Program-made: the position numbers and the translations under genes
Shown here: in pieces, positions 1 to 64,000 of the stretch
Position numbering within the stretch: position 1 is the stretch's first letter
Layout of the letters: the number at the start of each line of letters is the position of its first letter
Notes under the pieces: generated by a model
What the model was told of the DNA's origin: nothing
The model's input: only the letters and a program-made list of their open reading frames with translations
The model's database searches: none
NCBI RefSeq assembly: GCF_002078875.1
Contig: NC_034438.1
Coordinates: 19,929,480 to 19,993,479, forward strand
DNA: 64,000 nucleotides
From: Numida meleagris
Taxonomy: Eukaryota; Chordata; Aves; Galliformes; Numididae
Direction of reading: 5' to 3'

Positions 1-3000
1 TGTTTCAGTAACATCCCTCGTGCATCTCCATGTGGTGCTCCCAGACACCTCAGGGGGAGGAAGGTGCTACCTACCTTCTCTGTCCTTGGGCAGAAGGATG
101 GTCTGGTGTTAGGACCCTCTGCAGTGCCTGCATCAGGAGGGACCCATCAGCACTGCTGCATGCAGCTGAACCACACCTGTTCTGTTCTCTGCAGCGTTCC
201 AGCCTCACATCACCCCATGTGGTGAAGTGCTAACAGCAGGTTTTTTTGGTGCATGTAACTAACATCAGCACAGGCGCTGTCAGGAGTGAGGGACGTACTT
301 TTGGCTAATAACTGCATAATAACGTTGTGATTAACTTTCTGAGTAGTATTTCTGAATCAGCATTTTAATTTATTTTTGTATGTATTTGGGCAGAAGTTAA
401 ATTTGTCACTGGATGTTTTTCTTATTGGAAGATTTTACTCCAGGACTTGGACTACAAATTAAAATAACTGTCATTGTTGTACTGCTTATCTGAAAATAGT
501 TATCAGCATAATGCAAACAAGTGTCTGCCTGCACTCAGTACCATTCCAACACTGAAACAATGGATAAACTGAGAACTACAACAAACTGAGTGAAACAAAA
601 GCCATGAAGTAGCTTCTGAAGTTCTCCTGAGGAAGGATCTTTGCTCCTGCTGCCTTTTCAGCTTTGTTTTTTAAAGAAAAGGTTAAAATGAGGTGTTTGT
701 TTTTCTTTCTATAGCATAATTGAACTCCTGAGGTTTACAGATTTTATCACTTTACCTTTCAGAAGAGGCAGTAGCTGTGATGCTGAAGACATGCCTCTTC
801 TGTCTGATAAGAGCTCAGTGTCTGTGTGTGATGGGATGCAGGGGGAGGGGTGCAAGGTATGTGGAGATGCTGCAAAGCTCCACGTGGTCCCAGGCATTTG
901 AGAAAACTCTCTTTGGTGTGAGGTGGGTGAAGTAATGCTCTCCGACTGGCAGGATGCGACTGGAAGAATTTGCAGAAGGAAGCCTGGCTCCAGCAGCACT
1001 CTCTGGAGACAGCAGAGGAGGAAAGTAGGGCTATGTCTTGCTGGGTTGTTGAAGTTTCTCTGCAGATGCATTATTCAGGCTACAAAGGAAAGGATGTCAG
1101 AGTGCTGAGATGTTTTCCTTCCTGCTTCAAAGTCATCTTGTCTGCCTTCCAAGGGTTGGAGCACAATTTTTGTTTTAAAATGGATAGCCTCATAGTGTCA
1201 TCTCCTTAACAAAACTGTTGATTAAAACTCTTTTTTCTTCTTTTCGGTCCCCACAGGTATCTTCTCTCAGGACCAGGAATGGTGATCGAGGTCCTAACTG
1301 GAGGCACAGCTCCTAACAGCGATCCATACTAGATGGGTTCATTTCTTTGGTGGCTCAGTAATGAAAAAATTACTTCTATAGACCATATCACAGACAAGCT
1401 ACCAGATCTACAGTAAACAACATTCAGTAACTTTTACTATACGTTATGGTTTTTCATTTTAGCATAGTTCCAAACTCTTCTGATTCTCTTAAATTACAGA
1501 CCATGGTATTCTTTGAACAACTACACATGCTGTATCTTCACTTATCAAATGCAGCACCTTTGCAATTAAGGCATGCATTTTGAAGGCTTTACAAATGCAT
1601 TTGCTTGTCTTGCTTAAGTGCTGCTGCTTCAAAAAATAAATGATTAATTACTAATTTTAAAATGCTCATGATTGCCATCTTTCTGCTAGCTGTGATTAAT
1701 AATGATGACTAATAATGAGATAATCGAATCTGAATGGTTCTGTAGAAACTTTTCGTAAGGAATGATAGTTTTTCATTTTATATTTTGCCCAGATGAAAAC
1801 AAAATTGAGCTTACCCCCTTTAAAAAATTATTGGGGGATCACATGTTTGAAGTCACTGTGTTCTCTACATTCTACACTTGTTAGGCTAAACACATACTTC
1901 TGCCTTCACTATTGCTTACATTATTACATACTACTTAGATATTGATCATGAAGGAATTTCAGATTTACACAAAGTGATTTACATCGGTTTTCAAAGAGGG
2001 CACTAAAATAATTGTAAAGGAGCAAAAATGAATTTGCTGCTAATGAGGCAATTCTGCCACCAACATGCAGGTGTAACTAAAGTATGGCTTTTAAAATAAC
2101 ACTTCACGGCAAGGGATGTTTCATGCCAGAAGTCAGCAGTGGCTGTCAGCTGGTGGCAAAATTGTCCCCTGGGCTGGAGCAGTGCAAGTAATTGGCTTTT
2201 TCACTTTCTTTGTGAAGAAATGAAAAAACTATGGCTTTGGGAAAAAAAAAAAAAAAAAAGAATATATGCATATATATATTAGGTGACCCAAGATTTAATG
2301 CTGTATTTCTTTTTCAGATTTCTTAACTAGCTTTTAATAAAATGGCAGCATCTTTTGAAATAAATCTGTCACTTTTGAGCATGTCAAAAATCCAGAAGAT
2401 TTAAAATAAATATTCTTAGGTGAAGAAATTTGCTGAACCCGCATGTTTTCTCACTAACTAAAACTCGTTTTCAGTTTCTGCATTTCATTAACCTCCAGAA
2501 GCTTACTCAATTCTATTATGGAATTTCGTATCAGTATAACTCTTCAGAGGTGGCAACACATCAGTATTTGAAACAACAGCAAAAATAAGTATGATTGTGT
2601 CTTGTCATCACTTTCTTTGGTGATTTTTAACTGCTTCCTAGCAAGAAAGATCATTGAAGCAGCGTTCTGAAATAGAGAGAAGATGGTTAAATGATGTGAT
2701 TGAACTGAAAGTTGATTTTTTCCAGTATTTGTGCTATCAATGTCTTTGATGTTACTTTGGGAGAATAATGGAATGTGTGTTGTTTGGTGTTTGTGCTTTA
2801 AGCTAAGAATGTGTTTCCCCATTTATTCAGGAAAAACAGCCGAAACAACCATACTCTGTAGACAAGTGTGATACCAGCTTAAGAAATACGCAATTTCTGA
2901 TAAGCAAATTCTCAGAGTGTCCAAATCTGTAGAATGATAATAACAGCTATTTTGCTGCATGGCCATGCTTCAGAAGCACGAGTCATTTCTGAAGTAGTCC

Positions 3001-4131
3001 CTGAAGTATATGAAACCGAATATTCTTCTAGTTGGGGTACCCTCTTTATTCCAACTGTTACCTGATTTTTTGGTTAAATGAAATCTGACAGTGTATCTTC
3101 CAGGTGTTTTTTGCAGGTTGCCAAAGAAAACTGGAAATCCACATATAACAGGAATGTGACATTTTGTACATGTATGTAGAACTTGCGACCTTACAGAGGA
3201 AACAGGGACCCCCAAAATATCACCTTCACTGTGATGACGTTCCCACTTATCTTTAAACATCAAACAGATTGTGGAAGGAGGCATTCACGAATAAGCGGTA
3301 CATTCACTAGAGTTTATTATTATTAAAATATCTTGGTCTCATCTGACTCATGAAATGCTCTGCTATTCATTTTCTCACTTCTTGCACAGAGGGAACGATA
3401 TCTTTTTTATATGTATAACAAATACATGGCAGTTCACTAGCACTCATATTTTTCAGTTTTTTAATATATAAATGAATACCTTGAGTATAAGGCCCTGAGC
3501 ACTGCAGTCAAGGACAAGAAGATGAATTGATCCAATAGGCCTAGGTGTAGGAAGCAGTAAGAACCCTGTGTTGTCTTACTTATTTTTGATGCTTCCTACC
3601 CATTTTATTCAATGTTACTGTAATGCACAGTGTATCAATAGTTCCTGGATCCCAGGAGACCTCTTCTGGCTTTTTGTTCCTAGCCTTGCTCAGTTATTGA
3701 AGCATTTTGTTGTACTGTCTTCCTTTTGAAATCAACTTGCAACCCTACAAACAGAATTGTTCTGCTCTGCAGCAGTTCTCTTAAATTTTGTTGATGGTGA
3801 GGAAGTGTTGATGAAGAGTTAATTGGCAAAAAATGCCACTGAAATAGGAACTGCAAGCTATGTAATTGAGCAGGGTGTTCTAGCAGTACAAAGGCAGATG
3901 AAGCTGGGAAAGTGTAATGAGCCTTGCAAGAGTTGTCCAGAGTCAGCCCTCATGTATGGCTGGTTAAAAGGAGGCCCAGCTACCAAGTGCAGGAAAAAGA
4001 GTTTGAACAAGGTCACTGAATTATGGATAAAAAGAGCTTTTACACAATTGGTTTTTGTCGCAAGGGATGTGTAGAGACCACCAAACACACTCCTCCTTCT
4101 CAAGTGAGGTCAGCTACATCAGATTGTGCAG
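1..4131. other. AT-rich unique DNA, no recognised gene
   Basis: I see no repeat family or convincing gene here apart from simple sequence. There is an A-run at 2242-2259 followed directly by an AT-alternating tract to about 2280. Open frames on both strands are short and lack any recognisable domain. A pyrimidine-rich tract ending in CAG at 1256 precedes a 24-codon open segment that stops at 1330-1332. It is discussed as a weak terminal-exon candidate and is not called as a gene. Confidence 0.6.
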
Positions 4132-4352
4132 GACCATGACCAGCTGAATTAGTCTGTTTTCACTGATGGAGACTCCACAATCCCTCTGGGCAACATGTTT
4201 GACTGCCCTCACAGTGAAAAAGTATTTCCTAAGGTTCAGGTGGAATTTCATGGGTTTAGGTTTGTGCGCATTGCCTTCTGCCCTGTCAGTGGACACCACT
4301 GAGAAGAGTCTGGTCCTTCTTATTTATTCCCTCTCACTGGACACTTACACAC
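4132..4352 (-). mobile_element. CR1 LINE fragment (ORF2 3' part)
   Basis: Read on the minus strand this is the far 3' part of CR1 ORF2 plus adjoining 3' sequence. On the plus strand it shows the usual reverse-complement landmarks: 'ggagactccacaa', 'ctgggcaac' and 'ccactgagaagagtctgg'. The same landmarks recur in the better-preserved copies at 45.8 and 47.5 kb. It is diverged, truncated at both ends, lacks the ATTCTATG-type tail, and is non-coding. Ends are approximate to about 20 bp. Confidence 0.8.
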
Positions 4353-6512
4353 TTGCAAAAGACTCCCAGTTCTATTCAAATCAAAAGGTTCTTATTGTTG
4401 AGAGGTTTAGGGGGAAAAATACAGTGTAAATAAAGGACTAGAAAGTCCTCCCTCTAAGGAAGGCAATATGAGTGAAACTCTGTGGAGGAAGGACTTGATC
4501 TTCTTACTGCTTGTTCTGGAAAAGAAACAAGAGCATTCCCGGGGTTGAACAGAGAACTTCTGAGATTTAGGGTCCAAGGGCTGGACCCAAACTAAAAAGA
4601 GTGTAAGGATTCCCACAAGCTATAGGAGCGTTGCAAAAAATCTCTAATGAGGAAGTACAGATATCCGAACCTTATTAAATACAGTATTTCAGGAGCATGA
4701 GCAAGAAGAGGAAAGGTTCTCTTCATAAGATGCACAGATCTATTTGTTTTATTGTAAACGGAAAAGTTCTGATTTGGTGAAAGGAAGAATGGACATAGAA
4801 GAGTTTTTGCCTGGAGGCTTTTGCCTGGTGGATTGCATCATTGCAGCAAGTTAATTTTGTGATTTGATCAAAAAAGACTAGATTTGTTCACAAGGTCTGA
4901 GTTGAGGTTGAACGATGAAAGATAGGATCATTTTGACTTGTTTTCAAAAGTTACCTTGCTTGGAGACAGGTGAACCTTGGAACTTTTCCTGTTTGAAGGC
5001 TCAGTCCATCGATTGAAGCACTTCATTGACCATCTCATATGCACACAGCCATGTGCACGCTTGTGTTGCAACTGACACAAAGCCAGCGGTGCTGGCTCTG
5101 ATTGTTTGTAAAACTCTATAGAATGTATTAACCACAATTTGAGATGGAGTTATTGATAATTTTTTTCATTACAGTATGAGAAATCCAGTGGATCTCAGTC
5201 TCTGGAGTTCAAGGTCTTTGTTTTAATATGTAGGGATGTGTGGGTTTAACTCCGAAGACACACTGAAATATGTAGTACCTTATTATCCACAGGTGCTTGA
5301 GTAAAATAACCTTAAAATAATTTGCAATTTATGTGAAATGTGTTTGTAAACAGTAAAATAATGCCACAAGACAGATTTAGAAGCTGTTGTTATTCTGTTC
5401 TGTCCCTTTCTCATTACTTCAATGCAACATTAAAGTTTTACAGAACAATTAAACCTAGCAGAGCATATCAGAGGCTGTTCTATTTTTGTATTTTTTGAAC
5501 CTCTTTTATCAATTATTGTTATAAAGAATTCCATAATGTTGCTCCTGGTTGAAAACTGTGTTAGAATGGCATTTCCCTATTTAGGAAATTGAAAAAGAGA
5601 AATACGTGCCTGGTTGCTTTGGTGTTGTTTTTTTTTGTTGTTGTTGCTGTTGTTTGTTTGTTTCTTGTTTGTTTGGCTACTTATAACACCTATTTGTCAG
5701 GCCATTACTAAAAAGCTTTATTGCAATTACAGATATATAGAATAAGCAAATTAGCCAAAAACTACAACTAGATAAACATCAATGGCATTAGAGAGCCTTG
5801 TTCCTTCAAGATCTTGTGAGTTTGATAGGCAGGTAGTTGGAAATTGAGGTGGAAATTTTCTCAGGCTTTCAGAAATGTCCCATATTTCCTTTTATTTGCA
5901 GTATGGAGTGATTGCAGATGCACCTTTTCATTTGCTGTATTTTTAAATCAGTTCTCTGGTCTGGAGATTGAAATGGTAGCATGGACCTCCCTCCTGCATC
6001 ACTCCTGCAGGTTAATTTTATCCAAATTGCACATTACAGCCTGTGACTCTCAGCAGTCTGGACGTGACCTGTTTATGTTCTGTGCTGTGTGGTTTCACTG
6101 CATGGCTCAGAATGGGACAGTCTGAACTGCTTGCTTCCAAAAGGCAAATGCAGTAGTCAGAGGATGCCCTCAGAAAGAGTTCAAGAGAAATAGACTGCCC
6201 TAGGGAGGGAGAGGGTAGAACAAGTGAGCTATGGGGTAGAGACTGGGAAAGACAAAGAAAGAAGAAAACGATGATAGCTGACATGAAGACAAAGCTAAGA
6301 AATGAATGGTGGTGAGCTATGAAAATGATAAATACAAAAGGATGTAAAACAGGAAAAACAGGAGTGCTTGAAGCCCTGTTCACACCATAGCAATCAAAAC
6401 CATGACATATCTCATGCTGCTAGGAGTGCATTGAGAGGTCTTAAGAGAGGAACGGAGAAGTAAAATTTAAAGGTAGAACATGTCCTGCTCTGACAAATAC
6501 TATCTATATTTT
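4353..6512. other. AT-rich unique DNA
   Basis: No gene or transposon is recognised. The only simple sequence of note is the TTG/TTTG tract at 5622-5675. Open frames on both strands (for example about 6018-6383 on the minus strand) show biased composition without a domain and are most likely chance. Confidence 0.6.
5622..5675. repeat. (TTG)n/(TTTG)n microsatellite
   Basis: A short impure run changes from T-rich sequence through TTG units to TTTG units. It is a simple-sequence repeat with no sign of coding function. Confidence 0.85.
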
Positions 6513-6602
6513 TTTGATTGGGTGATTCTGTGTGGAGCACAGAACTCAATGATCCTTAAGGTCCTTTCTAACTTGGGATTTTCTATGATTCTGTGATTCT
6601 AT
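6513..6602 (+). mobile_element. CR1 LINE 3' tail
   Basis: This is the terminal 3' UTR of CR1 in plus orientation. It has the 'gatcctta-aggtcc-ttctaac' stretch followed by three imperfect copies of the terminal octamer ('ttctatga', 'ttctgtga', 'ttctatat'), the hallmark of CR1 3' ends. It is 5' truncated, so it carries no coding sequence. The octamer run places the insertion's 3' end near 6602. Confidence 0.9.
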
Positions 6603-7444
6603 ATGAAGTTACCACTTGGCACACTATTTGCATATGATGACCACCTATTTTAAATAGGAATTATGCTGTATTTGCTTAGACCACTATTAACTCACAATGA
6701 AGATTCACAGGACTCCGGGGCTTCAGAGCTTGACATATCAGTGGTAAGTGAGTTACAGTAACACAAACGCTTCTGGTCATTTCCACATGCCTCAGATAGG
6801 GGTGTCAAGTATTACCACTGAAAAACCTGGCTTTGAATCATGGATATGATCCTGTGGCATCAGCTGCCAGTCTACCAAACTCTAAATCCACTCAGAGTTA
6901 CTTTAACACCTCTTTGTGTAGAAGTGATATAATCTGCAGTCTATATCATTTCCGCTTGCCCACGGTTATAGCTACATTTCAAAAAGTCAGCAAAAACTCA
7001 CAGTAATAAAAGAAAGTTCTTTCTGTGTGCAAGTTCCTCGCTAAATACAAGTTCTCACTCATCTTCATTCTGCAGAAAATTGAGATAAAATAACACAAGC
7101 TGTGAGCCCATGAATAGTACAGATTATAATCAGAGTTCTTCCCCCTCTATCTGGAGGTACAATTTAGAGTGAAATGGCTATGCCACAATAATAAACTAAC
7201 ACTGTCACTGTAATAAATTGCTAGCAACTGTGACTAAGGTAACTGATGCATCATCCAGGGCACCCCCTCCTCCCATCTGTTCCTTGTCATGGGAAATGAC
7301 AAAACATAGCTTGGGAATAGCTCAATTATTTGTGCTTAGAGTAAGGGATGGAAAGATTTTTTTCTTTCTCTTCGGTTGTTTAGGGACAGATAAAACAGAA
7401 TAATTTTACAGTTTACTGCATTGATATTACCAGTTCTAGAGAGT

Positions 7445-7736
7445 CTAGTGAGTATCAGGCTTTGGGGCACTGAGTGGGTGCTGCCCCGCGTCAATCCTGC
7501 AGAGCTGGTTCATGTCCTGTGCTGGAGGACTTGGGCTCTGGGGCTCGTCTGCCTTCACGTCCATACTGGACATTGTCTGCTGCTTTGTGGGTAATGGGCT
7601 TTGTGGGAGCCAGCTCAGCCTGGCAAAACCAGCACTGAGTCCTGTGTAGTAAAAGTTCTGCAGCACAGCTGGGTTTGCTACAGATGTTCTTGCACTGTGC
7701 TTGTATCTGGTAATTTCAAGCCAAGGAAAGTGGCCA
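7445..7736 (-). other. Unrecognised GC-richer open segment
   Basis: The minus strand is open for 141 codons from 7870 to 7445. The first third overlaps a CR1 piece and is explained by it. The remaining roughly 80 codons (7690-7445) lie in sequence that is GC-richer than its surroundings. They encode a Pro/Ser/Gln-rich peptide ending near a 'PQSPSPPAQD' stretch. I do not recognise the protein. It could be a chance frame, a retrocopy fragment or a terminal exon; a pyrimidine tract at a suitable acceptor is not convincing. No function is assigned. Confidence 0.2.
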
Positions 7737-7875
7737 AAATCCCAAAATGACTGAGGTTGGCAGGGACCACTGGGTCCATCTGACCCAACCCTGCTCAGGC
7801 AGAGACACCCTGAGCAGAGTGCCCAGGCCCAGGTCCAGAAACATTGCGTCTGGGTGGGTCTGCACAGCATCAGAG
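7737..7875 (-). mobile_element. CR1 LINE fragment
   Basis: The plus strand shows the reverse complement of a CR1 3' region: 'tgactgaggttggcaggg', 'ccactgggtccatctg' and 'gagtgcccaggcccaggtcc'. It belongs to an older CR1 subfamily than the copies near 20 and 47 kb. The octamer tail is degraded and the fragment is non-coding. Confidence 0.85.
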
Positions 7876-9686
7876 TGGGTCAAATAAGGCCTGCCCCTCA
7901 TTGTACTGAAGCAGCATTAATGCTTATCATCTGCCAAAGTTAGCCTGAATTTATTAGCTATGCTTGAATTGCTTCATGTCTAAGTAAGCACTAAGAAACA
8001 AACACTCTTGAACTGACCAACAGCACAGCAATTTGAGTGTTTCTATACCTGCTACTTTCTTAATCCACAGCATGGTTATTATAATTTGCAAGTGCAAACT
8101 GTGTCTCACCAAAGCTAAAGCCCAGTTAAAAATATAGTGCTGGGTTTGGTATGTACTTATAGAGCTGCCAAGGAAATGGATCTAGACAACATAAATGCTT
8201 GAAGAATACACAAAAAATACTTTTATATGTGGCCCCTTCACCCAATTTTCTGCAAATACGAGTAGTGGAAATAAACTCTGCTGAGACTTTGAAGTCTATC
8301 TCCCTGCCATGACTGTGTCAGTGACAAGGTGCATGAAGAGCAAGAATGGCTCTGCTCCTGAAACAAGAGGCTCTTACTGGAGCAGCAGAGGCAACAAAAT
8401 CAGTGGATTGGGTGAACAGAGGAAGAATGAGGAAACTGCTTCCTGTTCACTCCTGTGGGCCCGATGTGGAGCTCGGGCTATACTGTACGTATGAGACTGC
8501 TGTTCACATGGGCATGCTCTGGCCATTTTGCCATCACTTCTGCCTTCAAGATAGGCAGATGCTGGGCATTGCAGGCTCCTGCTAGGGCTCCTGGCATCTT
8601 GTGATACACTCTCAGTGCCGTGCAGAGGCAGTGGTTAAGGCATTGCAGACCAATACTGCTCTTGTTAATATCATTTTTTGCTCCATATTCTCCTTGTCCC
8701 TGATTACTGCTCCTTGGTGTAGGACACTGTGTTCCACTGTGTCATTCTTCACAAGTAGTGATTGTTACTGCTGAAATAGCCTAGCTAGCACTGTAAGACT
8801 CTTCTGCGTGAAAAGTAAAATCCAAAAAATTTATGCTTATTCTAGAGTTATTATATGATCCACTAAAAATACCAGGAGTATCAAGGCAAATTCCTCAGCT
8901 GGTTGTATTGCTATGACTTGTAGAAGACTGTGGCATCTGAGTTTTTTCTGGGTTGAAATGTGGCATGTATATTAGCCCCAGGTTTAGCTAGTTGCTGTAA
9001 AATTTGCCAAAAGAAAATGTCTGCATATTGTCACTGTGCAGCAGCAGAGCCTCAGCTGAGCAAAGCTTCCAATTTAGGGCTCTGAGAAAAGGAAGGACAA
9101 AAGCATTATAAATGGGATAATGACTATATCTAATAGCAATGCATGGAAGGAGGAAGAATAATCTTGTACAATTACTTTTAACAGATGATAGTGAGTCCTA
9201 ACAGCATGATGCTGTTTTCTGTCCCTGTAAGAGATGAATGGGAAGCCAGAACTAATAACTTTCTTCTGGGGTGAAATGTTCCCAAATACAGAATGACAAT
9301 TATACCTGAGAGTTTGTTGCTTTTGATGTGCAGGGGGGAGGAAAGGGGATAAATTGGATGGACTTGCTTACATTAGCAGCCTTTACCAGAGCTCTTTTTT
9401 CAAGTCTACAGCTGAATATAGGCAATGCCATTAACCCCAGGTACTGCCAATCCATCATATTACGTGTTCCATTACACCACTGCTGCGGTGCTTCTGTAAC
9501 AATACAGAACCTGCTAGCAGTTCTGCTAATTAAACAACCAGCACCAGGAACAGCAATGCAGAAACTTATACCTCCTTGCCTCCAAAACTGTTGGAGGACA
9601 GGTTGCTCGGCAGCACGTAGCTACTGATTTACTAATGATTTACGATGTAATCTTAGATGAAAGGGGCAAGTTATACTTGCATGGAA
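7876..9686. other. Unique DNA, no recognised feature
   Basis: I see no transposon, RNA gene or convincing coding exon. The short open frames at 8309-8585 and 9328-9627 have no recognisable domain. Confidence 0.55.
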
Positions 9687-9933
9687 TGTGGTGTTTCTAG
9701 TAGAGTTCTGTACTTAACAACATGTACTGTACACAAAATTAGCCTGGATAACAGTATTGTTCTCTTATATGCTTGGTCGCATAGACCCTGTATCCCTGGG
9801 AGCATGTATGCTATATAAGATGGTGTGTTGCTACAATAAAATCGGACGCATCTCATATTGAGTTGATCGTGCGTTCCCCACGCAAGTACCGGTAGGGCAA
9901 CCTTTTTGGGGAAACTTGGGGCGCTCCCCAACA
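9687..9933 (+). mobile_element. Orphan solo retroviral LTR (approximate ends)
   Basis: A compact promoter/terminator arrangement typical of a small avian LTR is visible. There is a TATA box 'ctatataag' at about 9811-9819, then an AATAAA polyadenylation signal at 9835-9840, then a U5-like GC-richer stretch ending near '...ctccccaaca'. Candidate starts are the TG at 9687 or at 9717. No internal retroviral sequence lies on either side, so it is a solo LTR or an LTR fragment. I could not find a target-site duplication, and it does not closely match the other LTRs here. Confidence 0.55.
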
Positions 9934-10123
9934 CAAAACACTGTTTCATAAAATAGTAACATTTTCATCTGTGGGAAAAGTCTCTGATGGCAAATTGTCT
10001 CTAGACAACAGTTGTATTATTTATGAGCAACAAAGCAACTGCTTTTCCTGAGAATAAATTTTTGAAAGAATAGTAGTATGCAGCCTACATATAAATAGGG
10101 TTCTTGACCTCTACACAGAAGGT

Positions 10124-10600
10124 CAGGTACACTATTGCAGAGCGTCCAAAGGAGGACTACGATGGTGGAGAAGGGTCTAGAGGGCAAGGTGTATGGGGAG
10201 CGGCTGCGGCCCCTGGGTCTACTCAGCCCAGAGCAGAGGAGCTGAGGGGAGGCCTCATGGCGGCTGCAGCTCCTCACAGGGAGCGGAGGGGCAGCGCTGA
10301 GCTCTGCTCTCTGTGACAGCGACAGGGCCCGAGGGAACGGCATGGAGCTGTGTCAGGGGAGGGCAGGTGGGGGTTAGGAACAGGGTCTGCACCAGAAGGT
10401 GGTGGGCACTAGAACAGGGTCCCCAGGGCACTGATCATGACCCTAGATGCTGGAGTTCCAGGAGCATTTGGACAATGTTCTATGGTTCTATGTTCTCAGA
10501 CACAAGGTTTGAATTTTGGGTGATGCTGTGTTGGGCCAGGAGTCCGACTTTGTGATCCTTGTGGGACCCTTCCAACTCAGGACATTCTGTGATATTAATT
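10124..10600 (+). mobile_element. CR1 LINE 3' portion
   Basis: A plus-oriented CR1 copy runs from the end of ORF2 into the 3' UTR. It starts at 'gcagagcgtccaaaggagg' and includes the GC-rich 'ctgaggggaggcctcatgg' region. It ends with 'ggacattctgtgat', a degenerate form of the terminal octamer region. It is 5' truncated with all frames broken. The GC-richness (about 10190-10420) is a family property, not a CpG-island promoter. Confidence 0.88.
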
Positions 10601-10820
10601 GCTCTAACTATACAGAATTTATAAGATGTTTTTTGAAGCTTCTGCAAGTAGCTTTTTATTCCTTATCTCTCTTTAGCAGTGTAATGACTTCAGGACCAAA
10701 AGAAGGATCTGTGTGCTCCACAGAAAAACCCAAAGTAAAGATCCCTCAATTCCAAACAATCACAAGGAATGGAATTTTGAAGTTGTCTCTCTTTCAGTGA
10801 GTTCTACAAAAAGCCTTTAA

Positions 10821-10868
10821 CCAGTTGTTCTGATTAATAAACATCCAGTTGTTCAGATTAATAAACAT
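10821..10868. repeat. 24-bp tandem duplication
   Basis: Two adjacent 24-base units (10821-10844 and 10845-10868) differ at one position (t versus a at unit position 11). This is consistent with a recent local replication-slippage duplication. Each unit contains AATAAA ('gattaataaacat'). Confidence 0.9.
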
Positions 10869-13800
10869 TTGCTGTCAGTAAGAGGAAGGAATTGCTCAGA
10901 GCTGGGTAGCTATGATGTCTACGGTTGCAACATCTGAAGTATTGTGAACCATGTAATCAGATAAACACCAAATGCAACTTAACTTCCTAATTTTAACACT
11001 GCCCTCCACCAATGCATGAAGTAGATCCCAATTCATTGCAGGGTCATCATGGATCTCAGAGCTTTGATCAGAATTTACAAAGAATACACAATTTTTGATA
11101 GTGACTCTGGGTATTCTTGGCATATCTATAAATCCCTTTTCTCATCTTTTATTCTTGTCATCAGAGGTATCCTTTCCCATTGAATTACCTTTTTATATGA
11201 TGAGAGAAAAAGCTACAAAAATCATATTAAAAAAGCTGGGCTATCTTTTCTAGCAGCTGTGGTGTGTGAAAGAGCACATTAGGAAAACATGGCTCTGAGT
11301 TATTCAGTGGGAGGTTTCAGCAACACACAAGCTGGCAAGATTGTAAATGTCAGGGAGATGTCAGTCTTCTGAGCATTAATGAAGCAACAAGTAGGATGAG
11401 AACACTTCTGATAATGCAGGAAATGTCTTTGAGTTAAATGTGAGGGCCATGATGTGTAGGAGTAGATTTGTTCCTCAGGGGAATAATTTGTGTCAAAAAA
11501 AAAAGCATCAGGCAGTGTGAACCAGTTGCATATACTTCTGAGGACTGTGCTTAAAAACGATAACAGGAAAATAAAAAATAGTGCCCCACAGAATATAGTG
11601 TGCATGTTATGAGCCTCTACAATATTCAGGAGAGATCCATTTTGTGTGGCTAGATTGTTAAGGCCTTGGTGAAGGCTGTGTGTCTGTTAAGTCTACTGTC
11701 AGAGATAAAAATTGTGATGTTTATCAAGCAAAACATTCTAAGCCAAATTGCCAATGTTTTCTTCCTTTTTCTTCTTTCCGCTCAAGAGTTTGACTGAGGA
11801 GAAGAGCAGGTTGTCACAATGAAGAGTGAGTTGTTGGGCATTTTTAGAAAGTCATTGCTCAGAAACCTGAGAAATGCAACTACGTTTATAGCTTTGGGTA
11901 CTGCTTTGGAACCAATGTGTGGCATGTCTGAAAATAGCTGTACTTAGCACAGGGTTTTTTTTCTGTCACAAGTGTAGCTGTATGCAGTGTTCAGACAAGA
12001 ATTTTCGTAGTTTACTTGGTTTGCAGCCATGAGTGTGTCTGGCCAGCCTTTTGAGATATGTGAATGTTTTTCATACACGGAGATACCTGGGAGGCTTCAT
12101 AACTCTTAACAAGGACGCACACACAGAGAGGAGGCTTGCCTGAATATAGATACCTGTAAAGCAGGTGTGTATTCATACGAGTTGGTCATCTTCTCTCATC
12201 TTCAGTCCCTGGAAAGGAACAGAAATCAGTTGGATGAAACGTGTGTCTCCAGAAGATATTCAGAGTTCTTTCATGTTTCCCTATGGCTGGTGAACTCCAA
12301 AAGGAAAGATAAAGTCATCTGAGCGTCAGCCCATAGTGATAACAGGGGCTGATTCCACTGATCTGTGCTCTGGTCCTTAAAGTTTATGGATGCAATTCTT
12401 CATTCCCATTAACTGTTAATGCTCATTCTACATTTTAAACCTGTTCTTGCATGGGCAGAAATAAAACTTGCAGTTGTGTGTATCTACCAGGCCTAAATGA
12501 GAAAATTACTCCAAAAATTTGTCAATAATGAGAAACTGATAACTAGTTTGTTCCATGTAATTCGCTCATTATACTTTTGCAAAACCCTCCTTTGCTGTTT
12601 GTGAATCTCAGTCTTCTTCTCTCTAGTTTTACCATGTCCTGGAACAGCCCAGTCAGCTGTGCAGTTTGCTTGCAGTCCTTGTCATGCAGAAACTGGGATT
12701 TTTTGAGACCCTTGCCTCTGAGCATGGGAAGTCTTTAGGGTGCCTACACAGTAACAACAAGCACTTGTTACTTGTGTTGTTATACTTGTGCTGGAGAATG
12801 GTGTTTAGGCTCTGAGCCAAACACAAAGGCTCTAACAAAAGCTCTGTTACTAAAGAGAGAGATCAGCAACATCTGTGGCTGCTTCACCTTAATTTCTCTC
12901 TCTTTTTTTTCCCAATTGTTTTGAAGACTTTGTGAGGCTTTTTTGTCGTTGTTGTACAATGGAGAGAATAATCTACGGACTGATGGCAGGGCTGAGGACT
13001 TGAAATTGAATACATAGCAGGATTTTCATCTTCAGTGAGCAAAAGCTGATGTTCAGACTTAGCAACTGTTTTTCTTGATAGGCTTTTAGTGAAAATATGA
13101 TAGTATCAAAAAAGGTTGTGTAAAGATGAAAAATCAAAATAATTGCACATGAAAGTACAAAGGTCAAGCCATGCTTTGTTCTAAAAGCTGAGATTTAAGG
13201 GCAATCATGAAAAAAAGTCAAAAGATGGGAGTAAAATGTCCTTTTAGAAAACAAATAAAAGACTAAAGCCTTCTGAATTAAAATCTCAGCTGCTAAATTC
13301 CATTTGAATTATTTAAGTTGTAATCAGGATTTTGGCTAATATGTTAGTATAATTCTTAAAAAGTGGATAAACAGAAGTATTTTTGAAGGCTTAGAAAATC
13401 TGTGTCTCGTTGCTCTAGAACCTTTTGATGACTCTTGTCAAGAGCCCATTCTTCTTAAATACTATACATATATGTACATTAAAGTACTATAAACACTTTG
13501 GACTTCTTACTATTTGCAGGTTTGTTTTTTTTTTTAAATAACAGCAACATGTGCATATGTTGAAGGGGTGGCTGATTGCTTTTGCTTCCGTACCTAGCAT
13601 GGACACTCCTGTTTTTGTAGTAATGATTTGCTGGAGACAATTCTAAACCATTGTTAGTTTAGAAACCAAATAAACCTTCACTTTATGCTGATGGCATTAA
13701 TTGTTTGCAAATTAGAACAGAGATGGAGAGACTTCTGGAACAGGATCTTGGACACATTATTGATTATTCAGCCTTAGGAAAGCCCTCTTCTTAATTTGCA

Positions 13801-14494
13801 GTGTCCAGTAAATTACAGTAATGCTTGCCTAGGTTATATAATATTTTGAGGTTATTTTAGTTAGCTAGTGAAATTATGTGAAAGTATCAGAATAAATTCA
13901 TTTTTACTAGAAGATTTCAGGGATCGTGAAGTTTCACAAGGCAGTATAAGCTTTGATGGAACCAGCATCAGCTTTTTGGTTTTTGTTGTACTTAATGTCC
14001 ACACTGGGTGAAAATGGGAAGAGACAGATAAAACAGCAAAAGACACATATGGGTAAAATAAACACTGGTGCGCTACTACATCCTAGTGTATGGTATCTAG
14101 AGAGAGTAAAAACAGGTGAAAAGAAGTGAAACTTTTCTTCTTTGGTCCAGTTTATGTGGGATAGGAAATGGTAGAAATATGTGTGGTGTTTGAGCTAGAG
14201 TGGAAAGAAAAAGACTTACTAGAGTGAATTCCAGTCGGAACCCAGTTCAGTTTTCAAGCCAGCTTGATTCTGTTGAATTTCAGATAAACATCCAAAATTT
14301 GAGATCTTTGGTTACATTTCCTAAGCCATATAAATCTCACTAAATAAAACCTTGTGCTTTTTTTGCAATATGAACGCTGAGTGATGAACATCTGGTGTGT
14401 TGGGGTTTGTTTGTTTTGACAGGCCAGCTTATGCCAGCAAGACTCAGGATTTTGAACCAGAAATTTCGGGTAAAGCCACAAAGGATGGACTTAT

Positions 14495-14568
14495 GCTTTC
14501 CTCTCCCTCCCTCTCTCTCTTTCTCTCTTTTTTCTGTTGTTTTTTTTTTAATAATCTTTTTTTTTCTG
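14495..14568. repeat. Pyrimidine-rich (CT)n/poly-T tract
   Basis: The run is almost purely pyrimidine on the plus strand, shifting from CCCTC/CT units to poly-T. It explains the biased, basic/Phe-rich open frames seen on both strands across it. Confidence 0.85.
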
Positions 14569-14779
14569 AAGCAGGAACCACTTTCACAGCCTTTTTTCTT
14601 AAAATGTGTAATAACATTCATGGTTACTACCTGTAATGCTTTTGCCTTTATCAGATTTTATTTCCTTGCAACACAGTCTCATATGAACTGATATTTGAAG
14701 CTTAAAGCTGTAAGAAATTGGGTTTGAATATTTTCCTGTTCTGCAGAGACAGAGTAATTAATGTTTCCATTGGTTGATG

Positions 14780-14823
14780 CACATATATATGTATATGTAT
14801 AAATTTGTTTGTTTGTTTTTTTT
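14780..14823. repeat. (AT)n and (TTTG)n microsatellites
   Basis: A short ATATGT-type tract is followed by TTTG units and poly-T. It is simple sequence only. Confidence 0.8.
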
Positions 14824-17800
14824 AACAAAATTGCATGAATCAATAGTATAAAAAGGAAGTAACAGAGTTCAAAAGGTTTTCCATTGCCTGGGTTTATTTG
14901 ATATCAGAACATCATATGGGAGGATCTTTAGAAACAGAATCCAGAGGTGAAACATCTATGTTTCTCTGTATTCATTTGTGCTTGGCTCTGGTCATATTCT
15001 ATAAAACCCACTCTCCATTACAGCTGGCAAAGAACTGGTAGGTGTGAGACTGCCAGATAAATGTAGATGTTGCAGAAATTAGCACTGCAGATGGTGTTTC
15101 TCACTGTGAAAGGTTTGGCTTGGCTTCTTTACATTGAAAAGGGGACTATGCATTGTGGGTGGAGGTACAAAGTGTGAGGCTGACAATGCAGATGTCTGCA
15201 AGGTAGAGACTGTAAGATGAGAACCAGGCTGACCTTGCCATACATTTTGTGCCTCTGTATCATCAGCCTGATTTAGCTGAAAGCTCATTTGGTTGCTCTG
15301 TGATCTCATTTTCTTTGAAAAGCCTTGTTCCTGAGATGGTGCTGGTTCAAGGGAAGGAATGTGAAGGTACCAGGGACAGTCCTGAAGCCAGGAGGTAAAG
15401 AGTAGGCTCACTGTTCAGGTGCTGTGTTGGAGCTGCAGGGAGCGGTGATGGATGACCTCGTGGCAGCCAACCCAAGGCAGCAAAGAGCACAGCCTGTACT
15501 CAGGGACTGCAGCATGCAGGGGGTGCAGGATCTTTCTTTGATGCTGAAATCACATCTGGAGACAGTGTTTGTCCATAGCTTTACACAAAACTCACTCAGC
15601 TCTAATAAGCTTATGACTTTTTGCTCTGCTCCACCGCTTGGCCTTGTCAGCTGGCCTCAGTCTAGCTAGATCTGACCTCTTCTTCTTCAGCATTAGACCA
15701 GTGAGGACTAAGGGGAGTCAGCAATCATATTGTGTTCCCATTTCCTCCAGATAGAAGGTATCAGCACAGAAAAATTGAAATTCACTCAAAAGAACATTGC
15801 CTTTTCTTTTACTTCACCTCAGAAATGTAAACTGCAGCCATCATTGTAAACAATGAAAAAGTTACCATTTTTTTGATAAACTGAAATTATGATTATAAGA
15901 GGAAATTGATAGTTCTCTGCAGATAAAGACACAAATAGGCTTTATTGCTCCAAGCTGTTCCTCTTCTGTGCCTTTCTGATCCTTAAGGTGAAGAAAGAAG
16001 CAGCAACAATAAAAGCAGCAAGAGAGAATTGTGTGAAGCGTGGGAAAAGATATTGAAGTTTCAGGGGAATTAGCTGGGAGGGATGAATACAGTGTTATAG
16101 CTCCAATCTCTCTCATTCTGAGCTTCTGGCTGCTGTTCTCCTAGCAGGCTCTAGATCAGACGTTTCGTTCAGAGTTCCAGCCTTTCCTGACCCTCCATTG
16201 CTCACAGGCATGTTCTTTACCCAACCATCCTGGCAGGATCAATAAGAGTAGCTTAAATGTCTGACTGCAAACACTGCAGTACACAGCGTGCTTGGAAAAT
16301 CAATATAATTGGAAGGCATGCCTGCAGTGAGACTTGTGAGCTATCCAGCTATGAAGATCAAATTCTGATTTTGTACACTCTGTTTTCAAATATTCTGATG
16401 AGTTTGTTTGCTTTGTAACGATCAGTGTTCAGTTGTTAGAAGTAGTCCAAATTTATTCTATGTTTAGTTAAGCATGATCTGATCGTGTTAGTATCTAACC
16501 AAGCAAGCACTAACTGGAACCAATTTAAACTTTATTTTTCTTGGCTATATATATGTTCACATTGTCACCTTGCATGCACACATGCACACAACTATCTCAG
16601 ATTTCCTTGATTTTTTTTTTACTTTTAGCCAGCATTGTTTGCATCGTGCCTATAACACTTATGGCATGTGTAGTTGATGTTCAGCTTCTTTCCTAGCAAA
16701 GTGAAGTAGAGGTGTGAGGTTGTTTTGTTTTCATTGCTCAGTGGCCTGAAATGTCTCTGGACAATAGTTTTGAATCCCATCATTCAACTGACTTTTCCTC
16801 TGAGTGTAGATCTTGAAAAAATATTCTATGACAAGCTTCAGAAACTGAGCACTGAACTGAAAGAATCAAATGGGTGTGATCAGTGTCCAGCTTCATTTAC
16901 TTTCAAAGTTAGTGGTTCCTCAGTTTTAACTCCATGTTCTGCTTTCCATTTTCATGTGGACACTCAGTTATTCAGCCTGCAGTAGGAGATACTTCTTATG
17001 TTCCCCTTGGTCAGGTATGAAGTCAAGGAGAAAGCATTGCTATAGTATTGCTCATCTAGAGTGTGTTCTCTGGCTTGCACAGCATGGGAGAAGCAGTGCA
17101 GCTTTATCCAGCTGAAGGAACAAAAGGCTGGCTTGTCCCCTTCCTGGTGCATCTTTAGATGCACAAGATAGTGCATCTGAAGTAGTGCTGCTGATAGCAA
17201 CACTACAGCTGTACTGTTATCTTCACTAGGCAGGGCAAGTGCTGGGCACTTTGCTCTTGTTCTGCTGCAACAGGAAGAAACGATGCTCGCATGTGTCACG
17301 TAAACATTGCCCAAGAGACTGTCTATGCTTGCTGCAGAGCTTCTGTGTTCCTGCTGGCTGACCTGGAGCAGCTTATGGAGAAAAGACAGGTGCATCCTGC
17401 CAATAGAAAGGTCCATTTTGCAGCTGTGAGGAATTACTGCATATTTATGAAAGAGTAATGTGGGATCAGTTCACAAGTCTGCAATGTATGCTTTGTACTA
17501 GTGATATCCTCATGTTTTTTTCCCCTACAAGGGTTTTTTTTTTATTCCACTGATGCTTCCTTGACATCAGACTTTCTCTCCATTAATGCATTTTATATGA
17601 AAAGAGGGAAAACGTTGCCGTGTTAGTTTAGTTTGCACTTTCAGTCATGTTCTTAAATGCATCTAAGCAGCCCTCCTGAAGAATGTGTCTTGATGATGAA
17701 GAGCCCATGCTTCTTGGGACTAAACATTTGCCTTGAGGGAGGAAGCAGTGGGAAGAGATAGGAGAGAGCCCATAGCTGGAGGAAACAGTGCTACTCCAAG

Positions 17801-18378
17801 CTGGCTGCTGCTGTTCTTGAAGTCCTGTGTCTGTCCCTTGAGGCTGTGGACTATTCATGTGATATTTTAAAGTGATTTTCATTCATGCTGGGGTTAATGG
17901 AGTGTGCTAAAGCAAGTTCTTAATTATCTGCTCTGTAAGATTTCAATACTTTACCCTTAAATGAACAATAACGTATTTCACACTGTAAATCATCAGTATC
18001 ATAAGAAGATAAGTGAATTTACATCTCCTGTGTTTTCCTTTGAGATTTTCTATCCGAAGGCTGTAACGTCCATTAATTGAGCAAGCTTCTCTCTCTTTTA
18101 TGTTTTTTCTCCTGCTCCATCCTCAGATATCTGACATGATAGAGCCAGGAATTATTCAGCTGAAAGACATTACACTCATTTCAACACCATTCTTTACATA
18201 GATTCATAGAACAAGCTTCATAGATTTCGCGGATTTTTAACGCTGTTAACTTCTTAGATTTAGAGCTGATCATTTAATCATATTCTGCAGATTGCATCAT
18301 CATGATTCCTATTAAGGAAAGTCAGCAGTTTTCTATTCTTCAGTTGGATGTCAACTGTACTAGCCCCTATTCTTCCTA

Positions 18379-18424
18379 TTTTGAAATGTAGACACAGACT
18401 TCCCTTTTGAAATGTAGACACAGA
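18379..18424. repeat. 20-bp direct duplication
   Basis: The 20-mer starting 'ttttgaaatgtagacac' occurs at 18379-18398 and again at 18405-18424 with a 6-bp spacer. It is likely a small local duplication. Confidence 0.85.
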
Positions 18425-19486
18425 AATAAGGTTTAGAGAAAACTCGGTGCATGGCTACTTGTACCGTATAAGTAGCTTACAACAATGAAACCAAAATGGA
18501 AAAGGTGATGCTTCCAAATCTGAAGATAATAATGAGCTACTCCTCTTCTTTGACTCTTCTCATCTTCCAGCTGCCAGGTTCTACCCTACAATTTTTTTTC
18601 ACTGTCAATGACAGAACCGCAGATTTACTGTTTCTCTTGTAATCCTGATGGCTTATACATTTCTTTGGAAATGCAGTTGCATTTAATTCTGGGTCAGATA
18701 TTTTGCTGTGCTTCAGACAAGTTATTTGCAGAACTGGTGGTCTTCTTGAAGGCTAAAATCAATAATAGGTTTCTACAATAAAGTTTAATAGGATTATGGA
18801 ATACACAGTACATTAGCTGTTTCCCCGTTTCTTCCTAGGCTATGCCTATCATTTTCCCAGCAACACCATCCCTTCTTTTTCTGTTCAGTGCTTGCACCTG
18901 TTAGATGGAACTCATAATTCTACACTGAAGAAGCTCTGGGAAATAAAAACTCATATATTTCATACAAAACTTGACAAGCCTTAGTTCAGTGTTTCCCCTT
19001 CAATCAGATCATTACCATGCTCCTGGCATCACATGAGTACAACAACAATCAAGCACGGCACTAATAATTTGCTCTCAGGTTAGTTTTTTTTTTGCAGTTA
19101 TATTCATAGAATCTTGGAATCACCAAGGTAGGAAAAGACCTCAAAGATCATCCAGTCCAACCATCGACCTATCACCAATATTTCACTAGCCCATGTCCCT
19201 CAGTACAACATCTAAATGTTTCTTCACCACCACCGGGGAACGGTGACTCTATCACCTCCCTGGACAGCCCACTCCAGCACCTGACCACTCTCCAAGAATT
19301 ATTTCCTAATGTCCAGCCTGAATCTCCCCTGGTGCAACTTCAGGCCATTCCCTCTAGTCCTCTCATGCAAGTAGCGATAGAAGAGGCTGACTCCCACCTC
19401 ACCACAACCTCTCTTCAGGTAGGGATAGAGAGTTATAAGGTCACCCCTGAGCCGCCTTTTCTCCAGATTGAACAATCCCAGATCCC

Positions 19487-19711
19487 TCAGCTGCTCCTTC
19501 CTTGCCAGTCCCTTCTGAAGAGCTTGCAATCACCCACTGCAGCACTCCAGCAGTGGGAGCAATCCCACCAAGTTTCCATAATGGCAACTAAGTCATAGTT
19601 TGCCTGCTGCACAATGGCTTCCAGATCTTCCTGTTTGTTGCCCATGCTGCAGGCATTGGTGTAGATGTACTTCAGCTGAGCCCCTTCTCTTGCCCCCAGT
19701 CCCATCATCAT
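19487..19711 (-). pseudogene. CR1 ORF2 endonuclease N-terminus (remnant)
   Basis: The frame begins just after ORF1, as ORF2 does in CR1. It shows an apurinic/apyrimidinic-type endonuclease opening: 'YTNACSMGNKQEDLEAIV' near residues 17-34, then 'ETWWDCSHCWSA'. These match the N-terminal strand and metal-binding segment of LINE endonucleases (N and E positions). It runs to about 'FRRDWQG' and then meets the deletion junction, where the frame is lost. The catalytic histidine region and all of the reverse transcriptase are absent, so it is inactive. Confidence 0.85.
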
Positions 19712-19780
19712 TCCCCTAGGCTAATCTCTAGCATGCCTGGTTTTATCACCTTGCCCCTTCATTCCTAGTTTAAAGCCCTC

Positions 19781-20425
19781 TCAACTAGCCCTGCCAGCTC
19801 CTGGACTAGAATCATTTCCCCCTTTGAGAAGGAGGGGAGACCCACCCACTGCCACCAGGCCAGGTGGCAAGTAAACTGCCCCATGGCCAAAAAAACCAGA
19901 ATTCTTTCGTTTGCACCAGCCTCTCAGCCATGTATTTATGAAATGAGTTTTCCTGCTCCTTTCAGTATCTTTCTCTGCCACTGAAGGGATAGAGGAAAAT
20001 ACAATGTGTATGCCCGCTCCATCCATTAACCGACCCAGTCCCCTAAAGTCCTTTTTGATAGTCCTAAGGCTTCTTTCAGTGACTTCATTGCTGTCAGCAT
20101 GAACTATAAATAAAGGATAATAATAAGAGGGGTAAATCAGACTAGGAAGTTTCCTAGGAATATCCCTGACCTGGGCCCCAGGGAGGCAGCACACTTCCCT
20201 GCAGGCAGGGTCAGGATGACATACAGGGCCCTCCATTCCTCTCAGAAGGGAGTTGCCTATGACAGTCATCCTCCTGTCCTTCTTGGTGGAGGCAGTCTTG
20301 AGGTGCAAAGCCAACTGCCTCAACCTAGACAACCTCAAGCGTGGACCTCCCACCACATCCTTACTCACTTCTCCCTCAAGTTCCGGAGCACTAAACTTAC
20401 TACAGAGGAGCACCTGAGGAACCAA
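19781..20425 (-). pseudogene. CR1 ORF1 esterase-domain remnant
   Basis: This 214-codon open frame is the C-terminal part of CR1 ORF1, which in this family carries an SGNH/GDSL-type esterase domain. The block-I nucleophile motif is seen at residues 57-60 as G-N-S-L instead of the G-D-S-L usual for the family. The first oxyanion-hole and substrate blocks follow ('CCLPGAQVRD' about 79-88; 'IVFSSIPSVAEKD' about 141-153). The C-terminal catalytic Asp/His block is altered ('GGSPLLLKGG' about 194-203, with the expected D and H missing). The frame is unusually intact but predicted inactive. Domain assignment rests on established CR1 biology; inactivity is inferred from the changed residues. Confidence 0.85.
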
Positions 20426-20970
20426 AGTAGGTCAGGATAGGGGTTGCCTGTGACATCAAGCTGGGACCTGTTTCCACTCCTCTTCCTTTAAATCACCTTC
20501 CTCTGCTCAGTGATGGCAGAGGAGGAGGTCCACCACCATGTGGACCTCCTTCTCACATGTGCAGCAGAAAGTTACTCCACCAATCTATCTCCTGCTTGCA
20601 CTCTCCAATACTTCTTAATCTCTCCATCTCCTCCTTGAGCTTCACCACCATACTGAGCAGATCATCCAACCACTCACACCTCACTCAGGTGGAATCCCTG
20701 CCACTCTTTACCGGCAGCAACATGATCAGGCACTCTCTGCAGCCAGAGACTTGAACCACCACATTTTTAGGCAGGCACTCTGTCTGAGTCACCACATTCT
20801 TTCTTGACAGAGCTTTCTGCCTAGTGGAAACCATGGCTAGGTTTATCTGGGAGGCAACCAATAGGTGAGTCAGTCTCATGAGTGAACAGAGATACTCCGC
20901 CCTCCTCACCCTCCCTGCTCGTCTGCCCTGCGCAAACTGCCTGCACAAATTATTCATATATAGTAATGCC

Positions 20971-21483
20971 ATTCAACACCACTCTCTGGGCCTGGCCCTC
21001 CAGCCAGTTCTTTATCCACAAAAGGCTATACCTGTTCAGACCATGGGCTGCCAGCTTCTCTGGGAGAATACTGTGGGAGACAGTGTCAAAGGCTTTGCTA
21101 GGTAGAGCAAACTTACCTACTTTGCTAGGTAAGTCAACAGTGTTTTCCTCATCCACTAGGTGAGTTATTCGATTATAGGAAATGAGGTTGTTCAAGCAGG
21201 ACCTGCCTTTCATGAACCCATGCTGACTGGGCCTGATCCTCTGGTTGTCCCTCACATACTGTGTGATCTCACTCAAGATGATCTGTTCCATAACCTTTCC
21301 TGGCACCAAGGTCAGGCTGACAGGCCTGTAGTTCCCTGGATCCTCTTTACAGCTCATTCTTGTAGATGAGAGTCACATTGGTAAGCCTCCAATCCTCTGG
21401 GACCTCTCCAGTTGACCAGAAACACTGATAAATGTTGGAAAGTGACTTGGCAATCAACTCCTCCAGCTCCCTCATCACCCTCT
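20971..21483 (-). mobile_element. CR1 LINE reverse-transcriptase fragment
   Basis: This minus-strand piece covers part of CR1 ORF2. It shows the 'KEDPGNYRPVSLT' motif, 'GFMKGRSCLNNL', the 'AFDTVSHSI' catalytic A-box region and '[12 protein letters not shown]'. There it stops, directly against the 5' end of the neighbouring CR1. The frame carries a small insertion before the A box, which has lost the first catalytic Asp context ('[15 protein letters not shown]'). The 3' remainder of this copy is not found beyond the neighbouring element, so a simple nested insertion does not explain the arrangement. Confidence 0.85.
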
Positions 21484-24071
21484 GGTAGGTAAATTGTAAT
21501 GATGAATAATTGTTTCATATATCTGCTGCCACGACTGTGCAGCTAACTGCCAAACAAAAGAGCAGTGTTAATGAGGCAGAGCAACCGAAGTCTTTGGCAT
21601 GGATAACCTGCCCATAACCATCTAGGATGTTACTTGTATTTGTGATTGTGCTTGGAATTTTGAAGGAATTGAAGAATTTTACATGTTCACTTGCCTTGAG
21701 TCATTCTTGTACCCTGAAAATCCCTCCAATAGAAGCAGAACAGCCTTTTAATTTTTCTAACTTCATCAAAACTATGCTGTGTGGAAACTGATTATTAATA
21801 TCAGTGCTTCATTTATTTCATTTGAAGTTCTTGCTGATCATACTGGACCTTCGTTACATACTAAACTTTCAAAATGCAGCACTTCTATTTCCTGTTCTGA
21901 ACTTTGCAACAGTCAGTCTTTGGTATGAGAAGATTTATTAGCAGTTGTTGAGACTTCAGATTTCAAAGAGATAAAATTATCAGTAGGTACATTAATTTTC
22001 GAAACTTCTTTCATTGATGTATTATTAGTAAGACTTGGAAGAGTTTGCAAGACCATCTGTCTTTTTGTGCCTACCTTCAGCTTACTGCTTTTCTGTAAAA
22101 ACCAATCAGATTTGGTCAAGTGAGACAGCTCTGACAAATGTTCACTGGTTGGTCTTTGGTTATCTACCTATTGGCTAGCTGTCCTAACAACCAATGCCAT
22201 CTCAAGCTATGTGCTGAAAGCAAAACATCAAGGCTAACTTACTAGATACAGGTTAAGTAAAAGCAGCATTAAGAACTGATAGGTATAGTGCTGTGAATCT
22301 CAGTGCTGCCTTTTACTGGCCAGAAATGCCTAAAGAGGAATTTAGTGACAGAATACTCATTTTCTGGTTCTAGCTCCAGGAAAGATATAATACACGCAGA
22401 ATTAAGCATGTCGTAAGTTCTGTTGGCCTAAGAAACGAGTTGCATTGGAGGATTCTGAACAAGGAATCAGCATATAGATAACTTTTGTAATTTTTTTTTC
22501 TATGTTGCATATAAATTGCACCTGAATCATGCATACATAACAATTCAGTTTCCTTCCCACCCTTCATACATTCAGAAGCCTTTAGCAGAAAGCTGTTGCT
22601 TTTTTTTTTTTTTCCCACAGGAATTTAAGCACTCCTCATAACAATGCCAGCAGTTCATCTCAGCTCAGGATGAGCAAGAAGGCAGATGAGCTGGCAAAAG
22701 AAGCTAAGTAAACCATCCATGTTTTGGGCCTCCATCTCAGATCCCTAAGCAAGAAGAAATCAGATAAATTTATGTATGCATGTAAAATTGTGTGAGGTGG
22801 TTATGTGCAGTGTGTTCTGTGCTTTACTTTTACATGGCAGCAGTGGCACTTGAAATGAAAGCAACTTCTAAAAATAAATGTCAGTGAAACCTTGAAATAA
22901 AAATCAAATCATAAGGGTGCCACTCAATCACTTTGCTATTACTGAGGAAGTGCCTATGTGGAAATAGAAGGACTTTGTAGTCATGTCTTAAAGTTAAATC
23001 AGTTTGCACAACCTGTACCCAGCTGTTTCTATAACATTCATTTCACATGCACAATGCTTGTTGGAGGAGCCCAAGAAAACAGAATACTAGGACTTCCCTT
23101 TGCTGCCGAACAAAACAGTCAGACCCACAGGTGTTATTAGCACTTCAGCCTGAAGTTCTACCATGGAGCTGGTGGGGTGGTCCTGAAGTTCCTGCCAGCA
23201 ATATGTTGTGAGATTGACAAGCTGTAGTGAGTTTCTGAGAACCATTTCACACTTCAGCTGTGCCCCATCCTCTGCTTATGGAAATGAGCTGAGAAAGAGC
23301 AGACACTGCACAGAAACCTTCACGTGCTTCCTTGTTTGTTCCCACTTGCTGTAGGAGGAAAGAGTCACCAACTATCCAACTGCTGCTGTCCTTTCAACAG
23401 ATGCTGTAGCGCCCTCACACTTCATCATGATGACTGTGTATGTCTTGCTTTAGATGCCTCCCAGACATGGCTTGTTTCCCTTTGTGAGACTGAAGAGCCA
23501 TGGAGACAGCAGCCACTTGCTGGGATGCAGACCTCAGTACCACAAGCTTCTTTGCAGAGAAGGGAAGCCCATACACTGACATATTTTCTTCTTACGCCTA
23601 TAGCATGTGGTGCGTACACTGAAATATTATATGGATAGTAGTTACAAAATAGTTTATGAATGTATTTTTTTATCCACCTTGGGAAATCAACTTAATTTCC
23701 TACTTTGACAGGACTTTTCTTGCGTGTCTTGACGAACATCAGCTAGTATTCTTCCTGCTGAGAGTTTCTGTCAACTGCTTCTCCTTTCATGAACTAGTAC
23801 AATCTCTTACATATTGATATGGGCTTTTTGGTCAGGCAATTAAGTGCAGTAAATCAGTCTGTCGCTATCTTTGGCACCTGGAAAATAACATTTTTCCTAG
23901 CCAGAATTTTCTGACTTCTCTGAAGTTGTGAAAACAGCTGTCTTCCCTCTAGCAATGTTTTGTTTCCTTTATTTGCTGTTCTCCAACATGCCTCTTGGAT
24001 GGTATTATACCAGTTACAGAGAAAATTCATTTTATATTCAACAAGGTACAAAAGCTTACTTCTATATTCTC
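21484..24071. other. Unique DNA between CR1 block and provirus
   Basis: No recognised gene. A strong pyrimidine tract (22600-22617) ends in CCCACAG at 22620. It is followed by 29 open codons ending in TAA at 22709-22711, with AATAAA signals at about 22870 and 22895. This is a weak terminal-exon candidate. Other open frames are short and featureless. Confidence 0.5.
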
Positions 24072-24373
24072 TGTGGGAAACTATCTACGTGACAACGGGC
24101 ACGTTTACTTGGACGTGCTGGACTCTTGAGTTGTCCTTGATGCCTTGGAACGAGTAACTTGCAAGAACAGCAGGAAGCAAAGCGCTGAGAAAAGGAGAAA
24201 CTCTGAAACAGCAAAAGCACACAGAGACTTGCTCAAGCCAACCAATCAAATAACGCCATGTTGCAGCACGCTTTTCACAAATGCGTAAAAGTCTGATTGT
24301 TCTATCAATAAACAAATCACTTGCCTAACCATATTGGTATTGTCTTGTGATCTCCAGCGTGCGTGCTGCGACA
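24072..24373 (+). promoter_or_regulatory. 5' LTR of the deleted provirus
   Basis: The LTR begins TGTGGGAA and ends CGACA. It holds a CCAAT box ('ccaatcaaa' about 24240), an AATAAA signal at about 24306-24311 and a U5 of about 60 bp. The LTR is followed by AG and then the primer binding site, the arrangement expected for a retroviral 5' LTR. No canonical TATA box is obvious; 'gtaaaag' near 24285 is the best candidate. Confidence 0.85.
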
Positions 24374-24375
24374 AG

Positions 24376-24393
24376 TGGCGCCCGAACAGGGAC
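24376..24393 (+). promoter_or_regulatory. Primer binding site for tRNA-Lys3
   Basis: TGGCGCCCGAACAGGGAC is a perfect complement to the 18-nt 3' end of tRNA-Lys3. It is preceded by the LTR end and the dinucleotide AG. This is the primer class used by betaretroviruses and lentiviruses, not by avian alpharetroviruses (tRNA-Trp), and it supports the family call. Confidence 0.95.
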
Positions 24394-24535
24394 CCCAGGA
24401 AAGGGGCCTGGAACCGCTGGAAATAAACGGACGACCACGATGGTCCTCAAAATCTGCTGAGAGGCAGCGCGGAGGCATAGTACCACGAGCCTGGCTGAAG
24501 GAGGAGGGGACGCCCCCAGGTCAACCGGGACGAGA

Positions 24536-25126
24536 ATGGAGCGGAGTTCAGCGGTGAGTCTCCTTCTCGCTATGCTCTCTAAGAGAGGGGAATCAATCTC
24601 GCAAAAAGACTTAGAGAGATTAATAGACTGGGGAAAAGAGCGAGGACGTTTTCAGGATGGAGCCTTGCTTTTCTCCATCGACGAGTGGCGAGCGATGGGC
24701 GATTCTCTATGGGAGGCTGCTAAAAAGAAAGCCACACGAAAGACTATAAGGTCCTAGGTCATGCCTGGAGGACACTAATCAATGCCTTGCGATCTATGAA
24801 AGAGGAGCGCCGTGTCGCTGAGGCAGCCTCGCAGCTGCTGCACCCTGCTGTCAACACAGTTACCGTAGCACCAGGTGGCTCTCATCTCTTCGCTCAGCCC
24901 CAAGGTTGCCCGAAGGGGTTGGTGGAGAAACTGAAAGAGAGAGTTTTGGACCTGCGGTGGCAGGAAGAGCCACTACCAATCTGTGAGGATGTCCCTGAAG
25001 GGGATACGGGCTCTGACAAGCACGAAGGGAGTTCAGCTACGGCTCCTCCTTACGCTCATCTGGAGGCTGAAGTGCAGGACTTGAAGCGGCAACTAGAGAC
25101 ACTCGTGACTGTGCCACGACCAACGG
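24536..25126 (+). pseudogene. gag N-terminal remnant (matrix region), frameshifted
   Basis: Translation begins at the first ATG after the leader. The first frame (24536-24757) resembles the start of betaretroviral matrix: a short helical segment, then 'DWGKERGRF' and 'SIDEWRAMGDSLWEA'. A single-base shift near 24745 ends that frame. The gag-like sequence continues in another frame ('GHAWRTLINALRSMKEERR' upstream of 24787, then on through 'EVQDLKRQLETLV'). Residue 2 is Glu, so the myristoylation glycine common in retroviral Gag is absent. The sequence stops at the deletion junction with env near 25126. No capsid or nucleocapsid is present. Confidence 0.75.
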
Positions 25127-25282
25127 CTGAGCATTATATTTCTGTTAACCATTGTAGCATGCATTATTTTGTCTTTGGTGCGGAAATTGCTTGCACAAGC
25201 AGTCGGACAAGTGTTGCTCATGCAAAAAGAAAAAGGGGGAGATGTGGGAATTCTCCATGTTAATAATTTAATCAGAGATTAA
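25127..25282 (+). pseudogene. env 3' end (transmembrane anchor and tail)
   Basis: A 51-codon frame opens immediately after the gag junction. It starts with a hydrophobic segment of about 17 residues ('SIIFLLTIVACIILSLV'), followed by a short basic/polar cytoplasmic tail. It continues across the polypurine tract into the start of the 3' LTR position and stops at 25280-25282. An env frame overlapping PPT and U3 is normal for betaretrovirus-like elements. The ectodomain and surface subunit are missing. Confidence 0.7.
25224..25242 (+). promoter_or_regulatory. Polypurine tract of the deleted provirus
   Basis: A 19-base purine-only run (A-rich then GGGGG-AGA) lies directly before TGTGGGAA, the same 8-mer that opens the 5' LTR. 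This is the expected site of plus-strand priming. Confidence 0.8.
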
Positions 25283-25408
25283 AATGCCAAAGATAATAAG
25301 TTTAGCTTTACTTGGTGGTGGTCCAAAGGTTGGTACTCTATAGAGCTAGCAATTAATTATTTATTCCTAAGTAGTTTTGATCCAGTTATGGACATCTTTC
25401 CATGTGGA

Positions 25409-25942
25409 TAGCTCTGAAAGTAATGCCTCCCATTTATTTCCATGGAAAATGCAACAGATACAAAGAGCACAATAACACTATTTGTTAGAGCAAATTCTCA
25501 GCTACAAAACACTGTTTTCAACAGTCATCATCATTATCTGTGTATTTTTATCAGTAATGAACAAGACCCTCCATGTTGCACTTGTAAAAATCTGCTATTT
25601 GGAAACATAGCTTGTCTTTCACATTACTGTCACCATTGCTGAAACACACCACCCACTGACTCTCTGTGCTCTCATCCACTGTTTGGTCTCCATAAATGTT
25701 CAGCAAGCATCAATGAATATCAATGGACACCATTTTTTCTGCATGGAGGAATTCAACGACACACCTTTTCTTCACCCATACTTCCATGTCAGACACTGTT
25801 TTGTCAGAGTGCCTCTCTGCTGCCATCTGTCACATGGAATATTGGTGGGAAGGTTCAACCTCTGCAGCCATACCACCAACATCCACTTTTAACATTGTGG
25901 GAAAATGTAATAAAACAGAAGGCATTACTTTCAGAGCAGCCT
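25409..25942 (-). mobile_element. Internally deleted mariner (Galluhop type, MITE-like)
   Basis: The element is bounded by matching terminal inverted repeats: 'gctctgaaagtaatgcctcc' at the left and its near-complement at 25921-25940. On the minus strand it keeps a piece of the transposase N-terminus region, then jumps to the 3' end. It is about 535 bp versus roughly 1.2-1.3 kb for full-length mariners, so it is non-autonomous. The left 3' part aligns base for base with the copy at 52.4 kb ('acagatacaaagag', 'gagcaaattct-agctaca'). The region '25752-25767' supplies the empty-site reference for the LTR inserted in the other copy. Confidence 0.88.
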
Positions 25943-26478
25943 TGTGCTGTTATCTTTTATTAATAGACTTTCAAGAGTGTTTTCTTACACGTTAGATTTA
26001 GGACTTTACCAAACACACTACACATCCTATCTTTCAGGGAGATGTTGACTGAACATCAATATGTTTTGACTAAAAATTCGAATTGGATGCTGCAGGTAGA
26101 ATACTTAGCTGGAAAGAGAATTAGCCATACAAATCATTTGGTAAGCAGTGGTTTTGATGGGCTTGGCCACTTCTTCAAAGTGAGCTGAAGGAGAATGGTA
26201 TTCTTCTGCCTCTGGGTGAAAACTGGTAAAAAGTTAGAAATCTGAAAAAAGAATAGTTTGAAAGAGCAGGTATTTTCCAATTATCTCTCAGAAGCACAAA
26301 CTACTAGTTATATAAAATTCTGAAAGCTGAAATATCCTGTATTTTCAGATTTGGAGGAATATAGGCTGGGAAGGAAATCTTAAGGAGCACTGACTTCTCT
26401 GAGGCCTTTATGTCAGGTGTTTCAAAGGATTGTCACATCAGGAGTCACCTTAAAATAAGACCTTATCTTTTAGCCTGA

Positions 26479-26495
26479 GTATATATATATATATA
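26479..26495. repeat. (AT)n microsatellite
   Basis: A short pure TA-dinucleotide run. Confidence 0.85.
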
Positions 26496-29160
26496 CTATA
26501 TTCTTATATAGTTATCCTTATTGTATTACTCCACCTATTAATATTTTTAATCATAAAACAGCCCTCTTTTCTGTACAGCAGTGCAGTAAACAGATTCTAG
26601 TTCCTACAGGCTTGTATTTTTCAAATATGTAATGAATTTCCATTTTAATTTGAGATGAGCTGTGAGCTTAAGATGGCAGATGTTTCTGACTGTTTTCAGG
26701 AAATCATCTTCTAAAAAACATTTTCAATTTTGTTTTTTTTTGCTCACTTCATTACTTCATCTCACTGTCCACGTTTTACTGGAAAGGTGATTGTAGGTGT
26801 AAGTTCTCTGTGCCCTCTTTGCACCATGTTTTTCCATCAAGAGAAGAGCAAGTGGCAGTCAAGTAGAAAGATGGTTACACAAGTTCATCTTGTTGAGGAA
26901 CAGCAAAGGCAGCCTTTAGCCAGAGGAACCCTGGATCCGAAGAACCTCACTGAAAAACATGATATGAAATATTTTACAAAAGGAAATAAATTTGAATGGA
27001 AGATTAACGAGTAGAGAATTCTCATTAGAATTCTTAATGTAGATTTCATAAAATTGATTAATTTATTCTTCAAAAAAAAAAAAAAAGGAGGTCAGAGCTG
27101 TGTTCAGGGTGAAGTAGTCTCACACCAATGGCTCTATTTCTAAATTTCAGCAGAGATATTACTGACTTCGAAAGATTTAAAACATGCAATTTTTAAAAGC
27201 AGAACAACAAGAAGCAGGCAGTTCTTTGGTTTTTATTTACTGCATCTCTAGAAAAATTTGGATGAATCATTTAATATATTCTCTCATTTTCTTGAGGGCT
27301 CTTTTCCTGACTTGTTGCATTTACATTACTGGCACCATTAACCCAGGGTGTTTTCACCTGCTGCTCATTCCCTTTCTGCTTTGATTTCTGTGCCTAAAAA
27401 CTTACTTTCCTACCCCAACTTCTTCAATTATGAAGACTTGCATAAAATACAGAATTATATCTTCCTTATGTAACAGTTACATAAATCTTACAAATAATTA
27501 TAAAGAATTTATAGCTTTGTTGGAATGATAAGGTTACAGGGGAGATTAACATTTACTGGGTCTTTGATGTAGGACTTCTAGCCTCCAATACTGAGAAATG
27601 TGGGGGGATTCTGACTATCTTATTTGTAAGGCTAAATCTATATTTAAATTTACATTTAAATACATGTATTTAAGTAGTATTAAGTCATGATTTTGTGCTA
27701 ATGTAAAGGTACAGTCTTTGGACTCAAATGTTGCTATCACAGAGCAGAACACAGATTCGACACCTGACTTCTACTTATTGTTGTCCCAAGGCCTTCTTGC
27801 TCAAAAATATTTTTCACATTGCCAGGGGAGGACTGTATCGCACTGATCTGAATTTGGATACTGGCTACCAAATAATATATTTCCAATTAAAGATTCATTG
27901 CCAGCTTCAAGCTCTCCATTTCAGTCATGGTAACAGGGACAATTACTTTTATTGCAAATGGCTATACCATATGTCTGTGGAGACAAATAAAGATGTTGAG
28001 ATTTTTACTCAAAATGAATTAAATTACCAGCTGTAGTAAGTTATGCAGGCATCTAAATGTTTGGTCTTTGTAGATACTGTTCAGAAGGAATACAGATCTT
28101 TCCCATAGTAATCAGAGGTTGATGGCTGTTAAGATTGCGCACAAAGAGAAAGTTTTATTTCTTCTGGTTTTGAGTTTGCCAGAAACACAGAAACCATTTC
28201 CACAAAGCTATTTCTCTAAATATCTGATCCTTCTGAATTTAAAGAAAAGTGTGAATGAAAATACAGAGTCCTGAAGAACTGAGCTATGCAGTTCAAGTTT
28301 TATTAAAAGAAGCAGCTTTCTTGAAGAATGGTGAAATAAGTATCTTAAGCATTCAGGATTAATGAATTATGTCAGTGTTATGGCATTTAGTTAAAGCTGA
28401 AATGCTTTCATCATTGCTTAATCTCCAGATTATAAATCCTCTAAATCAGTAAACAGTGATTCACACCAAAGTAGGTCCTAGCTGGGTTCTTTTTCTTCCA
28501 GTTCTTTGCATTCACTCATCATCATTTTGATTCTTGTTCTGGTCTTCTCTATGAGAAGGCAACACATTTTTTTTGAACTGTTGTTCTCCTTCTCAACTAT
28601 ATCAGATTATAATGTGCACAATAATTCATTGTGATGACATTTTACTTCCAGAGATTCTGGAATCTTTTTCTTGATTTAGAGTAGCAATTGTTTTCTGTCT
28701 TATTTTACCTTTGAGTGAGTTTTTTTTTTTTTTTTTTATGACAAGTAGACAATTGGCTAAAATAAAGCACTGATTACTTAGGAAAAAAAGTGAGATGCTA
28801 TTTTCTTTCCTTCTTTTTAATGGCTATATTGTGTCCGTTCAGAAACTTGCATTTCCTCTTTGGTTAAGAAACCTTATTTGCAGATGAAGAATGATGTGTT
28901 TTAGCAAGATGCCTAAAACTGTTGATCACCATTGATAAAGAAGTGATAAAATTTTTAAAGGTGTTACGATTTCCAGAAGCTTAATGATGATCCAGTGAGT
29001 ACTTAGGACTTTGACAATAAGTGTGCATTGTTTAAGTAGCATGTTTTAAAGGGAAATCTTTTTCATGATAAACAGTAAAGCTTAATCTGATGTCCTGTGA
29101 CCAGAGTGTTTGTCAGTTAGCAACTTTCTTGCTTGTATATGATTTTAAGATGTCTTTGTG

Positions 29161-29195
29161 ATCTTACAATCATATTTTTAAGATGATTGTAAGAT
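29161..29195. repeat. Perfect 13-bp inverted repeat (hairpin)
   Basis: ATCTTACAATCAT (29161-29173) and its exact reverse complement (29183-29195) are separated by 9 bases. It could form a 13-bp stem. There is no T-run or other sign of a terminator or RNA gene beside it. Confidence 0.9.
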
Positions 29196-30541
29196 GACTT
29201 GAACAATTAGATCTGTCAGCGTAAGCAGAAGATCATGCTGTATATTGAAGTATATGTGTAGCTTGATATCTCTTTTCTAAAGTTGTTTTAGTCTGCAAAA
29301 CTGGACATGAAACACTGTAATTTACATCTAATTGTAGCTCTTGGCCTCTGAGAGTGTTGCAGACTTTCTGAGGTAAATGGGAGTTTTCCTTCCAACATTA
29401 GATAAATACTACAATAAAGAGCAAAGAAGTTTGGCAGTAAATAAACCCCCTCACATTCCAGCTTGTCCTCAGATGTCAGAGGGTCCCAGGGGCCCTTTTG
29501 AGATTGTGAGTGATGCCCAATTTAGTGCTATACATCCAATCACTTTTGAATGAGCTGATGCAGCCACCCTCATGGAGTTTGGTCATGCTCAGTGAGAACT
29601 CTCATGAATAGATTGATGAACAGTGCTCTTCACTGAAGCAGTAGGTTACAGATTCTTTTGGATTGCAACTGATAAATATATTGTCTTTAGAGAACGTTTG
29701 AGTACCAATTGTGAATAATACAGCCAGTGGCAAATGCATTAAAACATGGAATAACTCGACAGAGATGTCTAAGTTTCCCAGGGAAGCACTTGGTATGGCC
29801 AAGTGTATAAATCTTACTCAGTAGGTGTCAATGTGCAGGGAAGAGAGGCTTATCCCATTGTCTGGTCCCAGAAGTCTACAGTGTCCTCCTGACTTCTTTG
29901 TGATGGTATCTTCCTCTTCTAGGCTGTTTTTATACTACTTACTTATTTTTGACTGGAACTTGACTGACTCTAGTAACGCACATTTTTGTTGCAATTGGTG
30001 TAACAGAAAATGACAACTATACAGTTCATCAGTTCCACAGTACCGAGTTCCTATCCTTACAGCGTTATCACAAAGCCTGGATGTGGTGTCTACATTCTGC
30101 CTCCCTGACATATCTCTTAGAGTCAGCATACTATGCTCCCCTAATTAACGTGTACTACTAACATATAAGGTTGTGGTTTGTGTTGCTTAGGGAATTGTCA
30201 TGGAACAGGCTCCTTGCATATTCACCATGTTCTGCCCTGGAGGTTTCCTCGGTGTTGTACCTTCTCAAGGGGGACATCTCAATATATCACCTCCAACAAC
30301 TATTCCACAATAAAGACATTTGCCAATATCGAGAAGAATATACCAGTGCTTGTATAATATTCACATCACATTTCAGTCTTGCAGAATGGATGTACTGATA
30401 ATGCTGTAGCACACAATGATGCTCTGAACTTTCGTTTTTGCTGGTCTTTACAATATCTGCTATCTTGGGCTAAGTAAAGGTGGCTTAATTCGACTGCAGC
30501 TGGCAGTGGAAAACCAAATCTCATTGTGATATCTAAACCTA

Positions 30542-31103
30542 TGTCATGGTTTTATGTTTTTTATGTTTTTTGGTTTAGTATTCCACATCATAACATTATG
30601 TAGTGCACTGGGAGTTAAAGAGTTAATGCTCCAATTCCATGGGTCATGGATACTTCCGGGTACCTGGTTCTCAGAAGAGGAGAACTTCATTTCCCAGAGG
30701 ACTGCTCACTGTTCTGTTACTGTCTTCATTCAGAGGGAAAGATAAAAACTGCTTGCATATCACGAGACGTCCCTTTTCCCTTCTCTTCCCTCCTCCTCGT
30801 CCTGGAAATGTCTCTCTCCCTAGCCATCTCACCGCCAGCACTAGAGTAAGGCCTTGCGGTTTTTGGACACTCTCTCTCATTTTATTTGATTTATTAGCTT
30901 CAATTTTAATTGTATTATATAGTGTTATTTTGCATTCCAATATATTATTTAGTAAATTAGTTTGTTTCTCCTCAGATCATTGCCGCTGTTTTGTTTTTAG
31001 GCCCATCTCCCTACCCTTTTCCTTTTCACACGGAGTGGGTCCGTGGGTCTCTCTGCCCCATTAGTCATGGAACCAGGCTGAACCTGCCAGTAAATCGTTG
31101 ACA
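30542..31103 (+). mobile_element. Solo ERVL-type LTR, copy 1 (5-bp target duplication)
   Basis: The LTR opens TGTCATGG and ends GTTGACA, so it has matching terminal inverted bases. It is flanked by a perfect 5-bp duplication ACCTA (30537-30541 and 31104-31108). Full LTR relatives occur at 40323-40851 and 53489-54005. The 5-bp duplication and the TGTCATGG start fit class III (ERVL-like) avian LTRs. No internal retroviral sequence remains, so it arose by LTR-LTR recombination. The plus orientation is inferred from a TATA-like element in the copy at 40.3 kb. The open frames inside it are spurious. Confidence 0.9.
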
Positions 31104-31755
31104 ACCTACCTGGAAACTCTCTAGCATGATTAATGGAGGATAACATGACTTACTGACAGTGGCAGAAAATATTTGCATGAGCATTAATCTACCTTCTTAG
31201 AATCATAAGAGAGTTTTTGATAGCTCTGATGTTTATGTGCCTTTAAATTTGTCTGTACCAAAGACATCCATATATCAGTGAAATGCCATACCATCCAGAG
31301 GGACTGCAATGTGAAAAATATTAAAGATGGAAATAATAGGCCAGAATCAGGGTTATTTTATACTTTCAAGTTAAATATTAAATTCTCATGTATTTTGAAA
31401 AATAGAATTGCTGATTTATTTACATTTCTTTGATTTCTTTTCAGCATGATGAATATTTAATGATTTCTTCAGAGAAGACGGATAGTAAGTGAGCATTTTT
31501 TTCTTTTCCTTGATATTAAGTCTTTGAAAGAGACATAGACATTTATGGATATTTACTGTGTATTTCTCCAGATACACAAGGTTTCAATTCATTCTCCAAC
31601 TCACTGAAGAGTCTATAACCCAGACAGTTCTTCCATTGATTTAAACAGGTAGTGTTTTTGAGAGATGAAAGCTGTTCATTCCAAAGAGTACCAAATAAAA
31701 TGTGAACATTTAATTTAAGCACATAGCCTGCATTATAAGTGTTGCATAGCCTGCA
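31104..31755. other. Unique DNA between LTR and CR1
   Basis: The stretch starts with the right copy of the ACCTA duplication. No gene, RNA or repeat is recognised. It ends where CR1 homology begins at 'aggagaccggcgtgg'. Confidence 0.6.
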
Positions 31756-31770
31756 AGGAGACCGGCGTGG

Positions 31771-32511
31771 ATGAACAGGGAGCTTTTCCTGAGGCTCCAG
31801 GAGAAAAAGAGAATCTACCTCCTGTGGAAGAAGGGACAGGCAACTCAGGGAGAGTACAAAGAGGTTATTAGGATGCGCAGGGAGAAAATTAGAAAGCCAA
31901 AGGCCCAGCTTGAACTCAGCTTGGCTGCTGGGATAAAAGGGAACAAGAAACTCTTTTACAAATATATTAACAGTAAGAGGAGGACCAAGGAGAATCTCCA
32001 TTCTTTACTGGACATGACTGGGAATGTGGCCATTGAGGACAATGAAAAGGATGAGGTTCTCAATGACTTCTTTACATCTGTCTTTAAAAGTCAGGCCAGT
32101 TATCCTCAGAGTACTCTACTCTCTGACCTGGAAGTCTCGGATAGGGAGTGGAATAAACCCCCCATGATTCAGGAGGAAATGGTCAGAGACCTACTACTCC
32201 ACCTGGACTGCCACAAGTCCATGGGGCCAGACGAGATCCACCTGAGAGTACTGAAGGAGCTGGCGGAGGAGGGAGCCAAGCCACTTTCCATCATCTATCA
32301 GCATTTCTTGTCAACTGGAGAGGTCCCAGAAGACTGGAGACTTGCCAATGTGACTCCCATCTACAAGAAGGGTCATAAGGAGGATCCGGGGAACTACAGG
32401 CCTGTCAGCCTGACCTCAGTGGCAGGGAAGGTTATGGAGCAGATTGTCCTGAGGGAGATCACACTGCATTTGCGGGACAACTGGGGAACAGGCCCAGCCA
32501 GCATGGGTTAG
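31771..32511 (+). pseudogene. CR1 ORF2: linker and reverse-transcriptase fingers (frameshifted)
   Basis: This 246-codon frame is the middle of ORF2. It has the post-endonuclease linker (Arg/Lys-rich, about residues 1-60), 'LHLDCHKSMGPDEIHLRVL' (about 147-165), then 'VPEDWRLANVTPIYKKG' and 'KEDPGNYRPVSLTSVAGKV' (about 187-223). These are RT blocks 0-2. It ends at a TAG at 32509 caused by a one-base shift within the conserved 'GFVKGRS' segment; the same protein continues in the next frame. The ATG at 31771 is internal to ORF2, not a true start. Confidence 0.9.
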
Positions 32512-32558
32512 TGAAGGGCAGGTCTTGCCTGACCAACCTGATCTCCTTCTATGATTGA

Positions 32559-33668
32559 GTGACCCGCCTGGTGGATGAGGGAAAGGCTGTTGATGTGGTC
32601 TACCTAGACTTCAGCAAAGCCTTTGACACTGTCTCCCGCAGTATTCTCCTGGAGAAGCTGGCAGCCCGTGGCTTGGACAGGTACACTCTTTGCTGGGTAA
32701 GGAGCTGGCTGGAGGGCCAGGCCCAGAGAGTGGTGGTGAATGGAGTTAAATCCAGCTGGCGACGGGTCACAAGTGGTGTTCCCCAGGCGTTGGTGCTGGA
32801 GCCTGTCCTCTTCAATGTCTTTATTGATGACCTGGATGAGGGCATTGAGAGCACCCTCAGTAAGTTTGCAGACAACACCCAGCTGGCAAGAAGTGTTGAT
32901 CTGCCTGGGGGTAGAGAGGCCCTGCAGAGAGATCTGGACAGGCTGGATTTCTGGGCTGAAGCCAATGGGATGAGGTTCAACAAGACCAAGTGCCGGGTGC
33001 TGCACTTCGGCTTCAACAACCCTAGGCAATGCTACAGGCATGGGGCAGAGTGGCTGGAAGACTATGTAGAGGAAATGGACCTGGGAGTATTGGTCGACAC
33101 TCAGCTGAGCATGAGCCAGCAGTGTGCCCAGGTGGCCAAGAAGGCCAATGGCATCCTGGCTTGTATCAGAAATAGTGTTGCCAGTAGGAGCAGGGAAGTA
33201 ATTGTCCCTCTGTACTCAGCCCTGGTGAGGCCACACCTCAAGTACTGTGTCCAGTTTTGGGCCCCCCACTGCAAGAAAGACATAGAGGCCCTGGAGCATG
33301 TTCAGAGGAGGGCAGCGAAGCTGGTGAGGGGTCTGGAGCACAGGCCTTATGAGGAGCGGCTGAGGGAGCTGGGATTGTTCAGTCTGGAGAAGAGGAGGCT
33401 CAGGGGAGACCTTATCGCTCTCTATAACCACCCGACGGGAGGTTGTAGTGAGCTGGGGGTCGGCTTCTTCTCTCTCGTAACTAGTGACAGGACGAGGGGG
33501 AATGTCCTCAAGTTGCGCCAGGGTAGATTTAGGCTGGACATTAGGAAATACTACTTTTCTGAAAGAATGGTCAGGCACTGGAACGGGCTGCCCAGGGAGG
33601 TGGTTGAGTCACTGTCCCTGGAGATGTTCAAGAAACATTTAGATATAGTGTTGAGAGATATGGTTTAG
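32559..33668 (+). pseudogene. CR1 ORF2: reverse-transcriptase palm, thumb and C-terminus
   Basis: This 369-codon frame continues ORF2 after a shift and an in-frame TGA near 32557. It has the A box '[12 protein letters not shown]' (residues 15-26, first catalytic Asp present) and the B box '[14 protein letters not shown]' (73-86, with two Gly replaced by Ala and Glu). The catalytic C box reads 'KFADNTQLA' (102-110), so the usual A-D-D is A-D-N. The CR1 C-terminal region follows with '[19 protein letters not shown]', '[14 protein letters not shown]' and '[11 protein letters not shown]'. It ends at TAG 33666-33668. The Asp-to-Asn change and the upstream breaks predict an inactive enzyme. Confidence 0.92.
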
Positions 33669-33691
33669 AGGGGTTATTAGTGGTAGGTGGA

Positions 33692-33718
33692 TGGACACAG
33701 TACTCGAGGTGTGGCCTC
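33692..33718 (-). mobile_element. 27-bp inverted CR1 scrap
   Basis: This segment is the reverse complement of CR1 coding sequence present at 33227-33253 in the element just upstream (26 of 27 bases agree, from 'gaggccacacctc' to 'gtgtcca'). It starts exactly where the plus-strand CR1 stops. The two form an inverted repeat with 438 bp between them. Confidence 0.8.
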
Positions 33719-34126
33719 TGAATCAGCAGGAGTCGTTGTATCCTTTATTACGTAATGTTTCCGGGGTGGAAACCGGAGAAGGCTGTACGCACCCATCAAG
33801 GGGCGGACCATCCACGCCGGCACCACCCGGCCCCCTTGAGGGGGCAGCGCCGCCCGGCCTGCCCGGGGGAGGGGTTACATCGGAAAAGGCAATGATGCAA
33901 GGGGGCGGGACCGATGGGCGTACCAATGGGCGTACCTTTGGGCGGGCTCAGAACGCTGATTGGTCAGAGATAGTGCAGGGCTTGACTGCACAACCCCTGT
34001 CTCCGCCCATGGGGACGTTCGGGGGAAGCGGGCAACTGGCCGTGGAGTGGCATAGAGCTGGAGCCCTCTGTAGCTGCTGCAGCCGTGCCGCACCACACCA
34101 CACAGCTCCAACCAGAAGTCCAGCAT
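33719..34126 (-). mobile_element. CpG-rich LTR-like block
   Basis: This GC- and CpG-rich segment reads like an LTR promoter on the minus strand. A CCAAT box ('gaccaatcagcg') is followed by GC boxes, a run of 12-bp units containing 'ggtacgcccat' (33913-33948), and finally AATAAAG about 25 bases before 'ctgattca'. The plus strand begins TGAATCAG at 33719. No primer binding site, polypurine tract or target duplication was found at either end. Alternatives are a host CpG-rich promoter fragment. Ends are approximate. Confidence 0.45.
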
Positions 34127-34200
34127 GCATGGATAGCTCAGTTGGTAGAGTGTGAGACTCCTAATCCTCAGGGTTGTGGGTTTGAGTCCCACGCTGGGCA
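34127..34200 (+). pseudogene. tRNA-Lys-like pseudogene
   Basis: The sequence aligns end to end with vertebrate tRNA-Lys. The A box 'TAGCTCAGTTGG' and B box 'GGTTTGAGTCC' are intact, as are the D arm and a perfect 5-bp T stem. Defects: two mismatches in the acceptor stem (positions 3 and 7), one extra C in the 3' side of the anticodon arm, and CCT where tRNA-Lys(CTT) has CTT. No CCA is encoded, as expected for a nuclear tRNA gene copy. A TTTT that could end pol III transcription lies at 34223-34226. I judge it a decayed tRNA-Lys copy that may still bind TFIIIC. Confidence 0.75.
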
Positions 34201-34990
34201 TCTGTCCCTGAATGATTAAATCCTTTTGTGATCAGTTAAAGGGATCAGACCTCAGGCCTGATATTCATGCATTTTTGGCTACCTGGCAGGGGCTAGTGGT
34301 TTGGCAGGATTTAAGCAATGTTTGGGAAACTGCTGTCTTTATTGATCGGACAGTCAGTGTGCAATTGCTCAAAGTAAGGGCTATTGCATTAGCAATGTGC
34401 TTGTGGCATGAGGTGCCTTGTAACATTGTCATGGGTTCAGCTTTTGCAGCTAGGCTGCTGGCTCGTATGGGCCAGGAAGGACATCCTAGCTTGGATGTGC
34501 CAGGCTTTTTTACTACTGGAAATGCTATTGCTGACAGAGAAGCCAGCATGCTTGTTTTTACAGTTCAAGAGGTTTGCGATTCTACCCTTTATGTGGGTGC
34601 CCGTGTGCTGGTAAGAATCTGTTCCATCCCTTTGTCTGTAGCCTGGGTTGTTGTTCACACATGCCCTCACTGTAATTCTACACCTAAGATAGGTGCAGGA
34701 GTTAACCCTTGCAGCCTCGGACCCATGCAGGTCTGGCAGACAGATTTCACTTGGGAACAGTGTTTCTTCCCCCCGCGCCTGGCTTGCAGTTACGATAGAT
34801 ACTTCCTCCACTGTTATCATGGCCACACAGCATGCGAAGTCCAAGTCAACTGTGGAACGTGTTAATTGCCTCCTTAAGGAAAAAACACATATCCTTGGGG
34901 AGGGGGAAGGATATAGGGGGAAGATACCTGTCGGCAGGCATTTTATGCATTGAATTATTTCAAACGTGGTGACAACAGGTGAACCCCTCA
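34201..34990 (+). pseudogene. Retroviral pol remnant (RNase H end and integrase)
   Basis: An open frame at 34212-34865 resembles the end of the reverse transcriptase/RNase H and the start of integrase of an alpharetrovirus-like element. Visible are the His/Cys zinc-binding end 'VVVHTCPHCNSTPKIG' and 'QVWQTDFTW', which holds the first catalytic Asp of the integrase DDE triad. A frame change follows. The next frame goes from 'WLAVTIDTS' and 'MATQHAKSK' directly to 'STVERVNCLLKEK', which carries the catalytic Glu. The stretch with the second Asp has been deleted. Further decayed integrase sequence runs to about 34990. Not functional. Confidence 0.8.
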
Positions 34991-35049
34991 CACAGAAGCT
35001 CATGCGGGCTCCTGGCCAATCATATTGAATCTCCCGCTTCTGACCACTT

Positions 35050-35225
35050 ACTTCCGAAAGGCCATATACGGGGTAGTTATACATCTTGTTATGAAAACAA
35101 AGAAGTACAGCCTCCCCGTCTTACGACACGGGTTCAAGTAAAGTAGGTCAACCAATAGCAAGCATATGGGGAAGGGCCTTCCACGTTACAGCCCGAGTGC
35201 TCTGTTATTCACCTAATACACAACA
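35050..35225 (-). mobile_element. Partial alpharetrovirus-like LTR (U3) on the minus strand
   Basis: On the minus strand the sequence TGTTGTGTATTAGG begins immediately after a polypurine tract, as U3 of a 3' LTR does. A CCAAT-like 'attggttgacc' follows. The LTR cannot be followed past about 35050, where integrase-like plus-strand sequence takes over. R and U5 are not seen. Together with the env remnant at 35.8-36.4 kb it forms the 3' end of a minus-strand provirus. Confidence 0.6.
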
Positions 35226-35239
35226 TTTCCCCCTCCCCG
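35226..35239 (-). promoter_or_regulatory. Polypurine tract (minus strand)
   Basis: The minus strand reads GGGGAGGGGGAAA directly before TG of the U3 sequence. The G-rich form followed by AAATG is the type seen in alpharetrovirus-like elements. Confidence 0.7.
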
Positions 35240-35302
35240 TGATCAATAAAATGTTATCCCGTGACAGCGCGACCGCAAACATGACTGCAAGTATCTTATC
35301 CC

Positions 35303-35553
35303 TGTAGTAGGCAGCGACCGAAAGTACGGGATGTGACGCATTAGGACCTCCCCTGCCTAGCACCTGTGGGCGTAGATGAAGCTAACGAGGTGATAAGGAA
35401 GCATATATAAGACATTGTAACGATGCAATAAACGCCATTTTGCCGCTCATCATATTGATGTGTGCATGCGTCAGGATGGTCGGGGACTAGGAGTAGTCCT
35501 TTCAAACAGGGTGACAGTTCACGAACGGAATATCCAATGTGGTGAACGCCACA
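35303..35553 (+). mobile_element. Solo alpharetrovirus-like LTR, copy 1 (6-bp target duplication)
   Basis: A 251-bp LTR begins TGTAGTAGG and ends CCACA. It is flanked by a perfect 6-bp duplication TATCCC (35297-35302 and 35554-35559). It carries a TATA box (TATATAA about 35404-35410) and AATAAACGCCATTTTGCC (signal at 35427-35432), closely matching the copy at 39738-39999. Six-base duplications and the AATAAACGCC signature fit the alpharetrovirus/EAV group. No internal sequence remains. It interrupts the 3' end of the minus-strand provirus between env and its polypurine tract, so it is younger than that element. Confidence 0.92.
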
Positions 35554-35720
35554 TATCCCTAAGCCTATCTTTTAACTAAGCTATCTACTATTAAAATTCT
35601 ATCACACATGCATAATATAAATGCATATGTCATTACTAGCTGTCCTAAAACTTACTACAAGCTTTCACACAGCCTATGGTGTTTTAGGCTGATCTAAAAC
35701 TTCATCATACACTGTAAGCA

Positions 35721-35748
35721 AAGTTTTCGTAGTGTAGTGGTTATCACG
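35721..35748 (+). pseudogene. Inserted 5' fragment of tRNA-Val
   Basis: Bases 35723-35748 match the first 26 nucleotides of vertebrate tRNA-Val (AAC/CAC type) with one difference (T for C at tRNA position 5). They include the whole 5' acceptor strand and the D arm with the A box. The piece, plus two A residues, is flanked by 9-bp direct repeats CTGTAAGCA (35712-35720 and 35749-35757). It therefore looks like an insertion of a truncated tRNA into retroviral env debris. No B box is present, so it cannot be a pol III gene. Confidence 0.8.
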
Positions 35749-35759
35749 CTGTAAGCATC

Positions 35760-36420
35760 GCTGTATGCATCCTACAAAGCAAGGTGTGCATAGCATTATA
35801 ACAATAAGCATTAGAAACCTTATACCTAATCCTCTAAGTATCTATGCAAGCCATGGTCCCAGTCCTCTAAACAAGGACCATAGCCAGCCCTTAATGGAAT
35901 CATCACCTATTCATGAACACCTGACTTTTGAGCCATGTCAAGCAAATAGACTCCATGTGGATGACAAGACGCTCAGAGTAATCAAGCCTCCTTGCTCATT
36001 TTCCATGCTGCACAAAATGCTGTTCTGGGTGTGCAGCACCAAGGCTAAGTCGAAAGCAGATGGTCACTTCGAAGAATGATTCTCGAAGAAATCTGCGGTT
36101 CCTTGTCAAGGTCTTCTTTCCGCTTGAGCTTGCTGGGCTTAGGTCCTTCCATCAGCAGTTCCTGCAAATAAAAACCTCAAGCCCTAACATCCATGGCCTT
36201 AAGCCTGAAGAGAGATCTATAGCTGCTCTATTCTACAAAAGCGCGTATCACACACTATTCAAATCTTCTAACATTACATCAAGCATCATCAGGTTAGCTT
36301 GCTTGACCATCCAGCAAGCCATTCTTTCTATTGACATGCTAAACAAAAGAAAGATACAAGGCAAACATAGCATAATGACATGAAATACTGCCAAAACCAT
36401 TTAAAGGATGAACACTTGTT
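35760..36420 (-). pseudogene. Retroviral env transmembrane-subunit remnant
   Basis: On the minus strand, stop-ridden but recognisable Env TM sequence appears in order. There is a heptad-type segment ('ACWMVKQANLMMLDVMLEDL', about 36330-36265), an 'NRAAID' segment, then later 'IKGWLWSLFRGLGPW'. These are followed by a hydrophobic anchor ('FLMLIVIMLC') and a Cys-containing tail near 35765. Several stop codons break it. This layout matches the alpharetrovirus-type TM and agrees with the polypurine tract and U3 downstream on the same strand. The surface subunit, if present, would lie above 36420 and is not recognisable. Confidence 0.65.
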
Positions 36421-37002
36421 TGGCCCATGGCCCAAGGCTACAATCTGGAAAAGAGTCCCTAAGGGTCCCATTCTGTGTGTAGCTGTAACTGATTAGAGAG
36501 AATCTTCAACTTTTGTATACTCTGATATATTGCTTTTGAATGATCTTGCAGCTATAGACACAACTATCTACTCCCTTAAAACTATCAGAATACCTCATTC
36601 TATCCCAAAATCATTCTATAGTACAGAGTCATCCCATTACCTGCGATTCTTTTCCAGGTTTTACCTTTACAAATTAAGAAAATGCCAATTAACAGGCTAA
36701 TAACATCATAACCAAGAATTACTGATAATGAAGTGGTAAAATAACACTAAAAGAGCTATTCCCATAAATTCTAGCACTGGTAACATCAAATCCTGTTCAT
36801 TCACATTCTATCCTACTACTAAAATAGAAGCAGCACACAGTAACCTAACTTATGCCTAATAATTCTAATTCTTGAGGCTGCATTGCTAACACAGGAAAAT
36901 CACCTACTTCACCATACCATTACTAGGGTTGTTATAATAACACCATCCTGTGAATAGTGCAGCCTTTTTCATCACTCACTGTAGTATCTGTAGTGCAACA
37001 GA
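36421..37002. other. Low-G (plus strand) sequence, possibly decayed env
   Basis: No frame or domain is recognisable. The plus strand is rich in A and C and poor in G, continuing the composition of the minus-strand env remnant. It may therefore be the decayed surface-subunit region. This is inference only. Confidence 0.3.
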
Positions 37003-37058
37003 CTGGATGATCTTGTAGATCTTTTCCAAACTAGCTAATTCTATGATTCTATGATTTC
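37003..37058 (+). mobile_element. CR1 LINE 3' tail
   Basis: The short terminal piece 'agactggatgatcttgtagatc' followed by 'ttctatgattctatgattt' is the CR1 3' UTR end with its octamers, in plus orientation. It is 5' truncated to about 55 bp. Confidence 0.88.
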
Positions 37059-37848
37059 TGTGTGAAGTGTAGCCCACAAAAGGTCTGCAACAACTTTTGA
37101 GACAACGTGCAGTGAACAGTACTGCCATGCTGGCATGTACTCTGCTATTATACACTTTCAAGTATCTCAGTCCTTCTGATTATTCATTTGCATATAAGAA
37201 GTGGATAATAAATTAATACACGCACTCTGTCAGCTTTCACTGTTCTGCAATTATGTTTCTTCCCCATAGCTTATCCAATACTTTTCTTCAATTTCTTAGT
37301 CTTAGAACCATAGAATCATAGAATCACAGAGGTTGGAAAAGACCTCTAAGATCAGCTAGTCCAGCTGCCCACCTACCATAAATGTTACCTACTAAACCAT
37401 GTTTCTTAGTACCACATCTACATGTTTCCTGAACACCTCTAGAGACAGTGACATCATCACGTTCCTGGGGTGCCTGTTCCAGTGCCTGACCACGCATTTG
37501 TAGAAGAATGTTTTCCTAATATCCAAACAGAATCCTCCCTAATGCAACTTGAGGCCATTCCCTCAAGTATTATTGCTAGTTATGCAAAAGAAGAGGCCGA
37601 CCTCCACCTTGTGACAACTTCCCTTCAGGTAGTTGTAGGGGTCTACTAGATCTCCCCTGAGCGTCTTCTTCTCCAGGCTAAACAATCCCAGTTCCCCCAG
37701 CTGCTCCTCATAAGGCCTGCACCCTCACCAGAGCTGAGTACAGGAGGATGATCACCCCCCTGTTCCTGCTGGCAGCACTAGATCTGATACAAGCCAGGAT
37801 GCCACTGGCCTTCTTGGCCACCTGGGCACACTTCTGGCTCATGTTCAT

Positions 37849-38660
37849 TCAAGCAATGACCAGTGCCCCAGGATTTTTTCCTCTGCACAGCCTTCCAGCC
37901 ACTGTGCCCCAAGCTTGTAGCATTGCTTGGGGTTGTTTTGACCAAAATGCAGGACTGGCACTTGGTCTTGTTGAACTCCATCCCATTGGTCTCAGCCCAA
38001 TTCTACAGCCTGTCCATCTCCCTCTGTAGGGCCTTCCCACTCCTAGGCAGATCAACATTTCTTCCCAGCTTGATGTCATGATGTCATCCACAATCTTACT
38101 GAGGGTGCACTCAATGTCCTCATCCAGACCATCAGTAAAGATATTAAACAGGACCAGCCTCAGTATCAGTCCCTGAGGAAGAACACTCAAGACTGGTCAA
38201 CAGCTGGATTTAACTCAATTCACCACCACTCCCTGGGCCCGGCCCTCCTGACAGATTTTCACACTGCAAAGGGTATGTCTGTTCAGGTCACGGGCTGCCA
38301 GCTTCTCCGGGGGAATACTGTGGAGACAGTATCAAGGGCTTTGCTGAAGTCTAGGTAGACTAAGTCAAGTGTTTCTCTCATCTACCAGGTGTGTTATTTG
38401 ATTATAGAAGGAAATCGGGTTGGTAAAACAAGACCTACCTTTCATGAACCCATGCTGTCTGGGCCTGATTCCCTGGTGGTCCCATACACTTCCTCTGGGC
38501 CCTCTCTGGTTGACCAGAAATGATGACAGATGGTGGAAAGTGGCTTGGCAATCACCTCCACCAGATTCCTCAGGACTCTCAGGTGGATTCCCTGTGGCCA
38601 CATGGACTTGTGGCAGTCCAGGTGCAGTAGCAGGTCTCTAAATATTTCTACCTTAATCAT
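37849..38660 (-). pseudogene. CR1 ORF2 reverse transcriptase remnant
   Basis: Fragments of reverse transcriptase appear in several frames on the minus strand. They include 'LLLHLDCHKSMWPQGIHLRVL' near 38600, 'RPRQHGFMKGRSC' near 38440, the AFDT region near 38330 and 'LPQGLILRLVLFNIF' near 38180. The catalytic C box is degraded ('SKIVDDIMTS'). Multiple frameshifts and deletions separate them. Inactive. Confidence 0.85.
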
Positions 38661-39176
38661 GGAGGTTTATTCTGCTCCCCATCTGAGAATTCCTGGTCAG
38701 GGGTAGAGTACCCCGAGGATAATTGGTCTGACTTTTAGTCACAGATGTAAAGATGGCATTGAGAATCAGCCTTTTCCTTATCCTCAGTGGTCACGTTCCC
38801 TGCTGCATCTAGTAAAGGATGGAGATTCTGCTTGGCCCTCCTCTTACTGTTAAAATATTTGTTAAAAATACTTTGTTGTCTTTTACTACAGTGGGCAGGT
38901 TGAGTTCCAGCTGGGCTTTTGCCTATCTAATTTTCTCCCTGCATATCCTAATAAATTCTTTGTACTCTCCCCAAGTTGCCCATCCGTTCTTCCACAGGTG
39001 GTACACTCTTTTTTTCTCCTGGAGTCTCAGCAAAAGTTCCCTGTTCATCCACACCAGTCTTCTTCCCTGATGGCTCATCTTATGCCACTGGGGGACAGCC
39101 TGCTCCTGCTCCTTTAAGACTTCCTTTTTGAGGAGAACCAGCCTTCCTGGACCCCTTTAGCCTTCAAGACTGAGTC

Positions 39177-39467
39177 TCAAGGGATCCTCCCTTCCAGAAT
39201 CCTGAATAGTTCAAAGTCTGCTAGCTGGAAATCAAAGGTAGGTGTTTTGCTGGCCCCCCTCCTGGCTTCACCAAGAATTGAGAACTCTCCATTTTCATGG
39301 TCACTCTGTCCAAGACAGCACCCAATCTCTGCATCTCCCACCAGTCCTTCTCTATTTGTGAACAGCAGGTCTAGTTGGGCACCTCCCCTCATAGAATCTC
39401 TCACCAGCTGCCTCAGGAAATTATCTTCCATACACTCTAGAAACCTCCTAGACTGCTCCTTCTGCAC
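39177..39467 (-). pseudogene. CR1 ORF2 endonuclease C-terminal remnant
   Basis: A 96-codon frame contains the C-terminal half of the AP-type endonuclease. 'GGAQLDLLFTNREGLVGD' (about residues 28-45) and 'CCLGQSDHENGEF' (about 49-61) include the conserved S-D-H catalytic motif, intact here. The N-terminal half, with the Asn and Glu metal ligands, is deleted just upstream where ORF1 sequence abuts. It cannot act as an endonuclease. Confidence 0.85.
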
Positions 39468-39488
39468 TGTGTTGTATTTCCAGCACTA

Positions 39489-39735
39489 TCAGGGAAATTG
39501 AGGGGAGTTCTCCTGGTCCTCTCGGTATCCCTTGATGACACTGAAGGGATGGAGGAAAACACCACTTGTATTCCCCTCCATCAGCTTACTGCCCCAATCC
39601 CCTGAAGACCCTTTTGATAGCTTCAGGCTTCTCTCAGCGGCTTTATCACTGTCAGCTTGAACTATCACTAAAGGGGTAATCAGTGAGTCAAACCAGACCA
39701 GGAAGTTTTTAGTAATGTCCCTTATCCAGGCCCCA
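39489..39735 (-). pseudogene. CR1 ORF1 esterase remnant (part)
   Basis: The minus strand shows the middle of the CR1 ORF1 esterase ('IVQADSDKAAERSLKL', then a decayed 'GVFLHPFSVIKGYRED'), corresponding to the region after the nucleophile block. The N-terminal part of ORF1 continues on the far side of the LTR at 39738-39999, for example a degraded nucleophile block near 40065 ('VVVIGNSILRRMEDPI'), again with N in place of the GDSL Asp. Confidence 0.8.
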
Positions 39736-39737
39736 GG

Positions 39738-39999
39738 TGTAGGTGGCAACCGAAGGTACGGGATGGGATGCGATAGGACAGGACCTCCCCTGCCCAGAGC
39801 TTGTGGGCGTAGACGAAGCGAACAAAGAGATAAGGGAGATAAGGAAGGATATATAAGACTTTGTAACGATGCAATAAACGCCATTTTGCCGCTCACCATA
39901 TTGGTGTGTGCATGCGTCAGGATGGTCGGGGACTAGGTGTTAGTCCTTGCAAACAGGGTGCAGTTCACGAATGGAATATCTGGTGCTGAGTAGTCAGCA
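39738..39999 (+). mobile_element. Solo alpharetrovirus-like LTR, copy 2 (6-bp target duplication)
   Basis: A 262-bp LTR begins TGTAGGTGG and ends TCAGCA. It is flanked by a perfect 6-bp duplication CCCAGG (39732-39737 and 40000-40005). It has a TATA box 'atatataag' (about 39849-39857) and AATAAACGCCATTTTGCC (signal 39873-39878), matching the copy at 35303 over nearly its whole length. It sits inside CR1 ORF1. The intact CR1 at 20165-20195 shows the unoccupied sequence 'ggccccagggaggcag', which confirms the exact insertion point. Confidence 0.95.
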
Positions 40000-40322
40000 C
40001 CCAGGGAGGCAGCACACTTCCCTCTGGGTAGGGACATATGGGGTCCTCCATTCTCCTCAGAATAGAGTTGCCTATGACCACAACCTTTCTTCTTCTTGGA
40101 GGACGCAGTCTTGAGGCATGGAGTTGACTGCCTGGTCCTAGACAACTTCCTGGGTGGATCTCCAACCACACCTTCCCTGACACAGAGCCTCCAATCTATT
40201 ATGGAGGAGTACCTGGGGAATTGAGGTTGGTAGGGAGGGGTTTTGCCTATGACACCGAGCTGGGACCTGTTTCCATTCCTCCCCATCTCTTAGGTCCCCT
40301 CTTCTGCCTGACAATGACAGGT

Positions 40323-40851
40323 TGTCATGGTTTTGTGATTTTCAGTTATTGGTATTCCACATCATAACATCAAGTAGTGGATGTACCTGGTTCTCAGAAG
40401 AGAAGGACTACTACATTCCCCACGGTACTTTGCTCCTCTGTTACCATTTTCCAGCCGGAGGGAAAAGATAAAAGCTCGCAGTATAAAAACTTGCAGATCA
40501 CGAGACCTCGTCCCTTTTTCCGCCGTCTCTCGTCTTGGCAGCACCTCGCTCTCCAGCCGTCTTATTGTCGGTAGTAGAGTAAGGCCTACCTTGATTTTGG
40601 GACATTCTCTCTCTCTGTATTGGATTGATCAGCTTAAATTGTAATTATATTGTATTATAATGTGTTGTTTTTCATTCTGATATCTTATTTAGTAAATTAG
40701 TTTGTTTCTCCTCAGATTGTTGCCGCTGTTCTTTGCTCTCAGGGCCATCTCCTTACCCTTTTCCCCTTTTCCCTTTTCCCGGGGCGTGGGCCTGTGGATC
40801 CCCTGTCCCCTTCGTCACGGAACCGGGCCGAATGCCCGTAAACCGTTGACA
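40323..40851 (+). mobile_element. Solo ERVL-type LTR, copy 2
   Basis: A 529-bp LTR begins TGTCATGG and ends GTTGACA, inserted in CR1 ORF1. The flanks are CAGGT (40318-40322) and CAGGG (40852-40856), a 5-bp duplication with one difference. It contains GATAAAAG and a TATAAAA box (40482-40488) in a short segment missing from copy 3. It is close in sequence to copy 3 (53489-54005) and more distant from copy 1 (30542-31103). Solo LTR without internal sequence. Confidence 0.9.
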
Positions 40852-41285
40852 CAGGGCAGGGGGTCTACCACTGTTAGGGATGTATCGCCCCGGTGCCTTT
40901 CTCACAGGTATGTCAGGGAGTTACTCCACAAATCTTTTTCCTGCTCACACTCTCTGGTGCTCCGTAACTTCTCCACCTCCTCCTTGAGTTCTGCCAACAG
41001 ACTGAGCAGATCATCCAGCTGCTCACACTTCACTCAGGTGGTACCCCTGCTGCCCTTCACCGGTAGCAGCAGGTTCAGGCACTCCCAGCATACAGAGACC
41101 TGAACTGCCACATTCTTGAGCAGGCCCTCTGTCTGGATCACCACATTCTTTTTTTGGTCAGACCTTTCTGCCTAGTGGAGACCACGGCTAGATTTGTAGT
41201 CTGGGTGGCAGCCAGTAGATGAGCTGGTCTCTCGAGTGTGAAGAGATAGCACGCCCTCCCTCCTCAAACTGTGTGCACAGACTCT

Positions 41286-43158
41286 TAAATTAAATGTATT
41301 GGCATGCATTTCTAATGTATATACCACAGATCAGAGTGTATTTCTATTTTGTTAGATCTTGACGTAAGCAAGACGCATTTAGTAAGACTTTTGTTGAAAT
41401 AATCCTCATGCTATGGTATGAAGAGATCTTTACTCCTATGCAATTGAAACAAGTCAACTTGAAATGCAGAGATTGTTTAGAATGCTAAATATGAGTTATG
41501 GTGAGGACAACTCTGTACTACATCACTATTTATTATTGTTAGATTTGCATTAAACACATTACAAATGTAGTTTTGGCTTCATCGTGCTATACATAATGAA
41601 GACAGCAGAAAACAAAAAAAAAGCAAACAACTGTTTAAAAACTTTTACTCTGGTAGAACAAGAATTAATATCTAAATACCTCATGGAGGGCTAAAGAAAT
41701 CAGGTTGTGTCTACTCTGTGTAGATGTGTCCAATTGTAACTTAAAAGAAAAACCCACCAAATTTAAATTTCACTTATTATTCACTGTATAGCAGAACTTC
41801 AAAACAGCTTCTCAATAAAGTTACTAGATTTTTTATTTGTGGAAAATTGAGTAGATATTCTTGGAATCACAGAGTTTCCAAATATCTAAAAAAACATTGT
41901 GTAAGTAGATTTTGGAAATGTGTGTTTCATGTTTATGTAGAAGCAAAGGCGTAGCATGTGAACTACCCTGGATGAGGTGAGTAGGCAGTAACGCTTGAAT
42001 CTGACAACAAAGTTGAGTTGTTGGATATTGTCTTTTGACAGTTCTGGCCCATAGTGAACATTATGCAGCTAAAGGAAACATCTCAGAAATATGATGCATC
42101 TGAAGATGGCAAAATCCCCACAGTGGGATATTCAGAAATAGTTCTTACAAGGGTACAGCCTTCTTCCAAAGAAGTATCCACTTAAACCTAGGCCAGTGAA
42201 TGTTTTCTCTCCAAATGACATTAATTCCTTTATTGTCCTTAAGGGAGTGAAAATTCTGCATTGACGTCCCACCCTCATTTGCACACTGAAGGAGTGGATC
42301 ATTTTCATAGTAGTCTCATGAAAAATACTATACTGTTTTCTTTATGTGATCCTGGAAATGTTTTGTTCTGTTTCCTGTACAAACAGTTGGCTTGGCTTTA
42401 TTTGTCTTTATATTACTCTACTGGAAATTATTTCAAATTGCATTTTCATTAATGCCCAGGTTTCAGCTATCATGGTAAGTTAACCATGGAAAGTAAAAAG
42501 TTGACAGGGTAATAATATGCCAGAGGTTAAGAAAATCACAAATATCTTGCATCTGATTTTATTTTATGTATCTTAGTTGCAAACAATTACTTTCTACGTT
42601 ATAGAGCAAGTTTGGATCTCAAGGTATTGAGATACCACTTGCCACCTCCAGTCTGTAATCAAAGAGTTTTGTTACTTTTCAGCTGATCTCATGTAATTAA
42701 AATATACAAGACTAGCCTTGGCAATGAGGATGGCTGCTAAAAGTTATTACAGACTGTATGACGCTGTGTAAAGCTAGGTACATAATGCTGCAATTTAACG
42801 GTAATTCTGAAATATGACAGTAAATTTGTATCTAGAAATTACAGTGACTACAGGTAATGATTATAAGACATCCAGTAAAGATCAATTCTTAAAATGAATC
42901 CTTCTTCATTTCTGTGTAATTGTTTTTTGCATACAAGTCATCCCCTGTATCTAGCTTATCTATGGATATCAACTCAGTTACCTTCTCACTGTTGCACTAC
43001 AAAAGCTGTTAGCAGGAAGCTGATAAGTCTGTGGAAATTTATCGGCTCTGTGATGAATTCTCATTGCTTTTCAATATGTATAACTGATAGAATAAAAGTC
43101 AATTATTTTGGACTTTTGTTTATTTACCTTCTCTTATTGCATCATGTTCTATCCTTCT
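41286..43158. other. AT-rich unique DNA
   Basis: No gene, RNA or repeat is recognised. The phrase 'ggaatcacagagtttccaaa' near 41873 weakly recalls a CR1 tail but has no supporting context. Confidence 0.55.
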
Positions 43159-43352
43159 TTACTCAGAGGGCAGTGAGGTGCTGGCACAGGCTGCCTAGAG
43201 AAGCTATGGATGCCCCATCCCTGGAGGCACTCAAGGCCAGGTTGGATGGGGCCCTGGGCAGCCTGAGCTGGTGGGGGGCAGCCCTGCCCATGGCAGGGGA
43301 TTGGAGCTCAATCATCTTTAGGGTCCCTTTCAACTCATGCCATTCTATGATT
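43159..43352 (+). mobile_element. CR1 LINE 3' end fragment
   Basis: This plus-oriented CR1 covers the end of ORF2 ('agggcagtgaggtgctggcacaggctgcc') and the 3' UTR through 'ccattctatgattct'. It is 5' truncated and close in sequence to the copy at 59252. The 184-codon open frame that spans it is a chance fusion with flanking DNA. Confidence 0.92.
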
Positions 43353-45799
43353 CTCTTCCATTTTAAGCATGATAAAAAGAAACAAGTTACTGGAGTGACA
43401 TCATTTGCAGATTCTTTTTTATTTGCAGAAGAAAATAAATTTTCTTGATAATAAGAATCTGCTTGTTTTGAAATTCGGATTCTGGTTGGCTGAAAGATGC
43501 AGGTACTTGAAGAATTACTAAATTTATTGTGAGAAAGAAACAAAAAATGAAAATATTATAGGAAAGGAATGTAGGAGTACCTTCACAACTGTAAGCATTT
43601 TATAATCACATCTGAGAAATATAAAGAAGAAAAAAAAGACTAAAAAAATAATCCACACAGAAATACAACCTAACAGGTTCCATAATTATATAAAAGTTCC
43701 CCTCAAACCTAACTGTTAGTGGGAGGAAACATTCTGGGAAGGCTTCTCAAATCGAGTCCTGTATTGAAGACACTAGCTCAAGGTACAAGTCAATGCAAGA
43801 GAAGAGATATGGGTATAACTGAAAGAATTCCTTGAAGGATCATTTTAACATTTAAATGTCTTCTTATGGAGACAAGGGCTGCATGACCATCAACTTGCAG
43901 TTCTTAGAAAAACAGAAGAATAAAAAGGAGTTTATTAGTATACACTTTTTATTTGCAGTTCAGAAAACCTGTCACTGCTGTCTAGTCACAGTATGTAATT
44001 CTGAGCATTTTGAGGATTGTTGGTTCTTGTCCCAGTTTCACAATTCTTCTCTCCCTTATGAGGACAAAATTAACCCCATTCTTCCAAACTGGAGTCTTAA
44101 CCCCAAGTAAAGAGAATGTTTGAGTTGGCTCGTTGTTATTATTCATGTGTTTATGCATAATGCATTGAAAGAATTAAAAAAAAATAAATACAAGCCAAAA
44201 GCACTCACAGAAGGAAACTTCAAAGCAAGTGCTTCATCAAAGGATGGCTATATGTAGGAGAGCTTTTATGATTTTTTGGTGTGAAGGTACATCTCAGTGA
44301 GAAAAATGAGAACATGTCAATGTCCTTCATACGAAGATAATGAGAAGATTATTCCATGGCACATTGCTTGGCTGTGTAATAAAATACTTTGTCTGTCTTG
44401 AAAAATGATTGTTGACACTGCATTGTCTTATGATCTATTCAGTGAATACAAATCTCTTTAAGTCTCTTCATGGGCTAGTACACTTAATGAAGGTCATGCA
44501 CATATGGTATCTGACTGTCTTAAAGAAGATTATGCTAATAAATGGGCATAAAAGAGAACAGGAACCTTTAAAACTGGATTTGGTACATGACCTATTGGAA
44601 GGAAAAGCACTTTTAGATAAGTAATTTACCCAGTACTGAAATATATCACAAATCAAAAACAAATATAGAAATTAAAGTAGCAAACAAAAAACCCACTTCA
44701 GTATTTCTTCATCCTGGAAATCTTTGTAACTGAATCCTTAAAGACTTGAACCTCCTCAGTTTTATTCATTTTCAGTGCAAAGCATTTGAGTGTTTTTTTT
44801 CCCTTTCTTGAGAGTTCATCTGCACATTGTAAGATCAAAGTGTTGAATTCCCAGCTAATGGGAACTCTGATGTGGGCTATGTGCTGGGGAGGATGAGGCT
44901 TCATGAGTTCCTTGCCCTCTGTCATTTCTCAATCAACACAAGCTGGTTCTTCTGTGGCCTTGGTGGTTGTCTTCCTTTATTCACAGAGCAGACAGCCTGC
45001 AAGACAACATAGCTACCTTACATTTATATTGGGCCAAGGTAGACTGGGCTGCCATTCTGATCCTATGAGAAAAAAAGTTAAAATCCATTTGTACTGACTG
45101 AGCCAGCAACTTTGGTTTCTAAGGTCTGTAAAACCATTGTTCTTAAAAGTAATTAAGTAAATAGAATTCATGTTAAATTATTACTTGGTTTCCTCTAATG
45201 TATTACAGATCAGGTGTAAGTATATCCTTACAGAATCCAATCAAAAAGCAGATTAAATCTTATCTAACTGCTGAAAGGGAACAGGTACAAGCAAAACTGA
45301 GATAAGTGAGGAAACTTAAAAAATTTTTCCTCGTAATTCATTTTTCCAGCTTTGTAATTTTATATTTGATTTAATCTAAGGCCTGATGGAAATTGCATAG
45401 ACCTAGTCATTACTGTGGGCTGATATCTCAACTTAGGCATTGATTCATGGGCTAAAAAAATAAAAGCAGGAATCATTAACAAGCCTTTATCTTGTCTAGG
45501 GAGACAATTTCCAATAAAATGAGGGATGACATTTCTTTAACTCCATTTTGTATTTGGGTGCCTGGAAAAATATTTAGCTCAGAGGAAGGTATGACCTGTC
45601 TGCTGTGGCAGCTCCACAGGTTTTTTCAGTGATACAGCATAGATGCTGCTAACTGAAGAGCTGGAGGTTGTCAAGGGGAGGGTCTGCACTCCATTTGCCA
45701 TTTGCCTCTTTCATTTTTCTGGTGTAAAGTTTAGATTCCTTTCAACATATCTCAAGTGATACAGATATATAGAAATATTAAACAAGCCTCTACTTTTCA
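43353..45799. other. AT-rich unique DNA
   Basis: No recognised gene or repeat. Open frames are short and featureless. Confidence 0.55.
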
Positions 45800-46293
45800 C
45801 AGAAACACAGGGGTTAGAAGGAACCACAAGAGATTATTGAATACACCCTCTCGTTGCTAAAGCAGGTATCCTACAATAGGTTGCCCAGGTAGGTGTCCAG
45901 CTGAGTCTTGAATATCTCCATAGAAGGAGACTCCACAACCTCTCTGGGGAACCTGTTCCAGTGCTCTGTCACCCCTATCGTAAAGAAAATCTTCTGCATG
46001 TTAATATGGAACTCCTGTGTCCAAGTTCTAGGCCATTACTACTTGTCCTATCACTACACACCACTGAGAAGAGCCTGGCCTCATCCATTTGCCTCCCACC
46101 ACCCTTTAGGTATTTATAAACATTAATCACGTTATCCCTAAGACTTCCTTTCCCCAGGCTGAACAGAACCAGGTTACTCAGCCTTTCCTTGCCATATGGG
46201 AGATGCTCCAGGCACTTAATCATCTTTGTGGCCCTCTGCTGGACTCTCTCCAAGAGATCCTTGTTTTTTTTTTTTAAACTGACGAGTCCAGAA
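45800..46293 (-). mobile_element. CR1 LINE fragment
   Basis: This is the reverse complement of the CR1 ORF2 C-terminus and 3' UTR ('ggagactccacaacctctctggg', 'ctgttccagtgctctgtcac', 'ccactgagaagagcctgg', 'ctctgctggactctctcc'). It ends at a T-run near 46270 followed by 'gacgagtccagaat'. The frame has several shifts. The octamer tail at 45800 is reduced to 'acagaaacacag', indicating an old copy. Confidence 0.88.
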
Positions 46294-47523
46294 TGAATCT
46301 CTGTGTGTTCGCGTAGCTTTTGGTGAAAGTTCTCAGAAGGAAAGCACAATCGTTGTTAGTCATAAAATGCTTAGTAGGTCAGGGAGTCTTCCATAAATAG
46401 TAAAGGTAAACAGGCCTATAAAGCATAACCTGTGGGATTTTAGAAGATGAACCTAGGTTAGGTTACACTTTATACATAGCATTGCTTCTGGACTTCATGT
46501 CCAATTTCATCCCAGGTTATCACAATGAGCTTTTAATTTGTAGAAATCCTTATGGTAGTTAAACATTGTGGGTGTTGCTGTACTTACTTTGATGTTAACC
46601 TTGTTAAGTCCCTACATACAGGTATTATAATCTTTGAGTAGTCGATATTAAATCCATTAGCTACCAGCAACAACCTTGCTCTTCTAAAAGAACTTTTGGG
46701 ATAGAGACCAGTGACTTCAAAGGGCACGTGGGGTGAATAGAAATGAAACTGCATTACAAAACACAATCTTGCTGCAAGTCAGATGAGAGGTTCTGTTGTC
46801 TTCTAAACTGTCTTCTTTGTACGTGATAACTTACTGCTCATTTCATACTAGATAAAAATGAGTAAGTATGCAGTACTGGTAATGAAACTTTATTTATAAA
46901 TACAATGAAGCACCGGAGGAGGAGGTGCAGTTTCTGCTTCACTGTCCTGTCAGTATGGCTCATTTATTTCAAGGTATTAAAAGAATAACTTTCAAGGGCA
47001 TGTTGTTCAAGTCCTTCTTTGCAGAGAGAAAGTAGGAGATAGGAGACAACTGACTGTACTGAGTTTGAGAAAACGTTTTCAATTTTTTTTAAATTATTCA
47101 ACATATTCTATGATGTCTGTTGTAACTTTGTTAGTTTTTAAGGGGATTCAAAGGGTGAAACCTATTAGTATACTGCAGATTATGACAATGCTGATTTGTC
47201 TTCCTAATAAGCCAATACATGTTAATGGTTGTCAAGCCTATCATAAAACAAAACAATGTTCTTAACTGTCATAACTGGTTTCTGTTTAAGTTTGATTTTA
47301 AGGCTTCATATTTTATACCATATATTGTCATTATCTTAAGTAGCAATATTTGTCATATTATTCTAGTAAAGCAGATGACTAGTAAAAGCTAGTCAGCCTA
47401 AAAGCATGCCTTATATTGGGTTGACAATTAATCCTGAAGTAGTATCTAACAGCAGAATATGAAAGGACTCGCAAATTCTGCCTTTTCCTTTTGAAGGAAT
47501 GTCTCAAAGTAATTAAGTCTAAG
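46294..47523. other. AT-rich unique DNA
   Basis: No recognised gene or repeat. Confidence 0.55.
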
Positions 47524-47972
47524 TCATAGAATCATAGAATCATATAGTGGTTTGGGTTGGAAAGGACCTCAAATATCATCTAGTTCCAACTCCTCTGCTA
47601 TTGGCAGGGACACCTCCCTCCAGACTAGGTTGCTCAAACCCCCATCCAGCCTGGCCTTGAATGCTTCCAGGGAGGGGGCATCCACAACCTCACTGGGCAA
47701 CCTGTTCCAGTGTCTCACCACCCTCACAGTAAAGAACTTCTTCCTAATATCTAGTCTAAATCTACCCTCTTCCAGTTTAAAATTGTTTCCCTTTGTCCTA
47801 TCACCACGTGCCTTTATAAAAAGTCCCTCTACAGCTTTCCTGTAGGCCCTCTTCAGGTACTGGAAGGCTGCTGAAAGGTCTCCTTGGAGCCTTCTCTTCT
47901 CCAGACTGAAGAGCCTGAGCTCTCTCAGCCTGTCCTCATAAGGGAGGTGCTCCAGCCCTCTGATCATCAAGT
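47524..47972 (-). mobile_element. CR1 LINE 3' end with intact ORF2 C-terminal frame
   Basis: This minus-strand CR1 has well-kept terminal octamers ('tcatagaatcatagaatcata') at 47524. Its ORF2 C-terminal frame is still open over 133 codons (47970-47569). Visible are '[24 protein letters not shown]', '[12 protein letters not shown]' and 'VRHWNRLPSEVVDAPSLEAFKARL'. It is 5' truncated at about 47972. The intact frame and octamers suggest one of the younger CR1 copies in the window. Confidence 0.92.
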
Positions 47973-50900
47973 CCAGATTTTTTGTAGAGTTTTCTGCAAT
48001 GTATCAAGTTTTTATTGATGTTAGTGTGAAGTATTGAGAGGGAGTAATTTCAGATCAGAGATTTATCTAGATCCTTCAGAACTCAAGAGCGTATCTTCCT
48101 CAGATTTCTCTAATAAAACAATTTCCACGAAATTGAGCTATTGAGATTTCGATTTAGTCAGGGCTCTGCTGATTTATACCAGAGAAAAGAAATCAGCATA
48201 AATTTGATCAAAGATTAAAAGATTGGAATGAAGTTTAGAGAAGAATCACTTGGGAGCTTGATCTGTGTTCTCCATTTTAATGCAGAAATTATAAGACATT
48301 ATTTAAGAAAAAGTAAAACCTATTTAATGAAAGAAAAGAATGGATGATAGATGGATGAAATGCCTTCCTAGAGTATCACTTCTCAATTTGTTTATCCTGT
48401 TTCGTTAACAAAGTTTTGTCCTGTACATGTCTCTGAGAGTTCTTTGTGATTTTATTTTCCCCTCAAATATTTGCATAAATGTGCCCTTCCAGGAAGAAAG
48501 CTTTGCTTCTTCTTTTTGCTTCTGCTCTGTATCACTCTGGGACAACACACGTGGAGTAGTGAAATGAGATGGCTAAAAGAAAGATTGGTAAGGCTCAGGA
48601 CACAGTTTTCAATGGGTCTCATCACTCCTGAAGCTGTGCTTTACTTCTAAAGATCCTAAGCCAAGAGAAAAACATGAAGGAGAAATCCTGATAAGCAGTG
48701 GCCAACAATCCTGGGCTATGTCTGTTCATGTTACACTATCTTCTATAGAGATGTTGCCTTCTCTCAGTATCCATCCTGTTCCATCTGTCATCCCATGGCA
48801 CCCTGGCACTCTGTCCTCCCAGGTACTGAGGCAGGGGAAACTGCTGTAATATTAATGGAAAGCACTTTACATGCTTGAAGTTCTGCATTAAAGAGGAGGT
48901 TGTCTCTTTAATTTTGTTCATTCTCAAAGACTGGTCCCTCCTTGCTGTGTGTTAATAATCAGATAATATGTTGTACTAGTCCTGATTAAGGCAATGGTCA
49001 TTATTTTAAGTGCATTTCTGTGTTCAATTTATAAGCCCCGATCAATGTCAGATAATGAAGTAATCATACCTTTTCGAATACAAATATTCTTTTGGAAAAA
49101 GGACTGATGACTTTGTCATGACAGATCAGTGAAATCAGAGCTTCTGGGGCTCCTTTTGCCAATAAAACCAGAACCAAACCATTATGACAGCACCAGTAAT
49201 GGTCTCTTTTTTGACATTAAGTCAATAGTAAATTTGGAAAGAAAGCTTCTGAGTACCTAAGCATCAAATTTACCATAAATGATCCTCATTTGCACTTATA
49301 ATAATTTTATACGGATTTCTTGATGTTTTCCTAAGTTGTTTTTCTTATTTTTTTTTAGGTAGTAGGATTTGTCTTAATGTGGGGGAAAAACTGGCTAAAC
49401 AAATTAGAGGTACAATGCTAGCACATGTGTAAAACCTGATGCAGTGAAACAAATGTAGATTCTGTAATAGGCTCACTTTTAAACTGTTTCATATGGCAAA
49501 ATGGGAACTGATTAAACTACTGCTAATGATGAACTTGTGAGCAGCATATCATTAGGCTTTCCAAAACAGACATTATTCGAATGTGTGTAATAAGTTTCTG
49601 TGAGACACATGCTGTATTTCAAATATCAGCCAAGTAGAACACTTATTCTGATTCTTTGTTAATACATTGAGTAAAAAAGTTATAGACATTGCAGTAATTC
49701 TTTATTTTGTTTATAAACTATTTAGAGGAAGGGAAGATTGAATAGGAAAATGTGCATGGTTTTCAGATGTGAAGATAAAAATACGTAACAGAAGAATACT
49801 GGAAAAGATCATTGCTGTCAATCCCAGCAACAGCAGGAAAAAGCATGTGAAAGGAGCAAGTTGATATTTCTCCTCTGTGTACTTATGTATTTAATTAACA
49901 GTGATGATGAAACATCAAATACATTTGGATTACAGTTGCCCTTTTTTATGTATCAGAGTACTTAGCACACCATTTGGACCAGGGAATCAGAATGGGAGCT
50001 TGAGTGTTACTACTGGCAGAGAACCTTTCCTGCAATGTTTGCTGAAGATGCCCAAATTTAAAAAATTCTGTTGAAATCAAAAGCCTAGTCTCCTTACTGA
50101 GAATGTTTTTTCCTCAGTTCTCAAAAAACATAAATCTAGAAAAGATCATTTTCATGTGATCTGATCTTGCATATTGGCAAAGGATCTAGGCCTTGCCTAA
50201 CCTCCTATTGAAGATGGAATAATTTATTTTTAAAACGAATGATGAAAAATTTTATTGTTCTGTATTGATTCCACTGCAGCCTTTAGTAGGTTACCATCAG
50301 CTGAAATGAAGCCATCTGCTTTTATTTATTTTGAATAGAGTATGATTTAGTCTGAGTTTTCTAATCTTTTTGTTACAGGAAAGTGAAGCGGCTGCTGTGT
50401 TTCACAGAGCAAAAATGGACTCTCATGTTCTTCGGGCTTTCTCAATTAACAGCAGTGAAAATTAGAGCTAAAATCTTTTGATGGCATCAGAACAGCCCTT
50501 GGGAGGTACACAAGAACAAGTGTGCAGTGGGCACAGCAGACTGGATCATGAGGAAGCCAGTCAGCCACATCCGATTCTAGATGTTAAAATGCCTGTGTCA
50601 TCTCTGGGCTTGTCTTCAGTGATGGCAAGTCATGGCAGCTTGTGGCAGAAATGGGAAGTCAAAGTCCCTAGCTGAGAGGAGGGCAACAAAACTCTTGAGC
50701 CACCAAAACCATTGAACCAAAGAAAATTACAAGTATTTGGAAACTGATACTCCTGCTCCCAATTTAGGGAGGACTCTAGCATTTTTTTCAAGGTTTTTCA
50801 TTATGCTGATGTGTAGGGCTCCTACCATCACCTAATGTGGAGACAATATATTTACCAAGTCTTCTACAACCAGGCTGCAGCTCATCATCCATCTTCATGG

Positions 50901-52440
50901 CATTTAATCATAGGTGAAATAATGAAAGAAGGTTATGTAGCTGAGAATATTCAGCCAGTATGGAGAAAAAAAAAAACAACTGTCATCTCTGATAGAGCTC
51001 TTGTTTAAATATCCAGAAAGCCCCCACCAGATATATAATTACAGACGTATATGCAAATATGCATATTTATGTGTATGGATAGAACTAGATTCCAGCTGGG
51101 ACAAAAGACATCAAATACCTTTAAAATAAACATCAAACCAAAGATTTCAGAGGTTCTTTTTTGTCTAGTCAGCTGCTATTCTTTATCAAATGTGGTACAG
51201 GCTGATCCTCAGCCCTGCTTAATAGCCATATACTGTTGAAATTTTTTTCCCCCACCACTGTCCAATTCTTCTTACTTTTCATTTTGTTAATTTTCTCTAC
51301 AATTCATGAATTACTTGTTATTTACTTCATTGCTTTTGCATTTCTTGTCTTGCCTGGCTTTAGCTTTATGATAGTTTTTCACAGCTCAATAACTGTTATT
51401 TCAATAATGCTAAGGTAGGGTTGCCAAGCTGTGCTGTAACAATCTGGGTCCTTTTGTCCTTTATAATAGCAGAGCAGTCTGGGGATGTGTGCCAGTTGTG
51501 TTATTGATTTCTTGAGATCCCATAAGGAGCCCCTCAGAAATTGCAAGCCTTTCAGAAAACTAAAGAAAAGTGATGTGCCAGTATTTCTTGGGTTTTCTGA
51601 TTGTTGTTGTATGATATATGCACAATAATGCATATGAAGCAAAGCATTATCACATTCTGGATCTTAATATGAAGCATACACAAATCTATCAAATATGGAA
51701 ATTTAATTAAGGATTTAGAAAAATGGACTAGCATGTTGACATAATTCCACTGCATTTTGTTCTGATCTATCGATGTGTGCTTTTGAGGGGCTCATAACTT
51801 CACTCTTGAAGGGAAATATAGAAGTAGTATGGAGGAATAACATTTTTGACAATTAGGATTTTAAATTTCAGAACAGAAAAGTCAACACTTGATTCAGAAA
51901 GGTAGAGCTTAAAAGAAAAATATTCAACTCCTTCTTTTTTGATTAATGTGATCTCCTTGGATTTTAGAAGTTATTTGTGCAAAGACACTGACCATAGCCT
52001 GAATAATGGAGTTGAATTTCCATGAACATTTTTGTGATTATGTAATTCATTCCAGCCGTATTCACTTCTCCTTGAGATATCTGAGAATGTTTTTGTGCAT
52101 CAGGATTTTGTAGATAGTGAGTATGAAATTTTGCTGCAGATAGTGGAAATGCTCATAAGCATGCACAACCAACAAATGCAGATTATGAAGATATGAACTC
52201 ATTTATTAACTGTGATCTCTTCAAAGCAGAACACATCATGTTTGCTGTTTAGAAATATGTGAGAACATATGTGAATCAATAGCAACTCAGCACTAATGAT
52301 TGCTTAGGGTCAATGTCTGGAAGTAAAACAAGACAACACACGATGAGAATTTAACAGAAGGTTAACTTTTAGGGTAGCCTTTCTAGTATGACAAATTAAT
52401 AAAGGATTCATGGTTACAAATGCAGAGGACTTGTTATATA
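47973..52440. other. 4.5 kb of AT-rich unique DNA
   Basis: No gene, RNA gene or interspersed repeat is recognised. A pyrimidine tract ending in TTACAG at 50378 precedes 28 open codons ending in TAG at 50463-50465. It is noted as a weak terminal-exon candidate only. Confidence 0.5.
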
Positions 52441-53148
52441 TTTAGGTAATGTGTCCTATTTGTTTCCAAGGAAACTAAAACAGATACAAAGAGTATAGTG
52501 ATGCTATTTGATAGAGCAAATTCTGAGCTACAGAACACTACTTCTCAACATAGTCACTGCCATTAACTATATATTTTTGCCACCCATGTACAAGAACCTG
52601 CATGCCTCGCTAACAAAAACCTGCACTAGTAGAGGCGACCCAGTGTTTCACAGAAGCTGTGACAGCATTGTTTCCAGGAAAATGTTGCCCATGCAGTCCA
52701 TCCTTCATTGGCCCAAACAGATCAAAGTCAGAAGGTGGAAATGTGCTCCGTGGTCTTCAAACTGGTGTAGAGCCTCAAGTTATTGTGTTGCAACAGAAAG
52801 GTTGTCTTCTTCTCTGGCCTGACTCTGGAAGTTTGAACCTTCAGCTTAGTGTCATGATGCAGTGGTCAGAGTCATTCATTTATCCAGGTTTCTGGCAATC
52901 AAGAAGGATCACCCCCTTCCTATTGCAAAAGTTAATGCATATCAGTTTAATGGCTGAGGGCTGCATCTTGAACTTTTTCTTCAATGGGAAATTCACATCA
53001 CCACTCCATGGACTGTCATTTTGACTTTGGTTCAGTACTGATTCCACATTTTGGGACTTGGAAAGATGAGATCCAGTAAACTGTCACTGTCAGCCTCATA
53101 TTTGTTCAACAGGTCCTGACAAACTTGCATATGGTGTTCTTTCTGTTG

Positions 53149-53409
53149 CTATGTTAGTATTGATGGGACACACCTGGTACAAACTTTACAATATTCCAAC
53201 ATTGTTGCCACCGTTTCCAACATATTGAAGCCAATTTTCAGCTCCATACACAGTTCCTTGGTCATAACCTGTTGATTTGCATGGATGAGTTGAAGGAGAT
53301 GCTCTTCTTTTTGTGGTGTGCATGGCCATCCAGAGCATGGCTCTTCTTTCATATCACTATTGTCACTGCTGAGTTGCACCTCCCACTGTCTCACTGCACT
53401 CTCATTCAC
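53149..53409 (-). pseudogene. Mariner transposase N-terminal remnant
   Basis: The frame encodes the helix-turn-helix DNA-binding region of a mariner transposase. The pattern 'VRQWEVQLSSDNSDMKEEP' is followed by 'GWPCTPQKEEHLLQLIHANQ' and 'TKELCMELKIGFNMLETV'. It stops at 53149, and the DD34D catalytic region further along the strand is broken by stops and deletions. The first part of the protein lies at or beyond the LTR insertion side. Inactive. Confidence 0.88.
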
Positions 53410-53488
53410 TGTTTGGTCTCCTTAAATATTTAGCAAGCATTAATGAATGTCAAGGAGTGCCATTTTCTGCTCATGGAGGAATTCAGTG

Positions 53489-54005
53489 TGTCATGGTTTT
53501 GTGATTTTCGGTTATTGGTATTCCACATCATAACATCATGTAGTGAATGTACCTGGTTCTCAGAAGAGAAGGACTACTACATTTCCCAGGGTACTTTGCT
53601 CCTCTGTTACCATTTCCAGACAGAGGGAAAAGATAAAAGCTTGCAGATCACGAGACCTTGTCCCTTTTTTTTCTGCCGTCTCTCGTCTTGGCAGCACCTC
53701 GCTCTCCAGCTGTCTAATTGTTGGTAGTAGAGTAAGGCCTACCTTGATTTTGGGACATTCTCTCTCTCTGTATTGGATTGATCAGCTTAAATTGTAATTA
53801 TATTGTATAATAGTGTGTTGTTTTTCATTCTGATATCTTATTTAGTAAATTAGTTTGTTTCTCCTCAGATTGTTGCCGCTGTTCTTTGCTCTCAGGGCCA
53901 TCTCCTTACCCTTTTTTCCCTTTTTCCTTTTCCTGGGGCATGGGCCCATGGGTCTCCCATCCCATTCGTCATGGAACTGGGCTGAATGCCCGTAAACCGT
54001 TGACA
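53489..54005 (+). mobile_element. Solo ERVL-type LTR, copy 3, inside mariner
   Basis: A 517-bp LTR begins TGTCATGG and ends GTTGACA. It is flanked by a perfect 5-bp duplication CAGTG (53484-53488 and 54006-54010). The other mariner (25750-25767, 'gaattcaacgacacacc') shows the unoccupied site, so the insertion is dated as later than the mariner. Compared with copy 2 it lacks a 17-bp stretch that includes the TATAAAA element. Confidence 0.95.
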
Positions 54006-54839
54006 CAGTGACACACCTTCGCTTCATATGCACTTCCATGTCAGATGCCATTTTGTCAGACTGCCCCTCTGCTGCCTTCTTTCACACAGCATCAAAATGT
54101 AACAGAATATTGACAGGAAGGTTCAACCTCTACTTCCATACCACTGACATCCACCTCTGATGTTGTGGAGCAACATCTTAAAATAGGAGGCATTACTTTC
54201 AGAGCAGCCCTCGTTGGCTGAGTCTAGCTCAGAGAGATCTCAATATTCTGCCACTTCAAATTGTTTGAACCCAGTGGCATCTTGTTTTATGATGCTTGGG
54301 ATATGTCATCAAAGAACTGTCTTCAGCTACCTCTGTGCCTTGCTAACAAGGCACTTCATTGTATAGATGCACCTGTACCCACTAGGACTGTGTTGGTCTG
54401 TATGAAAGCAAATCACAAAACAAAAATAAGATCTTCAAAGAAAGAAATAGAAAAAGACCCACAAGAGGAGAGGCAAATTCTGAAAAAGTGAGAGGGAGTT
54501 CAGTGGTTATTTAAATTCTGTGCTTTCTTCACAATATCATAATGTAATTCCAAAATATTTAATCAGCTGAAATTCATTAGGCAAGAAAGAAGCCTGATAA
54601 TTATTTAAAGAAGAAAGTCTGTCTTTTGACTTCATGTAAATGTTTCTGAAAGAAGGGAGGTACTGGTTTGATCAAAATTAGAGGAGATTGTGTTTGATAT
54701 CTTGAAGCTTATATTGCTTGTTAATTCTTGTATTTCACGGTGTTAATGAAGGACAGTTGAAAATTTTCATCTTGTCCTGCTTTCAGCTGAGACAATGTTA
54801 ACAGTACATAGATATTTTGAATGTTGCTGAGTGATGAGA

Positions 54840-55325
54840 GTACACCAGGGCAGTGCTGTGCCGCTCGGCAGGGAAGAGCTGCCGCCATGACAGTGTGGGA
54901 CAGGTAGTGGGTTAGAGCCAGTACAGGTGCCTGAATTAGGCCAGGGGTTATTCCACATGACATCATGAGGAAGGCCATAAAACTGTGGGGAGTTGGTCAG
55001 AACTGGCTGTGGGGTTTCTGGAGATGGAGGGGTTAGGGTTAGGAAGTGATGAGGCCTCACGTTGCTGGCGGGATGTTGATCAGCATGCAGATGTAGTGTG
55101 TCCAGGGTGTTGGTCAATGAATAGTGAGTAATTATACTGTGGGTACATGCATGTATGTATAGTTGTTACTGCATTTCTGTTTTCGTTTTCCTTTTCTGTG
55201 TTAGTAAATAGTTTTTATCTCAACCCAGGAATTCTATTTTGTTTCCAGTTTTCTCACTCATTCCATTTGAGGGGGAGTGAGCAAACAGTTGTGGTTCTGA
55301 GCTGCTGCCAGGTTAAATCATGGCA
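54840..55325 (+). mobile_element. Old ERVL-family LTR (approximate start)
   Basis: The 3' half shows ERVL LTR landmarks in plus orientation. They are 'agtaaatagtttttatctcaaccc' as two parts, then 'ttttctcactcattcc', 'gggggagtgagcaaacagttg' and the ending 'gttaaatcatggca'. The 5' end is not clear; the GC-richer stretch from about 54840 probably belongs to it. No convincing target duplication was found. The two TTAGGG units at about 55031 are part of this GC-rich area and not telomeric. Confidence 0.5.
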
Positions 55326-55884
55326 CAATTTTAAAGAAGACTTTTCCAGTTTCGGAGTCTGATGAATACATCATAAATAACTTCCATATAAATATTTTTC
55401 AAGCTAACTCTGTAAGAAACAGACTTTGTCTAAATTTTGGAATTCCCAGGAGGATTTATTTCATCTTAAGACATGTTCTATGTGGGAGTTTTTAACCTAG
55501 AATGTCAGGGACATTAAAGCCTCACCTAATTTTCAAGATTTTTTGTCTTTGAACTGGTTCCATTTCAAAATTAACATTTATCCTTGATCATCATATTTTT
55601 TATTGGCAGGATATATTCTCTCTGGGATCCTCACTTCATTGAAGAGGTGTTAGGCCCTGTGTATTTTGTCATTTTCCTACAGAGTTCTTAAAAAAAAAAA
55701 AAAAAGAACGGCCCTTGTGGTTTTAATCATTTATTCCATAGTAACCTTTCTAAACCATACAGATTATATGTTTTAGATTATATCTTGACACTCAGAGTCT
55801 TGTTTCTCCCCTTCTAACGGAAAGCATCATCATGAGCATAGTTATCTTTTCACTGAACCTCATTGTTGCAGAGATGTGCAGTGG

Positions 55885-55954
55885 TGTAGGAGGTGTCATG
55901 TGCCCCTCAAAGAGAATATGACGCCTCCATGTAGGAGGTGCAAGTGCCCCTCAA
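55885..55954. repeat. Imperfect direct repeat
   Basis: The unit 'gtaggaggtg...tgcccctcaa' occurs at 55885-55910 and, with a 2-bp deletion and one change, at 55931-55954. Confidence 0.75.
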
Positions 55955-58683
55955 GTGGAATAAAATCAGAATTTGTGTAGAAAGTTATCCCATGTGTACT
56001 AGCCATGAGCTGTGCTTTCTAGGGCTGAAGATGATAAACATTTTTGCCTCATAGGATTCTGTACCATACTGAAGTTCAAGATATTAAAGTGCTTCAACTT
56101 GTTCATGACTGATACATGCCTATCAGAATTAAAATAAAGCAGAACAGTGAAAGAAAGGAGTTATCAGATTCAAATAAAGCGTTTAGCCACTTACAAGCAG
56201 CATAACTTTTAAATTCAGCTCCAGCTAAATTTCAGTTTCACAAACATTGAAGAACCTACAACATAACAATGTAATTAATTCATGTCCATGGAAAATTTTC
56301 AGTTGTCCTTGTCTGATGAATATTGTTGATATAGACAAAATTTGATAAAATATCCAAAGCAGACATGATCCTTAATGCTTAGGAGGTAACAATGTATATT
56401 TTGTTGGAGTTTATTGATTGATTGCATGCACAAAATAACCATTGCTATTTTTTAACAATTTTCCACTTAAAGAAATAAAAAGTGGTCACTTTCCCTGAGT
56501 TCCAAGAGAAGAACCTACAAAAGGTGATTAATTTACTTTAATAAATACAAAGGTAGACTTGGTTTGCTAAGGAGAGTTATAATGTAGAGGTTCAACTGGA
56601 TTTTTAAACGGTAATCCTTAAAAAATATCAATGTATGCAGGTTGTCCAATTAAACAGAGTTAAAATAGCAGAGACTTAATCAATAACATATTCATCTTTG
56701 TGTTCAGTCAGCTTAATTTCTGTGGCTTTGCACAATAGCGCTCAACAAGCAAGAACAGTGAGAGTGAAAACAAACTGGATGTGCCAAACATCTGCATGAT
56801 TATAGGATAGGATTCCATCTGGACTTGTACTCACAATAAATTACTGTAGTTGTTAAAATAAAAGATTGTCCAATGGCTTAATTAGAAAAGCTGCATAGTT
56901 TTATTTTCTAATGAAAACAAACAGGACCAGTGGAGAATAAGCACATTTGAAACAATAAATAAGAAAAAAGAAAGGGAAGTTTTGCTAAAATTAGACATTA
57001 TAACTGTTCTTTATTTGTTTTGTAACTGGTTAACAATGGATCTGTAGCCTTGTACATGTTAATAATGCTGAACACATCCTTTGCCCAGTGCTACTTTACA
57101 ATGGAATTCTTACAGAATGAACTAATGAACTGCTACATTAATTAATAACTTGTTTTTACCTTACCAGCCAACTAAATTGATTGCCAGCTGATCACTGAAG
57201 TGCTACCAAATAATTTCACCACAGAAATGCCGTGTATGTGAAACGTCATTTTTCTTCCCTGAGATAATGTTCAGCACAGAAGGTAATAACATGATTCCTA
57301 TTGCTCTCCCCAGTCAATTTTTTGCAACAGCAAAGATTGCTGTTGTCCCTTCAGCTGTGTTTCTGAAGGAACTGGAAAGAAACAGGTATGGCCTACTGTC
57401 ATATCCAGCGGCTCTTGCTTTTACAACAGCTAGGTGCTGTACAGCAGTGTGTCTGACCACACGTCAGCTGCCTCTGGACATTAACAAGGACTGTTCAGGA
57501 GGTCTTAACTGGCAGCATGAATGTACCAGAGAACATGGCACCACTAGTCAATTTGATTTTAAGAGGAACCAGAAGATTGATTCAGCCTCATAATGAACAA
57601 TATTCCTTGCATGAGGCTGTTGTTTTCCATCTGCTTTGCCAGATGTGAGATTTACAAACACCACTGTCTGTAACAGCTGCTGAAATGGCTGCAAGAGTTT
57701 GATTTGCTCAGAAAGGCTGTTCAAGTATACATCAGGAAATGTGGGGAAATTGACATGGCAAGGCTTTGGAGATGGTTGATGGGGCTGGCTGGTACCTCCC
57801 ACTCTGAAGGGAACTAAAGCTGGGAAGGAGCTGTGGCTTCCAGGGAGATGATGACCTTCCCTTGGCATCAAGATCTGACTTCCCAAGTGACAGGTTAAAA
57901 GTGCAAGCACCATGCCTGCCCACCAAGAGCTCAGCTGCCACCTTGTTCACGTCCCACCTAGGAGGCTTCTCTCTCAGAAACAGGGAAACAGATTGAAATC
58001 TTTTTTCTCAGAGAGTTTGAACTTGGCTATGCCTTTCTTTTCTCAGTAATCCACACTCAAGGTTCCTGTGATGGGACTTCAAAACCTTTGTTTCAAGATA
58101 AAACTGTGCAAGATGACTGGTGTGAGAATGGTGCTTCAGTGGCTTAGGAGAAGTACCTGCTGGTGGGGCAGGTGGGTGGTGTGAGTCCTGGTTGGCAGCA
58201 GAAAGGGAAGTGTGTGGTGTGCCTCACATTTTGTGGCAAGGCAGGAGAAGTTTCTCCTTATTGTACTTCCTCTCCATCCAGCAAGGTTCTTCTCATTTGC
58301 TACTGACACAAAATCTCTGCTTCTCCTCTGTGAAAGTTACTGCCAAGATGCCTCCAAGTGACTCACTGCTGCATAGCAGTATCTTTCCCTTACAGAGTTT
58401 TTATGCAGAATATTATTTTTTCAACTGTACTCCAGTATCTTCTGTTAAATGTGAAGCCTTTTCACAGTTTTTTCATCCTGTAAAGGATTTAGGATAGTTA
58501 GTCAGAAGTCATGAACAGGAAAAGATTCAGTTTGATTCAAGAAAAAAATATTCTGGGAGATCTATTTTTGTCATTCATTTGGAAAGGACAGGATTATTTT
58601 AGAGCTCTGCATATAAAATATATCCATTTACTGTATAAAAGTATTGTCAAAAAGTGATTAGAGATAAGGCCAAGAAACTGTAA

Positions 58684-58710
58684 CTTAATATCTGTAAGAC
58701 AGATATTAAG
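58684..58710. repeat. Perfect 12-bp stem, 3-nt loop inverted repeat
   Basis: CTTAATATCTGT (58684-58695) and ACAGATATTAAG (58699-58710) are exact reverse complements separated by AAG. The hairpin is AT-rich and has no flanking T-run or promoter that would suggest an RNA gene. Confidence 0.9.
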
Positions 58711-59251
58711 AATTTTTGAAAAAAAATCTGATGTAAGGAAAAATATATCTTTTCTTACATAAAATTGAAAATGAAATTCATAAACAAGGGCAGCTAAACA
58801 GTCAGTCTAAAAATTTATCTCATGATTACACAAATTGTAGTGCTTTAAGGGAAAAGCTAGAAAAAATAGCGCTTCTCTGAGGGTGTTCTTCTTTTCTCTC
58901 TCTACAGCATGTCTTACACTGGCTGATTAGAAGTCAGCAGAATTTTAATGCAGAATACAGTATTTCATGCTCTCTTCAAGCATGTAATTTTGGTGAGGTT
59001 ACATAATATTATTGTGACACTAATGATAAGTTTAAAAATGCCTGCTGCTATTTCGGCTTGGCTTGAGGGCTGACTGCAGTCAGCCAGCAAAGTATCTTGG
59101 AAGATCATGTCCTTCCTCATGTGATCAATAAGAAAAATAAACACAACACAAAAGTAGAAACAAAACCAATCCACCTAACATAAAAATCTTAAAAATTAAA
59201 AATATCTACTATAGGGAGAAGCCTGCATCTTAAGGAGAAATGCATTTTAGG

Positions 59252-59452
59252 AAAGAATTTTTTACCCAGAGGGCAGCGAGGCCCTGGCACAGGCTGCCCA
59301 GAGAAGCTGTGGGTGCCCCATCCCTGGAGGCGCTCAAGGTCAGGTTGGATGGGGCCCTGGGCAGCCTGAGCTGGTTGGAGATGTCCACGGCATGGACTCT
59401 GGAACTAAATGATCTCTAAGGCCCTTTCCAACTTAAACCATTCTGTGATTTA
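59252..59452 (+). mobile_element. CR1 LINE 3' end fragment
   Basis: This plus-oriented CR1 3' end starts at 'ttttttacccagagggcagcgagg' and ends in 'aaaccattctgtgattt'. It closely resembles the copy at 43159. 5' truncated, non-coding. Confidence 0.92.
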
Positions 59453-60081
59453 ATGACAGAGTGATCCAGCAAAGATGCATGCAAAATCTATTCCTATTGC
59501 TAATGAAGGTGCAACATGTAAGACCAAAAATAGAGTTTTAAACTCGGCGTATATCAGAAGTTGTCTAAGTAAGCATGAATTTCCCTTATTATGAAAATAA
59601 TAAGGAGGAAAAAGAAGTGGATTTGTGATATCAGGCTTAGTAGAGAAAGTATGATAGAAAAAGCAGAGTCTTGCATTTATAGACAAGAGAAAGACTCCTC
59701 AAGGTGCCCGGTTTCATGTGCTGTCTTACAGATCATTCTGTTAAATCCTGTCACTTGAGGAAAATTCCCACTGTTTCTTATGCAGGTCATGGTTATTATT
59801 TCCACTCTCTTAAGCTTACCTGAAAGTAGGCTGCAAAAATAAACCCTCCTTATTTTCAATAAAGTTCTTGAGATAGATTATAGTTGACAGATGTCATGAA
59901 TTTAAGTGATGTAGATAAGTAGGTATATTGAGTATCATCTATGACATCTCATTAAGTAAGGAAGTAAGAAAGCATTCTTCCTTTCCAGTTAGGACTGATT
60001 TTTTTTAACAAAAAAGTAGGTGTATTTTATAAGCTAAACTTATTCTGATACAATAGATGAATCTTTGCCTCTTTCCTCTTT

Positions 60082-60142
60082 CAGGTTAGATATTAGGAAA
60101 AAGCTTCTTGAAACAGTGGTCAGGCACTGGAGCAGGATGGAA
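60082..60142 (+). mobile_element. Short CR1 ORF2 fragment
   Basis: The stretch 'caggttagatattaggaaaaag' followed by 'gtggtcaggcactgg' matches the CR1 ORF2 'RLDIRK...VRHW' coding segment. Both ends are lost. The rest of the surrounding DNA (59453-62597) shows no recognised feature. Confidence 0.75.
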
Positions 60143-62597
60143 AATTCACTAAAATCTTTCAAGCAAAAAGAATATATTCAAATATTAGAAAAAGGATTGA
60201 ATTTTTGATTGTGTAAATTGTGAAAAGTGTTACTATTTGTTACTGGAAGTGGCTTAAGTTTTAAAAAGCCTTATTTCATACTCTCACCAGTGCTGGCATC
60301 TAATGATTACATGCTCTAATTTATTTTTGTAAATATCTCCAAAAGCTTCTGGTGCTTAATAATGACACATTTTCTCTTCTAGATGAACATGCCTTCCTTA
60401 TATGCTCTTGTCCTTAGGTTTCTAAAGAGATGAACTTTAAAGTAAACAATGTTCAGGAAAAAATTAATTATTTAACAATGATATCATGAAAAAATGGCTC
60501 AGGCATGATGTAAAAATATATAAAGATATAGCAATGTAAATCCCTTAGAGACATTCTGAATTTAATTTCTAACTAAGCTATTTTGGTTTAAAATTTTGAT
60601 GCAATATTTTGAATGTTCCAAACACATCCTTTTCAAACCAATGCAAAGAGTTCTGTGTCACCAGAAATGTTGAGAATTTGTTTTCCATTTCATTCTATTA
60701 TTTTTTATTTTAAGTGCTAGCATTGTCAATAAAAAAAATATTGAAATAGTATCACTTTAATTGACATTTTTCCTAACACTTGATTTTAAAAGATTTGTGG
60801 AAACTTGCCCTTTGCAGTCTAGCTGTACTGCAGCAGTGTATCTGCCCAGGATCTGAAGAGGTGAGACATCAGGGATGGACAATCTGCATCTTTTATAAGA
60901 GCTTAAATAATCATGTATTGATGTATTAAAAATAATTATAAGGGCATTTAATCAGTTTCACTTTACATGGTGTTAACATTTCAAGTTGTCATTAATAGGA
61001 TATTCAAAACTGATAATTTTTTTTCCTCTTCAACTTCAGATTTATGCTATTCAATTAGTCCTGCTGTCTGCTGATGTTGATTTGTTATCACCTCCCACTC
61101 TGTGTATATTCCTGATGTGTTTTTCATCCACAAAGTAGCTTGCAAGTCCCATGGTTTTTCTGTACTTTTTGGTTGTGTTGTTTTGAGAGGCAGCCTCTTG
61201 CAGTGAGAAAGCAAATCTCATAACCTGTATAACAGTTTTCTCCTTTGATTTCCTCTCCTTTTTGTTCAGTATATGAAACCACTACTCCAAGAGATATTGG
61301 TGAAACTTTAATATAGATTTTGGTTCTGATATTGCCAGGCAGAGCTGTTGTTTATTCAAAAATGGCAAGGAGGAGCTGACTGCTTCTTTAATTTGGTCTG
61401 TTCTCTTCCTCAGATTATGCATGTGGAAGGTACAAGAGATAATTTGAACGATGGATTCAGTAGACAAGAGAAGTGAAGTACTGTAGATAATAACAGTGTG
61501 GATGATAGTATGACATAGCAGCTCTCTCTGCAAAGGTACCTGACAAACAGCCAAGTGAACACAGTGTGAACACAATCACACAGCAAATCTTATCCCTTAC
61601 ATGCAGTTTTCCAGTCTGACTTACTCTTAACAGCAGGTCTCTGGTTTGTGTTCCTTTGGCACCTCTTGGCATCTTTTTGCATACACAATGTCTTCACGCT
61701 CTTTCCTTCTCAATTCCAGAAGTCTTCCCTAGTTTTGTGTGTTCTTCATAACCTTAAAATGAGCTTACTCTTCATTTCCAGCCTTGAGGATGCCTTTCAA
61801 AAATATAAACCTGAACTTTTGGCAGGTCTTCAATCTCTGGTAACTATTGTTTTCACACTGAGCTATTGGGGGAGAAGTATTGAATGTGAGAATTGAACTC
61901 AAATTTTTAGAGCACATCTGGATATCTGCAGCCCTTGTAGCACATGGAAAAGAGAGAGGGACAAGTATGAGCCAGTCTAGAAAACTTGAGGAGGGGCGTG
62001 GTTGGTTGATACCAGTATTCACCCGCTAAGCCATATTATTATTAAAAAAAACTCATTCAGATATCTTAAAGGTCTTAAATATTTGGGCAGAGATACAATT
62101 TAGAGACTGTAACAAGTTGGATAAATACACGATAGAGAAATGTGGGTTTTTAAAATATTTTTTCTTGTTAGTGGCTGGGATTCAGCAGCTACCAGAAGGA
62201 ATTTGGTTTAATGTGCCCTGTTTCCATCGTTGCTACTCAGAGGCACTTTGAAAAAATAATAAAGCAGCCTTCAGTTTAGATCTTCATCTTCTTCCCAATT
62301 ATTCTAATTTACACCTTTCAACTTCAGTTTTTACTCCACTGTCTACAGATCCAGCCCTCTGTTCTTTATCCAGCAATGGTGAAGTGAATGCCTGGGAAAG
62401 TGCAAGAACAGTACAGATATTTTATGCTTTCTCATTACACTCTTCCAACTTCTGTCATCATGTTCAAGGGATCTATTCTGAATGTTATGTTTATGTAGGA
62501 GGCAACATATGGTGATGATTGTTCTGGTACTTCCTGAAGCCACCTAATATTCCTGCATTCACAGCATCCTCTGGCAAAGGTCTCCAACAGCTCTATG
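60143..62597. other. AT-rich unique DNA
   Basis: No gene, RNA gene or repeat is recognised. Confidence 0.55.
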
Positions 62598-63116
62598 TCC
62601 ATAGAATCATGGAATCATAGAAACACAAAGGTTGGAAAAGACCACTAAGATCATCTTGTCCAACCATTGATCCATCACCACTATGCCCACTAAACGATGT
62701 CAATAAGTGCAACATATTTCTTGAATACTTCCAGGGATGGTGATTCTACCACATCCCTGGGCAGACCGTTTCAGTGCATTACCACATTCTGATACTAAAT
62801 TTTTCCTAATATCCAACCTTAACCTCCCCTGGCACAAGTTAAGACCATTACCTCTCATCCTATCACTAGTTACCTGGGAAAAGAAGCCAACCCCCACCTC
62901 ACTACAACCTCTTTTCATGTCATTGTGGAGAGCAATAATGTCTCTTCTGAGCCTCCTCTTCTCCAGACTGAACAATCCCAGTTCCCTCAGCCACTCCCAT
63001 AAGACTTTTGCTCCAGAGACTCCACAGCTTCACTGCCCTTGTCTGGACATGCTCCAGGGCCTTGATGTCTTTCTTGTAGGGAGTACTGAGCACAGTACTC
63101 AAGCTGTGGCTTGGCC
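62598..63116 (-). mobile_element. CR1 LINE 3' portion
   Basis: This minus-strand CR1 has terminal octamers at 62600-62620 ('tagaatcatggaatcatag'), then 3' UTR and the ORF2 C-terminus. The C-terminus shows '[14 protein letters not shown]', '[18 protein letters not shown]' and further upstream '[16 protein letters not shown]'. Frames are shifted in places. Its 5' boundary at about 63116 is also the start of a CR1 piece in the opposite orientation. Confidence 0.9.
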
Positions 63117-63206
63117 AGTCCAGGTGGATGCCAGTGACAAGCAGTCTCCCCCAGGGGTCTGTCTTGGATCTGATGCCCTTCAAGATGATTCTGTGATTCC
63201 ATTTAG
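63117..63206 (+). mobile_element. Inverted CR1 reverse-transcriptase piece
   Basis: The plus strand matches the CR1 RT B-box region (compare 32755-32815). 'gtccaggtggatgccagtgacaag' and 'cccccaggggtctgtcttgg' encode the GVPQGSVLG-type motif. This part of ORF2 lies 5' of where the adjoining minus-strand copy begins. The last 20 bases ('gatgattctgtgattcc') resemble a CR1 tail. Confidence 0.7.
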
Positions 63207-63447
63207 GACTTGCTTTCTGAAAAGACACCTTTTGCTGGTTCTGAACCATGCTCCAGCCACCTTGCTTTTACGATCTCATTTCATTTGCATTAAAGGAGGG
63301 AACAGTCAGTCTCTGTCCGTTCCCTTTATGGTGACTGTGATCTTATAAGCCCCTGTCAATTTGCACAAGAATACTCATTTTTCAAGACTCTCTGAATTCA
63401 GCCTGTTCAATCATTCCTCTCATGAAAGCATTTTCACAATTTTGAGT

Positions 63448-63632
63448 GAAAGCGTCGCAGTTCTGGCGGCGTCTAGTGAGCTCTCACTGGCCTGTGAAAA
63501 TCCAGGGGAGAGGGTGTAAATCTCGTGCCAGGCCTTACCCATATCCACAGCAGGTCTCCAAGGTGAACAGCCTCTGGCATGTTGGACCAATGTAGGTAAG
63601 AGAAGTCAGCAAGCGGGATCCATAACTTCAGA
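63448..63632 (+). pseudogene. 28S ribosomal RNA pseudogene fragment
   Basis: About 185 bp align colinearly with the interior of vertebrate 28S rRNA. They run from 'gaaagcgtcgc' through 'gagagggtgtaaatctcg', 'cccatatcc', 'cagcaggtctccaaggtg', 'cagcctctggcatgttgg' to 'ggatccataacttc'. Differences from the functional sequence as I know it are mostly G-to-A and C-to-T at CpG sites, as expected for a methylated, non-selected copy. It is truncated at both ends with no adjoining 18S, 5.8S or spacer. It is a dispersed fragment, probably a retrotransposed or repair-inserted rRNA piece. No target duplication is obvious. Confidence 0.88.
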
Positions 63633-63821
63633 TGATCTTTGATGCTTGCATTCAAAAACTTGCCAGTCCTGGCACATTTCCTTTGAAGCCAAGGCATGAA
63701 GAGAGCTCAAAGTATTCAAGGTATTGTATTCAAGTAATGAATTTGTACAGTGACACAATTGCATTTTGTGTTTTGTTCCCTATTCCTATCCTAAAAATCC
63801 TAAATGGATAAAACATTTATC

Positions 63822-64000
63822 ATAGAATCATAGAATCATAGAATGGCTTGGGTTGAAAAGGACCTCAAAGATCATCGAGTCTCAACCCCCCTGCCAAGTG
63901 CAGGGTCGCCAACCACTAGACCAGGCTGCCCAGAGCCACGTCCAGTCTGGCCTTGAATGCCTCCAGGGACGGGGCATCCACAACCTCCCTGGGCAACCTG
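63822..64000 (-). mobile_element. CR1 LINE 3' end, running off the window
   Basis: Three clean terminal octamers ('tcatagaatcatagaatcat') are followed by 3' UTR and the end of ORF2 in reverse complement, up to the window edge. The clean tail suggests a relatively young copy. The 5' extent is outside the window. Confidence 0.95.

Follow-up and report, generated by a model that had tools for sequence, protein, structure and literature searches.

The window that we analysed, a 64-kb stretch of bird DNA, contains a short piece of tRNA-Val that is bracketed by direct repeats. Reading along the + strand, a 9-bp repeat, CTGTAAGCA (35712..35720), is followed by two extra bases, AA (35721..35722), then by a copy of nucleotides 1-26 of tRNA-Val(AAC/CAC) at 35723..35748, and then by a second copy of CTGTAAGCA (35749..35757). 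The tRNA copy includes the 5' acceptor strand, the D arm, and the hinge base 26. With the AA and the 26 tRNA-derived bases, the insert amounts to 28 nt, or to 37 nt if the second repeat is counted. The preliminary description of this locus had reported the 26 nt of the tRNA 5' end, the 28-nt length, and the perfect 9-bp repeats around it, and we found the same.

The insert lies 188 bp past the right edge of an LTR-like block (35307..35534, + strand) that is 85% identical to 39739-39980. The latter sits within a repeat whose copy at 19945-20482 is uninterrupted, so the block behaves as an inserted LTR-like unit. Upstream of the block, 34212-34862 resembles avian alpharetroviral integrase (residues 124-188) to about 34775; the best E value is 2.1e-18, and the Pfam matches for this region are below the cut-off. 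Farther upstream, 2-4 kb from the insert, is CR1 reverse transcriptase sequence, and the window has related stretches elsewhere. Among the best 120 of 7996 matches for the CR1 piece at 32559-33665, golden pheasant proteins (P0046 and P0049) are 86% identical over the full length, a quail protein (P0074) is 82% identical, and proteins from stork, crane, goose, a wader, and turtles are 52-81% identical; four further matches are at 80-87%. Golden pheasant is the closest named species among these 120 matches, and by this protein the window most probably belongs to a galliform bird. We recognised no L1 in the window.

The insert was originally described as lying in retroviral env debris, which our results do not support. 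The region 35535-36700 holds 21 stop-to-stop pieces that are 28 or more amino acids long, and a comparison of the 12 longest to Pfam gave no envelope family. (Their Pfam matches were to unrelated families and were below the cut-off, with E of at least 0.09.) Also, the 113-amino-acid piece that continues out of the insert gave no candidate homologue, and the LTR-like block ends before the insert is reached. It is possible that unrecognisable retroviral sequence lies nearby. Pattern scans of prokaryote and viral contig collections, which are uninformative on rarity, found nothing for the flanks of the insert or for the LTR-like block. In a protein scan of the same kinds of collections with the integrase-like piece, three stretches shared a word and none was a relative.

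The match to tRNA-Val is close and has sharp boundaries. 35723-35748 (+ strand) is identical to nucleotides 1-26 of both tRNA-Val(AAC) and tRNA-Val(CAC) at 25 of 26 positions, and the sole difference is C5 to T. tRNA-Val(TAC) aligns to the insert over nucleotides 8-26 only. The runner-up for the tRNA-Val 26-mer on either strand of the window matches at 16/26. If we searched with the insert's own 26-mer and allowed up to 3 mismatches, we found a single site in the 64 kb and none in 100 shuffles. Past nucleotide 26, the window agrees with the tRNA at just 2 of the next 14 bases, so the fragment ends sharply. (The 5' part of the reference tRNA-Val sequence agrees with published sequences; PMC4688932, PMC7555719.) In the ARAGORN fold of tRNA-Val, nucleotide 26 is the hinge base, which is unpaired and separates the D stem from the anticodon stem. 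The copy starts at nucleotide 1 of the mature tRNA and stops at the hinge, after the D arm, and the remainder of the 73-nt tRNA is absent. There is no oligo(A) tail, as the bases CACG directly join CTGTAAGCA. Neither ARAGORN nor Rfam calls a tRNA at the insert, which is expected for a piece of 26 nt. The insert is a real and tidy short insertion at one locus with no sign of function, and we consider it a copy without evident function. Its divergence is useless for dating: one difference in 26 positions corresponds to a 95% range of 0.1-20%.

The tRNA-Val 26-mer is also known as a small RNA. It makes up the first 26 bases of the zebrafish 5'tRF-Val-CAC (PMC4688932), and tRF 5019b, from tRNA-Val-CAC-2, which is tabulated among the 5' tRNA fragments of splenocytes (from mouse, judging by the abstract), is exactly this 26-mer (PMC7555719). 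In the searchable text of open-licence PMC papers, the 26-mer appears as a stand-alone word in PMC7555719 alone; 18 papers contain it in some form, mostly within longer strings. The insert has the same span as the tRF-5 5019b and differs from it by one base, but 5019b is an RNA from a mammalian study (PMC7555719), whereas what we have here is bird DNA only.

The two copies of CTGTAAGCA are identical at 9/9 positions, or at 11/12 if they are extended leftward. The 3' copy directly follows the tRNA piece, and the 5' copy stops 2 nt short of it. This arrangement is rare within the window: of 63,940 start positions, 39 have a perfect 9-bp repeat that brackets a 26-nt core when a slack of up to 5 nt is allowed on either side, and two have the exact geometry, with the insert site among them. 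More loosely, a 9-mer that recurs within 60 bp begins at 192 of 63,900 positions across the window and at 2 of 1,000 positions in 35501-36500. We also considered a 12-bp duplication (11/12) that overlaps the last three bases of the tRNA piece. This would require one more mutation that happened to restore the tRNA base, so the 9-bp duplication is simpler.

There is a third, imperfect copy of the repeat, CTGTATGCA (35761..35769, + strand; 8/9), which lies 12 bp on from the 3' copy of CTGTAAGCA, counted from start to start. Together with that 3' copy it forms a 12-bp imperfect tandem at 35749-35772 (10/12). In the window, 33 of 63,900 start positions have an imperfect tandem of this kind, four of them here. 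The presumed empty site thus already contained one good copy and one imperfect copy of the word, so the repeats could predate the insert. We take CTGTATGCA as a caution against reading the repeats as a target site duplication.

We propose that this locus arose by the RNA-templated insertion of a 5' fragment of tRNA-Val with a target duplication, which would make it a very short "tailless retropseudogene" (we would put the probability at roughly 0.6). That the copy starts at the mature 5' end and stops where a structural element ends speaks for an RNA template, and 9-bp repeats that are flush with the 3' end suggest a staggered break that was filled in. Of what was suggested earlier, a discrete tRNA-Val 5' fragment between perfect repeats stands and a retroviral route is very improbable; a target duplication is more probable than repair filler.

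Repair filler is the main rival. In this scenario, an end-joining polymerase at a double-strand break used a short part of a tRNA-Val gene as its template (or a cDNA or small RNA was captured), and nine bases of the flank were copied next, which would make the repeat a templated copy rather than a target duplication. End-joining repair typically leaves short composite inserts whose repeats derive from the flank. Also, the target lacks an L1-type motif, and the near repeats of CTGTAAGCA at this locus would aid the slippage and re-annealing of ends. However, copying from a gene gives no reason to start at mature nucleotide 1 and to end at the hinge, and no base separates the insert's 3' end from the repeat. 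Overall, we view repair filler as a possible but somewhat unlikely explanation.

The founding paper on tailless retropseudogenes (by Schmitz et al. in 2004) is said to describe them, in its title, as mammalian-specific. The insert resembles this class in being a 5'-complete and 3'-truncated copy of a tRNA, with no A tail, a duplication of at least 8 bp, and a cut position that is single-stranded. The class allows up to 5 extra nucleotides at the 5' end, and the insert begins at nucleotide 1 with 2 extra nucleotides. At the 3' end the class has a truncation of at least 10 nt, and the insert stops at nucleotide 26. The duplication in this class is 8-35 nt with at least 70% identity, and the putative duplication here is 9 bp at 100%. 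There are also differences. The insert is from a bird, and chicken is reported to be without full-length L1. At 26 nt (28 nt with the AA), it is under the 30-nt floor of the screen by Noll et al. (PMC5322556), which is a setting and not biology. Finally, its target is CA/CTGTAAGCA, which does not match the L1-type TT/WAAAAWW (a consensus, not a filter in that screen; PMC5322556), and there is little 3' complementarity for priming, although the last three bases of the tRNA piece (ACG) resemble the three that precede the repeat (ACA).

Noll et al. 2015 report that tailless retropseudogenes are absent in chicken, and they tie the class to L1 (PMC5322556). In their description of the screen, only 5S rRNA and U2 are named as sources for the non-human species and the minimum length is 30 nt (PMC5322556), so this screen would miss a 26-nt piece of a tRNA. 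Noll et al. favour internal priming, and they report that matching truncated RNAs were not found for human 5S and U2 (PMC5322556), which counts against the reading that the template was cut beforehand. In a search of open-licence PMC papers, none of the matches listed was a published bird case of such an insertion, judging by the title and the start of the abstract.

If an RNA was the template, then the starting molecule would be a tRNA-Val 5' fragment of about 26 nt, and the simplest candidate is a tRF-5 whose 3' end was at the hinge, past the D arm, before it was copied. A reverse transcriptase would copy the fragment at a staggered break, the copy would be sealed in, and the direct repeat of 9 bp would result from fill-in of the stagger. 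At the 5' junction, the AA may be non-templated bases that were added as the enzyme ran off the end of the RNA, or it may be the last bases of the pre-tRNA leader. The target has little complementarity to the tRNA from nucleotide 27 on (2/14), which suits end-to-end copying of an RNA that was already short. Combined with the non-L1 target, this favours end-to-end copying by a resident reverse transcriptase. We tentatively suggest, with much less confidence than in the RNA-templated insertion itself, that a ready-made, regulatory-size tRF-5b of tRNA-Val, rather than an internally primed whole tRNA, was retroposed in the germ line of a bird without L1, and that the agent was most likely CR1 or a different reverse transcriptase resident in the genome. 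In favour of an RNA fragment, the 26-mer is a listed tRF-5 (5019b) save for one base and the geometry is rare by chance; against it, we have a single locus and a third near repeat just 12 bp away. Something similar may occur in mammals, where truncated tRNA halves have been found joined to LINE-1 and may be cut before they are copied (PMC13174262). There too, a partial tRNA, possibly pre-cut, is copied at a LINE insertion site. In contrast, the fragment here stands alone, and the window has CR1.

The most likely enzyme would be CR1, the LINE of birds, acting in trans on an RNA that has no CR1 tail. CR1 reportedly needs its own 3' end, according to the title of a 2015 note by Suh. At the insert there is neither CR1 3' sequence nor an 8-bp tail, as the repeat abuts the tRNA piece, and this counts against CR1 as the agent. 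In its favour, CR1 sequence is present close to the insert and recurs in the window. Reports from birds point both ways. Template switching of CR1 onto tRNA has been proposed (PMC5729268), and a U6 copy in turkey adjoins a CR1-like element (PMC4476161), both of which count for CR1. However, retrocopies in chicken are few (78; PMC3136929). Of the four chicken U6 copies that Doucet et al. 2015 list as analysed, none has a duplication and none is truncated at the 3' end (PMC4476161). And the functional chicken CR1-F copy, the one that is described, has a duplication of 5 bp (PMC2734521). These observations count against a CR1-type origin.

Some tRNA pseudogenes are ordinary in birds, with about 100 per bird genome on average (PMC4378963). 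We also considered that the piece is what remains of a longer tRNA copy or of a tRNA-headed SINE, with the rest lost, or that it is a piece that lies between pre-existing repeats. Passerine birds have SINEs with tRNA heads and CR1 tails (PMC5729268), there is a near full-length tRNA-Lys-like copy 1.5 kb from the insert, and the third near repeat adjoins the site. But neither a SINE body nor a CR1 tail separates the fragment from the adjoining repeat, and the heads of the passerine SINEs are tRNA-Ile and tRNA-Asp, not tRNA-Val (PMC5729268). TguSINE1 and PittSINE are like the insert in that tRNA sequence was mobilised in birds, which is credited to CR1 (PMC5729268); they differ in being families with tRNA heads (Ile, Asp) and CR1 tails, while the insert has no tail and is present as a single copy in the window. 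We consider a remnant to be quite unlikely.

A retroviral by-product is another candidate: a tRNA fragment in the particle of the neighbouring alpharetrovirus-like element, for example, might be reverse transcribed and then inserted by integrase. Integrase-like sequence and an LTR-like block do lie within about 1 kb upstream of the insert. But retroviral priming copies the 3' end of the primer tRNA, not the 5' end. By eye, we saw no LTR ends at the junctions of the insert (about 35700-35770). Moreover, integrase duplications are 4-6 bp (PMC4422553) and the duplication here is 9 bp, which is too long, so we reject retroviral integrase as the agent. The by-product explanation as a whole is very improbable.

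The absence from chicken was taken by Noll et al. as backing for the L1 dependence of tailless retropseudogenes (PMC5322556). A clear case from a galliform, if true, would imply that some non-L1 reverse transcriptase can make them, and if the target duplication is confirmed, then the insert would be new as a short variant of the tailless retropseudogene, in a bird. The end of the insert coincides exactly with that of a catalogued tRNA fragment, so a clear case would also reopen the question of pre-cut RNA versus internal priming. If a ready-made tRNA fragment was indeed retroposed, very short insertions of this kind would be a class that was overlooked under the length floor of the earlier screen, and they could be a fossil record of the small RNAs in ancestral germ cells. 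This raises a genome-wide question: are tRNA 5' fragments of under 30 nt with short duplications found above chance in birds, and do their ends correspond to those of germ-line tRFs?

We also note several other features in the window. The tRNA-Lys-like sequence is at 34127-34200 (+ strand), just upstream of the alpharetrovirus-like pol/integrase sequence. It is near full-length, with an Rfam tRNA score of 40.8 bits and a damaged 5' acceptor strand, and it is 86% identical to nucleotides 8-72 of tRNA-Lys(CTT). A search of about 40 bp on its flanks for perfect repeats of 6-15 bp found none. Another sequence, 24376-24393 (+ strand), is complementary to the 3' end of tRNA-Lys(TTT) and may be where a primer tRNA bound in an endogenous retrovirus (a primer binding site); this is a 15-nt match at 24379-24393 that was extended by eye. 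On the - strand, about 36060-36161 is exon-like, with a splice acceptor that is plausible by eye, and encodes the peptide ELLMEGPKPSKLKRKEDLDKEPQISSRIILRS, for which a search for the identity of a host gene gave no match in Pfam or PDB. Also on the - strand, about 33700-34125 is GC-rich and by eye looks like an antisense LTR (with AATAAA on the minus strand), with the CR1 fragment and the tRNA-Lys-like sequence on either side. Finally, there are three related blocks of about 440-530 bp (30660-31103, 40323-40854, and 53489-54008), which form a repeat family and are perhaps LTRs; 40323-40854 and 53489-54008 are 91% identical.
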